A DNA stretch of 64,000 nucleotides from an uncultured Litoreibacter sp. (lineage in GTDB: Bacteria; Pseudomonadota; Alphaproteobacteria; Rhodobacterales; Rhodobacteraceae). The notes under the pieces were generated by a model. The model worked only from the letters and a program-made list of their open reading frames with translations. It was not told the DNA's origin and did no database searches. Below are positions 1 through 64,000 of the stretch, piece by piece. The stretch is taken from NCBI GenBank assembly GCA_947501685.1, contig CANMWQ010000001.1, forward strand, positions 620,001-684,000, given 5' to 3'. The position numbers and the translations under genes are program-made. Each line of letters begins with the position of its first letter. Within the stretch, counting starts at the first letter, position 1.

Positions 1-353
1 AGAATGCCGGGCGGCATGCGATCACGCGCGCACGGGTGGTTGAGGGGTTTGGCACGCCGCCCACTGCCAGCCTGCTGGATTGCTGGCTGGAGACCGGGCG
101 CACCCATCAAATCCGGGTGCATCTGGCCTATTGCGGCCATGCGCTGATTGGTGATCCGACCTATGGCGGCAAGCGCAAACTGGCCAAAACGGCACTGTCT
201 GAGACCGCAATCGCGGCGATCGGGGCCTTCCCACGGCAGGCGCTCCACGCGGCGAGTTTGGGGTTTATGCACCCGGTGTCCGGCGAAACGCTGCACTTTG
301 AGGCAGATCTGCCAACAGATTTCGCAGAGCTGATCGCAGCGCTCCACCGCTGA
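1..353 (+). CDS. RluA-family pseudouridine synthase, C-terminal part (truncated by window start)
   Basis: Frame open from window start; [25 protein letters not shown] motif typical of RluA/RluD family. Confidence 0.85.
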
Positions 354-515
354 GACCCTGAGATAACACCTTCTCGTGAGCGCGGATTACAAGCTCTTTT
401 ACGACAGGCACCGGCTCTTTACCTTTTGGTAACATGCGTGGCGCAAACCTGTGCCGCGCCTGCGGGTCGCACAGGCTTTGTGCGCCATATCGGCGATGAA
501 CGCGCAGGGCTATGG

Positions 516-543
516 CTTGAAATTGAACCGACCAGTTCATATT
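516..543 (+). promoter_or_regulatory. Candidate sigma32 (RpoH)-type promoter of rpoH: CTTGAA-N16-CATATT
   Basis: CTTGAA at 516-521 and CATATT at 538-543, about 46 nt upstream of the rpoH ATG, with AAGGGGGG RBS-like run between. Confidence 0.5.
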
Positions 544-588
544 TCTATGTCAAGAAACGAACACGACCTTAAAGGGGGGCACTTTCTT

Positions 589-1485
589 ATGTCTAATATC
601 GGCAATCTTCCCGCACCAAGCCCGGAGCAGGGCCTGAACCGCTATATGCAGGAAATTCGCAAGTTCCCGATGCTGGAACCCGAAGAAGAATATATGCTGG
701 CCAAGCGCTGGGTGGAAGAAGAAGACACCGAGGCCGCCCATAAAATGGTGACGTCGCATCTGCGGCTGGCCGCCAAAATCGCCATGGGCTATCGCGGCTA
801 CGGCCTGCCGACGGCGGAGGTGATCTCGGAGGCGAATGTTGGATTGATGCAAGCGGTCAAGAAGTTTGACCCCGAAAAAGGCTTCCGCCTTGCGACCTAT
901 GCCATGTGGTGGATCCGGGCGAGCATTCAGGAATATGTGCTGCGCTCTTGGTCCATGGTGAAGCTGGGCACGACGAGTGCGCAAAAGAAGCTGTTCTTCA
1001 ACCTGCGCAAGGCGAAGAACCGCATCGGGGCGCTGGAAGACGGTGACCTGCGGCCTGAAAACGTAGCCCGGATTGCCAACGATCTGAATGTGACGGAGGC
1101 GGAGGTGATCTCCATGAACCGTCGCATGTCGGGCGGGGATGCGTCGCTGAACGCGGTGATCTCGGCGGATGGCGAGGGGGCCACGCAGTGGCAGGACTGG
1201 CTGGAAGACGAGGACGCGGATCAGGCGGGTGACTACGCCGAGAAAGACGAGCTGGAGACGCGGCGCGAAATGCTGGCCGAGGCAATGGATGTGCTCAATG
1301 ACCGTGAGAAAGACATCCTGATGCAGCGCCGCCTGTCGGAGAAGACGGTGACGCTGGAAGATCTGTCCGGCCAATATGACGTCAGCCGCGAACGCATCCG
1401 CCAGATCGAGGTGCGCGCTTTTGAAAAGCTGCAAAAGCGCATGCGCGAGCTGGCCAAGGAAAAGGGCCTGCTGGCCGACGCGTAA
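589..1485 (+). CDS. rpoH: RNA polymerase sigma-32 factor RpoH
   Basis: ORF 451..1485 with internal start MSNIGNLPAPSPEQGLNRYMQEIRKFPMLEPEEEYMLAKRW; sigma-70 region 2 (LATYAMWWIRASIQEYVLRSWSMVK) and region 4. Confidence 0.95.
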   Translation: MSNIGNLPAPSPEQGLNRYMQEIRKFPMLEPEEEYMLAKRWVEEEDTEAAHKMVTSHLRLAAKIAMGYRGYGLPTAEVISEANVGLMQAVKKFDPEKGFRLATYAMWWIRASIQEYVLRSWSMVKLGTTSAQKKLFFNLRKAKNRIGALEDGDLRPENVARIANDLNVTEAEVISMNRRMSGGDASLNAVISADGEGATQWQDWLEDEDADQAGDYAEKDELETRREMLAEAMDVLNDREKDILMQRRLSEKTVTLEDLSGQYDVSRERIRQIEVRAFEKLQKRMRELAKEKGLLADA

Positions 1486-1513
1486 CGGTTTTAAGCCCTG
1501 AGGAACAAGACAG

Positions 1514-1539
1514 AGCCCGCCCTTTCGGCGGGCTTTTTT
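1514..1539 (+). terminator. Rho-independent terminator after rpoH
   Basis: AGCCCGCC-ctttc-GGCGGGCT followed by T-run. Confidence 0.85.
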
Positions 1540-1577
1540 CTGTTCTAGGCTGGACGTTATATGTGAGGGAGACAGAC

Positions 1578-2552
1578 ATGACGCCAGTAAACTGGGGCAT
1601 CTTAGGTGCTGCGAAATTTGCACGGGAGCATATGGGCCCTGCGATTCATGCGGCCCGTGGCGCGCGGCTTGCCGGTGTGGCGTCCCGCTCTGGAGATATA
1701 TCCGGGTTTCAGGCCTTTGCGCCTGACTGTGTGGGGTTTGACAGCTATGATGCGCTGCTGGCCTCTCCCGAGATTGACGCGGTCTATATCCCGCTGCCCA
1801 ACCACCTGCATGTCGAATGGGCCGAGAAAGCCCTGAGGGCCGGCAAACACGTGCTTTGCGAAAAACCCATCGCCATGAGCGCCGCTGAGATCGACCCGTT
1901 GATTGCGCTGCGGGATGAGACCGGGCTGCTCTGCGCCGAGGCCTATATGATCGTGCATCACCCGCAATGGCAGCGCGCCCGGAAGATTGTGCAATCGGGC
2001 GGCATTGGCGATCTGATGCTGGTGGATGCCGTGTTCAGCTACGACAATTCCAGCGATACCGGCAATATCCGCAACAAACCCGAAACGGGCGGCGGCGGCA
2101 TTCCCGATATCGGGGTCTACACTTTTGGCGCCACGCGTTTTGTCACGGGGCAGGAGCCTGACGCCCTTGAGGCCCGGATCACCTGGGAGAACGGCGTGGA
2201 TGTTTTCGCCCATGTCACCGCCGATTTCCCGTCATTCCGCTATTCCTCCGTCACCTCCATGCGGATGCACCCGCGCCAAGAGGTGACATTTCAGGGCACG
2301 AAAGGTGCATTGAAGCTCACCGCGCCGTTTAACCCCAACGTCTTTGGCGAGGCGCAGCTGCATTGGCACGCGGACACGGCGCAAGGCGTTCCGTCAGTGA
2401 CCGTCGAGCGCTGGCCCGGCGTGAACCATTATGTGTTGCAGGTCGAGGCATTTTGCCGAAGCGTGCAGGGCGGGCCGGAATACCCCGCGACGCTGGAATT
2501 TGCCAAAGGCACGCAGGCGATGATCGACCGGGTGTTCGACGCGGCCAAGTGA
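1578..2552 (+). CDS. Gfo/Idh/MocA family oxidoreductase
   Basis: N-terminal NWGILGAAKFA; AVYIPLPNHLHVEWAEKALRAGKHVLCEKPIA motif. Confidence 0.9.
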   Translation: MTPVNWGILGAAKFAREHMGPAIHAARGARLAGVASRSGDISGFQAFAPDCVGFDSYDALLASPEIDAVYIPLPNHLHVEWAEKALRAGKHVLCEKPIAMSAAEIDPLIALRDETGLLCAEAYMIVHHPQWQRARKIVQSGGIGDLMLVDAVFSYDNSSDTGNIRNKPETGGGGIPDIGVYTFGATRFVTGQEPDALEARITWENGVDVFAHVTADFPSFRYSSVTSMRMHPRQEVTFQGTKGALKLTAPFNPNVFGEAQLHWHADTAQGVPSVTVERWPGVNHYVLQVEAFCRSVQGGPEYPATLEFAKGTQAMIDRVFDAAK

Positions 2553-2584
2553 GGTGTCGCCGCGCTGGCGCGCGCCGACAGGGT

Positions 2585-2661
2585 GGGGGCTCTGCCCCCG
2601 TCGCTGACGCTCCTCCCCCGGAGTATTTTTAAAGCAGTGATAGGCGAGAGGCTATCACGGG
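2585..2661 (+). repeat. Left copy of inverted repeat flanking pepF/phosphoesterase (GC hairpin + CTCCCCCGGAGTATTTTT + GTGATAG hairpin)
   Basis: 2613-2661 is the reverse complement of 5428-5476 with one mismatch; both also share the GGGGGCTCTGCCCCC hairpin. Confidence 0.9.
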
Positions 2662-2663
2662 AG

Positions 2664-4508
2664 CTAGGCCTCCATTGCCTCCAGCTCGTCGATCATGCTG
2701 GAGATCATGCTCAACCCCTTGTCCCAGAATTTCGGGTCCGAGGCGTCGAGGCCGAACGGGGCGAGAAGCTCCTTATGGTGTTTGGAGCCACCCGCCTTGA
2801 GCATCTCGAAATACTTGTCCTGAAAATCGTCGCCGCCTTCCTCATAGACCGCATAAAGCGCGTTCACCAAGCCGTCGCCAAACGCGTAGGCGTAAACATA
2901 GAAGGGGGAATGGACGAAGTGGGGGATATAGGCCCAGAAGGTCTCGTAGCCGTCCATATATTCAAACGCCGGCCCGAGGCTTTCGGCCTGTACCGACATC
3001 CACAGTGCGTTGATGTCATCAGGTGTCAGCTCACCTTTGGAACGCGCGTCATGCAGCTTGCATTCGAAATCGTAAAAGGCGATCTGGCGCACCACCGTGT
3101 TGATCATGTCCTCCACCTTGCCTGCCAGCATCACCTTGCGCTGCTCTTTGGTCTCGGCGCTGTCGATCATCTTGCGGAATGTCAGCATTTCGCCAAAGAC
3201 AGAGGCGGTTTCGGCCAGGGTCAGCGGGGTGGAGCTGAGCAGCTCGCCTTGACCTGCCGCCAGCACCTGATGCACCCCGTGGCCCAATTCATGCGCGAGG
3301 GTCATCACGTCGCGCGGTTTGCCCAGGTAATTCAGCATCACGTAAGGATGCACATCCGTCACCGTCGGGTGCGCGAAAGCGCCCGGTGCCTTGCCGGGTT
3401 TCACGGCGGCATCAATCCAGCCCTCGGAAAAGAACGGCTTGGCAATCTCCGCCATCTCCGGCGCGAAATCGGCATAGGCTTGCATCACGGTGTCCTGTGC
3501 GGCGTCCCAATGGACCAGCGTCGGGTCTTCCATCGGCAGCGGCGCATTGCGGTCCCAGACCTGCATCACGTCGAGCCCCAGCCATTTGCGTTTCAGCTCG
3601 TAATAGCGATGCGACAGCTTGGGGTAGGCGGCGACGACAGCGTCGCGCAGGGCCTCGACCACCTCCGGCTCCACATGGTTGGACAGGTGCCGCCCGGTTT
3701 GCGGGGTTTCCATGCCGCGCCATCGGTCCTCGATCTCTTTTTCCTTGGCCAGCGTGTTATGCACCCGGGCAAAGAGCTTCACATTCTGGCCAAACACATG
3801 CGCCAGTTCGCGCGCGCCAGCTTCCCGCTGGTTGCGGTCGGGGTCGGTCAGAAGGTTCAGGGTGCCCTCAATGTTCAGCTCCTCGCCATCCACGGTGAAG
3901 GTCAGCCCGGCAATGGTCTCGTCAAACAACCGGTTCCACGCGGCAGAGCCGACGGTGGACTGGTCATGCAGGAATTTTTCCAGCTCGTCGGAGAGCTGGT
4001 AGGGTTTCATGGCGCGCAGCCGCTCGAAAACCGGTTTGTAGCGGCCCAGATCGGCATTTTCCGCCAGCCAGCCATCCAACACGGCGTCGTCAATCCGGTT
4101 CAGCTCCAGCGAGAAGAACACCAGCGTCGTCGTATAGGTCGTGATCTTGTCCTGCGCGTTGGCCATGAATTGCGCGCGGTCCGCGTCGGTGGTGTTTTGG
4201 TAGTAACGCAGGCCTGCAAAGGACATGATCCGGCCCGCCACCGTATTGATCTTCTCGTAGCGCAGCACGCAGTCGAGCATGCCGGCCGCGCCAATGTCGG
4301 CCATCTTGCCCTCGTAATCCGCGGCGAAGCTGGCGCAGGCCTCCTCCAGCCAATCCATGTCGCGCTTGAATTCCTTGGCATCCGGGGCTGTGTAAAGATC
4401 GCTCAGATCCCATTCCGGCAGGTCGCCGAGACCCTTGTCTCCCGCGCCGCTCGTATCATGGGCGTCACGCGTTGGGGCGGGGAAGGTCAGGCGGAAGGGC
4501 GATGTCAT
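2664..4508 (-). CDS. pepF: M3 family oligoendopeptidase (PepF-type)
   Basis: 614 aa; HELGHGVHQ zinc site, M3 family organisation. Confidence 0.9.
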   Translation of the reverse strand: MTSPFRLTFPAPTRDAHDTSGAGDKGLGDLPEWDLSDLYTAPDAKEFKRDMDWLEEACASFAADYEGKMADIGAAGMLDCVLRYEKINTVAGRIMSFAGLRYYQNTTDADRAQFMANAQDKITTYTTTLVFFSLELNRIDDAVLDGWLAENADLGRYKPVFERLRAMKPYQLSDELEKFLHDQSTVGSAAWNRLFDETIAGLTFTVDGEELNIEGTLNLLTDPDRNQREAGARELAHVFGQNVKLFARVHNTLAKEKEIEDRWRGMETPQTGRHLSNHVEPEVVEALRDAVVAAYPKLSHRYYELKRKWLGLDVMQVWDRNAPLPMEDPTLVHWDAAQDTVMQAYADFAPEMAEIAKPFFSEGWIDAAVKPGKAPGAFAHPTVTDVHPYVMLNYLGKPRDVMTLAHELGHGVHQVLAAGQGELLSSTPLTLAETASVFGEMLTFRKMIDSAETKEQRKVMLAGKVEDMINTVVRQIAFYDFECKLHDARSKGELTPDDINALWMSVQAESLGPAFEYMDGYETFWAYIPHFVHSPFYVYAYAFGDGLVNALYAVYEEGGDDFQDKYFEMLKAGGSKHHKELLAPFGLDASDPKFWDKGLSMISSMIDELEAMEA

Positions 4509-4588
4509 GAAGCGGTCCTTTGCAAAATGCTATTAGAGGCGAGCCTAGGCGCAGCCCGTGGCAGTCTCAAGGCAAAGGCTGCATGTTC

Positions 4589-5413
4589 TCAAGCCGAAGT
4601 GATGTCTTGCGCCATCCGCGCCGCCGCGGCGATCGCGAAATCCTCGCTATGCACAATCACACTGCCTGCGCCCACCAGCACAATGCCATAGGCCCCCGGC
4701 TCGGCCACGGAATGCGCGGAGCCCGCATCGCCCAGCCGCATCGGCATCTGGTGGCAGGGCGATTTGAAGACGGTGAAAGGCAGCCCCTCCGCATGGCCGG
4801 AGATGGTGCGGTGGATATGTCCGCAAAGCAGTTGCACGGGGCCAGAGTAGCCTTTGAGCAGGGCGTAAAGCGGCGCGGGGTTTTGCAGCGCAATCGCGTC
4901 CATGCCCGAAAATCCGGTGGCAAAGGGCGGGTGATGCAGCGCGACAATCACGGGCCGCCCGGCGGCCCAGGTCAGGGCGCGTTCCAGCCAGCCAAGCCGC
5001 TCGGCGCAGAGCCTGCCCGAATGTCGCGGGTCGGCATGATCATCCAGCGTATCGAGCGTGATCAGGCAAGCGGGGCCAAGGTCGACCATTTGCTGGACAT
5101 GGCCTGACGAGGTGACCTCTGCCTCTGGAAACACCCGCAGGAACGCCGCGCGGTTGTCGTGATTGCCAAGCAGGAAACTGACCGGCAGCGTAAGCCCGTC
5201 CAGCGCGCCGCGCAGGCGCTGATACTGGGCGCTGCGCCCGTGATGCGTCAGATCGCCCAGCAGCACGACCCGGCTGGCATCCGGGTGCTGGGACAAGGCG
5301 TGCTCCAGCCCGTCGCAAAAGCGCGCAAGCGGATCAAGCCCAATGATCTCGTCGCCTTCATCAACGAGATGCAGGTCGGAAAACACCAAAAACTTGGCCA
5401 TTTCATCCGCCAT
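4589..5413 (-). CDS. Metallophosphoesterase (CpdA-like phosphodiesterase)
   Basis: FSDLHLVDEG...LLGDLTHHG...LLGNHDNR...HHPP motifs; start set to MADEMAKFLVFSDLH because the longer ORF start lies in repeat DNA. Confidence 0.85.
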   Translation of the reverse strand: MADEMAKFLVFSDLHLVDEGDEIIGLDPLARFCDGLEHALSQHPDASRVVLLGDLTHHGRSAQYQRLRGALDGLTLPVSFLLGNHDNRAAFLRVFPEAEVTSSGHVQQMVDLGPACLITLDTLDDHADPRHSGRLCAERLGWLERALTWAAGRPVIVALHHPPFATGFSGMDAIALQNPAPLYALLKGYSGPVQLLCGHIHRTISGHAEGLPFTVFKSPCHQMPMRLGDAGSAHSVAEPGAYGIVLVGAGSVIVHSEDFAIAAAARMAQDITSA

Positions 5414-5427
5414 ATCGCGCCACTCCC

Positions 5428-5505
5428 CCCGTGATAGCCTCTCGCCTATCACTGCTTCAAAAATACTCCGGGGGAGCGACCGAAGGGAGCGGGGGCAGAG
5501 CCCCC
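5428..5505 (-). repeat. Right copy of inverted repeat flanking pepF/phosphoesterase
   Basis: Reverse complement of 2585-2661 (48/49 identical core). Confidence 0.9.
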
Positions 5506-5524
5506 AAACACCTTACAATGCGCC

Positions 5525-8500
5525 TCACTCCAATTCGATCAGCAGATCCTTGGCATCAATCTGTCCGCCCGGCGTGACATAGACGGCCTTCACCACCGCG
5601 TCGCGCTCGGCGTGAATGCCGGTTTCCATCTTCATAGCCTCGATGGTCAGCAGCAGGTCACCCTCCTTGACCTTCTTGCCCACCTGAGCGGCCACCGTCG
5701 CCACAACGCCGGGCATGGGCGCGCCGATATGGTTCGGATTGCCCGCCTCGGCCTTGGCCATCTTGGCAACGGCGGAGGTGATCTTGCGGTCGGGCACCCG
5801 GATCGTGCGGGGCTGGCCGTTGATCTCGAAAAAGACCTTGGCCTCGCCATCCGCATTGGTGGCGGAGCGCGCCTGCATGCGGATCTCAAGCGTCTTGCCC
5901 GGATCAATCTCGGCGCTGATTTCTTCGCCGGGGCTCATGCCGTAAAAGAACGTATGCGTCGGCAGGGTGCGCACGGGGCCGTAGACCCGGTGCCGGCCCA
6001 TATAATCAAGGAACACTTTGGGGTACATCAGGTAGCCGTTGAGATCCTCATTGTCGATTGTCATGCCGTCCAGCTGCTCCGACAGATCACTGCGCGCGGC
6101 TTCCAGATCAACCGGGGCAAGCTCTTCGCCGGGACGTTTGGTCGACGGCTTTTCGCCCTTCAAGATCTTCTTCTGAATGGGCTTCGGCCACCCGCCCGGA
6201 GGTTGCCCCAGCGAGCCGCGCATCATGTCCACGACGCTTTCGGGGAAGGCCACATCCGTTTTGGGGTCTTCAACCTGATCACGTGTCAGCCCTTGGCTGA
6301 CCATCATCAGCGCCATGTCGCCCACCACTTTGGAGGACGGCGTCACCTTCACGATATCGCCAAACATCTGGTTCACATCCGCATAGGTCTGCGCGACCTC
6401 GTGCCAGCGCTCTTCGAGGCCAACAGAGCGCGCCTGCGCCTTGAGGTTGGTGAACTGCCCGCCGGGCATCTCATGCAGATACACTTCGGAGGCCGGGGCC
6501 TGCATGCCGCTCTCGAAGGCTGCATATTGGCCGCGCACGGCCTCCCAGTAATCCGAGATCTGGCGCACGGTTTTGATGTCGAGCCCGGTGTCGCGCTCGG
6601 TATTGGCCAGCACTTCGACCACAGAACCCAAAGTGGCCTGCGACGTGTTGCCAGACAGCGCGTCCATCGCGCAATCAACCGCGTCCACGCCCGCCTCGGA
6701 GGCCGCAACAATGGTCGCCACGGCGGTGCCTGCCGTATCATGCGTATGGAAATGGAGCGGCAATCCGACCTCTTCTTTCAGGGCTTTCACAAGGATCGTG
6801 GCGGAGGCGGGTTTCAGCAGCCCCGCCATGTCTTTCAGCCCCAGCACATGCGCGCCTGCGGCTTTCAGCTCCTTGCCCATATCGACGTAATATTTCAGGT
6901 CATATTTCGACCGCTCCGGGTTCAGCAGGTCGCCCGTGTAGCAGATGGAGCCCTCGCAGACCTTGCCGCTTTCGACCACCGCATCCATCGCAACGCGCAT
7001 GTTTTCAACCCAGTTCAGGCTGTCAAACACGCGAAACACGTCCACGCCGGTCTCCGCCGCCTGGCGCACGAATTCCTGCACCACATTGTCGGGGTAGTTG
7101 GTATAGCCCACCCCGTTGGAGGCGCGAAGCAGCATTTGCGTCATCAGGTTCGGCATGGCTTTTCGCAGATCGCGCAGGCGCTGCCACGGGCATTCCTGCA
7201 AGAAGCGATAGGCCACATCAAACGTGGCACCGCCCCAACATTCCATGGAGAACAGCCCCGGCATATTCGCCGCATAGGTCGGCGCCACCCGGATCATATC
7301 AATCGAGCGCATCCGTGTGGCCAGCAAAGACTGGTGCCCGTCGCGCATTGTGGTGTCGGTGATCAGCAGCTGTTTTTGCTCGCTCATCCAGTCTGCCACC
7401 GCCTGCGCGCCGTGTTCCTCAAGAATGTTGCGTGTGCCGTAAGCCGGGTCGTCTTTGGGCTCTGGCGGCTTCGGCGTCCGGCCCTCGGCGGGCAGGGGAC
7501 GGCCTTCGGTCTCGGGATGGCCGTTGACGGTGATGTCGGCGATATAGGTCAGGATTTTCGTCGCCCGGTCGCGGCGCTTTTTGAAGTCAAACAGCTCCGG
7601 CGTCTCGTCGATGAATTTCGTGTGGTAGCCGTAATTCAGGAAGGTCGGGTGCTTGAGCAGGTTTTCCACGAAGGCAATATTCGTGCTGACCCCGCGAATA
7701 CGAAACTCGCGCAAAGCCCGGTCCATGCGGCTGATCGTGGCCTCGGGGGTAGGTGCCCAAGCGGTGACTTTCTCCAGCAAGCTGTCGTAATAGCGCGTGA
7801 TCACCGCGCCCGAATAGGCGGTGCCGCCATCCAGCCGAATGCCCATGCCTGTGGCCGAACGGTAGGTGGTGATCCGGCCATAATCGGGGATGAAGTTGTT
7901 CTGCGGGTCTTCGGTGGTGACGCGGCATTGCAGCGCGTGGCCGTCCAGCTTGACGTCATATTGCGACGCGACCCCGGTGGCCTCCACCAAAGATTTGCCT
8001 TCGGCAATCAGGATTTGCGCGCGCACGATGTCGATGCCGGTGACTTCCTCGGTGACAGTATGCTCCACCTGCACGCGCGGGTTTACTTCGATGAAGTAAA
8101 ACGCGCCGCTGTCCATATCCATCAGGAATTCGACCGTGCCCGCACATTCGTAATTCACATGCTCGCAGATCTTCTTGCCCAAGGCACAGATTTGTTCGCG
8201 CTGCGTGCTGCTGAGATAGGGGGCGGGCGCACGTTCCACGACCTTCTGGTTGCGGCGCTGCACGGAGCAGTCGCGCTCCCACAAATGATAAATTGCGCCG
8301 TGGCTGTCGCCAAGGATCTGCACTTCGACATGCCGCGCGCGCATGATCATCTTCTCCAGATACCCCTCGCCATTGCCAAAAGCTGCCTCCGCCTCGCGGC
8401 GGCCCTCAAGGACTTTTTCCTCCAGCTCATCCTCGGACATGATCGGGCGCATGCCGCGACCGCCACCGCCCCAGGAGGCTTTGAGCATCAATGGATAGCC

Positions 8501-8962
8501 GACCTCAGCGGCCTGTTCCTTGATCTTGGCCATGTCGTCGCCAAGCACATCGGTGGCCGGAATGACCGGCACCTCGGCCGCCACCGCCACCTGCCGCGCG
8601 GAGGCCTTGTCGCCAAGCGCGCGCATGGTTTCGGCCCGAGGGCCAATGAATTTGATACCATTGGCCGCGCAGGCATCGACAAATTCGGGATTTTCCGACA
8701 GGAGCCCGTAGCCCGGATGGATCGCATCCGCACCGGACATTTTTGCGACGCGAATGATCTCGTCAATCGCGAGATAGGCCGCAACAGGGCCCAACCCCTC
8801 GCCAATGCGATAGGCCTCATCGGCTTTGAACCGGTGGAGCCCCAGCTTGTCCTCCTCGGCATAGACAGCCACGGTTTTCTTGCCCATTTCATTGGCGGCG
8901 CGCATCACCCGGATGGCAATTTCGCCTCGGTTGGCAATCAGGATTTTCTTGAAATCGGCCAT
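5525..8962 (-). CDS. pyc: Pyruvate carboxylase
   Basis: 1145 aa; biotin carboxylase N-term, carboxyltransferase domain, biotinyl AMKMETG motif at C-term. Confidence 0.96.
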   Translation of the reverse strand: MADFKKILIANRGEIAIRVMRAANEMGKKTVAVYAEEDKLGLHRFKADEAYRIGEGLGPVAAYLAIDEIIRVAKMSGADAIHPGYGLLSENPEFVDACAANGIKFIGPRAETMRALGDKASARQVAVAAEVPVIPATDVLGDDMAKIKEQAAEVGYPLMLKASWGGGGRGMRPIMSEDELEEKVLEGRREAEAAFGNGEGYLEKMIMRARHVEVQILGDSHGAIYHLWERDCSVQRRNQKVVERAPAPYLSSTQREQICALGKKICEHVNYECAGTVEFLMDMDSGAFYFIEVNPRVQVEHTVTEEVTGIDIVRAQILIAEGKSLVEATGVASQYDVKLDGHALQCRVTTEDPQNNFIPDYGRITTYRSATGMGIRLDGGTAYSGAVITRYYDSLLEKVTAWAPTPEATISRMDRALREFRIRGVSTNIAFVENLLKHPTFLNYGYHTKFIDETPELFDFKKRRDRATKILTYIADITVNGHPETEGRPLPAEGRTPKPPEPKDDPAYGTRNILEEHGAQAVADWMSEQKQLLITDTTMRDGHQSLLATRMRSIDMIRVAPTYAANMPGLFSMECWGGATFDVAYRFLQECPWQRLRDLRKAMPNLMTQMLLRASNGVGYTNYPDNVVQEFVRQAAETGVDVFRVFDSLNWVENMRVAMDAVVESGKVCEGSICYTGDLLNPERSKYDLKYYVDMGKELKAAGAHVLGLKDMAGLLKPASATILVKALKEEVGLPLHFHTHDTAGTAVATIVAASEAGVDAVDCAMDALSGNTSQATLGSVVEVLANTERDTGLDIKTVRQISDYWEAVRGQYAAFESGMQAPASEVYLHEMPGGQFTNLKAQARSVGLEERWHEVAQTYADVNQMFGDIVKVTPSSKVVGDMALMMVSQGLTRDQVEDPKTDVAFPESVVDMMRGSLGQPPGGWPKPIQKKILKGEKPSTKRPGEELAPVDLEAARSDLSEQLDGMTIDNEDLNGYLMYPKVFLDYMGRHRVYGPVRTLPTHTFFYGMSPGEEISAEIDPGKTLEIRMQARSATNADGEAKVFFEINGQPRTIRVPDRKITSAVAKMAKAEAGNPNHIGAPMPGVVATVAAQVGKKVKEGDLLLTIEAMKMETGIHAERDAVVKAVYVTPGGQIDAKDLLIELE

Positions 8963-9161
8963 GGCAGCTGTCCCGTCTTTGTCTCAATTATGCAGTTGCG
9001 GCATGCATAGGCGGGAATTGTCTTGGGGTAAACTAACTAGATGTGGGTACGCGCCAGGCAGTGCGGCTGCGCCGCGCGAGATATTTTGCGCTCTTTGAGG
9101 ACGTTCCGTCCTCAGCCGCGCGGGCAAACTCCTGAAGAGTATTTTTGAAGCAATGATGGGG

Positions 9162-10304
9162 TCAGAGGAGGGTATGTTTAACGTCGCTCAGCGTTTTCGT
9201 GCCAAGCTGGCCCATATTGGCGGCGAGATCTTTGGCGAGGATATCCGCCATATGGGCAGCACCTTTCGGTCCCAACGCCCCAAGCGCGTAATGCCAAGGG
9301 CGGCCCAGCATGATGAAATCCGCGCCAAGCGCAATGCCGCGCAAAATGTCGAGGCCGGTTTCAAAACCGCTATCGACGATCAGCGGCAAGGACGTAGCCT
9401 GTTTGATTGCAGGCAGGGTTTCGATTGTCGCAGGCCCTCCGTCAAATTGGCGGCCCGCATGGTTTGACACCCAAAGCGCGTCGACGCCTTCTTTTTCAAG
9501 CGCTTGCGCATCCTCGGGGCGGGAAATCCCTTTGACGATCAACGCCCCGTCCCATTCGGCGCGCAGCTTGCGCACGTAATCCCAATCCGGCGAGGTTCGG
9601 AGCAGGTAGCCTACATGCGCCGTCGAAGACCGCATGGTTTTGTCGAGCTGCACCTTTTCGGCATAGCCATCCATCATCTTCATGCGTGGCATGCCGGTTT
9701 TGCGGATGCCGTTGAGCCAGACCGGGCAAAGTGCTGCCTGCAGCGCCAGCCTTGGCGTCAGCTTTGGCGGCTGGGTCAATCCGCCTCGGGTCTGGCGCTC
9801 TCGCCTGCTGGCCACGGGCACGTCGACGGTCATGATCAGCGTGGTGAACCCAGCCCCCTTGGCGCGGGCCATCATATCGAGGCGGATCTCCGTGTCGCGC
9901 GGCGGGTACATTTGAAACCAGGCATGCTCCCCAAGATGCGGGGCCACATCCTCCGGCGTTTGGGTGGCGACGGTGGACATGGAATAGGGGATGTTCAGCT
10001 GCGCGCCTGCTTGTGCCAGCATCTGTTCCGCCCCCGGCCAGATCAGCCCGGACATGCCCACGGGTGCGATGCCAAAGGGCAGATCAAAGCGCTGCCCCAG
10101 AAAGCTGCGGCTCACATCTGGCGTGAACTCGCCATGCAGGACCGAGGGGCGAAACAGCACCTCGTCCAGCTTGTCGCGGTTGCGCTGCAAGGTGCGCTCA
10201 TTGCCGGTGGCGCTGTCGAGATACTCCCACACAAAATGCGGGATACGTTTGCGCGCGGCGCGGCGCAGGTCGGAAATGGCGGGGTATTTGGCGTGAAAAT
10301 CCAT
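9162..10304 (-). CDS. lldD: FMN-dependent alpha-hydroxy-acid oxidase / L-lactate dehydrogenase
   Basis: MDFHAKYPAISDLRRAARKRIPHFVWEYLDSATGNE; SNHAGRQFDGGPATIETLP active-site motif. Confidence 0.85.
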   Translation of the reverse strand: MDFHAKYPAISDLRRAARKRIPHFVWEYLDSATGNERTLQRNRDKLDEVLFRPSVLHGEFTPDVSRSFLGQRFDLPFGIAPVGMSGLIWPGAEQMLAQAGAQLNIPYSMSTVATQTPEDVAPHLGEHAWFQMYPPRDTEIRLDMMARAKGAGFTTLIMTVDVPVASRRERQTRGGLTQPPKLTPRLALQAALCPVWLNGIRKTGMPRMKMMDGYAEKVQLDKTMRSSTAHVGYLLRTSPDWDYVRKLRAEWDGALIVKGISRPEDAQALEKEGVDALWVSNHAGRQFDGGPATIETLPAIKQATSLPLIVDSGFETGLDILRGIALGADFIMLGRPWHYALGALGPKGAAHMADILAKDLAANMGQLGTKTLSDVKHTLL

Positions 10305-10409
10305 GGCGTATCTTTGTCCGGGCAATCGAAACGCTTGTCCAGAGAAAGCTGTGGAACATATATAGAACACCTCTTTCCCTGCGGCGGGCTTGGCGCTATC
10401 TTGGCCGCC

Positions 10410-12809
10410 ATGAGCCAATCAGATGATTTCGACGCCTTCGAGGCCGCTTCCTCCGTCCCGCTGTCACAGCGCGCTTTTGGGGCGGCTGTGGCCTCCCGCG
10501 CGGCCCCGTATCTTGAGGGTCTGAACCCCGCGCAACGCGCCGCCGTGGAAACGCTGGACGGCCCCGTATTGATGCTGGCCGGCGCAGGCACCGGTAAAAC
10601 CCGCGCGTTGACGGCGCGGATCGCGCATTTGCTGACCACCGGGTCTGCGCGGCCCAATGAAATTCTGGCGGTGACCTTTACCAACAAAGCCGCCCGCGAG
10701 ATGAAAAACCGCGTCGGCAAATTGCTGGGCGAGCAGGTGGAGGGCGTGCCGTGGCTGGGCACGTTCCACTCCATCTGCGTGAAGCTCTTGCGCCGTCATG
10801 CCGAACTGGTGGGGCTGAAATCGAACTTCACCATTCTGGACACGGACGACCAGCTGCGGCTTTTGAAGCAATTGATCGCCGCCGAGGGCATTGACGACAA
10901 GCGCTGGCCCGCGCGGCAATTGGCCGGGCTGATTGACCAGTGGAAGAACCGCGCCTGGACGCCGCAAGCGCTGCCCGCCTCAGAGCATGGGGCCTATAAC
11001 AACCGGGGCGGCGAGTTTTACGACGCCTACCAGCAACGGCTGAAAACCCTGAACGCCGTCGATTTTGGCGACTTGCTGCTGCACATGGTGACGATCTTTC
11101 AAAATCACGACGACGTGCTGAAACAGTATCAGCGCTGGTTCAAGTACATCCTTGTGGACGAGTACCAAGATACCAACGTCGCGCAATATATGTGGCTGCG
11201 GCTTTTGGCCGCCGGGCACCGCAATATTTGCTGTGTGGGTGATGATGATCAGTCGATTTATGGCTGGCGTGGCGCAGAGGTGGGCAACATTTTGCGCTTC
11301 GAATCCGACTTTGAGGGCGCCAAAATTGTCAAATTGGAACAAAACTACCGTTCAACGGAGCATATTCTGGCCGCCGCCGCTGGCGTGATCGCGGCCAACA
11401 AAGGGCGGCTTGGAAAGACGCTGTTTACCGAAAGCGAGGGCGGCGAAAAGGTGCGTCTCATCGGCCATTGGGACGGTGACGAGGAGGCCCGCTGGATCGG
11501 CGACGAGATTGAGGCCATGCAGAGCGGCACGCGCGGAATGGGGCCAAAATCGCTCAACGACATGGCCATTCTGGTCCGCGCCTCGCATCAGATGCGCGCC
11601 TTTGAGGATCGCTTTCTGACCATTGGTCTGCCCTACCGCGTCATCGGCGGGCCGCGCTTTTATGAGCGGCTCGAAATTCGCGACGCCATGGCCTATTTCC
11701 GCCTCGCCGTCAGCCCTGAGGATGATCTGGCGTTCGAGCGGATCGTCAACACGCCCAAACGCGGGCTGGGAGACAAGGCGCAGCAAAAAATTCAGGTCTC
11801 TGCACGGGCCAACGGGGTCTCCTTGCATGAGGGTGCGCGGCTGCTTCTGATGTCAAACGGGCTCGGCGGCAAGGGCGCGGTTGAGCTGCAAAAGCTGGTC
11901 GATGGCATTGATCGGTGGTCCGCACAGGTGCGCGGGGAGGCGGACACCCATATCGAGCTGGCGGAGATGATGCTGGAGGAGTCCGGCTATACCGAGATGT
12001 GGCAAAACGACAAAACCCCCGACGCGCCGGGGCGGCTGGACAACCTCAAAGAGCTGATCAAGGCCCTTGAAGGCTTTGAAAACCTGCAAGGTTTTCTGGA
12101 GCATATCAGCCTTGTCATGGACAATGACACAGAAGCCGCGGGGGAGCAGGTCTCTATCATGACCTTGCACGGGGCCAAGGGGCTGGAATTTCCCGCCGTG
12201 TTCCTGCCGGGCTGGGAGGACGGGCTGTTCCCCTCGCAACGCTCCATGGATGAAAGCGGGCTGAAGGGCCTCGAGGAGGAACGCAGGCTCGCCTATGTCG
12301 GCATCACGCGGGCCGAAGAGGTTTGCACGATTTCTTTTGCAGGCAACCGCAGGGTCTACGGCCAATGGCAGTCGCAACTGCCTTCGCGCTTTATTGACGA
12401 GCTGCCAGAGGCGCATGTGGAAATTCTCACGCCGCCGGGGCTTTATGGCCATCAGGGCGGGATGATGGCGCAGGCCAGCCCTGATTTGCAGGCCCTGTCG
12501 GAGAGCGATTTGCACGACAAGGCGGCCTCGGCCAACGTCTATAACTCCCCCGGCTGGCGGCGCTTGCAGGAGCGTCAGGGTCAACGTGGCATGGGCCAGC
12601 CGCGTGAAAGCAAGAACATGGTGATCGACGCGCAGGCGGTCTCCAGCTTCACCACCGGGGAGCGGGTGTTTCACCAGAAATTCGGCTATGGCACGGTGGA
12701 TGCCATCGAAGGCGACAAGCTGGACATCGCCTTTGACAAAGCTGGCACCAAGAAGGTGGTTGGCAAGTTTCTGGTCGCCGCAGACAGCGCGGGGGATGTG
12801 CCGTTTTGA
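10410..12809 (+). CDS. ATP-dependent DNA helicase, UvrD/PcrA family
   Basis: LNPAQRAAVETLDGPVLMLAGAGTGKT, DEYQDTN, GDDDQSIYGWRGA, QNYRST, TLHGAKGLEF motifs; ORF 5' extension to 9504 rejected. Confidence 0.93.
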   Translation: MSQSDDFDAFEAASSVPLSQRAFGAAVASRAAPYLEGLNPAQRAAVETLDGPVLMLAGAGTGKTRALTARIAHLLTTGSARPNEILAVTFTNKAAREMKNRVGKLLGEQVEGVPWLGTFHSICVKLLRRHAELVGLKSNFTILDTDDQLRLLKQLIAAEGIDDKRWPARQLAGLIDQWKNRAWTPQALPASEHGAYNNRGGEFYDAYQQRLKTLNAVDFGDLLLHMVTIFQNHDDVLKQYQRWFKYILVDEYQDTNVAQYMWLRLLAAGHRNICCVGDDDQSIYGWRGAEVGNILRFESDFEGAKIVKLEQNYRSTEHILAAAAGVIAANKGRLGKTLFTESEGGEKVRLIGHWDGDEEARWIGDEIEAMQSGTRGMGPKSLNDMAILVRASHQMRAFEDRFLTIGLPYRVIGGPRFYERLEIRDAMAYFRLAVSPEDDLAFERIVNTPKRGLGDKAQQKIQVSARANGVSLHEGARLLLMSNGLGGKGAVELQKLVDGIDRWSAQVRGEADTHIELAEMMLEESGYTEMWQNDKTPDAPGRLDNLKELIKALEGFENLQGFLEHISLVMDNDTEAAGEQVSIMTLHGAKGLEFPAVFLPGWEDGLFPSQRSMDESGLKGLEEERRLAYVGITRAEEVCTISFAGNRRVYGQWQSQLPSRFIDELPEAHVEILTPPGLYGHQGGMMAQASPDLQALSESDLHDKAASANVYNSPGWRRLQERQGQRGMGQPRESKNMVIDAQAVSSFTTGERVFHQKFGYGTVDAIEGDKLDIAFDKAGTKKVVGKFLVAADSAGDVPF

Positions 12810-13270
12810 CCTATCACGTGACAAAATCACAAAAACTGAGCCTGCTTTTTTTGCGTGTCGCCACCGGGTTCTTGCTGATCTGGATCGGGCTCCGGCGGAT
12901 CGTCAACGGCTCCGCCCCGGGCGCGTTGCGCGACCTTGTGGAGCTGGGAGACGCCGCGACAAATGCGCTGGGTTACGCCGCGGGCGGCATTCAGCTGGCC
13001 ATCGGGGTTTTCTGCGTCATTGGCCTGTGGCGACGCGTGGTGTTGCCGCTGCAAGCGCTGATCCACGGGTTCACGGCGGCCAGCGTCTGGTGGGCGATCA
13101 TCGACCCCTATCGCTGGTATATCTCAGGCGTAGACCGGATCGTGTTCAACAGCCACGTCTTCTACCCCACGATCATCACTTTCGCCGCCTGCCTGCTGCT
13201 GATCGCGTTTCGGCGCATGGATCATTTCAGCGTGGACCACATGCGGGCTCAGCCCGACAGCACCGGGTAG
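12806..13270 (+). CDS. Small membrane protein, DoxX-like
   Basis: Several hydrophobic helices; TTG start overlapping helicase stop. Confidence 0.5.
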   Translation: MTYHVTKSQKLSLLFLRVATGFLLIWIGLRRIVNGSAPGALRDLVELGDAATNALGYAAGGIQLAIGVFCVIGLWRRVVLPLQALIHGFTAASVWWAIIDPYRWYISGVDRIVFNSHVFYPTIITFAACLLLIAFRRMDHFSVDHMRAQPDSTG

Positions 13271-13842
13271 AGCGAGGCTACGAGCAGCGCGGCCATCAGC
13301 CAGTTGAAGGCGCGCAGCCGTGCCGGATTGGTCAAAATACGCCGCAATTGCAGTCCCATGAGAGCCCAAATGCTGATCGACGGCCCGTTCACCACCCCAA
13401 AGATCAGCGCAACCAGTCCCGCCGCCCAGACCGAGCTGCCAAGGCTGTAGACCGTCACCGCCGTCAGCGCCATCGCCCAGGCCTTCGGGTTCACCCATTG
13501 AAAGGCGGCCGCCTGCAAAAAGGTCATTGGCGTGCCCGCGGCCTCGCCCTTTTTGGGGGGTGCCGCATTGGCGATCTTCCAGGCAAGCCAGCACATATAG
13601 ACCACGCTCACCACTTTGAGCACGTTATGCAGGGCAGGGTAGGTCTCGAAGATCTGGGCCAGACCGAGCCCCACTAGAAACACCATCAGCATGAATCCCA
13701 GCGAGATCCCCAGCATATGCGGGATGGACCGCCAGAACCCAAAATTCGCGCCTGACGCCATCACCATCAGGTTGTTGGGCCCCGGTGTGATTGAGGAGAC
13801 GAAGGCAAAGCCGGTCAGGCCAATGAGAATCTCGGTATTCAT
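13249..13842 (-). CDS. LysE family translocator
   Basis: MNTEILIGLTGFAFVSSITPGPNNLMVMASG. Confidence 0.9.
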   Translation of the reverse strand: MNTEILIGLTGFAFVSSITPGPNNLMVMASGANFGFWRSIPHMLGISLGFMLMVFLVGLGLAQIFETYPALHNVLKVVSVVYMCWLAWKIANAAPPKKGEAAGTPMTFLQAAAFQWVNPKAWAMALTAVTVYSLGSSVWAAGLVALIFGVVNGPSISIWALMGLQLRRILTNPARLRAFNWLMAALLVASLYPVLSG

Positions 13843-13924
13843 ACACGCAACCCTAGGCCGCATGAGCCGCATCTAAATTGCGTTCTTGCGCGCGCCTGTC
13901 AAAAAATTGCAACTTGGCGGCGTC

Positions 13925-14368
13925 ATGGATCAGATAAACGAAAAAATATTGCAAGAACTGTCGCGCGACGGGCGGCTCAGCAACCTTGAGCTGTCGGAGC
14001 GCGTCGGCCTGTCGCCCTCCGCCTGTTTGCGGCGCGTGCAGGAACTGGAGCGGCGCGGGGTCATCAAAGGCTACCGCGCGGTGCTGGACCGCGACAAAAT
14101 GGGCGCGGGCTTTGTGGCCTATATCGCGGTGGGGCTGTCGGATCATTCCAAGGCCAGCCAGGAGGCGTTCGAGCGCTCCATCGGGCGGGCCAGCGAGGTG
14201 CGCGAATGCCATAACATCACCGGAACCGTGGAATATATGCTGCGCGTCGAATGCGCAGACTTGCCCAGCTATAAGCATTTTCACACTGAAATTCTGGGCG
14301 TCCTGCCACAGGTCAGCGCGATCACCAGCTATATTGTAATGGGGTCTCCCAAGGACGAGCGGGCGTAG
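13925..14368 (+). CDS. Lrp/AsnC family transcriptional regulator
   Basis: MDQINEKILQELSRDGRLSNLELSERVGLSPSACLRRVQELERRGVIKGY. Confidence 0.92.
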   Translation: MDQINEKILQELSRDGRLSNLELSERVGLSPSACLRRVQELERRGVIKGYRAVLDRDKMGAGFVAYIAVGLSDHSKASQEAFERSIGRASEVRECHNITGTVEYMLRVECADLPSYKHFHTEILGVLPQVSAITSYIVMGSPKDERA

Positions 14369-14372
14369 GGGC

Positions 14373-14458
14373 GAAAAAAAACGGTGACACCGGGAGGAGG
14401 TGCCACCGTCTCTTATCAGTACGGTCCATCCACAAGGGAGGAGGAGGGTTGGACCGTA
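14373..14458 (-). ncRNA. Cuckoo/CcsR-like sRNA: two hairpins with CCUCCUCCC-type loops, the second a terminator with U8
   Basis: Minus strand: stem TACGGTCCA/TGGACCGTA (420-428/450-458) with loop containing CCCUCCUCCUCCC; stem CGGTGnCACC/GGTGnCACCG (382-391/399-408) with UCCUCCC loop, followed by U8. Confidence 0.75.
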
Positions 14459-14459
14459 G

Positions 14460-14545
14460 GGTGCGACGCGCTCTGGGAGGAGGATGAGCGTGCCGCGATA
14501 TTGCGCCGGGCCATCAATCGGGAGGAAATCGGGCCGGGCGCAAAT
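14460..14545 (-). ncRNA. Second candidate cuckoo/CcsR-like hairpin pair, proximal to DUF1127 gene
   Basis: Minus strand: hairpin 503-512/532-541 (9/10 paired) with UUUCCUCCC loop; hairpin CGCTC/GAGCG (469-473/486-490) with CAUCCUCCUCCCA loop. Confidence 0.6.
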
Positions 14546-14548
14546 CTC

Positions 14549-14755
14549 TTAATTCAGATACGCAGCCTCATAGGCGATGCGTTTGATCTCGCTGCGGTGA
14601 ATGCCCAGATCGGCCAGTTCGCGGCCAGACAGGTTGTTCAGCTCTTCAACGGTGCTGCGGTATACTTTCCGACGTGTCGCACGATCCAGCACATCGGCAA
14701 TGACTGCGCGGACACGGTCAGCGAAGCCGTTTTGTGTTGCGGAGATGTAAGCCAT
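14549..14755 (-). CDS. DUF1127 small protein, CcaF1-like candidate
   Basis: 68 aa MAYISATQNGFADRVRAVIADVLDRATRRKVYRSTVEELNNLSGRELADLGIHRSEIKRIAYEAAYLN; DUF1127 signature LxxLsdreLaDLGIxRxeI. Confidence 0.88.
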   Translation of the reverse strand: MAYISATQNGFADRVRAVIADVLDRATRRKVYRSTVEELNNLSGRELADLGIHRSEIKRIAYEAAYLN

Positions 14756-14827
14756 ATTACTTTCCTTTGCTTCGGTTAAGCGGTTCGGGCTGTCCCGGAG
14801 GCCGCGGTGTTCTCTTCTGTTGTGATC

Positions 14828-14857
14828 AATATGTAGGAAGATGCTGCGCTGCCGCAA
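14828..14857 (-). promoter_or_regulatory. Candidate promoter of the DUF1127/sRNA unit: TTGCGG-N18-CATATT
   Basis: Read on minus strand about 75-100 nt upstream of the DUF1127 start. Confidence 0.35.
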
Positions 14858-14977
14858 TAGCTCTTTGATCAATGCTGCTATGCAGCAATTGCATGGCTTA
14901 AGTCTTTGTTTTTTATGGTTAACCCAAGGGCAATTTCCTGCCAAATTGCCTCAATTCTGAGCGGGATACGAACATTT

Positions 14978-14993
14978 GTGACGTTTACGTCAC
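14978..14993. promoter_or_regulatory. Perfect palindrome GTGACGT-TT-ACGTCAC, candidate operator
   Basis: 7-bp perfect inverted repeat in the DUF1127/mrp divergent intergenic region. Confidence 0.5.
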
Positions 14994-15104
14994 CCTGTCG
15001 CCCTTGAATTAAAGCCCTTTCGCCTGCGCAAAGCGCCGCACGGGGTTGTCCTTGGGCAAGATGGTCTTCAATTAGGCAGGACCAGAACAAAGCGAGGCGC
15101 GCGC

Positions 15105-16211
15105 ATGACCCCGACACAAGAGCAGATTTTGGCGGCCCTGAGCAGTTTGGGCCTGCCGGATGGCGGAAACCTTGTCTCGCGCGACATGATCCGGGCACTC
15201 TCCATTGACGGCGGTACAGTGCGCTTTGTGATTGAAGTCTCGCCTGACCTGGCCCCGAAATTCACAGGTGTGCGCGACGCAGCGCAAGCCATCGTCAGCC
15301 GCGTGGAGGGGGTCGAGAGCGTCTCAGCCGTGCTGACAGCTCACGGGCCCGCCGCCAAACCTGCCGCCAAACCGAGCGCGCCCCCGCCGGATCTGGACGG
15401 TGCCAAGCCTGCGCTTAAGATTGGCGGCCACCCAACTCCGCAAGCCGAGGCCACCAAACCCTCCGGCGTGGACCGCATCGTGGCCATTGCCTCTGGCAAG
15501 GGCGGGGTGGGCAAATCCACCTTGTCCTCCAACCTCGCCGTGGCGCTGGCCAAACAGGGCCGCAAGGTCGGGCTTCTGGATGCCGATATATATGGGCCGT
15601 CCCAGCCCCGCATGATGGGCGTGTCCGAGCGCCCGAAATCCCCGGACGGTAAAACCATCATCCCGCTGACTGCCCATGGCGTCACCATGATGAGCATCGG
15701 CTTGATGATGGACCCCGACAAGGCGGTGGTCTGGCGCGGCCCCATGCTGATGGGCGCGCTGCAACAGATGATGGGGCAGGTGGAGTGGGGCGAGCTCGAT
15801 ATCCTGCTGGTCGATTTGCCGCCCGGCACGGGCGACGTGCAACTGACGCTCTGCACAAAGACGCAGCTGACCGGGGCCATTGTGGTCTCCACCCCGCAGG
15901 ACGTCGCCCTTCTGGACGCGCGCAAGGCGCTCGACATGTTCAGGACGCTGCACACCCCGGTTCTGGGCCTCGTCGAGAACATGTCTCACTATATATGTCC
16001 GACCTGCGGCACGCAGGCGCATATCTTTGGCCATGGCGGCGTCGCCGCTGAGGCCAAGACGCTGGGTCTGCCTTTCTTGGGTGAAATCCCGCTTGAGCTG
16101 GACATCCGGCTGGCAGGCGACAGCGGCACGCCGATTGCGGCGGGGCAAAGCGCTGTGGCGCAGGCCTATGCCGATTTGGCCCAGCGGCTGGTCGATGGCG
16201 GCATGGCCTAA
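15105..16211 (+). CDS. mrp: Mrp/NBP35-family Fe-S cluster carrier ATPase (ApbC)
   Basis: [26 protein letters not shown]-loop; CPTCG C-terminal motif. Confidence 0.95.
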
Positions 16212-16286
16212 GCGCGCTTTCCCTCTCTATAGAGTAGGTGATCCACCGCCGCCGATAGGTGCGCGGGCAGGCGGGGTTTGGCCCGC

Positions 16287-16311
16287 TTAACCACAGCTTT
16301 CCTGTGGATAA
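16287..16311. promoter_or_regulatory. Inverted pair of DnaA-box-like 9-mers (TTAACCACA ... TGTGGATAA)
   Basis: TGTGGATAA at 16303-16311 is the perfect reverse complement of TTATCCACA; TTAACCACA at 16287-16295 has one mismatch. Confidence 0.5.
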
Positions 16312-16321
16312 CTTGATCTGC

Positions 16322-16413
16322 GAATCAAAATGACTCAAAAAGAGGTGATTCGTTGGGCCGGGATGGTCTGGCCCCATCGAAAATATCCGCTGGTCAGGGA
16401 AAATTTGGGATTC
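16322..16413. promoter_or_regulatory. Cluster of four GANTC (CcrM) sites
   Basis: GAATC 16322, GACTC 16332, GATTC 16347, GATTC 16409. Confidence 0.6.
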
Positions 16414-16429
16414 CATGGGAATTTATGTG
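16396..16429 (+). promoter_or_regulatory. MraZ-box-like array A: four 10-bp-phased (A/T)GGG units on + strand
   Basis: AGGG 16396, TGGG 16406, TGGG 16416, TGTG 16426. Confidence 0.6.
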
Positions 16430-16514
16430 AAAAAAGTTCAACACAATATCTAGTGGAGGGCGGGTGCGCCAACCGCAACCACGGCCACAAATCTCTCATT
16501 TCCGTGAACAAGTT

Positions 16515-16568
16515 CCCATTGTTACCCATCTAGGCCCATAAATTTCCATTGCTTCCCATATTTCCCCG
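16515..16568 (-). promoter_or_regulatory. MraZ-box-like array B: six 10-bp-phased TGGG-type units on minus strand
   Basis: CCCA at 16515, 16525, 16535, 16555; TCCA at 16545; CCCG at 16565 (TGGG/TGGA/CGGG on minus). Confidence 0.7.
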
Positions 16569-16582
16569 TGTCACAACAGTTT

Positions 16583-16788
16583 CACGGAGAGAGCGGGCTA
16601 ACAAAAAACAAGGGGCACTTAAGAACCCCAAAGGCGACCGAAAAGGTTTCATACAGGCGCCCATTCTCTCCGAACGACGACGGCCCCTGCGCGAGCAGAC
16701 ATCCCCCCAGGTGGCGCGGGACCGTCCTTCCCCAAGCGGGAAACATACGGCGAGTTGATCAGTGGCAGCAGATCAACTCGCCGTTTTT
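16583..16788 (+). ncRNA. UpsM-like 5'-leader RNA of the dcw cluster (5' end approximate)
   Basis: Leader between MraZ boxes and mraZ; long-range stem CGGAGAGA (16585)/TCTCTCCG (16665); ends in perfect terminator. Position matches UpsM of Rhodobacter sphaeroides. Confidence 0.6.
16748..16788 (+). terminator. Rho-independent terminator just upstream of mraZ
   Basis: Perfect 13-bp stem CGGCGAGTTGATC/GATCAACTCGCCG, 10-nt loop, TTTTT. Confidence 0.9.
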
Positions 16789-16835
16789 CATTCAAAACAA
16801 GCTGGGCGGGAGACGAACATAAGGGGTCACATCTC

Positions 16836-17348
16836 GTGGCACAAAGGTTCAGAGGCGAAAGCGTCCACAAGGTGGACAGCAAGGGCAGGGTGTCCATCCC
16901 GGCCCTGTTTCGCCGTGTGCTTGAAGCCGCCGACCCCGAATGGACCTCCGGATTGCAGCCCAATGTCGTGATCGTCTATGGCGGCGCGAGCCAGAAATAC
17001 CTCGATTGCTATACAGTCGACGCGATGGACGAGGTGGACGCCAAGATCTCGGCCTTGCCGCGCGGCTCCAAACGCCGCCGCGCGATGGAACGCATCTTTA
17101 ACGGTCAGACCTTGCCCACCCAGACCGATGACACAGGCCGTTTGGTCCTGCCTGCCCATTTGCGCGAAAAGGTCGGCATCACCGACAAAGCCTATTTCAG
17201 CGCCTCCGGCGACACGTTCCAAATCTGGGAGCCCACCGCCTTCGAGGCCCGTGACGCCGCAATCGAAGAGTTCATCGCCATGGAAGGGGAGGATTTCGAC
17301 CCGCTCACTTGGCTCGATGAAGACCCGTTCCGGCCCGCAGGAGAGTAG
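16836..17348 (+). CDS. mraZ: Transcriptional regulator / division protein MraZ
   Basis: [25 protein letters not shown] start; heads dcw cluster. Confidence 0.93.
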
Positions 17349-17350
17349 CC

Positions 17351-18349
17351 GTGGCAGAGCATGCGCGTGATCTTGAAAATGATGCACCGCACCTGCCGGT
17401 CCTCATTGACGCGATCCTTGACCATGTAGACGCGTCCGGCACATGGCTGGACGGCACATTCGGCGCAGGCGGCTACAGCCGCGCCTTTCTGGACGCAGGC
17501 GCGGATAAGGTAATCGGCGTGGACCGCGACCCGTCGGTCTTTGACCTCGCGGCCCCTTGGATTGGTGATTGCGGCGACCGCCTGACGCTGGTCGCAGGCA
17601 CATTTTCCGACCTCGACACGCTGGCAGGGGACCTGTTGCCGCTCGACGGTGTGGTGCTCGATCTGGGCGTCTCCTCCATGCAGCTGGACCAGCCGGATCG
17701 CGGCTTTTCCTTCCTGCGCGACGGCCCGCTCGATATGCGCATGGGGCAAGACGGCCCCTCTGCGGCCGATCTGGTCAATGGCGCAGATGAGGCGCTGATC
17801 GCCGATATCCTGTTCCAATATGGCGAGGAGCGCGCCTCGCGCCGCATCGCCCGCGCCATTCTCTCGGCCCGCCCGATCACCACCACGGCGGCGCTGGCCG
17901 AGGTGATCGAGAGCGTCTTGCCGAAATCCAAACCCGGCCAAAGCCATCCCGCCACCCGCAGCTTTCAGGCGATCCGCATCGCGGTCAATGACGAGTTTGG
18001 ACAGCTTATCAAAGGCTTGGAGGCCGCGGAGCGCGCCTTGAAACCTGGCGGCCAGCTGGCCGTGGTCAGCTTCCACTCGCTCGAAGACCGCGTGGTCAAG
18101 AAATTCATGGCGTCGCGCGCAGGGGCCACCTCAGGCGGGTCGCGCTATGCGCCTGCGCTGGAAAAAGACGCGCCCACCTTTGATCTGACGCCCCGCCGCG
18201 CCATCGCGGCAGACAAGGACGAGCTGGCCCGCAACCCGCGCTCCCGCTCGGCGAAACTGCGGGTCGCCACCCGCACCGATCAGCCGGCGCGCGACACGGA
18301 CCGCGCGGGGCTGGGCTTGCCAAAACTAGTCGGAAAGGACCTGTTCTGA
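17351..18349 (+). CDS. rsmH: 16S rRNA (cytosine(1402)-N(4))-methyltransferase RsmH
   Basis: [13 protein letters not shown]...[14 protein letters not shown]...[18 protein letters not shown]. Confidence 0.96.
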
Positions 18350-18720
18350 TGCGTGGTTTACTGTTTGGCGCCTTTGCGCTCGTGGTGATGGGCTTGGCCT
18401 ATTGGGCCTATTTCGAGAATTACAAAACCCAGGAAGCCCTGCGCAGCGCCAGCGCGCTGCAACGCGAAATCGGCTCCTCGCGGGAGACATTGGCCGTGTT
18501 GCAGGCCGAATGGGCCTATCTCAACCGACCCGAACGGCTGGCCGATCTGGCAGCGCTGAATTTCGAGCGGCTGCAACTGCAACCGATCACCCGCAACCAG
18601 TTCGGCGCGCTCAAACAGGTGGGCTACCCGCTGCCCGAGTTCAATATCGACGAGCTTCTGGGCTCGGTTGAGGTGCGCGGCCAGATTGAAAGCACCGAAG
18701 TCGAGGGAGACCGCCCCTAA
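18349..18720 (+). CDS. ftsL: Cell division protein FtsL
   Basis: Position in cluster; single N-terminal TM then coiled-coil region. Confidence 0.88.
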   Translation: MRGLLFGAFALVVMGLAYWAYFENYKTQEALRSASALQREIGSSRETLAVLQAEWAYLNRPERLADLAALNFERLQLQPITRNQFGALKQVGYPLPEFNIDELLGSVEVRGQIESTEVEGDRP

Positions 18721-20501
18721 TGCGCACGCCCCTCCGCCCTCTTGCCCGCATCCTGCCCGCGCGTCTGCGCGGCGAGAACACCGACCGTATTGAAGCCGAA
18801 AACATCCGCCAACGTCACGAGGAGATGCGCGACCGCATGCGGGTCCGTGCCAAATCGCGACTGCTTTTCGTAGGCGTGCTGTTTCTGGCGGGCTTCAGCG
18901 TGGTGGGCGCGCGCATGACGGTTCTTGCGTCGTCTGAGGCGGTGGAGCCGCAGGCCTCGGCCTCCTCTGCGGCCATCGTCGCGCAGCGCTCCAACATCGT
19001 GGACCGGCAGGGCCGCGTGCTGGCCACGAACCTGATCACCAACTCCCTCTACGCCCAGCCGCAACTGATGATCGAGCCCGAGCGCGCCGCCAAAGCGCTG
19101 GTCGGCATCTTCCCCGATCTGGATGAAAAACGATTGCTCAAGGATTTCACCGGCACCCGTAAGTTTTTGTGGGTAAAGCGAAAAATCAGCCCTGAGCAGC
19201 AACAGGCCGTGCATGAAATAGGCGATCCCGGCCTGCTCTTTGGCCCCCGCGAGATGCGGCTCTATCCCAACGGGCGGCTGGCCCCGCATGTCTTGGGCGG
19301 TGCCTCATTTGGGCGCGAGGGCGTGCATTCGGCGGAAGTTATCGGCACCGCCGGGGTGGAGCGGAAATTCGACGACTTCCTGCGTGACCCCGCCTTGGAA
19401 GGCGCGCCGCTGCGCTTGTCGATCGACATGACCATCCAATCCGCCATGCGCCGGGTGCTGTTTGGCGGCATGAAACTGATGAACGCCAAGGCGGCCACGG
19501 CGGTGCTGATGAAGGTCGATACGGGCGAGGTCGTCTCCATGGTCTCCCTGCCTGATTTTGACCCCAACACCCGCCCGCGCGAGGCCTATAAGGGCGACCC
19601 GTCCGAAAACCCGCTGTTTAACCGCTCCGTTCAGGGCGTCTACGAGCTGGGGTCCACCTTCAAGGTCTTCGCCGCCGCGCAAGCGCTTGAGCTGGGGCTG
19701 GTCAACCCAAACACCGTGCTGGACACCAAAGGCCCGATGGTCTGGGGCAAACACAAAATACGTGATTTCAACGATCATGGCGACACGCTGAGCGTCACGG
19801 ATGTGATCGTCGAATCCTCCAACATTGGCACCGCCCGCATGGCGCTTAACATCGGGGCCGAGCGCCAGCAGGCCTTCCTCAAGGCGCTGGGCTTCTTTGA
19901 CCCCACCGAGGTGGAGCTGGTCGAGGCCCCGGGTGCCAAGCCGCTTTTGCCCAAGAAATGGTCCGAGCTGCACACGATGACAATCAGCTACGGCCACGGC
20001 ATAGCGGCAAGCCCGCTGCATCTGGCCGCAGGCTACGCAACGATGGTGGGCGGTGGCACGCTGGTAAAACCGACCTTGCTGAAAGTCGACGAAGTGGCCC
20101 CCGGCCCGCGCATCATCTCGGAGCGCACCTCCGCGCAAATCCGCGAGATGCTGGGCGCCGTGGTCGAGCGGGGCACGGCCTCTTTCGCCAAGGACACCGG
20201 CTACCGCATCGGCGGCAAAACCGGCACCGCCGACAAACCAAAACGCGCGGGCGGCGGCTATTATAAGGACAAGGTGATCGCGACATTCGCCTCGGCCTTC
20301 CCCATCGAGGACCCGGAATATGTGCTGGTGGTGACGCTGGACGAGCCGTCAGAGAACTCCGGCGACAAGCCGCGCCGCACTGCCGGCTGGACCGCCGTGC
20401 CCGTCGCCGCCGAGATCATCCAGCGTACCGCACCGCTTCTTGGGGTCAGACCGATTGAACCTGCCACGCCAACTGGGGTAACAGCGGTCAAGTTCGAGTA
20501 A
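18720..20501 (+). CDS. ftsI: Penicillin-binding protein FtsI (PBP3)
   Basis: Transpeptidase motifs YELGSTFK, SSNIG, KTGTAD. Confidence 0.95.
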   Translation: MRTPLRPLARILPARLRGENTDRIEAENIRQRHEEMRDRMRVRAKSRLLFVGVLFLAGFSVVGARMTVLASSEAVEPQASASSAAIVAQRSNIVDRQGRVLATNLITNSLYAQPQLMIEPERAAKALVGIFPDLDEKRLLKDFTGTRKFLWVKRKISPEQQQAVHEIGDPGLLFGPREMRLYPNGRLAPHVLGGASFGREGVHSAEVIGTAGVERKFDDFLRDPALEGAPLRLSIDMTIQSAMRRVLFGGMKLMNAKAATAVLMKVDTGEVVSMVSLPDFDPNTRPREAYKGDPSENPLFNRSVQGVYELGSTFKVFAAAQALELGLVNPNTVLDTKGPMVWGKHKIRDFNDHGDTLSVTDVIVESSNIGTARMALNIGAERQQAFLKALGFFDPTEVELVEAPGAKPLLPKKWSELHTMTISYGHGIAASPLHLAAGYATMVGGGTLVKPTLLKVDEVAPGPRIISERTSAQIREMLGAVVERGTASFAKDTGYRIGGKTGTADKPKRAGGGYYKDKVIATFASAFPIEDPEYVLVVTLDEPSENSGDKPRRTAGWTAVPVAAEIIQRTAPLLGVRPIEPATPTGVTAVKFE

Positions 20502-20523
20502 CGCAAAGCCAAGCGGGGGCGGC

Positions 20524-22005
20524 ATGGGCCAAAAGACGACAGGGTTATCTCAGCTGGGTCTGACCGCTGTCGGGGGCAAAGACGCGGTGATCACCGGCCT
20601 CTCGGTGGACAGCCGCCACGTGAAGCCAGGGCATCTCTTTGCCGCTTTGCCCGGCTCTGACCGCCACGGCGCGGACTTCATTCAATACGCCCTGCGCATG
20701 GACGCCGCCGCCGTTTTGACCGACCCGGCGGGCGCGGAGATCGCGGCAGATGTGCTGGAAGCCTCGGACGCCGCTTTGGTGATCACCGAAGATCCCCGCC
20801 AAGCGCTGGCCTATGCAAGCGCGATCTGGTTCGCCGCGCAGCCCGGCCACATGGTGGCCGTGACAGGGACCAACGGCAAAACCTCCGTCGCCAGCTTCAC
20901 CCGCCAAATCTGGAGCGAGCTGGGCCTGCAAGCCGCAAATCTCGGCACCACCGGCGTCGAAGGCGCGTTCAGCGCCCCCATGACCCACACCACGCCCGAG
21001 CCGATCACGCTTCATGCCCTTCTGGCCGATATGGCCAAGGCAGGCGTGACCCATGCCGCGATGGAGGCGTCGTCACACGGGCTGGCCCAACGCCGCCTTG
21101 ATGGCGTGCATCTGATGGCCGCCGCCTTCACCAATTTCACGCAAGACCACCTCGACTATCACGCCACATTCCAAGAATATTTCGACGCCAAGGCCGGCCT
21201 CTTTTCCCGTGTGCTGGCGCAAGACGGCGTGGCGGTGATCAATATGGATGACCCGCGCGGGCGGGACATGGCCTCCATCGCGCGCAAACGCGGGCATAAA
21301 TTGCTGCGCGTGGGCATGGGCGAGGGGTGCGAATTGCAGCTTCTGGGCCAGCGGTTCGACGCCACCGGCCAAGAGCTGCGCTTTGCCTATGGCGGCGACG
21401 TGCATCAGGCGCGGCTGGAGCTGATCGGCGGGTTTCAGGCCTCCAACGTGATGGTCGCCGCCGGGCTGGCCATCGGCTGCGGGGCCAAACCCTCCGAGGT
21501 GTTTCAGACGCTCCCCATGCTGCAAACCGTGCGCGGACGCATGCAAAAAGCCGCGACCCGCGATAATGGTGCGGCGGTGTTTGTGGATTACGCCCACACG
21601 CCCGACGCGTTGGAAACCGCGCTGAAAGCTATGCGCCCGCATGTCATGGGTCGCCTCTTGGTGGTCTTCGGCGCAGGCGGCGACCGTGATGCGTCCAAAC
21701 GCCCGCTCATGGGCAAGGCCGCGCAGGACCATGCCGATGTGGCTTTTGTGACAGATGACAACCCGCGCTCCGAGGACCCGGCCAGCATCCGCGCGGCCAT
21801 CATGCAGGCCATTCCCAACGCCAACGAGGTCGGCGACCGGGCCGAAGCCATCCTGCGCGGCGTTGACGCGTTGGGGCCGGGCGACACGCTTTTGATCGCG
21901 GGTAAGGGCCATGAAACAGGCCAGATCGTGGGCGATGACGTGCTGCCTTTTGATGATGTGGAGCAGGCCAGCGTGGCCGTGGCCGCTTTGGACGGGAGGC
22001 TCTGA
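20524..22005 (+). CDS. murE: UDP-MurNAc-L-Ala-D-Glu:meso-DAP ligase MurE
   Basis: GTNGKTS P-loop; DNPRSEDP motif; cluster position. Confidence 0.95.
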   Translation: MGQKTTGLSQLGLTAVGGKDAVITGLSVDSRHVKPGHLFAALPGSDRHGADFIQYALRMDAAAVLTDPAGAEIAADVLEASDAALVITEDPRQALAYASAIWFAAQPGHMVAVTGTNGKTSVASFTRQIWSELGLQAANLGTTGVEGAFSAPMTHTTPEPITLHALLADMAKAGVTHAAMEASSHGLAQRRLDGVHLMAAAFTNFTQDHLDYHATFQEYFDAKAGLFSRVLAQDGVAVINMDDPRGRDMASIARKRGHKLLRVGMGEGCELQLLGQRFDATGQELRFAYGGDVHQARLELIGGFQASNVMVAAGLAIGCGAKPSEVFQTLPMLQTVRGRMQKAATRDNGAAVFVDYAHTPDALETALKAMRPHVMGRLLVVFGAGGDRDASKRPLMGKAAQDHADVAFVTDDNPRSEDPASIRAAIMQAIPNANEVGDRAEAILRGVDALGPGDTLLIAGKGHETGQIVGDDVLPFDDVEQASVAVAALDGRL

Positions 22006-23427
22006 ATGGCGCTTTGGACAGCAGCAGAGGCCGTGCAGGCCACAGGCGGCGTGACGGCGTTTGACTGGGAGGTCAGCGGGGTCTCCATCGACACGCGCAC
22101 GCTTGCGGCGGGTGATTTGTTCGTGGCTCTGAAAGACGTGCGCGACGGCCATGAGTTCGTCGCCCAAGCCTTGGAAAAAGGGGCAGGTGCCGCATTGGTC
22201 AGCCATGTGCCGGACGGCCTGCCGGGAGATGCGCCGCTGCTGATTGTGGAGGACGTCCTGCAAGGTCTGGAGGCTCTGGGCCGCGCCGCGCGGGTTCGGA
22301 TGAAAGGCAAGGTCATCGGGGTGACGGGCTCCGTGGGTAAGACCTCCACCAAGGAAATGCTGCGCAGCTGCCTGACCGGGCAGGGGGCCGTGCATGCCGC
22401 CGAGAAAAGCTACAACAACCATTGGGGCGTGCCGTTGACGCTGGCCCGCATGCCGCGCGATAGCGATTTTGCGGTGATCGAGATCGGCATGAACCACCCC
22501 GGCGAAATCGCGCCTCTGGCGCGCATGGCCGATCTGGACGTGGCGCTTGTCACCATTGTGGCCCCGGCGCATTTGGAAGCGTTCGACAATATCGAGGGCA
22601 TCGCCCGCGAGAAAGCCTCCATCTTCGACGGGCTGCGCGCAGGCGGTCAGGCGATCATCAACGGCGATCTCGACGTGACCCCCGTGCTGCGCGACCTCGG
22701 CCCGGACAGCGTGCAAAGCTTTGGCCGCAGCGAGGGGTGCGACTGGCATTTGCTGGATGCCGAGCAGGCGCAGCATACCACGGTCTGCCGCGCGCGCCAT
22801 GACGGCGAGGCGATCCTTTTCAAAATCGCAGCCCCCGGAAAACATTTTGCAATGAACGGCTTGGCCGCTTTGGCGGCCTGCGTGGCGGCAGGGGCTGATC
22901 TAGGGCAATCCGTGATCAATCTGGGCCAATGGCAGCCGCCCCAAGGCCGTGGCCAGCGGCATTTTCTGGGATTGGACGGCTCGGATGAAAGCCGGGGCGT
23001 GGACCTGATTGACGACGCTTATAATGCCAACCCGGCTTCCGTTGGTGCTGCGCTGGACGTGTTGGCGGGGACCAAAACATCGCTCCCCCAAGGCCGCCGC
23101 ATCGCGGTGCTGGGCGACATGAAAGAACTGGGCCCGACAGAGGCCCAACTGCACGCGGCGCTGGCGCGCCATGAGGGGCTGGATCAGCTGGCAGCGGTGC
23201 ATTGCGTGGGGCCCCTGATGCGCCACCTTCACGCGGCATTGCCCGTTGATATCCAAGGCAAATGGGTCGAAACCGCCGCCGAGCTGGCGCCCGAGATGCG
23301 CAAACTGGTGCATGCCGGAGACGTGGTCATGGTGAAGGGCTCATTGTCGATGAAAATGGCGCTGATCGTTGACGCGATCATGAAATTGAGCCAATCGGGG
23401 CAGGCAAAACGCAAGGGGCACCACTAG
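22006..23427 (+). CDS. murF: UDP-MurNAc-tripeptide:D-Ala-D-Ala ligase MurF
   Basis: GVTGSVGKTSTKEML; NNHWGVPLTLAR; DDAYNANPASV. Confidence 0.95.
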   Translation: MALWTAAEAVQATGGVTAFDWEVSGVSIDTRTLAAGDLFVALKDVRDGHEFVAQALEKGAGAALVSHVPDGLPGDAPLLIVEDVLQGLEALGRAARVRMKGKVIGVTGSVGKTSTKEMLRSCLTGQGAVHAAEKSYNNHWGVPLTLARMPRDSDFAVIEIGMNHPGEIAPLARMADLDVALVTIVAPAHLEAFDNIEGIAREKASIFDGLRAGGQAIINGDLDVTPVLRDLGPDSVQSFGRSEGCDWHLLDAEQAQHTTVCRARHDGEAILFKIAAPGKHFAMNGLAALAACVAAGADLGQSVINLGQWQPPQGRGQRHFLGLDGSDESRGVDLIDDAYNANPASVGAALDVLAGTKTSLPQGRRIAVLGDMKELGPTEAQLHAALARHEGLDQLAAVHCVGPLMRHLHAALPVDIQGKWVETAAELAPEMRKLVHAGDVVMVKGSLSMKMALIVDAIMKLSQSGQAKRKGHH

Positions 23428-24513
23428 ATGTTGTATTGGCTGACGCTGTTTTCTGATGGCGGGGATTTCTATAACCTGTTTCGCTACATCACCTTCCGCG
23501 CCGGTGGGGCCTTCTTCACCGCGCTGATATTCGGCTTCATTTTCGGCCGCCCGCTGATCAACCTGCTCAAGCGCAAGCAGCGCCATGGCCAGCCCATTCG
23601 CGATGACGGCCCGGAGGGCCATGTGCTGACCAAGCAAGGCACACCCACGATGGGAGGCGTGCTGATCCTTGGCGCGCTGATCCTCTCGACGCTGCTCTGG
23701 GCGCGGCTCGACAATGGCTATGTCTGGATCGTGCTGCTGGTCACGATGGGCTTCGGTGCCATCGGCTTTGTTGATGATTACGCCAAGGTCACGTCAAACA
23801 GCCATGGCGGCATTTCGGCCAAATCGCGCCTGATCGTGGGCTTTGCCATCGCTGCAGTTGCGGGCTACGCGACCACGCTTTTGCACCCTGAAGGGCTGGT
23901 CAACCAGCTGGCGCTGCCGGTCTTCAAGGACGTGCTGATCAATATGGGCTTCATGTTCATCCCCTTCGCCATGTTCGTCATCGTGGGGGCCGCCAATTCG
24001 GTGAACCTGACGGATGGCCTTGACGGTTTGGCCATCATGCCAGTGATGATCGCCGCAGGCGCGTTGGGCGTCATCGCCTATGCCGTGGGCCGGGTCGATT
24101 TCACCGATTATCTCGGCCTGCATTACGTCCCCGGCACCGGAGAGCTGTTGATCTTCATGGCTGGCATCATCGGCGGCGGCTTGGGCTTTTTGTGGTACAA
24201 CGCCCCTCCGGCGGCCGTCTTCATGGGCGACACCGGCTCGCTGGCCTTGGGCGGCGCGCTTGGCACCATCGCGGTGCTGACCAAGCATGAGCTGGTCATG
24301 GGCATCATCGGCGGGCTCTTCGTGGTCGAGACGCTCAGCGTCATCATTCAGGTGCTCTATTTCAAGAAAACCGGAAAACGCGTCTTCCTGATGGCGCCCA
24401 TCCATCATCACTTTGAGAAAAAAGGCTGGGCCGAGCCGCAGATCGTGATCCGCTTCTGGATCATCTCGCTGATCCTCGCGATGATCGGTCTGGCCACGCT
24501 GAAAATCAGATGA
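23428..24513 (+). CDS. mraY: Phospho-MurNAc-pentapeptide transferase MraY
   Basis: [45 protein letters not shown]. Confidence 0.96.
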
Positions 24514-25913
24514 TCCCGGTTCTTGGTTTCCAAGGCCTGAAGGTCGCCGTTCTGGGGCTGGGCCGCTCCGGTCTGTCCGCCGCACGTGCGTTGCGCGAAG
24601 GCGGGGCCGAGCCACTGGTCTGGGACGACAACGCATCCGCGCGCGACGCCGCGGAGGCCGAAGGGCTCACCGTCACCGATCTGTCCAAACCCGGAGCGCT
24701 GGAGGGCGTGGCCACGCTCATCGTCTCCCCCGGCATCCCGCATCTCTACCCCGCGCCGCATCCGGTGATCGCGGCGGCTTGGGCGGCGGATGTGGCGGTG
24801 GACAATGATATCTCGCTCTTTTTCCGCTCCTTTGCCACGCAGGCGTGGGAGGGGTTTGACCAGATGCCCAAAGTCGTGGCCGTCACCGGCTCGAACGGCA
24901 AATCGACAACTTCCGCGCTGATCCATCACATTCTGACCGACGTGAATCGCCCGACGCAATTGGCGGGCAATATCGGGCGCGGCGTGCTTGATCTGGAGCC
25001 TGCCATTGACGGCGAGGTCGTGGTGCTGGAGCTGTCGAGCTACCAGACCGAGCTGGCCCGCAGCCTGACGCCGGATGTTGCGGTCTTCACCAATCTCAGC
25101 CCCGACCATCTGGACCGGCATGCAGGAATGGGCGGGTATTTCGCGGCCAAACGCCGCCTGTTTTCCGAAGGCGGGCCGGACCGGGCGGTGATCGGCATCG
25201 ACGAGCCTGAGGGGCGGATGCTGGCCAATCAACTGTCGGGCGGCAATGGCGATGACCGGGTGATCCGGGTCTCCTCTGGCGGCAAGATCGCAGGTCCCGG
25301 CTGGGCGGTGTTTGCCAAGAAGGGTTTTTTGGCCGAATGGCGCAAAGGCAAGCAGCTGGCCAATATCGACCTGCGCGAGGTCGCCGGGTTGCCGGGCGCG
25401 CATAACCACCAAAACGCCTGCGCCGCCTATGCCGTATGCCGCACGCTGGGCTTTGCGCCCAAGGTGATCGAGAAGGCGCTGCACAGTTTTGGCGGGCTGA
25501 AACACCGCTCCCAGCAAGTGGCTGAGATAGACGGTGTGCGTTTCGTCAATGACAGCAAAGCCACCAACACCGACAGCGCCGCCAAGGCGTTGCAGGCCTT
25601 TTCCAACATTCGCTGGATTTGCGGTGGGCTGGAGAAAGAGGGCGGCTTGGATGCGCTGACCGCGCATCTTGGTGCGGTCAAGAAAGCCTATGTGATCGGG
25701 CGCGACGCCCAGAAATTCGCGTTGCAGCTGGGCGGCGTGGAGGTGGCAGTGTGCACAACGATGCAGGCTGCCGTCAGCTTGGCCGCCGAGGAGTCCGAGG
25801 CGGGCGACACGGTCCTGCTGGCCCCGGCCGCGGCCAGCTTTGATCAATATGACAGCTTCGAGCAGCGCGGAGATGACTTCGCCGCTGAGGTCACAAAGCT
25901 GCAATCGCGTTAA
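24510..25913 (+). CDS. murD: UDP-MurNAc-L-Ala:D-Glu ligase MurD
   Basis: [40 protein letters not shown]. Confidence 0.95.
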
Positions 25914-26017
25914 CCTTTCGGCCGTTGCCGCTCCACCCGGCCCTGCGTCCCGAGGCCGGGAATTCAGCCGCTTAGATCCTGCGCTTTCGTGTGCGAAACC
26001 GGCATGGTCTTAACGGC

Positions 26018-26602
26018 CTAGACGTAAGCCGTGGCGCGCTCCGCCTCGCTGAGCGTGTAGGGTTTGGACACCGCGCGCCCTGTCTCTGCATCGAAAAACG
26101 GCGTTTGCTTCCAGCGCCCCGACAGCCTTGCGCGGAGCATGTTTTTCATCGTCTTGAACGCAAACGCGGCCAAGCTGCCCGAGGGGCCGTCAACCGGCGC
26201 AAGCGCTTGCTCTTTCTTGTAGCGAAACGCGATAGGGGGCAGCTCAGCCTCAACAAAATTGCAGGTCAGAAATCCGACGAAGGACAGTTTCGCGCTGCCC
26301 ATCGTGTTGCCAATCGGAGTGTTGCAGCAACGCGTGTACCAGCGGTAAAGACCCTTTGGCGCCAGTGTGAGGACGGCCAGATGCTCCGCTCCGGCGGTGA
26401 TCTCAAACTTGCTGGGCTGGGTCTGGTACAGGTCTGTGCCACCTGCTGCATCAAGGCAGCGTTCGGCTTGACCAAGGTGGCGCGGGAAGGCCTGGCAATC
26501 AACGCAGTAGCAAATCCCGTGATTGTCCGTGGAGGGACCGGGCGCATGGATCACAGCCTGAAACGCGCCGCAGTTGCAATGAAGAGAGATGTCTTGCGCC
26601 AT
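26018..26602 (-). CDS. DUF6151/GFA-like Cys-rich protein
   Basis: ISLHCNCGAFQA...CYCVDCQAFPRHLG... Cys pattern; antisense within dcw cluster. Confidence 0.65.
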   Translation of the reverse strand: MAQDISLHCNCGAFQAVIHAPGPSTDNHGICYCVDCQAFPRHLGQAERCLDAAGGTDLYQTQPSKFEITAGAEHLAVLTLAPKGLYRWYTRCCNTPIGNTMGSAKLSFVGFLTCNFVEAELPPIAFRYKKEQALAPVDGPSGSLAAFAFKTMKNMLRARLSGRWKQTPFFDAETGRAVSKPYTLSEAERATAYV

Positions 26603-26810
26603 GTTTGGCCCCCATTGTTCATCACGCTTAACCTACCACGTCTCAACCCCATCCCAAAGCGGCATCGGCGCAAAGCCTCTGACATCAAAACTCAGGCTGG
26701 ATTGAGCGAAATTTTCACGCTATGGTGAACAGATAGACCCGAAAAATCGGGCGCAAGTAAGAACGAGTTCCGGGGCAACCGGATGTGAGGCAGTAAATGG
26801 CGGTACTCTC

Positions 26811-27980
26811 ATGACTGAGATGGTGTATGGCACCGTAACGGCGCGCGTGGGCGAGCCGATCCTTCCCAAATGGTGGCGCACGGTGGACCGCTGGTCGATG
26901 GCCTGCGTCTTCGCGCTGTTCGGCGTGGGGCTCTTGCTGGGGCTCGCGGCGTCTCCACCGCTGGCGGCCAAAAACGGGCTGGACCCGTTTCACTATGTCT
27001 CCAAACAGGCGTTTTTTGGCTGCATCGCGATGAGCGTGATGGTCTGCATCTCGATGATGTCCACGCAGATGGTGCGCCGCTTGGCGATCATGGTCTTCGC
27101 TGTGACCTTCGTGGCGCTGATCCTGCTGCCGGTGTTTGGCACGGATTTCGGCAAAGGGGCCACGCGCTGGTACTCGCTGGGCTTTGCCTCCATCCAGCCC
27201 TCTGAATTTCTCAAACCCGTCTTCATCGTGCTCTCGGCCTGGCTGATCGCCGCCAGTCAGGAGATCAACGGCCCGCCGGGCAAGACCGCCTCTTTCGTGC
27301 TGATGGCCATCGTGGTGGGTTTTCTGGCCATGCAGCCCGATTTCGGGCAGGCCTGCCTGATCCTCTTTGGTTGGGCCGTGGTCTATTTCGTGGCCGGAGC
27401 GCCGCTATTTTTGCTCATTGGCATGGCAGGCGTGGTGATTGTTGCGGGCGTCAGCGCCTATAATATGTCGGACCATTTTGCGCGTCGCATCGACGGGTTT
27501 CTTTCCGCAGAGGTCGACCCGACCACGCAGCTGGGCTACGCCACCAACGCGATCCGCGAGGGCGGTTTCTTCGGTGTGGGCGTCGGCGAGGGCTCCGTCA
27601 AATGGTCGCTGCCCGACGCGCATACCGATTTCATCATCGCCGTCGCCGCGGAGGAATATGGGCTCGTGATGGTCATCGCGATCATCTCGCTCTACGCCAT
27701 TTTCACCATGCGCTCGCTGCACCGGCTGACCCGCGAACGCGACCCGTTTATTCGGCTTGCAGGCACCGGGCTCGCGGCAATGTTCGCCATGCAGGCGATC
27801 ATCAATATGGGCGTCGCTGTGCGGCTGCTGCCCGCCAAGGGGATGACGCTACCTTTCGTGTCCAACGGAGGCTCCTCGCTGATCGCGGGGGGCATCGCGC
27901 TGGGGATGCTTCTGGCCTTCACCCGCTCGCGCCCGCAAGGAGATATGCGTGACATCATGATCCAAGGCGGCCGGGGATGA
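26811..27980 (+). CDS. ftsW: Peptidoglycan polymerase FtsW (SEDS)
   Basis: Multi-TM SEDS protein; [20 protein letters not shown]. Confidence 0.94.
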
Positions 27981-29074
27981 GCGCGCCGCTTCTGGTGATC
28001 GCCGCTGGCGGCACGGGCGGGCATATGTTTCCCGCGCAAGCGCTGGCCGAGGCGATGCTGGCGCAAGGCTGGCGGGTCAAGCTGACCACGGATGCGCGCG
28101 GCGCGCGCTACGTCTCGGGCTTCCCGCATAGCGTGCAGATCGAAGAGCTGAAATCAGCGACCTTCGCCCGCGCCGGGCTAGCCAACAAGCTGACCGCGCC
28201 CTTCAAACTGGCCGCAGGCGTGCTGTCGGCCATGGCGAATTTCAAACGCGACCGCCCTGCGGTCGTGGTGGGCTTTGGCGGCTATCCGTCCTTTCCGGCC
28301 ATTGCCGCTGCGTGGTTGTTGCGCCTGCCGCGCATGATCCATGAGCAAAACGGCGTGCTGGGCCGGGTCAATCAGGCCTTCGCCACCCGCGTCGACAAGA
28401 TCGCCTGCGGCACATGGCCCACCGCATTGCCGGGGGGCGTCGAGGGCGTGTTCACTGGCAACCCGGTGCGCCGCTCCGTGCTGGAGCGCGCAGGAGCCGC
28501 GTATATTCCGCCGGGCGACTACCCGATGAGCCTTGTCGTGATCGGTGGCAGCCAAGGCGCGCGCATTCTGGCGCAAGTGGTGCCGCGCGCGGTGGCGCTT
28601 TTGCCCTATGAGCTGCGCCAACGTATTCGCGTTGCCCAACAGGCCCGCGACGACGATGCAAACGAGGCCGCAACCATCTACGCCCAAGCCGGGGTCTCCG
28701 CCGAGGTCGAGCCGTTCTTTCAAGACATCCCCAGCCGCTTTTCCGAGGCGCAACTGGTGATCGCACGCTCCGGGGCCTCGACGGTGGCGGATCTGTCGGT
28801 CATTGGACGTCCCTCCATTCTGGTGCCTCTGGCCGCCGCGATCCGCGACGAGCAAACCGCAAATGCACGTGGTTTGACCAGCGCAGGTGCCGCCGTGTTG
28901 ATGCCCGAAAGCCTGTTCACGCCCGAAGCGCTGGCCGAGCAGATCAACAACATCCTGACCAACGAGCCCGCAGCCACCCAGATGGCCAACGCGGCGCTTG
29001 GCACCGGAAAGCCAGACGCCACGGAGGCGCTGGTGGCCCTGACGCTAGAGCTGAACGAGAAGAACCGCCGATGA
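27977..29074 (+). CDS. murG: MurG glycosyltransferase
   Basis: [28 protein letters not shown]. Confidence 0.96.
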
Positions 29075-30471
29075 ACGCTGCTGCCACAAAACTGCCCCTT
29101 GAGCTGGGCGCTATTCACTTCGTCGGTATCGGAGGTATCGGCATGTCTGGCATCGCAGAGGTGCTCTTGAACCACGGCTATTCGGTGCAGGGCTCGGATC
29201 AGAAGACCTCCAAGATCACCGACCGGCTGGCAGAGCTGGGGGCTAAGATTTTTGAAGGGCAGAAAGCCGCTAACCTTGAGAATGCCGACGTCGTCGTGAT
29301 TTCCTCCGCCATCAAACCGGGCAACCCGGAGCTGGACGCGGCGCGCGCGCAAGGCCTGCCCGTAGTGCGCCGCGCCGAGATGCTGGCCGAGCTGATGAGG
29401 CTAAAATCGAACATTGCTGTCGGTGGCACGCATGGCAAAACCACCACGACCACGATGGTCGCCGCCTTGCTGGATGGCGGCGGGATTGACCCCACGGTGA
29501 TCAATGGCGGGATCATTCATGCCTATGGCTCGAACGCGCGCGTGGGGCAGGGCGAGTGGATGGTGGTTGAGGCCGATGAAAGCGACGGCACGTTCAACCG
29601 CCTGCCTGCGACCATCGCGATTGTGACCAATATCGACCCCGAGCATATGGAGCATTGGGGCGATTTCGACACGCTAAGGCAGGGGTTTCTGGAGTTCGTC
29701 TCGAACATCCCCTTTTACGGTCTGGCCGTGTGTTGCACCGATCACCCCGAGGTGCAGGCGCTGGTCGGCAAGATCACCGACCGCCGCGTGGTGACATTCG
29801 GATTCAATACCCAGGCCGATGTGCGGGCCATCAATTTGAGCTACAGAAACGGCTCGGCCTATTTTGATATTGCGCTGCAAAATGACGGCATGGTCATCGA
29901 GGGCTGCGAGTTGCCGATGCCGGGCGATCACAACGTCTCCAACGCGCTGGCGGCAGTCGCCGTGGCGCGGCATCTGGGGCTGAAAGCCTCCGAGATCAAA
30001 GCGGCGCTGGCGGGTTTTGGCGGGGTAAACCGCCGCTTTACCAAAGTGGGCGAGGTGAATGGCGTCACGATCATCGACGATTACGGCCACCATCCCGTCG
30101 AGATCGCCGCCGTGCTGAAGGCCGCGCGGCAGGCAACCGAAGGCCGGGTGATCGCGGTGCATCAGCCGCACAGGTTCTCGCGGCTGCATGATCTGTTTGA
30201 CGATTTTTGCTCCTGCTTCAATGACGCCGATATCGTGGGCATCTCTGACGTGTTTTCGGCGGGGGAGGACCCGATCAAAGGTGCCAGCCGTGACGATTTG
30301 GTCGCAGGCCTGACGCGCCACGGCCACCGTGACGCGCGGATCATTGAAGATGAAGACGCGCTGGAAGCTTTGGTCCGCGCAGAGGCAAAACCCGGAGATA
30401 TGGTGGTTTGCTTGGGCGCAGGCACAATCAGCAGTTGGGCGATTGGCTTGCCGGAGCGGCTGAGTTCTTAA
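29071..30471 (+). CDS. murC: UDP-MurNAc:L-Ala ligase MurC
   Basis: [37 protein letters not shown]. Confidence 0.96.
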
Positions 30472-30605
30472 CCCTCCGCTCTGAGGCGGTATTTTTTGAA
30501 TTGGATTGCACTTAAAATGAGACGCCAAGGCCACAAAAAGGCTGACTCTCTCCAAATTCCATGCGATTACCAACTCAGTTTTTGCGCATGTGTGGGGGAC
30601 ACGTC

Positions 30606-30860
30606 GTGAGTTTGTCGCTTTTGCTGGCCGCCATCTGGGCCATCTCGGCCACTTTGGTGGCCTTTCTGCCGATGCGGTATCAATACCCGCCGGGTCTGGT
30701 CCTGCTTGTCGCGGCACCGTGCCTGCTGGTGTATATCGGCGTTCAGCACGGCATTTGGGTGGCGCTTCTGGGGCTGTTTGGTTTCGTGTCAATGTTCCGC
30801 AACCCGCTGATCTTTTTCTGGCGCATGGCGCGCGGTGAAAAGCCGGAGGTGCCGCGATGA
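30606..30860 (+). CDS. DUF2484-like small membrane protein
   Basis: 84-aa hydrophobic protein between murC and murB; GTG start chosen. Confidence 0.6.
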   Translation: MSLSLLLAAIWAISATLVAFLPMRYQYPPGLVLLVAAPCLLVYIGVQHGIWVALLGLFGFVSMFRNPLIFFWRMARGEKPEVPR

Positions 30861-31129
30861 GCTGGCCTTTGGTTCTTGCATTGGCGTGGCTGGTTGTCGC
30901 CAACCTGATGGCCATCATCCCCTCGCGCGACAATCACTGGCGGCGTGCTTACGTACTCATTGCCATCGGGATCCCGCTTCTGGGCTGGCTGACATGGGAA
31001 AATGGTCCCTGGATTGGCCTGATCGCATTGGCCGCAGGGGCGTCGATCCTGCGCTGGCCTGTGCGCTATTTTGGCCGCTGGATGCGCCGGGTGCTGGGGT
31101 TGCAAAAGCCAATCGAGCCTGCGGAATAG
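30857..31129 (+). CDS. DUF2484-like small membrane protein
   Basis: MSWPLVLALAWLVVANLMAIIPSRDNHWRRAYVLIAIGIP; overlaps previous ORF by 4 nt. Confidence 0.65.
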   Translation: MSWPLVLALAWLVVANLMAIIPSRDNHWRRAYVLIAIGIPLLGWLTWENGPWIGLIALAAGASILRWPVRYFGRWMRRVLGLQKPIEPAE

Positions 31130-31192
31130 AAGGCTGACCGACCCTGCGGGGCGGATATTTTTGAACATGGAAAGCGGATAGGGGCAGTCAAG

Positions 31193-31310
31193 GTGACGCA
31201 AGTTTGGCCCGAGACACGCGGGGCGCTGAGGCCGGACCGCGCGCTGGCAGACCTGACATGGCTGCAGGTCGGGGGGCTGCGACGGCTCTGTTTCAACCGG
31301 CTGGGGCTGG
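31193..31310 (+). pseudogene. murB 5'-end relic (about 40 codons, frameshifted)
   Basis: RGALRPDRALADLTWLQVGG matches Mur[21 protein letters not shown]; similarity continues (ATALFQPAGAG) in the neighbouring frame after a 1-nt loss in the GGGGGGC run. Confidence 0.75.
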
Positions 31311-31493
31311 TGTTTTTCGTTTCGGCTATGCTGATGGTCCTACCCCAAGGGCTTCTCGCAGGATTGCGCCACTCCCGCCAGCGAGGGCGTTAGCCGCAAG
31401 TAAAAGGGCGGGCCCTCGCGGCAAACAATCGCCTCATTGGTGCCCCGATCGCATGATAGCCGATCTCTTCACGAATTGAGTTGGAGAGACGTG

Positions 31494-31796
31494 ATGGAGA
31501 ATTTGGTTGGTAACGAGGCCCTTACGATGGGAACGATCTTGGTGGGTTGGCTAGCGATCTTGATTGTGCGTGGTGCGAAGTGGGGAATTGTCACAAGTGT
31601 TGTCTTCGGGGCTATTGTGACTTTTAGTGTTGTGACAGGCATATACGCGAGCCCTGAAGCCGATGTCACTCGGTTGCCTGTCGTTATCTCCGTAATTCTA
31701 CCTCTTTCGATCTTGGTCTTCCTGGTTCCTTTCGGCGTCTGTGCGCTGTTGAGGTTATTGCTCCGAACTCTGACGGGTACTAGCGCGCCCGCTTAA
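31494..31796 (+). CDS. Hypothetical small membrane protein (100 aa)
   Basis: [31 protein letters not shown]...; three predicted hydrophobic segments; visibly lower GC than neighbours. Confidence 0.5.
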
Positions 31797-31818
31797 TTTG
31801 TTGCATAGCCTTCGCGCT

Positions 31819-32739
31819 ATGCAAGATGCAGTTCGTCAGATTCCGACCCGTGGGCCACTCACGCCAGACAGGCCACTCGCTGACCTGACATGGTTGCGTG
31901 TTGGTGGTCCGGCGCGGGCGCTGTTTCAACCGGCTGACCGCGCGGATTTGTGCGATTTTCTGAAAGCCTATGAGGGTCCTGTGTTCCCGATGGGGGTGGG
32001 CTCGAACGTGATCATTCGCGACGGTGGGCTGGACGCGGTGGTGATCCGGCTGGGGCGGGGCTTCTACGGGTTTGAGGTGGATGGCACGCGGGTGACCTGT
32101 GGTCCGGCGCTGTTGGACGCGCATTGTGCGCGCAAGGCGGCGGATGCGGGGCTGGACCTGACGTTCCTGCGCACCATCCCCGGTGCCATTGGCGGTGCTG
32201 TTGCAATGAATGCGGGCTGCTATGGCAGCTATATGGCGGATGTGTTTGTGGAGGCGACGGTCGTGCTGCGCTCGGGCGAGGTTGTGGTTTTGACCCGCGA
32301 TGATCTGCACTTTGCCTATAGGCAATCGCAATTGCCGCAAGGGGCGGTGATCGTTGAGGTGGTAATGGAGGCTCCAACGGGCGAGCCTGCTGCCTTGCAT
32401 GCCCGCATGGAAGAGCAACTCGCCAAGCGCGACGCAACGCAGCCCACAAAGGACCGCACGGCGGGATCGACTTTTCGCAACCCGGCGGGGTTTTCCTCGA
32501 CTGGGCGGGCCGATGACAGCCATGAGCTGAAGGCTTGGAAGGTGATTGACGACGCCGGATTGCGCGGCACGCGGCTGGGCGGGGCGCAGATGAGCGAGAA
32601 ACACCCCAACTTTCTGATCAACACCGGCGGGGCGACGGCGGCGGATCTGGAAGATTTGGGCGAGCAGGTGCGGAAAAAGGTTTTCGAGCACAGCGGAATT
32701 GAGTTACACTGGGAAGTGCTTCGCGTAGGGTTTAGGTAA
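31819..32739 (+). CDS. murB: UDP-N-acetylenolpyruvoylglucosamine reductase MurB
   Basis: [49 protein letters not shown]. Confidence 0.95.
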
Positions 32740-32825
32740 GCCCGCGCGGCGGTAAATTGGAGCGGCCAAAAGGCTGCCCGAGAAAAGGCCCGGAGATAAG
32801 GGTCCAAGATAAACACGAGGCGGCT

Positions 32826-33740
32826 ATGTCGAGCAGGGCATTCCGTAAAGTGGCGGTACTGATGGGTGGCCCCTCGGCTGAGCGCGAGGTGTCTCTGTCT
32901 ACGGGGCGTGCCTGCGCTGCGGCTTTGCGGGACGAGGGATATGAGGTGGTCGAGCTGGACGCGGGTCCGGACCTTGCCGCGCGTCTTTCCGAGATTTCTC
33001 CCGATTGCTGTTTCAACGCCCTGCATGGCCGTTGGGGTGAAGATGGCTGTGTACAAGGCCTGCTGGAGTGGATGGGGTTGCCCTACACGCATTCGGGCGT
33101 GCTGGCCTCGGCCCTTGCGATGGACAAGGAGCGCACCAAAGAGATTTACCGGCTGCATGGCCTCCCCGTGGCCGACAGTATGCTGGCCGACAAAGCGGAG
33201 GTTATGGCGGGCCATGTGATGGCGGCGCCTTACGTGGTGAAACCCTATAATGAAGGCTCCTCCGTTGGGGTCTATCTGGTCAGCGACGGCGCGAATGGCC
33301 CGGCGCAATTGGCTGGTGACATGCCCGATACGGTGATGGTCGAGGCGTTTGTGCCGGGGCGTGAGCTGACCGTTTCTGTGCTGGGCGACCGTCCGTTGGA
33401 GCTGACCGATATTCTGACCGATGGCTGGTACGATTATGAGGCGAAATACGCCGAAGGGGGCTCGCGCCATGTGGTGCCTGCCGAGGTGCCGAGCGACATT
33501 CGCGCGCTGTGTTTTGAGCATGCCGTAACCGCGCATAAGGCGCTGGGCTGCCGGGGCGTGTCGCGTACCGATTATCGCTGGGACGAAAGCAAAGGCGCCG
33601 CCGGGCTGATCTTGCTTGAGACCAACACCCAGCCGGGGATGACCGGCACTTCGCTGACGCCCGAGCAGGCGCAGGCGGCGGGAATGACCATGGGCGCGCT
33701 CTGCGCCTGGCTGGTGGAGGACGCGTCATGCGGGCGGTGA
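32826..33740 (+). CDS. ddl: D-alanine--D-alanine ligase
   Basis: VAVLMGGPSAEREVSLSTG; LLETNTQPGMT. Confidence 0.95.
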   Translation: MSSRAFRKVAVLMGGPSAEREVSLSTGRACAAALRDEGYEVVELDAGPDLAARLSEISPDCCFNALHGRWGEDGCVQGLLEWMGLPYTHSGVLASALAMDKERTKEIYRLHGLPVADSMLADKAEVMAGHVMAAPYVVKPYNEGSSVGVYLVSDGANGPAQLAGDMPDTVMVEAFVPGRELTVSVLGDRPLELTDILTDGWYDYEAKYAEGGSRHVVPAEVPSDIRALCFEHAVTAHKALGCRGVSRTDYRWDESKGAAGLILLETNTQPGMTGTSLTPEQAQAAGMTMGALCAWLVEDASCGR

Positions 33741-34618
33741 AGCGGAGCCCAAAGATCAGGCGCGATCCGGCCCCCAGCAAATGGGCCTACCGCGCCGAGC
33801 GGCTTTGGCTGCGTCCAGGCTTTCGGCGGCTGGTGCGTCTGGGCGCGCCGCTGGGGATCGCGGTTGCGGCGGGCATTTGGTATTTTGGCGACGCCACGCG
33901 CCAGCAGGAGATTGCGGATTGGATGGTGGAGGCGCGGGCCTCCATCGAGACGCGGCCGGAATTCATGGTGAAGGTGATGGCAGTGGACGGCGCGTCCGAC
34001 CTGCTGGACGGCCATATCCGAGAGGTGATGCCGGTGGACCTGCCGGTCTCCAGCTTTGATCTGGACCTTGAGGCGATGCGGCAACAGGTGGAAAGCCTTG
34101 ACGCGGTGGAGCGCGTGGACCTGCGTGTTCGTACGGGGGGCGTGTTGCAGGTGACGGTAGACGAGCGTGTGCCGGCGGTGATCTGGCGCGGGCCGGACGG
34201 GTTGGAGCTGCTTGACGCAAAGGGCCACCGGGTGGCGCCGATTGAGACGCGCGCGCAGCGGGCAGATTTGCCGATTATTGCAGGTGAGGGCGCGGATATG
34301 GCCGTGCCGGAAGCGCTGGCGCTATTGGAGGCCGCAGCCCCGATCGGCGACCGGGTCCATGGCCTTGTGCGGATCAGCGAGCTGCGTTGGGATCTGGTGA
34401 TGGACCGAGGCCAGCGGATCATGCTGCCGCAAAGCGGCGCGGGCCCCGCTCTGGACCGGGTGATCGCATTAAACGAAGCGCAAGACCTCTTGGAACGGGA
34501 TGTTTTGCGGGTGGATATCAGAAACGGCGACAGGCCAACGGTGCGGCTGACGCAAGGCGCGTTGGATGACATGCGTGCGCTGAAAGGCATTGAGATCAAA
34601 GGGAATACGGACGAATGA
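33728..34618 (+). CDS. ftsQ: Cell division protein FtsQ
   Basis: Single TM + POTRA/FtsQ domain; between ddl and ftsA. Confidence 0.92.
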   Translation: MRAVKRSPKIRRDPAPSKWAYRAERLWLRPGFRRLVRLGAPLGIAVAAGIWYFGDATRQQEIADWMVEARASIETRPEFMVKVMAVDGASDLLDGHIREVMPVDLPVSSFDLDLEAMRQQVESLDAVERVDLRVRTGGVLQVTVDERVPAVIWRGPDGLELLDAKGHRVAPIETRAQRADLPIIAGEGADMAVPEALALLEAAAPIGDRVHGLVRISELRWDLVMDRGQRIMLPQSGAGPALDRVIALNEAQDLLERDVLRVDIRNGDRPTVRLTQGALDDMRALKGIEIKGNTDE

Positions 34619-35949
34619 GCGATCTTTACCAAACACAACGTGCAATGCGAAACAAGCGCCAAGCGGCCATCCAGCGGGGCGTGATTGCTGTGCTTGACGT
34701 GGGCTCTGCCAAGATTGCCTGCTTCGTGCTGCGCTTTGACGGGCCCGAGCGGTTTCGCGACGCCGAAGGCATCGGCTCCATGGCGGGGCAATCGGCTTTT
34801 CGGGTGATTGGCGCGGCTACCACGCGCTCGCGCGGGGTGCGTTTTGGCGAGATCGAGACCATGCATGAAACCGAGCGCGCCATTCGCACTGCGGTGCAGG
34901 CGGCCCAGAAAATGGCCAATGTCCGGGTCGATCATGTGATCGCGTGTTTCTCGGGCGCCAAGCCGCGCTCTTACGGGGTGACGGGCTCGGTGGAGCTGCC
35001 GGAAGGTCAGGTCAGCGAAAACTGCGTGGCCCGCGCCTTGGCCAGTTGTGATCTGCCCGATTATGGCGGTGAGCGCGAGGTGCTGCATGCGCAGCCGGTG
35101 AATTTCGCGGTGGATCATCGCTCAGGGTTGGGTGATCCGCGCGGGCAGGCGGGCAACGCGTTGTCGACGGATTTGCATATGCTGACCGTGGACCGCACGC
35201 CCATTGAGAACCTGCTCTATTGCATCAAACGTTGCGATCTGGATGTGGCGGGGATCGCGTCCTCGGCCTATGCGGCCGGGATCTCGTCGCTAGTTGAGGA
35301 TGAGCAGGAACTGGGCGCGGCCTGTATTGATCTGGGTGGCGGCTCAACCGGCATTTCGATCTTCATCAAGAAGCACATGATCTATGCGGATACCGTGCGG
35401 ATGGGCGGGGATCATGTGACCTCCGATATCAGCCAAGGTTTGCAAGTGCCGATGCCGACCGCCGAGCGGATCAAGACGTTTTATGGCGGGGTTGTGGCCA
35501 CTGGCATGGATGACCGTGAGATGATTGATCTGTCCTCGGATACCGGCGATTGGGAGCATGACCGCCGAACGGTCTCGCGTGCCGAGGTGATTGGCGTGAT
35601 GCGGCCCCGGATGGAAGAGATTTTGGAAGAGGTGCGCGTGCGGCTGGATGCGGCAGGGTTTGAGCATTTGCCCTCGCAGCGGATTGTGCTGACGGGCGGG
35701 GCCTCGCAGCTGCCGGGGCTGGACGGCTTGGCCACCAGAATATTGGGACAGCAAGTGCGGCTGGGACGCCCCCTTAGGGTGCAAGGCCTGCCGCAATCGG
35801 TGACGGGGCCAAGCTTTGCCGCCGCCGTCGGCACCTGTTTGTTTGCCGCGCATCCGCAGGATGAGTGGTGGGATTTTGATGTGCCTGTGGACAGCTACCC
35901 TGCGCGTTCGCTGAAGCGGGCGGTGAAGTGGTTCAAGGATAACTGGTAG
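34615..35949 (+). CDS. ftsA: Cell division protein FtsA
   Basis: GVIAVLDVGSAKIACFVLR; IDLGGGSTGISIF; VLTGGASQLPG. Confidence 0.95.
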   Translation: MSDLYQTQRAMRNKRQAAIQRGVIAVLDVGSAKIACFVLRFDGPERFRDAEGIGSMAGQSAFRVIGAATTRSRGVRFGEIETMHETERAIRTAVQAAQKMANVRVDHVIACFSGAKPRSYGVTGSVELPEGQVSENCVARALASCDLPDYGGEREVLHAQPVNFAVDHRSGLGDPRGQAGNALSTDLHMLTVDRTPIENLLYCIKRCDLDVAGIASSAYAAGISSLVEDEQELGAACIDLGGGSTGISIFIKKHMIYADTVRMGGDHVTSDISQGLQVPMPTAERIKTFYGGVVATGMDDREMIDLSSDTGDWEHDRRTVSRAEVIGVMRPRMEEILEEVRVRLDAAGFEHLPSQRIVLTGGASQLPGLDGLATRILGQQVRLGRPLRVQGLPQSVTGPSFAAAVGTCLFAAHPQDEWWDFDVPVDSYPARSLKRAVKWFKDNW

Positions 35950-36306
35950 GGCTTTTAGAAAAATGTCGCGCTGACGCGCGGCGAGATGTTTTCCGCGCTT
36001 CGCGCGGTGCCTGCGGCGCGCATATTTGTGCCAAGATGAAACCCTGCATGCGCGCATAGGTCGGCGGCGGGGCTTAATTCATTGGGCATATGGCTGGTGG
36101 TGTGTCGCCCGGCCTCTGCCATATCTGCCGCCTTTGGCAAGATGCCGCTGATAAGCTCTGAGTTTTCCCCAGATTTTGTGGCAAAATTGCCTTTTTCCAC
36201 GTGACGCCACGCGCGACTCTCGGTAGGATCACCGTCAAAGAGGCAAAACTATAAGGGCCAAAGGCCCGTTACGTGCACTTAAAAGTACAGACAGGCGGAC
36301 ATAGTC

Positions 36307-37908
36307 ATGACACTCAACCTTCGGATCCCTGAGCAACCAGAGCTGAAACCACGCATCACCGTTTTTGGTGTTGGCGGGGCAGGCGGCAACGCGGTCAACA
36401 ATATGATCGAAAAGGAGCTGGACGGGGTGGAGTTCGTGACCGCGAACACCGACGCCCAAGCGCTGCAGCATTCCAAAGCTGCTGCGAAAATTCAGATGGG
36501 CGTGAAAGCCACCGAAGGTCTGGGTGCTGGCGCACGGCCCACCGTAGGGGCCTCAGCCGCTGAGGAAACCATCGAAGAGATTGTCGACCATCTGGCCGGC
36601 GCGCATATGTGCTTCATCACCGCTGGCATGGGCGGGGGCACCGGCACCGGGGCCGCGCCAATCATTGCGCAGGCCGCCCGCGAGCTGGGTGTTCTGACCG
36701 TAGGTGTCGTCACCAAGCCGTTCCAGTTTGAGGGCGGCAAGCGGATGAAGCAAGCCGATGAAGGCATTGAAGCGCTTCAGAAAGTTGTCGACACGCTGAT
36801 CATCATTCCAAACCAGAACCTGTTCCGTCTGGCCAATGAGAAGACGACCTTCACCGAGGCGTTTTCCATGGCGGATGACGTGCTCTATCAGGGCGTCAAA
36901 GGCGTCACTGACCTGATGGTGCGGCCGGGCCTGATCAACCTCGACTTTGCCGATGTGCGCGCCGTGATGGACGAGATGGGCAAAGCCATGATGGGCACCG
37001 GCGAGGCCGAGGGCGAAGACCGCGCCATTCAAGCCGCCGAGAAGGCGATTGCCAACCCGCTGCTGGACGAAATTTCGCTGCGCGGCGCCAAAGGCGTGCT
37101 GATCAACATCACCGGCAGCCACGATCTGACCTTGTTCGAGCTGGACGAAGCCGCCAACCGTATTCGCGAGGAAGTTGACCCAGAGGCGAACATCATTGTG
37201 GGCTCGACTTTGGACACAGATATGGACGGCAAAATGCGCGTCTCTGTTGTGGCCACGGGCATTGAGGCGTCGGAAGAGCTGCTGGCGCAGCCTGTGCCGC
37301 GCCGGTCCCTAGCGGCTCCGCTGTCGCAAGCGACAGCTGCCGAGATGCCGCTTGACGAGGTTCCCGCAGCGGTGGCGCACACGCCTGCTGTGGAAGAACC
37401 AAGCCTTTTTGAAAGCCCAGCCGCAGCCGCGCCACAACCCGCGCCGCAAGCGCCGCCAATGCAGGCCCGCGCCTATGCGCCTGCTCCGACGGCGAAAGAT
37501 CACCTGCCGCAGGACGGCCTGCCTGAGCCGGTGTATCAGCCGACGCCAGAGCCCGCGCCGACCATCGTGGCGGAACAACACCCCGGGCAGCAATCTGCAG
37601 ACGCCTTTATGGCACCGCAGCCGGGCACACCTACGCCGGAAGCCATGGAGCGCCTGCGCGCGGCGGTCGGCCGTCAGCCAGCCCCATCGGCCCCCGCAGC
37701 CCCTGCGGTTCAGCCAGCAGAACCCGCCAGTGAGAAGCCGCGCTTTGGTATCAATTCTCTGATTGGACGGATGACCGGATCGGCAGAAGACGCGCCTCAA
37801 CCGGCGCGGCAACAGCCTCAGGTCAACGCGATCCAGCCCTCTGCTGAGGTTGATCCCGAGCAGGAGAAGATTGAGATTCCGGCCTTCCTGCGGCGTCAGG
37901 CCAACTGA
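36307..37908 (+). CDS. ftsZ: Cell division protein FtsZ
   Basis: [30 protein letters not shown]-rich C-terminal linker; conserved tail EIPAFLRRQ. Confidence 0.97.
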
Positions 37909-37933
37909 CGCAGACAAAAAAGACGCAACGTCA

Positions 37934-37959
37934 GAGGCCGGGCATGCCCCGGCCTTTTT
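37934..37959 (+). terminator. Rho-independent terminator after ftsZ
   Basis: AGGCCGGG/CCCGGCCT stem followed by TTTTT. Confidence 0.85.
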
Positions 37960-38145
37960 CGTTTTAAAACAGAGACTTGCTGCGGGTGCATAATGAATTT
38001 CTGCGTTTGTGACAGCTATGTTGCAAACGGTCATAAAGAGTGAGTTGAGGGATCTCAGCGGCGACCCTATTTTCCGACCCATGGAACAATTGCGTTCTGT
38101 CGGATTTGAATAGAAACCCTGACGCTTCCTGAGGAGGCACCCCAC

Positions 38146-39066
38146 GTGCAAGCGACATTGAACTCTGCAGTCACTTTTAAAGGTGTCGGATTGCATTCCG
38201 GCGTCGCTGTGACGATGACAGTGCTGCCAGCAGGGGTGAACCACGGTATCTGGTTCAAGCGGGTGGATGTGTCGGGTGCGGACCCGATGATCCCGGCGCT
38301 TTATGACGCGGTTGAGCACAAGCCTCTGTGCACCCGGATCGTCAACGCGGCGGGCACGGATGTCACCACCATCGAACATATCATGGCGGCCCTTGTTGGC
38401 TGCGGCGTGCAGAACGCTTTGATCGAGATTGACGGCCCCGAAGTGCCCATCATGGACGGCGCGGCGGGTGATTTTGTACGCGCCTTCGTGGCAACGGGCG
38501 TGGCGCGCCAAGACGCGCCGCTTTACGCGATTGAAGTGCTGAAACCCGTGAGTGTTGAGTTGCATGGTGCGACGGCGACGCTGGCCCCTGCGGGGTCTTT
38601 GGAGATTTCGTTCGAGATCGACTTTGAGGACGCGGCCATCGGCACGCAGTCCAAATCGCTGAACATGGCGAATGGCACCTTTGTGCGGGAGCTGTCCGAC
38701 AGTCGCACCTTCTGCCGCAAATCCGACATTGATATGATGCATGCGGCGGGGCTGGCGCTTGGCGGCACCTATGAAAACGCCGTTGTCGTGGATGGTGACG
38801 ATGTCCTCAGTCCGGGCGGTTTGCGCCATAAGGATGAGGCCGTGCGCCACAAGATGCTTGATGCGCTGGGTGATCTGGCGCTGGCAGGGGCCCCGATCCT
38901 TGGACGCTACACTGGTATCCGCGCCGGTCATGCGATGACCAACATGCTGCTGCGGGAGCTTTTCGCGACCCCGGAGGCCTACCGTCTGGTCGACTGCACC
39001 ACTGCGCAGCTGAGCCGCCTGCCGGGTGTTGGGGTCAAACATGCGGATCTTGCGCTGGTTGCCTGA
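38146..39066 (+). CDS. lpxC: UDP-3-O-acyl-N-acetylglucosamine deacetylase LpxC
   Basis: QATLNSAVTFKGVGLHSG; TIEHIMAALVG. Confidence 0.95.
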   Translation: MQATLNSAVTFKGVGLHSGVAVTMTVLPAGVNHGIWFKRVDVSGADPMIPALYDAVEHKPLCTRIVNAAGTDVTTIEHIMAALVGCGVQNALIEIDGPEVPIMDGAAGDFVRAFVATGVARQDAPLYAIEVLKPVSVELHGATATLAPAGSLEISFEIDFEDAAIGTQSKSLNMANGTFVRELSDSRTFCRKSDIDMMHAAGLALGGTYENAVVVDGDDVLSPGGLRHKDEAVRHKMLDALGDLALAGAPILGRYTGIRAGHAMTNMLLRELFATPEAYRLVDCTTAQLSRLPGVGVKHADLALVA

Positions 39067-39201
39067 CCCTGCCGCAACTTTTTGTTTTCCAAAAACCGCC
39101 GCAAAGACGTTTTGCCTTCCAGACACATGTGCTAAGACTTTCAAAAGCGCTCCACCTCGCGCGGGTGTGGCGGACATGAGTTGCAGGGTTGGCGGGCTGA
39201 T

Positions 39202-40077
39202 ATGCCGAACATGTCTTTGATCAAAACAGCGGTCATGCTGGCGCTTGTCTCGAGCGTTGCCGCATGTGGAACGCGCGACCGCAACGGGGGCGGCTTCCTG
39301 TCGAACCTCTTTGTGGGCGAGCAAGAGGCCCCGCTGGAAAGCTTCACCGCGGATGAGATTTACAAGCGCGGCGAGGCCGAGTTGGCCAATGGCGACGTGG
39401 ATGATGCGGTGCGCCTGTTTGGCGAGGTGGAGCGGCTCTACCCCTATTCGGAATGGGCCAAACGCGCGCTGATCATGCAGGCCTTTGCCTACCATGCGGA
39501 CCGCGAATATGAGCAATCGCGCGCGGCGGCGCAGCGGTTTCTCGACTTCTACCCGGCGGATGAAGACACGCCCTATGCGCAGTATTTGCTGGCGATCAGC
39601 TATTACGACCAAATTGATCAGGTGGGCCGCGACCAAGGGCTGACCTTTCAGGCGCTGCAAGCCCTGCGAACCGTGATCGAGCGCTATCCGGACAGCGAAT
39701 ATGCGCGCTCCTCCATTTTGAAATTTGACCTCGCCTTTGACCATCTGGCCGGCAAGGAGATGGAGATCGGGCGCTACTACCTCAAGCGCGGGCATTACGC
39801 CGCCGGGATCAACCGGTTCCGCGTTGTGGTGGAAGAATTCCAGACGACGACCCACACGCCCGAAGCCTTGCACCGGCTCGTGGAAAGCTACCTTTCGCTG
39901 GGGCTGACCGACGAGGCGCAGACGGCGGCGGCGATCCTTGGGTTCAACTACCAGTCCAATGAGTTTTATCAGGACAGTTTTGAGCTGCTGGCCGGGCGCG
40001 GGCTGAAACCGGCGCCCAAGGGCACCGGCTGGCTGGTGGATATTTACCGGCAGGTCATCCGCGGCAGGTGGCTGTGA
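39202..40077 (+). CDS. bamD: Outer membrane assembly lipoprotein BamD
   Basis: Lipobox LVSSVAAC; TPR repeats with YPYSEWA and FLDFYP. Confidence 0.9.
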   Translation: MPNMSLIKTAVMLALVSSVAACGTRDRNGGGFLSNLFVGEQEAPLESFTADEIYKRGEAELANGDVDDAVRLFGEVERLYPYSEWAKRALIMQAFAYHADREYEQSRAAAQRFLDFYPADEDTPYAQYLLAISYYDQIDQVGRDQGLTFQALQALRTVIERYPDSEYARSSILKFDLAFDHLAGKEMEIGRYYLKRGHYAAGINRFRVVVEEFQTTTHTPEALHRLVESYLSLGLTDEAQTAAAILGFNYQSNEFYQDSFELLAGRGLKPAPKGTGWLVDIYRQVIRGRWL

Positions 40078-40113
40078 AGGTGGCGGGGTAAACCCCGCCA
40101 TGCGGGACCTATC

Positions 40114-41757
40114 ATGCTGAGATCTCTTGATATTTCCGATATGCTGATCATTGACCGGCTGGTGCTTGAGTTCCAGCCCGGCCTCAATGTGCTGACCGGG
40201 GAGACCGGCGCGGGCAAGTCGATCCTGCTGGACTCCTTGGGCTTTGTGCTGGGCTGGCGCGGCCGGGCCGAGCTGGTGCGCGCAGGCGCGGAAAAGGGCG
40301 AGGTGACGGCTGTGTTCGACCTGCCTGCGGGCCATCCCGCGCGGGACGTGCTGGCCGAGGCGGGGTTTGACAGCGAAGACGAGCTGATCCTGCGCCGCGT
40401 GAACCACCCAGATGGCCGCAAACAGGCCTGGATCAACGACCGACGCGCCAGCGGCGAGGTGCTGCGGGCCTTGTCGGACGCGCTGGTGGAGCTGCATGGG
40501 CAACATGACGACCGGGGGCTGTTGAACCCGCGCGCGCATCGCATGCTGCTCGATCAATTTGCAGGCACCGATTTGGGGCCCGTGCGGGCGGCTTGGAGTG
40601 ATATGTCCGCCGCCCGCAAGGCCTTGGCGGCAGCAGAAACAGCGCTTGCCAAGATGAGCGCGGAGGAAGATTTTCTGCGCCACTCGGTGGAAGAGCTGGA
40701 CGCGCTTGCGCCCGTCGCGGGCGAGGAGCCTGAACTGGACACACGTCGCCGCGCCATGCAGGCGGGGGAGCGGATCAAGGACGATATAACCAAAGGATTA
40801 CAAGCGCTTGGCACCTCTGGTGCCGAAGGTATGGCGCTGGATGCGGCGCGCTGGCTGGACGGCGTGGCGGATAAGGCGGATGGGCATTTGAACGCCCCGC
40901 TGGCCGCATTGGAGCGCGCCATGACCGAGCTTGGAGAGGCCACGCAAGGCGTGGAGGCGGCGCTGGAGGCGGTCTCCTTTGACCCGTTTGAGCTGGAGCG
41001 CGTGGAAGAGCGGCTCTTTGCGATCCGCGCGCTGGCCCGCAAACATGATGTGATGCCTGATGAGTTGGCTGAGCTCGCAGAGCGCTACCGCGCGCGTCTC
41101 GACGCGCTGGATGGGGGTGCTGCCGAGATTGAAGGGCTGGAACAGGCTGTGGCCGCAGCAGAAGAGGCTTACGGGATTGAAGCGGACAAGTTGCGCGTCG
41201 CGCGGGTAGAGGCCGCGACCCGGCTGGACGCCGCGATGATGGAAGAACTGGCCCCGCTGAAGATGGAACGCGCGGTGTTTCAGACCGACATCACCAATGA
41301 GGCTTACGGGCCGGAGGGGCATGACTTGGTGGCCTTCACCGTCGCCACGAACCCCGGCACCCCGGCGGGACCGCTGAACAAAATCGCCTCGGGTGGGGAG
41401 CTGTCGCGGTTCTTGCTGGCTTTGAAAGTCTGCCTGACCGGGACCAGCGGCGACGTGACGATGATCTTTGACGAGATCGACCGGGGCGTCGGCGGGGCCA
41501 CGGCGGATGCGGTTGGGCGCAGGTTGGGAGCACTGGCGGAGGGCGGTCAGGTCTTGGTGGTCACGCATTCACCGCAGGTGGCAGCTTTGGGTGGGCATCA
41601 CTGGCGGGTCCAGAAATCGGTGCAGGATGAGGTGACGCTCTCAACCGTGGTGGCGCTGGATGACGAGGCCCGTGTGGACGAGATTGCGCGTATGGTGTCG
41701 GGCGACACAGTGACGGAAGCCGCGCGCGAGGCAGCGAGGGCGCTCTTGGGCCGATAG
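40114..41757 (+). CDS. recN: DNA repair protein RecN
   Basis: GETGAGKSILLDSLGFVLG; FDEIDRGVGGATADAVG. Confidence 0.96.
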   Translation: MLRSLDISDMLIIDRLVLEFQPGLNVLTGETGAGKSILLDSLGFVLGWRGRAELVRAGAEKGEVTAVFDLPAGHPARDVLAEAGFDSEDELILRRVNHPDGRKQAWINDRRASGEVLRALSDALVELHGQHDDRGLLNPRAHRMLLDQFAGTDLGPVRAAWSDMSAARKALAAAETALAKMSAEEDFLRHSVEELDALAPVAGEEPELDTRRRAMQAGERIKDDITKGLQALGTSGAEGMALDAARWLDGVADKADGHLNAPLAALERAMTELGEATQGVEAALEAVSFDPFELERVEERLFAIRALARKHDVMPDELAELAERYRARLDALDGGAAEIEGLEQAVAAAEEAYGIEADKLRVARVEAATRLDAAMMEELAPLKMERAVFQTDITNEAYGPEGHDLVAFTVATNPGTPAGPLNKIASGGELSRFLLALKVCLTGTSGDVTMIFDEIDRGVGGATADAVGRRLGALAEGGQVLVVTHSPQVAALGGHHWRVQKSVQDEVTLSTVVALDDEARVDEIARMVSGDTVTEAAREAARALLGR

Positions 41758-41826
41758 GTTGGAATTTGAGTATTTTTGACCAAATGGAGACAAGTGTGGC
41801 GCTTAGAATGTTGTGTATGTGCAAGC

Positions 41827-43200
41827 CTAGTTGACCTGAACCATCTTGCCGGGGTTCAGAATATTCTGCGGATCGAAGCTGCGTTTGATGTCGGCCATGA
41901 CGCTCCATGCGTCGCCATGTTCGCGGGTCATATATTTCATTTTGCCCATGCCGACGCCGTGCTCCCCGGTGACGGTGCCGCCCATCTCAAGCGCGCGGTC
42001 CACCATGCGATCAGCAAGGCGTTTGGCCTCGGCCAGCTCTTCGGGCTTGTTCGGGTCCATCATCAGGATGGCGTGGAAATTGCCGTCGCCCACATGGCCC
42101 AAAATGGGGCCGGGGATGAAGCTGGCGGCGATGTCTTTCTGGGTTTCGGTCACCGCCTCGGCCAGACGGGAAATCGGCACGCAAATGTCAGTGGACATGG
42201 CGGTGCAGCCCTTGCGGGAGGCTAGAATGGCGTAATAGCCGTCATGGCGCAGCTGCCAGAGCGCTGTGCGTTCCTCCGGCTTGGTGGCCCATTCGAAATC
42301 GGCCCCGCCGTGATCGGCCACGATCTCGCCAAAGCGCTTGGCGTCCTCCGCAACGGCGGCGGGGGAGCCGTTGAACTCGATCAAAAGATGCGGCTGAACC
42401 GGCATGTCGCGGCCGGAATAGGCGTTGAAGGCTTGCGTGGTGGCGGCGTCCACGAACTCGATCCGGGCCATGGGGAGCCCCATCTGGATCGTCTCCATCA
42501 CGCAGGCCACGGCGCTGTCCATGTCGGGGAAAGCGCAGATGCCGGCGGAGATGGCCTCGGGCTGGCCTTGCAATTTCAGCGTCAGCTCGGTGATCAGGCC
42601 GAGCGTGCCCTCCGAGCCCACGAACAGATGGGTGAGGTCGTAGCCTGCGGAGGTTTTGCGCGCGCGTGACCCGGTGCGGATGATGCGGCCACCGGCCAGC
42701 ACGACCTCCAGCCCCATCACATTGTCGGCCATCGTGCCGTAGCGCACTGTCGTGGTGCCAGAGGCGCGCGTCGCGGCCATGCCACCGATGGAGGCGTTGG
42801 CTCCGGGATCGACCGGAAAGAACAGCCCCGTGGCGCGCAATTCCTCGTTCAGCGCCATGCGGGTGATGCCGGGCTGGACACGCACGTCCATATCCTCTGC
42901 GTTTACCTCAACCACCTGCGCCATCCGCGCGAAATCCACCGTGACCCCGCCTTTGATCGCCAATGCGTGGCCTTCCAGCGAGGTGCCTGTGCCCCATGGG
43001 ATGACGGGGCAGTCATGTTTGGCGCAGATCTTGACCAGCGCGCTGACCTCTTCCGTGGTTTCGGGGTAAGCGACGGCGTCGGGGGGCATCGGGGCATAAT
43101 AGACCTCCGAGCGGCCATGAATGTCGCGATCTGACTTGGAGACGGTCAGCCTTTCGCCTAAGAGGGATTGTAGCTCCGAGATGGCGGCGGGAATGGTCAT
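41827..43200 (-). CDS. FAD-binding oxidase (GlcD/D-lactate dehydrogenase type)
   Basis: IPWGTGTSLEGHALA; DPGANASIGGMAATRASGTTTVRYG; GEHGVGMGKMKYM. Confidence 0.9.
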   Translation of the reverse strand: MTIPAAISELQSLLGERLTVSKSDRDIHGRSEVYYAPMPPDAVAYPETTEEVSALVKICAKHDCPVIPWGTGTSLEGHALAIKGGVTVDFARMAQVVEVNAEDMDVRVQPGITRMALNEELRATGLFFPVDPGANASIGGMAATRASGTTTVRYGTMADNVMGLEVVLAGGRIIRTGSRARKTSAGYDLTHLFVGSEGTLGLITELTLKLQGQPEAISAGICAFPDMDSAVACVMETIQMGLPMARIEFVDAATTQAFNAYSGRDMPVQPHLLIEFNGSPAAVAEDAKRFGEIVADHGGADFEWATKPEERTALWQLRHDGYYAILASRKGCTAMSTDICVPISRLAEAVTETQKDIAASFIPGPILGHVGDGNFHAILMMDPNKPEELAEAKRLADRMVDRALEMGGTVTGEHGVGMGKMKYMTREHGDAWSVMADIKRSFDPQNILNPGKMVQVN

Positions 43201-43268
43201 GTGCTGGCCTCTGTACGATTTCGGACAGTTTAGGCCAGTGGGCCTGCAAGGGAAAGCGCGAGGCGGGT

Positions 43269-44957
43269 ATGGCCGAGCCGGAAAAGTCGATAATCGCGGG
43301 CCAGATTGGCGACGTGGTACAGTCCTGCAAAACGGGCTGGCTGGTGTTGCGCCACCGGGGCCCTTCCAAAATACAGTTCTGGTTCATTGCGCTGATGGTG
43401 GGCATCGCGGCGGGCGGCGCGGCGGTGGGCTTTCGCATCGCCATCGAGTGGCTGCAGGGCGTGCTCTACAACGCCAAGGATGTGCGCAGCCTGCAGGAAT
43501 TCATTGCGGATGTGGAATGGTATTTCATCCTGTTGATCCCGGTCGCGGGCGGGCTGTTGACCGGCATCGTGCTGCATGTGTTTACCCCGGACGGGCGCGC
43601 GCGGTCGGTGGCGGATGTCATTGAGGGGGCTGCGATGAACAATGGCCGGGTCGGGATACGGTCCGGGCTGGCTTCGGCTTTTGCGTCAATGATCACGCTG
43701 TCCTCGGGCGGCTCGACAGGGCGGGAGGGGCCGGTGGTCCATTTGGCGGCTGTCATCTCGAGCTGGGTGTCCGGGGTGTTGAAAGCCGACGGCATCACCG
43801 GGCGCGACCTGCTGGGATGCGCCGTGGCCGCCGCCGTGTCGGCCAGCTTTAACGCGCCTATTGCGGGCGCGCTCTTCGCGCTGGAGGTCGTTTTGCGCCA
43901 TTTCGCGGTGCATGCCTTTGCGCCGATTGTGATTGCCAGCGCGGCGGGGACGGTGATCAGCCGCCTGACCTTTGGCGACGTCACGGAATTTATGCTGCCT
44001 GCGGGATCCGCGCTGAGTTTTTACCAGGAGCTGCCGGCCTTCCTGATCCTCGGGCTGCTTTGCGGCCTGGTCGCGGTGGTGATGATGCGAACGATCTTCT
44101 GGGCCGATACGATGGGCACGGCTGTCCAGAAGGCCACCGGCATGCCGCGCTGGTTGCGACCTGCGGCGGCGGGGCTGGTGTTGGGGGCATTGGCGATTTT
44201 CTTTCCGCATATCATCGGGGTCGGTTACGGCACCACGTCGGCGGCGCTGACGGGGGAGTTGCTGCTCTATGAGGCGGTGGTGTTCACGATTTTGAAGGTG
44301 ATCGCGGTGGCCGTCACCATGGCGGGGCGCATGGGGGGCGGGGTTTTTTCCCCCTCGCTGATGGTGGGCGCGATGACCGGGCTGACTTTCGGCATGATCG
44401 CCACGAGCGTCTTTCCCAATGTCTCAGGGGCGGAGACGCTTTACGCCTTGGCGGGGATGGGCGCGGTGGCGGCGGCGGTGCTGGGCGCGCCGATCTCGAC
44501 CACGCTGATTGTGTTCGAGCTGACCGGAGACTGGCAGACAGGGCTTGCGGTGATGGTGGCGGTGTCGCTGTCCTCCGCGCTGTCGAGCCGGATGGTGGAC
44601 CGGTCGTTCTTCCTGACGCAGCTGGAGCGGCGCGGGGTGCATTTGGCGGCGGGGCCGCAGGCCTATTTGCTGTCGATGTTCAGGGTCAGCAACGTGATGC
44701 GCAAGCCGGACCACCCCAGAGCAGCCTCCGACGAGGCGATCTGGCAGGCAATCGAAGCGGGACATTTCATTGACCCCAACGCCACGCTGGAAGACGCAAT
44801 GCCGATCTTCGAGGAGACCAACGAGCCATTTTTGCCCGTCGTCACCCTAGGCGCGGAGGGAGAGCCCCCGACCGTGCAGGGCGCGTTGTTTCAGATGGAT
44901 GCGTTGCGGGAATATAACCGGGCTTTGGCCGCCACGGCGGCGGAGGAGCATTCCTGA
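43269..44957 (+). CDS. ClC-family chloride channel protein
   Basis: GSTGREGPVVHLAA motif; C-terminal CBS-like region. Confidence 0.92.
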   Translation: MAEPEKSIIAGQIGDVVQSCKTGWLVLRHRGPSKIQFWFIALMVGIAAGGAAVGFRIAIEWLQGVLYNAKDVRSLQEFIADVEWYFILLIPVAGGLLTGIVLHVFTPDGRARSVADVIEGAAMNNGRVGIRSGLASAFASMITLSSGGSTGREGPVVHLAAVISSWVSGVLKADGITGRDLLGCAVAAAVSASFNAPIAGALFALEVVLRHFAVHAFAPIVIASAAGTVISRLTFGDVTEFMLPAGSALSFYQELPAFLILGLLCGLVAVVMMRTIFWADTMGTAVQKATGMPRWLRPAAAGLVLGALAIFFPHIIGVGYGTTSAALTGELLLYEAVVFTILKVIAVAVTMAGRMGGGVFSPSLMVGAMTGLTFGMIATSVFPNVSGAETLYALAGMGAVAAAVLGAPISTTLIVFELTGDWQTGLAVMVAVSLSSALSSRMVDRSFFLTQLERRGVHLAAGPQAYLLSMFRVSNVMRKPDHPRAASDEAIWQAIEAGHFIDPNATLEDAMPIFEETNEPFLPVVTLGAEGEPPTVQGALFQMDALREYNRALAATAAEEHS

Positions 44958-44960
44958 GCC

Positions 44961-45302
44961 TCAGGTGGCCTCAACCGTGACCTTGTCGGCATAGAAAGCC
45001 AGATGGCCTGCGATTTGTTCCATCCCGTCTTTGGGCGACTCGTAAGACCATGCCGCATCCTGGATGGGACCGCTTTTGGCCTGTAGCGTGTAATAGCTGG
45101 CGTCGCCCTTGTGCGGGCAATGGCTCGTGGTAGCCGTCTTGTCGAAAAACGCCATGGCCAGATCGGAGCGCGGGACGTAAAGCACCGGCGCGTGGCCGCC
45201 CTCGTGAAGCGTGATGACATTGGCGCTCTCCCCCAGAACCGCCCCGGCGGCGCGGATGGAATAGGTGCCGATGGCGGGCTTCAGCGTGATATGGTCGGAC
45301 AT
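44961..45302 (-). CDS. DUF427 domain protein
   Basis: TTSHCPHKGDASYYTL motif. Confidence 0.85.
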   Translation of the reverse strand: MSDHITLKPAIGTYSIRAAGAVLGESANVITLHEGGHAPVLYVPRSDLAMAFFDKTATTSHCPHKGDASYYTLQAKSGPIQDAAWSYESPKDGMEQIAGHLAFYADKVTVEAT

Positions 45303-45409
45303 GGCAGTGGCCTCTTCGGAATAGTCTGTCTATTTTTGTAGACACTCTACATGCCAGACTTGCTACCCCGATGACAAGCGTGCAGATGCCGCAGGGCAGC
45401 GTGACGGCT

Positions 45410-47188
45410 CTAAAGCGGCGCGGTCGCGGCGGCGAGCCAGTCCTGCTCTGGGCCGCTCATATCGAGCTTTTCAGCGATTTCAGCGTGATAGGCGTCGATC
45501 CAGTCGCGTTCCTGCGGGCTGAGCATCTCGACGGCGATCAGGCGGCGGTCTATCGGCACCCAGGTCAATGTCTCGAACTGCAGCTGTTCCCGGTTGTCGC
45601 CCAGCGCGGGCGCGGGTTGGGTCACGATCAGGTTTTCGATGCGGATGCCGAACGCACCCTCGCGGTAATAGCCGGGCTCGTTGGACAGGATCATGCCCGC
45701 CTGCAACGGCACTTCCGAGATACGGCTGATGCGCTGCGGCCCTTCATGCACAGACAGGTAGACGCCGACACCGTGCCCCGTCCCATGGTCATAATCAAAC
45801 CCATGCCGCCAGAGCGGCGCCCGCGCCAAAGCGTCCAGATCGCGACCTGCCAGCCCTTTGGGGAAACGCGCCAGTGACACCGCGATCATGCCTTGCAGCA
45901 CCAGCGTGAAGCATCTGCGTTGCTCCTCGGTGGGCCGGCCGATGGCGATGGTGCGGGTGATGTCGGTGGTGCCATCGACATATTGCCCGCCGGAATCGAC
46001 CAGCAGCAGGCCTTCATCGACGCGGCGGTTGGTCTCTTCGGTGACGCGGTAATGGACGATCGCGCCGTTGGGCCCGGCGCCTGAGATGGTCTCGAAACTG
46101 ATGTCTTTCAGCGCGTTGGTTTTGCGGCGGAACCCTTCCAGCGTGCGGGCCACGTCGATCTCCGTCAGAGAGCCTGCGGGCTGCGCGTCGAGCCAGCAGA
46201 GAAAAGCGACCATGGCCTTGGCGTCGCGCAGATGCGCCAAACGGGTCGCCGCAATCTCGGTGCTGTTCTTGCAGGCTTTGGGCAGAATGCAGGGGTCTTC
46301 CGCATAGGCGATCTCAACGGAAGCCGCCTGAAGCGCTGCGCTGACGGCCAGAGGCGCGGAGGTGGGGTCCATGCGCACCGCCCCGGTCAGCGTGGCCAGT
46401 GCGGCCTCAAACTCACCTTGCGGGCGGGAGGTGATATCTGGGCCCAGCTCCAGCGCGCCCAGCTTTACCGGGTCGATGAACAGGTCGAGATTGCCATTGG
46501 CATGCAGCACCGCGAAACACTGCGCGACGGGGATACGCGGAATGTCCGAGCCGCGGATATTGAGCAGCCAACAGATTGAATCGGGCAAGGTCAGCACAGC
46601 TGCACGTTGGCCCGCCTCTTTTAGGGCGGCCGCAAGACGCGCGCGTTTGTCCTGGCTCTCCTCGCCGGCCATCGCGATCGGATAGAGGCTGACCGCGCCC
46701 TGAGGCGGGGCCGGGCGGTCCTCCCAAATGCGGTCCACCAGATTGTCGGAGGCCACCAGCGTCAGCTTGGTGCCTTTCAACCCGCGCTCAATCTCGTCGA
46801 TCTGGCCTTTGGTGAACAGCCACGGGTCGTAGGCGATGCGTCCGGTGCTCAACTGGTCTTTCAACCATGTGGCGGGCTTGGTCTCGGGCCAGTGCACGGG
46901 GATGAAGGCCTGCATGTCGACCTGCTCTTTCACCTGCAACCGGTAGCGCCCGTCGATGAACACGCCTGCGCTGTCCATCAGCGCAATGCAGAACCCAGCC
47001 GAGCCGGTGAAGCCCGTGAGCCATGCCAGCCGGTTGTCGCACTCGGCCACATACTCGCCCTGATGGGCGTCGGCGCGGGGAATGATGACGCCGTCAAAGC
47101 CCGCCTTTTGCAGTTGCGCGCGCAGGGCAGCGAGCCGGGCAGGCCCGTCGGCGGGGGAGGTCGTCTTGGTGTAGGTTTGAAAGGTCAT
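45410..47188 (-). CDS. M24 family aminopeptidase P (Xaa-Pro aminopeptidase)
   Basis: DSGGQYVDGTTDITRT; HGTGHGVGVYLSVHEGPQ. Confidence 0.93.
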   Translation of the reverse strand: MTFQTYTKTTSPADGPARLAALRAQLQKAGFDGVIIPRADAHQGEYVAECDNRLAWLTGFTGSAGFCIALMDSAGVFIDGRYRLQVKEQVDMQAFIPVHWPETKPATWLKDQLSTGRIAYDPWLFTKGQIDEIERGLKGTKLTLVASDNLVDRIWEDRPAPPQGAVSLYPIAMAGEESQDKRARLAAALKEAGQRAAVLTLPDSICWLLNIRGSDIPRIPVAQCFAVLHANGNLDLFIDPVKLGALELGPDITSRPQGEFEAALATLTGAVRMDPTSAPLAVSAALQAASVEIAYAEDPCILPKACKNSTEIAATRLAHLRDAKAMVAFLCWLDAQPAGSLTEIDVARTLEGFRRKTNALKDISFETISGAGPNGAIVHYRVTEETNRRVDEGLLLVDSGGQYVDGTTDITRTIAIGRPTEEQRRCFTLVLQGMIAVSLARFPKGLAGRDLDALARAPLWRHGFDYDHGTGHGVGVYLSVHEGPQRISRISEVPLQAGMILSNEPGYYREGAFGIRIENLIVTQPAPALGDNREQLQFETLTWVPIDRRLIAVEMLSPQERDWIDAYHAEIAEKLDMSGPEQDWLAAATAPL

Positions 47189-47368
47189 AGGCGCGACGTT
47201 GCAGCGGATTGCGTCAGCACGCAAGATAGCGTTTGCGCGGTTTCAGGCGTCACGATGCCCAAAGCGAAACCGCGCGGGCCCTATTTCTTCGGGACATATG
47301 CGATCACGCGCGGGTGTGTGCTCTGCGATCCGTGAAGGGCCACGGCAGAGCCAGCCCATATATTTAAA

Positions 47369-47389
47369 CGATGTTTGCGCGAAACACCG
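47369..47389. promoter_or_regulatory. Inverted repeat CGATGTTT-GCGCG-AAACACCG upstream of porin
   Basis: 8-bp arms, one mismatch. Confidence 0.4.
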
Positions 47390-47530
47390 ATCACGAGATG
47401 GCCCGCAGTGAACCGCCTCATCACAACCGCGCCGAAAAAGGTGACGCGATGCGTTTTGCCTTTGTCCGCGGCTTGGCCGGAGTGTGGAAAAATGTCGCAA
47501 CCCGCGACGTCCAACACAGGAGAGAACAAC

Positions 47531-48673
47531 ATGAAAAGATATATCTGGGGAACCGCTGCCATCCCCGCGATCATGGCCGGATTGGTCAGCACCGCAACAG
47601 CACAAGAGAACCAGACGCGCTTTGAGCAATTGGAGGCCCGCATCACAGAGCTGGAGGCAGACAAAGGCTCACGGTTGAAATTTAACGTCACGGCAAACAC
47701 CGAAATCCAGATTTACGGCTTCGCGCGGTTTGAAGCGTTCTACGATTTCGACACGGATCAGGGCGACCTGACCCGCACCTCGCGGATTGGCGACCCGGCT
47801 TTCGCGACGGATGGCCAGTTCGGCACCAGTGTCCGCGTCTCAAGGCTGGGGGTCCGCAGCAAAACCCAGACCGATATCGGCGAGATCGGCACCCAGCTGG
47901 AATTTGACCTCTTTAGCGGGGATGACGAGACGACGTCTCCGAACCCGCGGCTGCGCCATGCCAATGTAACCATCGGGGATGCCTGGCTGTTCGGGCAGTT
48001 CTGGACCAACTTCATGCCGTTGGTGCATTACCCCCGCACTGCTGATTTCAACGGGCCCGTGGGCATCGCCTTCGCCCGTGTGCCGCAAATTCGGTACACG
48101 CATAAGGTTTCTGGCGGTTTGACCTTCTCGGCCTCTGTGGAGGAATCCGTGGGCCCATCCAGCGACCCGGTGCTGACGGCAGCGGCTTTCTATGAGGCTG
48201 AGAAATACTCCCTGCGGGTCTCCGGTCTGGTTGGTACGTTTGACGCAGGCGGCGAGGAGCTGGACACCAACGGGATCACCCTGTCGGGCGCTGTCACACC
48301 GTGGGAGGGCGGCGAGTTCGCGGCGACCTATGTGACAGGGCAGAGCCTCGGCAACCTGCTCATTGGTGGTGGCGCGCAATCCGTTGGCGGCATCGAGAAC
48401 GACGTGACAGGCTTCACGCTAGCCTTCACACAATCCGTGTCGGACAAGCTGTCCTTGGGCATTGGGTACGGCAATGAGAGCTACGATCTCGCGACCACAA
48501 CCGGCACAGGGGCGACCTTTACCGACCTTGAAACGGTTTATCTGAATGCGTTCTACACACCTGTCGATAACCTGACGATTGCCGCCGAATACATTCGCGG
48601 CGAACGGACGGATGCGGCAGGCGCGACGTTTGACGCGGACCGACTTGGCGCGTCGATTACCTTCAGCTTCTAA
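47531..48673 (+). CDS. Outer-membrane porin (DcaP-like)
   Basis: Signal peptide MKRYIWGTAAIPAIMAGLVSTATAQ, coiled-coil LEARITELEAD, beta-rich body ending in F. Confidence 0.8.
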   Translation: MKRYIWGTAAIPAIMAGLVSTATAQENQTRFEQLEARITELEADKGSRLKFNVTANTEIQIYGFARFEAFYDFDTDQGDLTRTSRIGDPAFATDGQFGTSVRVSRLGVRSKTQTDIGEIGTQLEFDLFSGDDETTSPNPRLRHANVTIGDAWLFGQFWTNFMPLVHYPRTADFNGPVGIAFARVPQIRYTHKVSGGLTFSASVEESVGPSSDPVLTAAAFYEAEKYSLRVSGLVGTFDAGGEELDTNGITLSGAVTPWEGGEFAATYVTGQSLGNLLIGGGAQSVGGIENDVTGFTLAFTQSVSDKLSLGIGYGNESYDLATTTGTGATFTDLETVYLNAFYTPVDNLTIAAEYIRGERTDAAGATFDADRLGASITFSF

Positions 48674-48720
48674 GGGTGTCTTGATCGTCCTGACCCTCGA
48701 AGCAGGACGTTACACGACCA

Positions 48721-48752
48721 AAGCGGGCCAGTTTTCATCGTCTGGCCCGCTT
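48721..48752 (+). terminator. Strong hairpin downstream of porin (no U-tract)
   Basis: Perfect 11-bp stem AAGCGGGCCAG/CTGGCCCGCTT. Confidence 0.55.
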
Positions 48753-48773
48753 ACTGCGAGCTCCAACCAGCCT

Positions 48774-50654
48774 TCAGCCTGCGCGCTTCATGCCCATCAC
48801 GCGCGCACGGGCGCGAGGATCGCTGTCAAACAGCGCGGCCAGCTGTTCGGTCATGGCACCGGCCAATTGTTCGACATCTGTAATTGTCACCGCGCGGTCA
48901 TAGTAGCGCGTGACGTCATGACCAATGCCCACCGCGATCAGCTCCACCGCCTTGCGTTTCTCCACCATGGCGATGACGTCGCGTAGGTGTTTTTCGAGGT
49001 AATTCGCGGGGTTAACGGACAAAGTTGAATCGTCCACCGGCGCGCCGTCAGAGATCACCATGAGGATTTTGCGGCTCTCGGGACGGCCTATCATGCGTCG
49101 ATGCGCCCATTCCAACGCTTCGCCGTCAATGTTCTCTTTTAACAAGCCCTCTTTCATCATCAGGCCCAGATTTGGCCGCGCGCGACGCCACGGGGCGTCT
49201 GCGGATTTGTAGATGATGTGGCGCAGATCATTGAGACGTCCCGGCGCTTGCGGGCGGCCATCATTGAGCCAGTTCTCGCGGCTCTGGCCGCCTTTCCACG
49301 CGCGGGTGGTGAAGCCAAGGATTTCGGTTTTGACCTGACAGCGCTCCAGCGTGCGGGCCAGCACATCTGCGCAGATCGCAGCGATGGAGATCGGGCGGCC
49401 CCGCATGGACCCGGAATTGTCCAGCAGCAGCGTGACGCAGGTGTCGCGGAATTCGGTGTCTTTCTCGACCTTGAAACTGAGCGGCGTTGTCGGGCTGACG
49501 ATCACACGGGCGAGGCGGCCTGCATCGAGAATGCCTTCCTCCAGATCGAACTCCCATGAGCGGTTCTGCTGGGCCTGCAGGCGGCGTTGCAGCTTATTGG
49601 CCAGACGTGAGACAGCACCTTTCAAAGGCTCAAGCTGCTGGTCAAGATAGGCGCGCAGGCGTTCCAACTCGGCAGCCTCGGCCAGATCTTCGGCCTTGAT
49701 TTCTTCATCAAATTCAGTGGAGTAGACGGCGTAATTCTCATCGGCCTCGGAATGCGGTGTGGGTGGGGGCGGGTCCATCGGGGCCTCGCCCTCGGGCATT
49801 TCTGCCTCATCGCCCATCTCAGCATCGGCCATGTCGTCCAGCTGAACAGTGGCTTGGCTCGCGTCTTCCTGCTCTTCCTGAGATTGCTCGGCGGAGGCGT
49901 CTGCATCCTCGGAATTGTCTTCCTTGTCAGCGTTAGATTGGTCGTCCTGATCGGCCTGATCCTCGTCCTGATTGGCCTCGTCTTCCTGATCTTCGCTGAT
50001 ATCGTCCGGGTCGTCGCCCAACTGGTCGCCATAGCCCAGATCATCAATGATCTGGCGCGCGAATTTGGCGAAGGCCTGCTGGTCGGAGAGCACATCTTGC
50101 AGATTGTCGAGCGTACCGCCCGCGGCGCCTTCGATGAAATCTTTCCACAGCCCCATCACATTATCGGCGGAGGCAGGCAGGTCGCGCCCGGTGGCCAAAT
50201 GCCGGATCAAATAGCCCGCCGCCACAGACAGCGGGGCCTGCCCGGCCTCCGTGATCTGGCCATAGCCTTTGCGATCGGCCTCCGTGCCGATCTTGGCGTC
50301 GATATTGCCCGCCGTGCCGGGCATGGAGCGTGCGCCCATCGCCTCGCAACGCGCGGTTTCCATCGCGTCATAAAGATCGCGCGCCATATTGCCCTGAGGC
50401 AGATATTTGTTCGAGGTGGAGGGGTTATGAAACCGGCGGCGCAGCGCATAGGCATCCGCCGTGCCCCGCGCCAGCATCACCTCGTCGCGCGTCATGCGAC
50501 GCGTCACCTGCGGCAGACGCACCTGCTCATTGGTCATGCCCGGAGGATCAACGGAGTAGCTGACCCCCAGATCAGGGTCATTGGCCAGCGTCTTCGTGGC
50601 CTCTGCCAGCGCCTTTTTGAAAGGGTCGGCGGGGTTGTCGTTTTTGTTAGCCAA
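48774..50654 (-). CDS. cobT: Cobaltochelatase subunit CobT
   Basis: Acidic central region, VWA-like [14 protein letters not shown]; adjacent to cobS. Confidence 0.93.
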
Positions 50655-51633
50655 GACTCACCGAAGCCGCACTTTCGGGCAGCTCCTCGTCGAAACAGCG
50701 TTGGTAAAACTCCGCCACGGTTTCGCGTTCCAGTTCGTCGCATTTGTTCAGGAAAGACAGGCGGAAGGCGTAGCCTACATCGTTGAAAATCAACGCGTTC
50801 TGGGCCCATGCGATAACGGTCCGGGGCGACATCAGCGTGGACAGATCGCCGTTCATGAAAGCGGTCCGCGTTAGGTCGGCAACGGTGACCATCTGGCCCA
50901 CTTTCTTGCGACCATCCTCGGTGTTGTAATGCGGGTTTTTCGCCAGCACGATGGCGGCTTCTGCATCATGGCTGAGATAGTTCAGCGTGGAGACCAGCGA
51001 CCAGCGGTCCATCTGGCCTTGGTTGATCTGCTGGGTGCCGTGGTAAAGCCCGGTCGTGTCGCCCAAGCCCACGGTGTTGGCGGTCGCAAAGATGCGGAAA
51101 TTGGGGTGCGGCTCGATCACCTTGTTTTGGTCCAGAAGCGTCAGCTTGCCGTCTACTTCCAGCACCCGCTGGATGACGAACATCACATCCGCGCGGCCCG
51201 CATCATATTCGTCAAACACGATGGCCGTCGGGTTGCGCAGGGCCCAAGGCAGGATGCCTTCCTGAAATTCGGTGACCTGCACGCCGTCTTTCAGCTTGAT
51301 CGCGTCCTTGCCGATGAGGTCGATCCGGGAGATGTGGCTGTCGAGGTTCACCCGCACGCAAGGCCAGTTCAGGCGCGACGCCACCTGTTCGATATGGGTG
51401 GATTTGCCCGTGCCGTGATAGCCTTGGATCATTACGCGGCGGTTATGGGTGAAGCCTGCAAGGATCGCGAGGGTGGTGTCGCGGTCGAACTTATAGGTGC
51501 TGTCCAGCTCTGGCACGCGGTCGGTGCGGTCTGCGAAGGCCTTGACCTTCATGTCGCTGTCAATTCCAAAGACCTCGCGGACCGAGATCTCCTCAGTGGG
51601 TTTTGCGCCCAGATCGATGCTGCCATCCGCCAT
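50647..51633 (-). CDS. cobS: Cobaltochelatase subunit CobS (AAA+)
   Basis: [40 protein letters not shown]. Confidence 0.94.
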
Positions 51634-51784
51634 TGTCTTGTCCTTTGATCGTAACGCGTTTGGGATGCCTGAATTTGCACTCAAGGGCAAGGGGAGCAGG
51701 GGGCCAAAAACCACATTCCCGACTGCGACCTAGCGACCCAAGGATCAGATCGCCTGCGCCGGAGCCGGCCAGAGCTTTGCGGCT

Positions 51785-52423
51785 CTATTCTGCGAAGTTG
51801 CGGCTTTCCTTGATCTGATCCCAGGCCCAGACAACCTGTTGCAGTTGGTCCTCGTCAGAGCGGTTGCCGCCATTCATATCGGGGTGCAGCACCTTGATCA
51901 GCGACTTGTAGAGCTTGCGCAGATCCTTCTTGGTCATATCGGGCTTGCCGTCGAGAATTTCGAGCGCCTGCCGCTCAGTAGGTGGCAGCTTGCGGCCCGC
52001 ATTGCCACCATTGCGGCCCGGATTGCGTGTGGCGTTTTCGCCCAGCACGGCCATCGGATCATCAATGCCCAGCCGCGACCACGCACGTTGCTCCTCGCCC
52101 TTTTTCATCGGCTTGGTGGGGCGCTCCCAGACCTTGTCCGACGACATCTGACGCTCCATCTCTTCTTGCGTATGGGTCTCGAAGAAGTTCCATTTCAGGT
52201 TGTATTCGCGGGCATGCGCCTTGCAAAACCAATAGTAATCATCGAGCACATCCGGGCTTTTGGGCGCGCGGTACTGTCCAGCCTCCTTGCAATCGGGGAC
52301 CTCGCATTCACGCTGCGATGTCTCGACAGCACCTGACATGCCGCGCCGCCCGCGCGCGCGTTTTTTCTTGTCGCTGGAGACGGACATATCGAACTCAAAC
52401 GGGTCAAATGGGGCGCGGGCCAT
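51785..52423 (-). CDS. J-domain (DnaJ-like) protein
   Basis: C-terminal KKDLRKLYKSLIKVLHPDMNGG. Confidence 0.88.
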   Translation of the reverse strand: MARAPFDPFEFDMSVSSDKKKRARGRRGMSGAVETSQRECEVPDCKEAGQYRAPKSPDVLDDYYWFCKAHAREYNLKWNFFETHTQEEMERQMSSDKVWERPTKPMKKGEEQRAWSRLGIDDPMAVLGENATRNPGRNGGNAGRKLPPTERQALEILDGKPDMTKKDLRKLYKSLIKVLHPDMNGGNRSDEDQLQQVVWAWDQIKESRNFAE

Positions 52424-52498
52424 GAACATGCCTTTCGTATTGGGAGAGGAGAGTTTAGGGTTTTTGCCAGCAAGGTGAAGGGGCAAATCGGACAAATT

Positions 52499-52762
52499 AT
52501 GGGGATAGCGAAAGAAATTGAGCAAAAGCTCGCCAGCGCCTTTGCGCCGCAGCTTTTGGAAGTGGTCGATGACAGCGAAGCGCATCGCGGTCATGCGGGA
52601 TTTCAGGAGGGTGGCGAGAGCCACTTCAACGTCAAGATCGTCTCGGAGGCATTCAAAGGCCAGTCACGGCTGGCCCGCCACCGCGCGGTGCATGCGGCCA
52701 TTGGCCCCGAGCTGATCGCGCGCATTCATGCGCTGGCTTTGGATATTTCCGACGGCGGGTGA
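52499..52762 (+). CDS. bolA: BolA family protein
   Basis: LEVVDDSEAHRGHAGF...ESHFNVKIVSEAFKGQSRLARHRAVHAAI. Confidence 0.9.
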   Translation: MGIAKEIEQKLASAFAPQLLEVVDDSEAHRGHAGFQEGGESHFNVKIVSEAFKGQSRLARHRAVHAAIGPELIARIHALALDISDGG

Positions 52763-52763
52763 G

Positions 52764-53219
52764 CTAGACCTCGTCCCGCGTCACGCCGCCCAGAGATTTG
52801 CTTTTGAATTCTGTTTCGGGCTCTTCGATGTCGGGGTCCTCAGCGGTCGGCTCTTCGGCGTCGGGGTCTTCGGTCTCGCGTTCTTTGGACTCGGGCGCGT
52901 CTTCCGGCGTCTCATCGCGTTCGGGTGTCTCTTCGTCCTCGTGATGCTCCAGCGCGAGAGGTTCTTCCTCCAGGACCACCTCATCTGCCACGGCGCGGCG
53001 AAAAACCAACATGGAATGGTACTTCACCGTCTTTGAGGTCAGACCCTGCCGCTCTTCGCAAGGCAGTGTGTCCGCGCGCAGATAGTCCCAACCTTCGGCG
53101 GCCATCTCATTCATCAAGCCGCTGATCGCATTGGCAAATTTCGCAGGCCCGCCTTTGACACCTTTGCCCGACTTGCCTTTGCGCGGCGCGGCGACGACCT
53201 GGTATTCGTAGTTGGACAT
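52764..53219 (-). CDS. DUF4177-like protein with acidic C-terminal tail
   Basis: MSNYEYQVVAAPRKGKSGKG...NEMAAEGWDYLRADTLP; then E/D/P-rich tail. Confidence 0.7.
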   Translation of the reverse strand: MSNYEYQVVAAPRKGKSGKGVKGGPAKFANAISGLMNEMAAEGWDYLRADTLPCEERQGLTSKTVKYHSMLVFRRAVADEVVLEEEPLALEHHEDEETPERDETPEDAPESKERETEDPDAEEPTAEDPDIEEPETEFKSKSLGGVTRDEV

Positions 53220-53427
53220 GGCAGACGTTCTCCCTCGGCTTGCGGGGTTGAGGTAGCACCCTAGCGGACCCTCAATCAAGGGGGAGTTCGTGGGGTTTGG
53301 CCCCGTGCACGGCGCACCTTCTCAGGGTAGGCTCGCGGAAAGTCACAGTGTCCCGGAAAGACCAAATATAGTGCTGAGAACGGCATTGGAGCTATATATA
53401 CTTGACGCAATGAGATTGTGAGGCGCT

Positions 53428-54606
53428 ATGCCTGACCTGCTTCTTGGCGGGATCGCCATAAACGAATTTCTAGCTGATCCGAACGGCGCGTCAAATTTTG
53501 ACACCGACGGAAGCGGAGCCGCGCGGGGTGGCGACGAGTTCGTTGAGCTGATCAACACATCTGGTAGTGCGATCGACATTTCTGGCTTGGAGCTATGGGA
53601 CGCGGGGCGCGACAATTGGTTCACCTTTCCGCCGGGCACCGTGTTGCAACCCGGCGCGGTGGCTCTGGTTGTGCGCAATGTCCAGTTTGGCGGCACCCTT
53701 CCGAGCGTCACCGGCGACGACTTGGCTTTTGACGCGGATTTCGCGGGGAATATCTTCAACAACAGTGGCGATAACCTCGTTGTTTATGATCCAACCAACG
53801 ATGAATTCATCCAAGCCACCTTCAATGGCGACACCTTGGATGATCCCACAGCAACGCCCCCGAATACCTATCTCGGCTTCTCGTCCACAGCGACCCGCAT
53901 TGGGGCGGGGGAAGATTTTGGCAATGACCAAGACGGCTTTTCGATCCAGCGTACGTCAACCGGGTTCAGCAATAATGATACCCCGACACCTGGCATGGCG
54001 AATGTGTGTTTTGTGTCAGGCACTTTGATCGGAACGCCCGACGGGTTTGTTGCGATCGAACAGCTGAGATTGGGCGACCGGATCAACACTCGAGATAGCG
54101 GACCGCAGCCGATCCGCTGGATTTTCCGCCGGGAAATTGGTCTGACGGAGCTGTTGTCCGATCCAAGGCTTTGTCCAGTCATTCTGCCGGGAACGAGGCG
54201 ATTGAGGGTGTCTCGGCATCACCGCGTTCTGGTCGGCGGAAAGATCGCTCAAAGGATGTTTGGCGAAGACGAGGTATTGGTGCCCGCGAAGGACTTGGTC
54301 GGAGCCTGCGGCGTTGAGCTGGATCGCAACAGCGCTGGCTTCTGCTACCACCATATTCTGCTCGATAGTCACAACATCATCAATGCCGACGGCTTCGCTG
54401 CGGAAAGCCTGTATCTTGGAGCAGAGGGTCTGCACGCGATGACGCCAAGTGCGCGAAAAGAGTTGGAATTAATCTTCCCGAGCTCCAGTCACGCGGACAG
54501 CTTTTTGCCACCACCGCTGTGCCTACCATCGGTCTCTGGTCGCCGGGTGCGACATCTCGCGCAGCGGCATCACAAGAAGGACCGCCCGCTTGTCGAGACG
54601 TCCTGA
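53428..54606 (+). CDS. Lamin-tail-domain + C-terminal Hint (Hedgehog/intein) domain protein
   Basis: IAINEFLADPNG...GDEFVELINTSGSAIDISGLELWD (LTD) fused to CFVSGTLIGTPDGFVAIEQLRLGDRI...SRHHRVLV...YHHILLDSHNIINADGFAAESL (Hint). Confidence 0.8.
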   Translation: MPDLLLGGIAINEFLADPNGASNFDTDGSGAARGGDEFVELINTSGSAIDISGLELWDAGRDNWFTFPPGTVLQPGAVALVVRNVQFGGTLPSVTGDDLAFDADFAGNIFNNSGDNLVVYDPTNDEFIQATFNGDTLDDPTATPPNTYLGFSSTATRIGAGEDFGNDQDGFSIQRTSTGFSNNDTPTPGMANVCFVSGTLIGTPDGFVAIEQLRLGDRINTRDSGPQPIRWIFRREIGLTELLSDPRLCPVILPGTRRLRVSRHHRVLVGGKIAQRMFGEDEVLVPAKDLVGACGVELDRNSAGFCYHHILLDSHNIINADGFAAESLYLGAEGLHAMTPSARKELELIFPSSSHADSFLPPPLCLPSVSGRRVRHLAQRHHKKDRPLVETS

Positions 54607-54787
54607 CAGCTTATCTTCAATCTACCTACAATCCCCGCCGGATTCTCGCATTGTTTCGATATTGGAAACACGCTGCTCCACTTCCATGGAACTACGGCGG
54701 ACTTGCCTCAAACTCTTCGCGTTTCCGCCGAAAACCAGTGGCAGATCTTGAGCATTGGTTAATGGACGATCATCGAGGGGGTTCGTC

Positions 54788-55468
54788 ATGGGACTTAAAG
54801 TCTCTGCGCTCGCAACAGCGCTTGTCTTTGGAGCACATGCAGCAACAGCGGCCGTTGTCACCAATGGCAGCTTTGAGCTTGATCCAGGTGTGATCAGCCA
54901 AGGCGTTGGTGGTCATGGACGCGGTGCCGTGTTTTCGGAGCTTCCCGAAAAGGAAGGGCGCAGCTGGGGGATTTGGACATCGGGCGTGGCCGGTTGGTCT
55001 TCGGATGCGAATGGCATCGAGTTTCAGACCTCACGCACTTTGGGTCCACAGCTGACCCCATCCGACGGCAACTACTATGTTGAACTGGACACGCGTCGCA
55101 ACAGTCGCATTTTTCAGAATGTGAACCTGAATCCCGGCCGCTACAATCTGAGCTTTGACTATGCGCCACGGGTCAACTCGAACACGTCCAACGATATTTC
55201 GGTGACATTGGGCAGCTATGTCGATGAGCTTGTGTCGAGCAGCTATTCCGGCGGCGCGCGGTCTTGGACGACGTTCAACTACAATTTCGACGTCAGCTCC
55301 AGCGGGCTGGTCGAGCTGGGCTTTGCCGCGGGCGGGAAATCGAACTCGCTGGGCGGGCTTTTGGACAATGTAGATATCTCGGTCGTGCCGCTGCCCGGTG
55401 GGCTGGTGTTCTTGCTCTCGGCTTTGGCAGGGTTCGGCATCTTGCGCCGTTCCCGGAGCGCCGCCTAG
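54788..55468 (+). CDS. Secreted protein with VPLPA-CTERM-like sorting signal
   Basis: Signal peptide [22 protein letters not shown]-term [28 protein letters not shown]. Confidence 0.75.
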
Positions 55469-56979
55469 CCTTTGAGCTTTTGCGCCACCAGCTGATTGAC
55501 GGCCTTCGGGTTCGCCTTGCCCCCGGTGGCCTTCATCACCTGACCGACGAACCATCCCGCAAGTTTCGGGTTTTCCTGCGCCTTGGCCACTTGGTCGGGG
55601 TTGTCGGCAATGATCTGATCCACAGCCGCCTCGATGGCGCCAGTGTCTGTGACCTGCTTCATGCCGCGCGCTTCAACGATCTCCGCCGGGTCGCCGCCTT
55701 CGGTATAGACGATTTCGAACAGGTCCTTGGCGATTTTTCCGGAGATCGCGTCTGACGTGATCAGGTCAATAATCCCGCCCAATTGCGCAGGCGAGACCGG
55801 GCTGTCGGTGATGGCCTTGTCGTCGTCTTTCTTGAGACGGCCAAACAGCTCGTTGATCACCCAATTGGCCGCCAGCTTGCCGTCGCGCCCATCGGCCACC
55901 TGCTCGAAATAGGCGGCGTTGATCGTGTCGGCGGTCAGAACGCTTGCGTCATATTCCGACAGGCCAAAATCCCCCATGAAGCGCAAACGCTTGGCGTCGG
56001 GCAGCTCCGGCAATTTCGAGGCCAGATCATCGACCCAATCCTGTTCAATCTCCAGCGGCAGCAGGTCGGGGCAGGGGAAGTAGCGATAGTCATGCGCCTC
56101 CTCTTTGGAGCGCATCGACCGCGTCTCGCCCTTGTCCGGGTCGTAAAGCCGTGTTTCCTGATCGACGGTGCCACCCGCTTCCACGATGGCGATCTGGCGC
56201 TTGGCCTCGACCTCGATGGCTTGCTGGATGAAGCGCAGCGAGTTCATGTTCTTGATCTCGCAGCGCGTGCCGAGATGGGAGAAATCCTGCGTCTCCATGT
56301 ACTTCTCATAAGCGCCGGGCAGGCAGATCGACACGTTCACATCGGCCCGCAGATTGCCGTTTTGCATGTTGCCATCGCAAGTGCCCAGATAGCGCATGAT
56401 CTGGCGCAGCTTGCTCACATAGGCGGCGGCCTCTTCGGGGCCGCGAATGTCGGGGCGGGAGACGATCTCCATCAGCGCCACGCCCGTGCGGTTCAGATCC
56501 ACGAAGGACATGGTCGGGTCCATGTCGTGGATGGATTTGCCCGCGTCCTGCTCAAGGTGGATACGCTCGATGCGGACCGTGCGGGCAATGCCGGGCTCCA
56601 TATCGACATGCACTTCGCCCTCGCCCACGATGGGGTGGTAGAGCTGGCTGATCTGGTAGCCCTGCGGCAAGTCCGGGTAGAAATAGTTCTTACGGTCAAA
56701 GGCAGAGTAAAGATTGATGTCGGCTTTCAGGCCCAGCCCCGTCCGCACCGCTTGGGCGATGCATTCCTCGTTGATCACAGGCAACATGCCGGGCATGCCC
56801 GCATCCACGAAAGCCACGTTGGAATTGGGCTCCGCCCCGAATTGCGTAGAGGCCCCGGAGAACAGCTTGGCGTTGGTGGCAACCTGCGCGTGAACCTCAA
56901 GCCCGATGACCAGCTCCCAATCATGCTTGGCACCCGAGATGATCTTGGGTTTCGGCGTCTCGTAGGTGAGGTCCAGCAT
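55465..56979 (-). CDS. gatB: Asp-tRNA(Asn)/Glu-tRNA(Gln) amidotransferase subunit GatB
   Basis: [40 protein letters not shown]. Confidence 0.96.
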
Positions 56980-57084
56980 GGTCCGGCTCCGCGTGGGTGG
57001 TGTTGCCTTGCTTTTATGGGAGGGCCGGGGGGCGGGCAAGCTCTATCAGGTGCCCCTTGTGTCCGCGCGCTCAGTCTGGTCTGT

Positions 57085-57789
57085 ATGCTGCCCATGCGCT
57101 GCCACGCTCTCATAGCTGTCCTGTTGGGCCTGTGTTTTGCCACCCCGCTGGCCGCCACGGAGCCGCGTGTTGCGGGCGGGTCGGCCTCTCTTGCCGAGAC
57201 CAGACCCCTGCCGCGCGAGGACATGGTGCCGCGTGCGCGGTGGGATTTTCGACGGGACGGGCACCTGTGGACCCGCGCCACCTTGTCGGCGCTCAAAGGC
57301 CATGGCCGTCCGCTGATCGAGATGGTGCCAGACGACATTGCCGATTGGTGCCCGGCCTACGCCCAAAACGGCCCAGACCAACGGGCGGCGTTTTGGAACG
57401 GGTTTATTTCAGGGCTGGTGAAGCATGAAAGTACCTACAAGCCACGCGCCGTGGGCGGCGGCGGGCGGTGGTATGGGTTGACCCAGATTTTGCCCGCAAC
57501 AGCACGTGGCTATGATTGCCGCGCGGGCAGCGGTGAGACATTGAAGGCGGGGCCTGCGAACCTCAGCTGTGCGGTGCGGATCATGGCCACGACCGTCACC
57601 CGCGACGGGGTTGTAGCGCTCAAGAACGGCAAGTTGGCGGGAGTTGCTGCCGATTGGGGCCCGATGACGAAACGTGCCAAACGGGCCGATATTGCGGGCT
57701 ACACCAAGCGGCAGAAATACTGCAGATTGTTGTCCTCCGTGCCGCCTTTGCCGCGACCGGACCGGGTGGCGAAGGCTGCTTTGGACTAA
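57085..57789 (+). CDS. Lytic transglycosylase-like protein
   Basis: Signal peptide; GLVKHESTYKPRAVGGGGRWYGLTQILPATARGY. Confidence 0.8.
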   Translation: MLPMRCHALIAVLLGLCFATPLAATEPRVAGGSASLAETRPLPREDMVPRARWDFRRDGHLWTRATLSALKGHGRPLIEMVPDDIADWCPAYAQNGPDQRAAFWNGFISGLVKHESTYKPRAVGGGGRWYGLTQILPATARGYDCRAGSGETLKAGPANLSCAVRIMATTVTRDGVVALKNGKLAGVAADWGPMTKRAKRADIAGYTKRQKYCRLLSSVPPLPRPDRVAKAALD

Positions 57790-58538
57790 CGTCCGCCCGA
57801 CACGTCCACGGATGTGCCCGTAATATAACTCGCCCCTTCGCCCATCAGATAGAGGATTGCATGCGCGCACTCCTCCGCATCGCCGGGGCGCTGCATTGGC
57901 ACCATATGGGCCAGATCATCGCAGCGATCCGGCAGCCCGCCTTTGGCGTGAATGGCGGTCTCGATCAGTCCGGGGCGGATGGCCACGACGCGGATACCCT
58001 CGGCTGCAACCTCGTCGCTGAGGCCTTTGGTAAAGATGTCGATTCCAGCCTTGGCGGCGGCATAGTCCACATATTGCCCGGCGGAGCCAAGCCGTGCGGC
58101 GGCGGAGCCGGTATTGACGATCACGCCGCCGTCGCCGCCATAGGCGGTGGACATGCGCAGCACAGCTTCCTTGGCCACAAGAAACGGCGCAATCAGGTTG
58201 ATGTTCATCATCCGGTGCAAACGCTCCGGGCTCATTTCGTCGACGCGTTGAGGTTTGTCGACCACGCCGGCATTATTGACGAGGGCATCGAGCACGGGGA
58301 AGACGGCGTCCAGCTCCTCAAAGAGGCGGGTGATAGCCTCGGTGTCGGACAGATCAGCTTGCAGCATGTAGGTCGTGGCCCCTTCCTGCTCGCACATCTG
58401 GGAGACAAGCTGCGCGCCTTTTAGATCCGAATTGTAATGGATCGCGATATCATAGCCGTGCTTGGAGGCAAGCACAGCCGTGGCGGCGCCGATGCCTGAG
58501 CTGGCGCCGGTTATGAGGACGGTTTTCTTGCGGGCCAT
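57786..58538 (-). CDS. SDR family oxidoreductase
   Basis: VLITGASSGIGAATAVLASKHG; VNNAG; YVDYAAAKAG. Confidence 0.92.
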   Translation of the reverse strand: MARKKTVLITGASSGIGAATAVLASKHGYDIAIHYNSDLKGAQLVSQMCEQEGATTYMLQADLSDTEAITRLFEELDAVFPVLDALVNNAGVVDKPQRVDEMSPERLHRMMNINLIAPFLVAKEAVLRMSTAYGGDGGVIVNTGSAAARLGSAGQYVDYAAAKAGIDIFTKGLSDEVAAEGIRVVAIRPGLIETAIHAKGGLPDRCDDLAHMVPMQRPGDAEECAHAILYLMGEGASYITGTSVDVSGGR

Positions 58539-58741
58539 TATACGGACCGCCTTTGGGCGCGGTGGGTCACGGTCATCGGGTCACTCGTTGCTGATTGGGT
58601 CCTCTTTGACCCCGCTATTTGGCGGATTTATGGCAGGCAGGGCAAGTTTTTTCGCTCTGCGACGCGTGCGTCGGATCTGTCTAAAATATTGAAGTAAAAG
58701 CAAACTGTTGATTTCGTTAGGGCGATGTTAACCTCCTGAAA

Positions 58742-58940
58742 ACGCTCCCTCTTTGGATGGCGCGCGGGCTTTCTCTCCTCGCTGGAGGCCGTGGGCTTCA
58801 TGGCCCGCATCTCCACCGCGCTGGCCGCCCATGACATGGGCGTGACCCCGGTTTCAGGCTTCTACCTCGACCATCTGTTCGTCCCGCTGGGGCGTGAAGA
58901 GGACGCAATGGCGGTGCTTGCGGAGATGGCGGAGGGGTAG
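58742..58940 (+). pseudogene. C-terminal fragment of an ACT-domain protein
   Basis: In-frame RAGFLSSLEAVGFMARISTALAAHDMGVTPVSGFYLDHLFVPLGREEDAMAVLAEMAEG*; upstream in-frame TGA and no start codon/N-terminus. Confidence 0.65.
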
Positions 58941-59116
58941 GTGTCGCTGATACATTTGGCACGCTAGACCGCTTTGAGCCGGAATTGAGCGAGGCTGCTC
59001 TGGCTCTTTGCTTGGACCTGTCACAAAAACTTAACGAGGATGTCAAAAAGCCTTCGTGTCTGCTTTTTACCGCTAGCCCTGTCGGACCCGCTGCGGGTCA
59101 AAACAGGAGAAGCGAC

Positions 59117-61041
59117 ATGTCCCAAATCAACTATGATGAATTGTCTTTTGATGATGAAGACGAACTGAAATTTCCGCGCCCGACACGGCAGGGCTTTGAC
59201 GACGTCGTAGAGCGCGCGGTGTCGCGCCGTGGTTTTCTTGGGGGCGCATTGGCGTTTGGATCCGGTGCCGCCGCAATGGGCACGGGCTTGCTGTCGGGCA
59301 CATCCGCGCAGGCACAGCAAACATCTCGTTTCGCCTTTGATCAGCTTGCCCCGCAGACGGACGGGACCGTCCACGTCCTCGATGGTTATGATTGGGACGT
59401 GCTTGTCCGTTGGGCGATCCGCTGTTTTCCGATGCGCCCGCTTTCGATCCGACAACCGGCATTCCGACGGAAGGCTCTGACCGCGTGTTTGGTGAAAACA
59501 CCGATGGGATGGAGCTGTTTCTGGTCGGGGACAAAGAACTGCTGGTTGTAAACTCCGAATATGTGAACGGAGGTATCAACCTGCCCGCCGAGCAGGAAGG
59601 CAAACCCATTTCAGCGAGTGATGTCGTCGGCCTGCAAAACTTCCAGGGCGTCACCGTGATGGAAGTCACCGAGGGCAGCAACGGCTGGGAGGTCGTTATG
59701 GATAGCCCGTATAACCGCCGTATTCATCACCGCACGCAGATGCAAATCGATGGCCCCGCCGCTGGCCATGACCTGCTGAAAACCACTGCTGACCCAACCG
59801 GCATGGTGTCTTTGGGCACATTCAACAATTGTGGATCCGGGCGCACGCCTCGGGGCACCCACCTGACCTGCGAAGAGAATTTTAACGGTTATTTCGGCAC
59901 GACGGCCGAGCTGTCTCTGGAGGACGCAACGGCTGCTGGTTTTGCGCGCTATGGTGTGAAAACCGACATTGATCCGGGCCGCTACAACTACCATGGTTTT
60001 GACGCCCGGTTCCATCTGTCTCAAGAGCCCAACGAGCCGCATCGTGCGGGTTACATCGTTGAAATCGATCCCGCCGACCCGGCATCCACACCCATCAAAC
60101 GCAAGGCCTTGGGCCGGTTCAAGCATGAGAATGCGGCGTCCGTTGTCGCACCTGACGGGCGCGTCGTGGTCTATATGGGCGATGATGAGCGGGGCGAATA
60201 CATGTATAAATGGGTCAGCCGGGACATCTACACACCGGGCGGAGATACATCGAGCCTGCTCAGCGAAGGCCAGCTTTTCGTGGCAAAGTTCAACGACGAC
60301 ATGACCGGTACTTGGATCGCATTAACCCCCGAAGACACAGGCATGTCCGAGGCCGAGATTGCGACATTCACGCGCATCGCCGCAACCCAAGTCAGCGCAA
60401 CCACGATGGACCGCCCCGAGTGGATCGCCGTCAACCCTGTCTCCGTGGAGGCCTATTGCTGCCTGACCAACAATTCCCGGCGGGAGGCCACGAATGAAGA
60501 CGGCTCGATCCGGACCAACGCAGCGGGCGAGCCGATTGTCGTCAACGCGCCCAATCCGCGCGAGCTCAATAACTACGGCCAGATCGTGCGTTGGCGGCCC
60601 TCGGGCAGCGACCACGCGGCATCAACATTTGAATAGGACCTGTACGTCATGGCAGGCAATCCGACCGTTTACACCGACGGTCTCTATGCAGGGACGGCCA
60701 ACATCAATGCAGGCAACCTCTTCAACTCGCCTGACGGGATGCAAATCGACAGCACCGGCCTGATCTGGATCCAAACAGAAGGCAATGATGACAATGAAGA
60801 CGATTTCCTTGGCATGGGCAACAATCAGATGCTGGCGGGTGACCCGGTCACGGGCGAGATCCGGCGCTTTCTGACAGGTCCAAAAGGGTCCGAGGTGACG
60901 GGGCTAACGTGGTCCGCAGACCATCGTACAATGTTTGTCGGGATCCAACACCTCGCCGCACCGTTCCCCGACGGGGAAGGCAGCTTGCCACGTTCGGCCA
61001 TCGTCACGGTAAAACGCAGGGACAACGCACTGGTTGGCTGA
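59117..61041 (+). pseudogene. phoX: PhoX-family (DUF839) Tat-exported phosphatase, interrupted by a frameshift and an in-frame TAG
   Basis: Tat signal SRRGFLGGALAFGSGAAAMG; ORFs 59117..59551, 59392..60636, 60649..61041 assemble into one PhoX-like protein; 1-nt loss near 59411-59415 (VLVRW|GDPLFSDAPAFDP) and TAG at 60634. Confidence 0.8.
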
Positions 61042-61049
61042 TTTGAACA

Positions 61050-61084
61050 CGTCTCAGGCGCCGCATCGCTTGGCGCCTGAGACG
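61050..61084. terminator. Perfect 13-bp hairpin downstream of phoX (no clear U-tract)
   Basis: CGTCTCAGGCGCC-gcatcgctt-GGCGCCTGAGACG. Confidence 0.5.
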
Positions 61085-61401
61085 CCGCCTTCCGTCCGGC
61101 GCAGGCGAGGCGGTATTCAATGGTTTCTTCTCGATGACGTGTCATCTCTGCGGGGTTTGTGAAGTCGCACTCTCAATGTCATCGCGGTCCTCGCCTGTCA
61201 TGAGGAGATCTGTGGCAAGGGCGCCCCGGCCGAGAATAACAGATCGCGCTCTCCATAAGACCTTTGCCGCGGGTCTTTGTCAGCTTCCAGTGCTTTGGCC
61301 CGCAGGCCGTAGCGGATGGGCACGTCGAGGCTATGCGGGCTGGGGGTCATTCACCGGATGTCGACGCGTGGCATCATGGGGTTGAAACCGCGGTGTTCGT
61401 T

Positions 61402-61902
61402 TCAGGTGTCTTTGCCCGAGTTGCGTTTACGGGCATTCTTCTGAATGTCTTGGGCTGCCTTGTTCAACATGCGCAACGCGTCTGGGTCAATGCCGTCGAC
61501 TAGGGCCGCTTCATATGCGTGGACCGCCTTGAGGCAGCGTTCATAAAGGTGACGGCCCTCCAATGTGGCCCGCAGCGCATAGGCGCGGCGGTCGGTGGGC
61601 ACCGTGTCGCGGGTGATTAATTTTCGTTGTTCCAGCTCAGTAACGATGACCACCAGGTTGGGCCGTTCCACATCCATCGCATCTGCCAACTGCGATTGCC
61701 GTAATCCGGGATTGTCGACGATAAGCACAAGGGCGGTATATGTGATCATGCGCAGCTCGAATGGTTTTAGCGCCGTTGCCAAGTCACTTAAGGCAGCGTT
61801 TGACGCGCGCCTTAGCTGGTAGCCCACGAACTGCTGCAACGTGTCGTCACGCACAATGGTGACCTCAGTTGTGGCTCTGGTTTTGGATTGGCGCCGCGTC
61901 AT
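61402..61902 (-). CDS. MarR family transcriptional regulator
   Basis: FELRMITYTALVLIVDNPGLRQSQLADAMDVERPNLVVIVTELEQRKLITRDTVPTDRRAYALRAT. Confidence 0.9.
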   Translation of the reverse strand: MTRRQSKTRATTEVTIVRDDTLQQFVGYQLRRASNAALSDLATALKPFELRMITYTALVLIVDNPGLRQSQLADAMDVERPNLVVIVTELEQRKLITRDTVPTDRRAYALRATLEGRHLYERCLKAVHAYEAALVDGIDPDALRMLNKAAQDIQKNARKRNSGKDT

Positions 61903-62123
61903 CGGAACGTCGGCGGACGTTTTTCCAGAAAGGCATTCAGGCCTTTCTCCGCGCCGAATTTGTGGCCTGTCAGCACCATTTCGGTAATCCGGTTCACCCC
62001 CAGAATGCGGCCATTAACCGCGTCGGGGGCCAGATCCACGGCAGCGACTTTCGCGCCGTTGGCCGTAACTCCTGAACCTCTGTCCCCACCGGTGACCAAG
62101 GCAACTGATCCATTCAACTCCAT
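61899..62123 (-). pseudogene. Mosaic relic: SDR N-terminus fused to enoyl-CoA hydratase-like C-terminus
   Basis: MELNGSVALVTGG (SDR glycine-rich start) and ANGAKVAAVDL, then MVLTGHKFGAEKGLNAFLEKRPPTFR (hydratase-type C-terminus) in 74 codons. Confidence 0.6.
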
Positions 62124-62154
62124 TCTGCGTTGCCTTTCATGAGGGTCTTTCGCG

Positions 62155-63654
62155 CTAAAGCGTCAGCACAAAAAGTGTGATGGAGGGGAACAGCACCAGC
62201 AGGATCACGCGGAAGATGTCTGAGGCGACAAAGAACAGGACCGCCTTGTAGGTTTCGACCATCGGTGTCTCTCGATCCATTGCGTTGATGATGAACAGAT
62301 TCATGCCCACGGGCGGGGTGATCAAACCAACCTCGACCACGATCAGCACCAAGATGCCGAACCAGATCGCGAGATATTCGGCCTCAATCCGGTTCGCCAT
62401 GCCTTGGGTCATGCGGATATCAAGGGCGGCCATCTGCTCGCGGGTCAACTCGGCTCCGCTGGCAATCGCTGTCTGGATGCTCTCGAGCATCTCCGCGCCC
62501 ATGCCCGGAGGCACGCCAGAGGCCAAAGCCTCGATCGCCATTATGCCTTGCAGTTCGGCCAGATTGACCAGACCGAAATCCATGGCGGAGATGACAGGAA
62601 AGAAGATCGGAATTGTCAGCAAGATCATCGACAGCGAATCCATCACGCAGCCGAAGATCAGGTAGAAAACGAGGATCAGCGTCAGCACCATCCAAGGGGT
62701 CAGGCCCAGCGACAACACGTAATTCGCCAGCTCCTGCGGGACCTGCGTGAGTGCCAGAAACGAGTTGTAGAAGGCCGCGCCGAGGATGATGAAGAAGATC
62801 ATCCCCGTGGTTGTGGCCGTGGCGAGGATTGCGTTGCGGAACAGGGCCCATGACAGGTTGCCGGATGCGAAGGCGAGTAGGCCCGTGCCAAACGCGCCTA
62901 CGGCGGCCCCTTCGGTCGGGGTAAACCAGCCAAGGTATATCCCGCCGACAACCAGCCCAAAGACCAGCAGTACCGGCCAGACGTTCAGCAGGGCCAGCAT
63001 ACGTTCGCTATATGGCACCGCTGGCCGTGTCCCCGCAGAAGCGGGAAAGAGACGCACGTAGATCGAGATCGTGATCATGTAGCCAATCGCGGCCAACAGT
63101 CCCGGAATGAACGCCGCCAAGAACAGCTTGGCGATATTCTGTTCGGTCAGGATCGCGTAGATCACAAGGATCACAGATGGCGGGATCAAGATGCCCAAAG
63201 TGCCGCCCGCCGCGAGCGTCGCTGTCGAAAATCCGCCTGAATAGCCGTATCGCTTAAGTTCTGGCAGGGCGACTTTGCTCATGGTGGCGGCGGTGGCCAG
63301 CGACGACCCGCAGATCGCGCCGAAGCCCGCGCACGCCCCTACCGAGGCCATTGCCACGCCGCCCTTGCGATGCCCGAGCCAGCTTTCGGCGGCTTTGAAC
63401 AAGGCCTGAGACATGCCTGACAGGGTCGCGAACTGCCCCATGAGCAGGAACATCGGAATGATCGTCAGCGAATAGCTGGAAAACGTCGTGAGGGTCTCGG
63501 TCTTGAGCTTTGCAAGAAACACAGTGGGCTCGCCAAGAGCCAGCCATATGCCACCGATGCCGACGCCAAGCATCGCCAACCCAATCGGCGCGCGTGCGAA
63601 AATCAGCAGCAGGAGAACAGGAAACGACCAAAAGCCGAGCTCGAGCATCGACAT
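62155..63654 (-). CDS. TRAP transporter large permease (DctM) with extra soluble segment
   Basis: LLLIFARAPIGLAMLGVG; GGFSTATLAAGGTLGILIPPSV; EVGLITPPVGMNLFIIN. Confidence 0.92.
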   Translation of the reverse strand: MSMLELGFWSFPVLLLLIFARAPIGLAMLGVGIGGIWLALGEPTVFLAKLKTETLTTFSSYSLTIIPMFLLMGQFATLSGMSQALFKAAESWLGHRKGGVAMASVGACAGFGAICGSSLATAATMSKVALPELKRYGYSGGFSTATLAAGGTLGILIPPSVILVIYAILTEQNIAKLFLAAFIPGLLAAIGYMITISIYVRLFPASAGTRPAVPYSERMLALLNVWPVLLVFGLVVGGIYLGWFTPTEGAAVGAFGTGLLAFASGNLSWALFRNAILATATTTGMIFFIILGAAFYNSFLALTQVPQELANYVLSLGLTPWMVLTLILVFYLIFGCVMDSLSMILLTIPIFFPVISAMDFGLVNLAELQGIMAIEALASGVPPGMGAEMLESIQTAIASGAELTREQMAALDIRMTQGMANRIEAEYLAIWFGILVLIVVEVGLITPPVGMNLFIINAMDRETPMVETYKAVLFFVASDIFRVILLVLFPSITLFVLTL

Positions 63655-64000
63655 CTACGCAGCCCCGTCTTCGTCAAACACCACGTCAACACCCCTGACC
63701 GCCGCCAAACCGCGGACCGTGGCGCAGTAGATCGCAACGATAGACGCAACAACCGCGGCGAGGAGACTGGCCGCAAAGGCCCACCATTTTGGGAAACCCA
63801 ACAACAAAGTGGTCTCGCCATTGCTCATCTTGTCGATGAGCCCCACGCCAAGCCGCCATGTGATCAGAACGATGGCGGCGCACAGGACAATCTCCCAGAA
63901 CGCTTTGAGCCTCATGCTCATTCGATGGGGCAAAAACGAGGTGAACACGTCGACCGTCGCATGTGCGTTCTTCAGCTGGCACAGCGGCAGAAACGCGAAA
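63655..64000 (-). CDS. TRAP transporter small permease (DctQ), truncated by window end
   Basis: FAFLPLCQLKNAHATVDVFTSFLP frame continues beyond window; directly upstream of DctM. Confidence 0.85.
   Translation of the reverse strand, partial: FAFLPLCQLKNAHATVDVFTSFLPHRMSMRLKAFWEIVLCAAIVLITWRLGVGLIDKMSNGETTLLLGFPKWWAFAASLLAAVVASIVAIYCATVRGLAAVRGVDVVFDEDGAA

Follow-up and report, generated by a model that had tools for sequence, protein, structure and literature searches.

Predicted PhaR operators at the promoter of a DUF1127-cuckoo sRNA operon in a Litoreibacter genome

A cuckoo-type array behind a DUF1127 gene

In Rhodobacter sphaeroides, ccaF1 and CcsR1-4 form a DUF1127-sRNA operon with an RpoHI/RpoHII promoter, the RNA of which is processed by RNase E together with CcaF1 (PMC10253847, PMC8307010); the CIN1 locus has been described as well (PMC10253847). 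NfeR1 of Sinorhizobium meliloti is an ar14 RNA in which anti-Shine-Dalgarno (aSD) loops pair at translation starts and silence the mRNAs (PMC10746234). It is a separate sRNA of three hairpins; their stems vary, their loops carry CCUCCUCCC, and the last one serves as terminator. Its promoter is of the sigma70 type, and an NtrC site is present.

The locus described here lies in a window of 64,000 nucleotides (the whole stretch of Litoreibacter DNA that was analyzed) and resembles both systems. Four minus-strand hairpins stand directly 3′ of the stop codon of a DUF1127 gene of the CcaF1 type, in the same orientation, and the last is followed by U8 in the manner of an intrinsic terminator (Table 1), which bears out the earlier note's reading of a cuckoo/CcsR-like aSD array made from the letters alone. 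That note had also seen more divergent loops in the proximal pair. This holds for hairpin 1, to which the reduced motif UCCUCCC is confined, but not for hairpin 2, the loop of which already carries the full CCUCCUCCC. In all, the array has three full CCUCCUCCC motifs and one UCCUCCC; in hairpin 4, the first two C of CCUCCUCCC sit in the stem. The array folds with a predicted energy of −84 kcal/mol, compared to −53.4 ± 4.1 for shuffled sequences (z = −7.5). All three exact copies of CCTCCTCCC in the window fall within one 92-nt stretch of the array, with 0.62 expected per window. A loose hairpin finder that accepted any CCUCC loop was unspecific, giving 67 matches at −8 kcal/mol or below on the two strands, and the motif was tightened.

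Table 1. Features of the DUF1127-cuckoo operon, with positions in the window
Feature	Position	Strand	Basis or remark
Palindrome CATGCA-N5-TGCATA enclosing the LysR-type box	14895-14879	minus	sequence
LysR-type (LsrB/VtlR-like) box TGCA-N6-GCAT, TGCAATTGCTGCAT	14893-14880	minus	exact T-N11-A form
Predicted PhaR operator 1, TGCTGCATAGCAGCA (CTGC-N3-GCAG)	14887-14873	minus	exact 15-mer; conserved in genus and family
−35 region ATTGCG (CTTGTT in relatives)	14858-14853	minus	in relatives, TTG fixed 12 nt from the operator 1 block
Predicted PhaR-like operator 2, TGCGGCAGCGCAGCA	14856-14842	minus	between −35 and −10; 1 mismatch to TGCTGCN3GCAGCA
−10 region CCTACAT, RpoH-like	14837-14831	minus	family consensus CcTAnnT
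DUF1127 gene, 68 aa, CcaF1-like	14755-14549	minus	PF06568, 44.5 bits, above cut-off
Hairpin 1	14546-14497	minus	loop UCCUCCC; close relatives keep GAUUUCCUCCCGAUUGAUG
Rfam RF02344 (ar14) match	14373-14502	minus	68.4 bits
Hairpin 2	14496-14463	minus	loop AUCCUCCUCCCA
Hairpin 3	14458-14420	minus	loop UCCUCCUCCCUU
Hairpin 4 + U8, intrinsic terminator	14414-14374 (hairpin to ~14376)	minus	loop UCCUCCC; stem covariation

The covariance-model search that the earlier note had called for gave a divided answer. The ar14 model (RF02344) matched over its full length (1-123; E = 2.4e-11) and above its gathering score of 58.8, whereas the CcsR1 model (RF02791) reached only 26.3 and 23.5 bits, below its cut-off of 65.3. 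The array is the sole ar14 locus in its own genome. It belongs to the known cuckoo/ar14/CcsR 'CIN1' locus, and its RNA part is not new. As in ccaF1-CcsR1-4 of R. sphaeroides, CCUCC-loop hairpins and a terminator stand downstream of a DUF1127 gene. An RpoH-type promoter is reported for that operon, and here the −10 is RpoH-like; R. sphaeroides has four CcsR units, each of two hairpins in the Rfam CcsR1 model, whereas there are four hairpins in total here, a comparison that rests on published descriptions and Rfam models. The TGCA-N6-GCAT LysR-type box is found upstream of both NfeR1 and this operon. Unlike in NfeR1, the four hairpins here are the 3′ UTR of a DUF1127 gene, behind a promoter with an RpoH-like −10 and PhaR-matching boxes.

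An ar14 match was found in 21/21 genomes of the genus and in 167/200 genomes of the family, and a DUF1127 frame ends close upstream of the array in 48 of 50 loci. The CCUCC loops are constant while the stems change, and they are kept in all 21 genus members. In the 11-bp terminator stem, pairs 5, 6, 7, 8, 9, and 11 each occur as at least two standard pair types among 12 sequences; a thirteenth, with a stem that starts ACGACAACGTC, is outside this count. Thus, the compensatory changes and the retained loops on which the earlier interpretation had staked itself are both present in relatives. The number of hairpins per array is 3 to 8 in the genus, most often 4, and ranges from 2 to 26 across 112 loci of the family. 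The proposal of a divergent copy-number variant therefore stands only in that hairpin number varies; 4 is the usual number in the genus, and we reject the idea that this array is a peculiar or specially divergent one. The locus itself is an ordinary further copy of a known sRNA operon, and the result at its promoter matters more.

The conserved promoter block and its predicted PhaR operators

Aligned upstream regions contain a strongly conserved block in 21/21 genus loci. The promoter consensus among 80 named relatives, ctATGCAnTTgCTGCATaGCAGCATTG-N11-ATTGTGCAnntGCAGCATnnnCcTAnnT, includes a LysR-type box, CTGC-N3-GCAG, a TTG/−10 pair with an RpoH-like −10, and a second PhaR-like box. For comparison, the RpoH1 −10 consensus of S. 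meliloti is CCTATAT (PMC8844928). The −35 (ATTGCG) is weak, and the sigma factor is therefore uncertain. The LysR-type box overlaps operator 1; TGCR-N6-GCAT is present in 68 of the 80 named relatives, and YATGCR-N5-YGCATR has one site only in the window, at this box. Operator 1 scores at least 15/18 in 91 of 112 loci, compared to a mean of 10.7 for shuffles.

A DNA pattern of the promoter only, with no RNA or protein information, gave at least 120 matches in public genomes, and 80 loci were examined. Their titles name Rhodobacteraceae, Rhodobacterales, or an unclassified alphaproteobacterial MAG. The left arm, which is outside the search pattern, reads CT before GC in 72 of the 80 loci listed. 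Downstream DNA of over 700 nt was available for 72 loci, and each of these has cuckoo hairpins, DUF1127, or both; at least two CCUCC hairpins were counted under a strict rule in 62, and a DUF1127 frame was present in 59. Eight loci lack strict-rule hairpins, and seven of these have sub-gathering CcsR1 or ar14 matches (E down to 1e-12), with a DUF1127 frame at the eighth. Since essentially every match checked leads to cuckoo hairpins or DUF1127, the promoter goes with the RNAs.

What might bind this block? One candidate is PhaR, a repressor of phasin genes that senses the carbon-storage compound PHB. The PhaR binding sequence of R. sphaeroides, determined experimentally, is CTGCNNNGCAG, with the form CTGC-N3-GCAG, and the PhaR boxes of phaP1 and phaP2 in S. 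meliloti flank the −35 (PMC12542648). At 14885-14875, CTGCATAGCAG is an exact match to the R. sphaeroides site. The exact 15-mer TGCTGCNNNGCAGCA occurs at only three places in the genome, namely at this promoter and in two copies between phaP and phaC. Of these two genes, phaC was identified by its PhaC match, and the phasin match of phaP is just under its cut-off; PhaR is encoded in the genome as well. The phaP promoter of the same genome reads box, CTTGAA, box, TATATAT, the layout found at the DUF1127-cuckoo promoter. PhaR-controlled phaP promoters likewise have two TGCTGC-N3-GCAGCA-type boxes around the −35, but the promoter here drives an operon for sRNA and an RNA-binding protein, and it has two further elements, an RpoH-like −10 and a LysR-type box that overlaps operator 1. 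The spacer of box 2 is 4 nt rather than 3 nt in most of the family, and box 2 is therefore not a canonical PhaR site.

There is a described parallel in S. meliloti, where the promoter of the sRNA MmgR binds PhaR at CAATTGTGCACCGCAGCATTA (PMC12542648), a site resembling the family version of box 2, ATTGTGCANNNGCAGCAT. MmgR itself is another sRNA; a single PhaR site is given for it, compared to the two predicted here, and no DUF1127 gene is mentioned. Targeting of phaP by the loops, which is possible for MmgR, found no support here; pairing at the phaP start region reached −10.7 kcal/mol, outside the ten best of the 105 reading frames of the window.

We consider it likely that this is a cuckoo-type (ar14/CcsR-like) sRNA operon repressed by PhaR through the two predicted operators, with a LysR-type regulator acting at the overlapping box. 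Both the binding of PhaR at the operon promoter and the direction of its action are what we infer from the matches above. Judged by sequence, the PhaR-matching operators appear to be a new control input, undescribed in the literature found. Our search of a literature collection with few subscription papers turned up no paper joining PhaR with CcsR, CcaF1, or cuckoo RNAs, such that a prior mention is possible.

Co-loss with PhaR and alternative explanations

The PhaR reading was formed after the conserved block had been seen, and genomes without PhaR provide a comparison. PhaR is absent from 9 of 398 family genomes, and seven of the nine keep a cuckoo array (the match in G124 is weak, E = 0.002). 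In these seven, a scan of 220 nt that tolerated one mismatch found no CTGC-N3-GCAG. With one rule applied to all loci, and with the PhaR-positive loci limited to those with DUF1127, box 1 was found in 71/75 PhaR-positive and 0/7 PhaR-less loci (Fisher p = 9e-8; 5e-6 when collapsed by genus) and box 2 in 74/75 and 0/7 (p = 2e-9; 2.5e-7 when collapsed). Both boxes are kept in 71 of the 75 PhaR-positive loci. The LysR-type box is found in 74/75 PhaR-positive and 6/7 PhaR-less loci (p = 0.16). A UvrD tree does not unite the PhaR-less genomes in a single clade (p-AU = 0.004). This single-gene tree implies about four losses of PhaR, only one pair of them on well-supported branches, and the co-loss test is thus suggestive but phylogenetically not tight.

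These counts bear on a reading that we regard as unlikely, namely that this is a plain RpoH-controlled cuckoo/CIN1 locus in which the block is the site of a LysR-type (LsrB/VtlR) activator and overlapping half-sites yield the PhaR-like palindrome as a by-product. LsrB activates the ar14 sRNA NfeR1 through a TGCA-N6-GCAT box (PMC10746234), and that exact box is present here. VtlR, with the Brucella motif CAATGCAGCCATGCA, is described as the primary regulator of DUF1127 proteins (PMC12595884), and TGCATRGCRGCATTG in the promoter consensus agrees with the reverse complement of that motif in 14 of 15 letters; a palindrome of this kind also precedes a second DUF1127 gene of the genome. However, a by-product of the LysR-type site is difficult to reconcile with the loss of the CTGC-N3-GCAG arms and box 2 from all PhaR-less array genomes while the LysR-type box stays, or with an exact 15-mer that the locus has in common only with phaP.

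It is more doubtful again that the operon is under some other, unnamed regulator that recognizes a CTGC-N3-GCAG-like site and disappeared from the same lineages as PhaR. Co-loss is only a correlation, drawn from few losses, and the PhaR-less genomes tend to be small, so that other regulators may be missing from them too. Against such a regulator, the 15-mer and the layout match the phaP promoter of the same genome, and the site itself has been defined experimentally for PhaR. Finally, the hairpins could be a mere complex terminator or 3′-end stabilizer of the DUF1127 mRNA with no regulation in trans, and the last one is an intrinsic terminator, but this is very improbable given that arrays of 2 to 26 hairpins keep their CCUCC loops while the stems change freely, that some arrays remain behind this promoter where DUF1127 is absent, and given the trans action of CcsR1-4 and NfeR1 (PMC8307010, PMC10746234).

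A possible regulatory circuit and related loci

Under the preferred reading of PhaR control, an RpoH-like promoter would give one transcript encoding the small CcaF1-like DUF1127 protein and carrying the four aSD hairpins in its 3′ UTR. In PHB-poor cells, PhaR would sit on the two operators around the −35 and hold the operon down, as it presumably does at the phaP promoter of the organism. When PHB accumulates, PhaR would move to the granules and release the operon, which an RpoH-type holoenzyme, together with an LsrB/VtlR-like LysR-type protein that is probably an activator, could then transcribe. By analogy with R. sphaeroides and S. meliloti, the 3′ UTR is presumably cut into one or two small RNAs by RNase E, with help from the DUF1127 protein. 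Through their CCUCC loops, these RNAs would base-pair with the Shine-Dalgarno sequences of their target mRNAs and so prevent translation.

We lean toward a wider version of this scheme for Rhodobacteraceae-type bacteria. The DUF1127-cuckoo operon would be a core member of the PhaR regulon, with one promoter merging RpoH-dependent heat and oxidative stress, an LsrB/VtlR-like signal, and carbon storage; the output would be 2 to 26 hairpins that mimic the ribosome tail, and the promoter would also drive arrays that have no DUF1127. If true, a broad aSD regulator of a large and ecologically important family would be tied to carbon storage via PhaR. Such a link would parallel S. meliloti, where MmgR is tied to PhaR and NfeR1 to LsrB, and would fit the published effects of the CcsR RNAs on C1 and central carbon metabolism.

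The neighborhood adds to the picture of the locus. A UvrD/PcrA gene (10410-12809) is close to the array here and no more than a few kb away from it in most of 30 family genomes, and the cuckoo locus therefore looks vertically inherited; UvrD/PcrA is also a useful syntenic anchor for locating diverged copies of the array. With hairpin number varying so widely at one syntenic locus, the family offers a natural series for aSD dosage effects. On the other side of the operon, a gene for an Mrp/NBP35-type ATPase (15105) is divergent from it. An Lrp/AsnC-type regulator gene (13886-14368, plus strand) is convergent, with some 5 nt between its stop and the point where the U-run ends; by their positions, the 3′ ends of the two transcripts would abut or overlap at 14366-14381.

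Within hairpin 1, GAUUUCCUCCCGAUUGAUG (14531-14513) is nearly invariant in close relatives, while the stems of the other hairpins vary. A distinct role for this segment, or a protein site, is possible.

The genome has three DUF1127 genes. About 40 nt downstream of the second (L031; G000:C1, 335233-335325, minus strand) stands one terminator hairpin, the loop of which is UCCUCCCU, and the palindrome TATGCG-N5-CGCATA lies about 105 nt upstream of the gene. This may be a relative of the cuckoo locus that has one hairpin only and is controlled by the same LysR-type regulator. The third (L033) has neither such a hairpin nor the palindrome.

At other loci, the conserved promoter directly precedes aSD hairpins at L123 and L142, where no DUF1127 frame was seen, and L160 has two copies of the promoter, one for a two-hairpin unit and, following that unit, a second for DUF1127. 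The longest arrays have 26 (L226, in genome G146), 23 (L155), 17 (L234 and L243), and 15 (L002) CCUCC-loop hairpins.

Follow-up and report, generated by a model that had tools for sequence, protein, structure and literature searches.

The spacer of about 620 bp that separates mrp from mraZ probably combines operator, promoter and attenuator functions for the dcw operon in a composite element conserved throughout the Rhodobacteraceae, in which MraZ autoregulation, CcrM and GcrA, NrdR and the UpsM RNA would all take part. It lies in a window (i.e. the whole stretch of DNA analysed) of 64 kb, from contig C1 of the genome of a marine member of the Rhodobacteraceae that its best named MraZ relatives place near Litoreibacter. 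The architecture of the spacer and its conservation are directly observed in the sequences, and the conserved stack of likely sites together with an RNA stop points to a division switch coupled to the state of DNA replication.

The upstream neighbour, mrp (15105 to 16211, plus strand; Pfam PF10609/PF01883), encodes a P-loop Fe-S carrier and is outside the element. A second Mrp-like gene, 59% identical to that of the window, is present elsewhere in the genome (G000:C6:206921-207961). mraZ (16836 to 17348, plus strand; Pfam PF02381) begins with GTG and is the first gene of the dcw cluster, followed by rsmH starting at 17351 (Pfam PF01795). Comparison of 19 congeners shows that the regulatory block keeps the company of mraZ despite a changed upstream gene. 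mrp is immediately 5′ of the block in only some of them; in others its end is more than 500 bp further up, or it is missing from the 1.5-kb flank.

The family set comprised 117 usable Rhodobacteraceae loci (20 from congeners and 97 from other members, mostly one genome per genus), oriented by the invariant leader sequence; given the kinship among the sampled genomes, related ones are not fully independent. Dinucleotide shuffles and the flanking coding DNA of the same 117 loci served as controls. The density of GANTC is 6.3 per kb in the regulatory stretch, compared with 0.5-0.6 per kb in the flanking coding DNA. The corresponding values are 0.64 and 0 per kb for the exact DnaA box, 3.0 and 0.03 for TGGG-N6-TGGG, and 2.6 and 0 for CCAT-N6-CCAT. 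The loci are strongly enriched, at specific positions, in GANTC clusters, in exact DnaA boxes and in both of the TGGG arrays, and the shuffles are concordant. All of the motifs that a preliminary description had stacked between mrp and mraZ are indeed there, far above chance in the 117 loci by either control. Most of them are kept across the Rhodobacteraceae; the left arm of a DnaA dyad and the fourth GANTC are not, and the second GANTC is kept only in part. A chance accumulation of motifs is extremely improbable. The spacer is richer in AT than the surrounding coding DNA and short motifs are common, but the excess over both shuffles and flanking DNA refutes this explanation for the arrays, the GANTC sites and the NrdR-type box, the two non-conserved elements (the DnaA left arm and the fourth GANTC) being excepted.

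The putative UpsM/mraZ promoter (16549 to 16577, plus strand) consists of a -35 element TTGCTT (16549-16554), a 17-bp spacer and a -10 element CACAAC (16572-16577), and was assigned from conservation in the congeners and from the length of the RNA. The -35 sequence TTG[AC]TT is present in all 19 congeners, and the -10 element in 15 of the 19. This promoter had gone unnoticed in the preliminary description. A scan with the sigma-70 consensus returned nothing at this promoter, and the scan also missed the terminator because of its loop limit. Transcription would start at about 16584, i.e. 252 nt 5′ of mraZ, and the implied RNA from 16584 to 16788 (plus strand) is 205 nt in length. Alignment of 44 loci and folding indicate that this is a UpsM homologue, i.e. 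a structured leader giving an attenuated sRNA; its folding energy has a z of -5.8 against shuffles. An Rfam search of the leader gave no match. The leader ends in an intrinsic terminator (16747 to 16788, plus strand) made of a 14-bp stem (16747-16784) closed by the 10-nt loop AGTGGCAGCA and followed by a T run. Compensatory changes occur at many of the stem pairs in 44 sequences that were chosen for containing the CAGTGGCAGCAG loop. The available part of the account of Rhodobacter sphaeroides UpsM (PMC5089854) describes a 206-nt RNA formed by termination within a 268-nt mraZ leader, with ~1% read-through, and a leader that is general in the Rhodobacteraceae. The window has the same long mraZ leader ending in a strong terminator, an RNA of about that length (~206 nt) and the conserved central structure; MraZ-type arrays, a GANTC cluster and NrdR-type boxes around the promoter do not figure in the part of that account available to us. 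The structured leader and terminator of the preliminary description are the known UpsM leader, as the stem covariation and the folding z score bear out. Elsewhere in the window, an ar14-type sRNA match above the Rfam gathering score is found at 14373-14546 on the minus strand, with a weaker match to CcsR1, adjoining a DUF1127 ORF.

The putative promoter is set within a MraZ-type array on the minus strand (16515 to 16568), in which six TGGG-like units at 10-bp pitch cover the -35 element and the spacer. On the plus strand these read CCCA at 16515, 16525, 16535 and 16555, TCCA at 16545 and CCCG at 16565. Units 3-6 are each found in 15-16 of the 19 congeners, and most of 40 class-wide loci have CCC-N7-CCC pairs 5′ of mraZ. 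A second array, on the plus strand (16396 to 16429), comprises AGGG, TGGG, TGGG and TGTG at 10-bp pitch; the TGGG units at 16406 and 16416 (in 15 and 17 of the 19 congeners respectively) are flanked by weaker ones at 16396 and 16426. In the family, 82% of the 117 loci have a 10-bp G-run pair, compared with 7% in shuffles. The locus encodes MraZ, and each array contains three or more TGGG-type boxes at 10-bp pitch, with six units downstream and four upstream, two being degenerate in each. Many family members have a further plus-strand array 5′ of the GANTC cluster; examples from other genera (L065, L064 and L032) have up to six TGGG units.

In Escherichia coli MraZ binds its own operator, resulting in autorepression. 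The upstream plus-strand array is similar to that operator (TGGGaaattgTGGGgcaaagTGGGa) in both sequence and orientation, and the two systems share TGGG repeats of 10-bp pitch over the mraZ promoter region. They differ in that here there are two or three arrays on opposite strands, and the one embedded in the promoter is inverted. The position of the downstream array within the putative promoter is fitting for MraZ autorepression; since it overlies the -35 element and spacer, MraZ bound there should block the promoter. The two opposed, 10-bp-phased arrays of the preliminary description are present and conserved in congeners and family, and MraZ autoregulation combined with UpsM-type attenuation appears well supported by this conservation and by the published work on R. 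sphaeroides.

The strongest new element is a palindrome at 16441-16456, ACACAATATCTAGTGG, that was overlooked in the first reading. It has the top matrix score in the 64 kb, and its core C[AT]A.AT.T[AT]G is present in 72% of the 117 loci, compared with 2.5% in shuffles. The consensus for NrdR binding is ACACWATATATWGTGT, for which the E. coli sites provide an external check; the box in the window agrees with it at 14 of 16 positions. Using this independent consensus, agreement at 13 or more of the 16 positions is found in 38% of family loci and 60% of genus loci, compared with 0.2% in shuffles. Because the matrix was trained on the loci to which it was applied, it was checked against shuffles and flanking DNA, against the independent consensus and against E. 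coli. Although derived from dcw loci only, the matrix gives its highest ranks within the nrdA and nrdHIEF regions of E. coli to the tandem sites, as pairs 31 bp apart directly 5′ of the genes, and it is on this basis that the palindrome is considered to be an NrdR-type box. This putative box is better conserved than the DnaA box and is also the more informative of the two.

NrdR sites follow a published rule of tandem boxes ~31-32 bp apart (PMC2892513). In many family dcw loci the boxes number two or three and are spaced by 30 and 64-65 bp; a tandem arrangement at 30-31 bp recurs in many members, and a partner offset of +31 stands out. The window has one clear box, with a degenerate candidate partner near 16472 (+31), and no strict-pattern tandem pair was found in its genome. 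Since the box is single in the window we have labelled it NrdR-type, and we regard it as a candidate NrdR operator; the topA gene of Pseudomonas aeruginosa provides a precedent for a single-box NrdR target other than a reductase (PMC4409342). The genome encodes nrdR (G000:C1:599860). Upstream of nrdJ, boxes scoring at least 10 are present in all 12 further genus loci, including that of the same genome, and at least 12 in 10 of these. The palindrome is the same as that of the NrdR operators at ribonucleotide reductase genes, and the tandem spacing of 30-32 bp is shared by the family dcw and nrdJ loci, whereas the target here would be the dcw operon (and ccrM) and the window has a single clear box. 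Strict matches are not enriched over the whole 3.3-Mb genome (five, compared with six for the reversed pattern), and beyond the Rhodobacteraceae the motif is sporadic at mraZ. Another high-scoring NrdR-box-like match in the window, at 23421-23436 where murF stops and mraY starts, was set aside as probably a coding coincidence; it is kept in most congeners and lost where mraY begins with other codons.

One of the five strict matches in the genome is located 5′ of ccrM (L213:1501-1512, i.e. G000:C2:301694-301705). An upstream match with a score above 7 was found at ccrM in 29 of 30 Rhodobacteraceae loci (the same genome and 29 others), scoring at least 13 in 26; in the sole exception (L271) the start call appears to be shifted. 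In most cases the palindrome precedes the ATG by 82-153 bp, and in the further ccrM loci (L258-L287) as in this one a recurrent set of GANTC sites lies between the two. Among the matches listed in a search restricted to the open-access literature, we found no report that ties NrdR to ccrM or mraZ. We propose, tentatively and with slightly more doubt than belief, that NrdR of the Rhodobacteraceae, or another factor that recognizes this palindrome, joins nucleotide supply directly to ccrM and dcw, so that a single signal would time the synthesis of reductase as well as methylation and division, in concert with MraZ, CcrM/GcrA and UpsM attenuation. The palindrome could instead be the site of another Rhodobacteraceae regulator with an NrdR-like palindrome that directly controls ccrM and dcw, NrdR being uninvolved. 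This would be in keeping with the single strong box at ccrM and in the genus of the window, with a second ccrM match that, where present, is 50 rather than 31 bp away, with the failure to find a palindrome near nrdR itself, and with the position of the boxes far 5′ of the putative promoter. We consider it improbable, given that the tandem sites at E. coli nrdA and nrdHIEF, with their 31-bp spacing, are picked up by the matrix, that family dcw loci repeatedly show the canonical spacing between tandem boxes, and that the motif is found 5′ of nrdJ.

NrdR-type control would be accompanied by an input from methylation. Four GANTC sites (at 16322, 16332, 16347 and 16409) lie inside 92 bp, where the window as a whole has 30 (0.47 per kb). 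The first and third form an inverted pair CGAATCA...TGATTCG (16321 to 16352), with the second between them, and are candidate CcrM/GcrA sites. The four sites proposed in the preliminary description are all present, and fare differently in the congeners. The outer GANTC1 and GANTC3 are conserved (16 and 14 of 19), and GANTC2 partly so (9 of 19). GANTC4, which falls within the upstream array, is conserved in none of the 19 and was rejected as a conserved element. In the wider family, one or more GANTC sites fall between -470 and -340 in 91 of 97 loci; nearly all are GAATC or GATTC, with the logo TGATTCG. This sequence, and more broadly YGAKTCK, is the extended motif proposed for activation by GcrA in Caulobacter, and was not seen in Brevundimonas (PMC7987155). 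The genome encodes GcrA as well as a methyltransferase of the CcrM type that has a RAMA domain, so that a YGAKTCK-type site, GcrA and CcrM are all present. An input from CcrM/GANTC at dcw is plausible, because the conserved sites match TGATTCG and both proteins are encoded. Any GANTC is a substrate for CcrM, and yet GACTC and GAGTC are almost missing at the conserved family positions. This could mean that the cluster matters as the site of a protein specific for TGATTCG/CGAATCA and not through methylation; we think this unlikely, since TGATTCG is the very motif proposed for GcrA at methylated sites, and CcrM and GcrA are both encoded. As in the control of Caulobacter ftsZ and mipZ by GcrA and CcrM, the TGATTCG-type sites are 5′ of division genes, while here they are placed before dcw and far 5′ of the putative promoter. 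Sites for GcrA are usually near -10 and -35; no such placement was found here, the GANTC sites being ~230-260 bp 5′ of the predicted start. Elsewhere in the genome, six GANTC sites were noted within ~60 bp just 5′ of rpoD (L209:563-623; G000:C1:596562-596622), which was identified by Pfam sigma-70 region 1. The frame upstream of this rpoD has no Pfam match; our guess is that it is dnaG.

Any input from DnaA appears weak, because the two arms of the proposed dyad are not conserved together and the one remaining box is largely confined to the genus. Both arms of the inverted DnaA-box-like dyad are present (TTAACCACA at 16287-16295 and TGTGGATAA at 16303-16311). The right arm is a candidate DnaA box TTATCCACA (16303 to 16311, minus strand) found in 14 of the 19 congeners. 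The left arm is conserved in 0 of 19, and the dyad was rejected as a unit. The site at 16303 is the only exact TTATNCACA in the 64-kb window, and exact DnaA boxes occur in 23% of the 117 family loci, compared with 0.3% in shuffles.

In the composite reading that we favour, RNA polymerase would start near 16584, with bound MraZ blocking the promoter. Most transcripts would end at 16747-16788 as the UpsM sRNA, by homology with R. sphaeroides, and a minority would read on into mraZ. Upstream are the opposite-strand MraZ-type array, the NrdR-type box, the TGATTCG cluster fitting CcrM methylation and GcrA, and the one DnaA box, largely a feature of the genus; through these dcw transcription would answer to nucleotide supply via NrdR, and to replication-dependent methylation via CcrM and GcrA. 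The suggestion that all of this acts on one promoter region is weakened by the placement of the GANTC and DnaA sites, ~230-280 bp 5′ of the predicted start. Sites 130-280 bp upstream of the start might act by MraZ looping between the opposed arrays, or by a further upstream promoter.

These distances, the single NrdR-type box in the window, the lack of genome-wide enrichment of its strict matches and the location of the GANTC sites beyond the usual GcrA positions all count against the composite reading, as do the R. sphaeroides reporters, which in the available part of that study favour a single promoter, at UpsM, with no second mraZ promoter found (PMC5089854). Control of dcw might then reside solely in the downstream elements (MraZ array, promoter, UpsM and terminator), the upstream block serving some unmapped transcript (for example one antisense to mrp) or a function of the DNA itself (DnaA titration or a hemimethylation mark). 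The opposite orientation of the second MraZ-type array would agree with such a division. This seems to us a minority prospect, though less doubtful than the other alternatives, as the upstream block itself has MraZ-type boxes, and its position relative to mraZ is maintained in diverged genera despite the changed upstream gene.

The composite reading concerns the coupling of division to replication in bacteria outside Caulobacter. The region names concrete conserved sites where nucleotide supply and methylation could converge with MraZ and an attenuating RNA on one division operon, and transcription of the division cluster of the Rhodobacteraceae has to pass a leaky terminator. Control of ccrM as well as dcw by NrdR, if real, would be a direct connection between the supply of DNA precursors and division.
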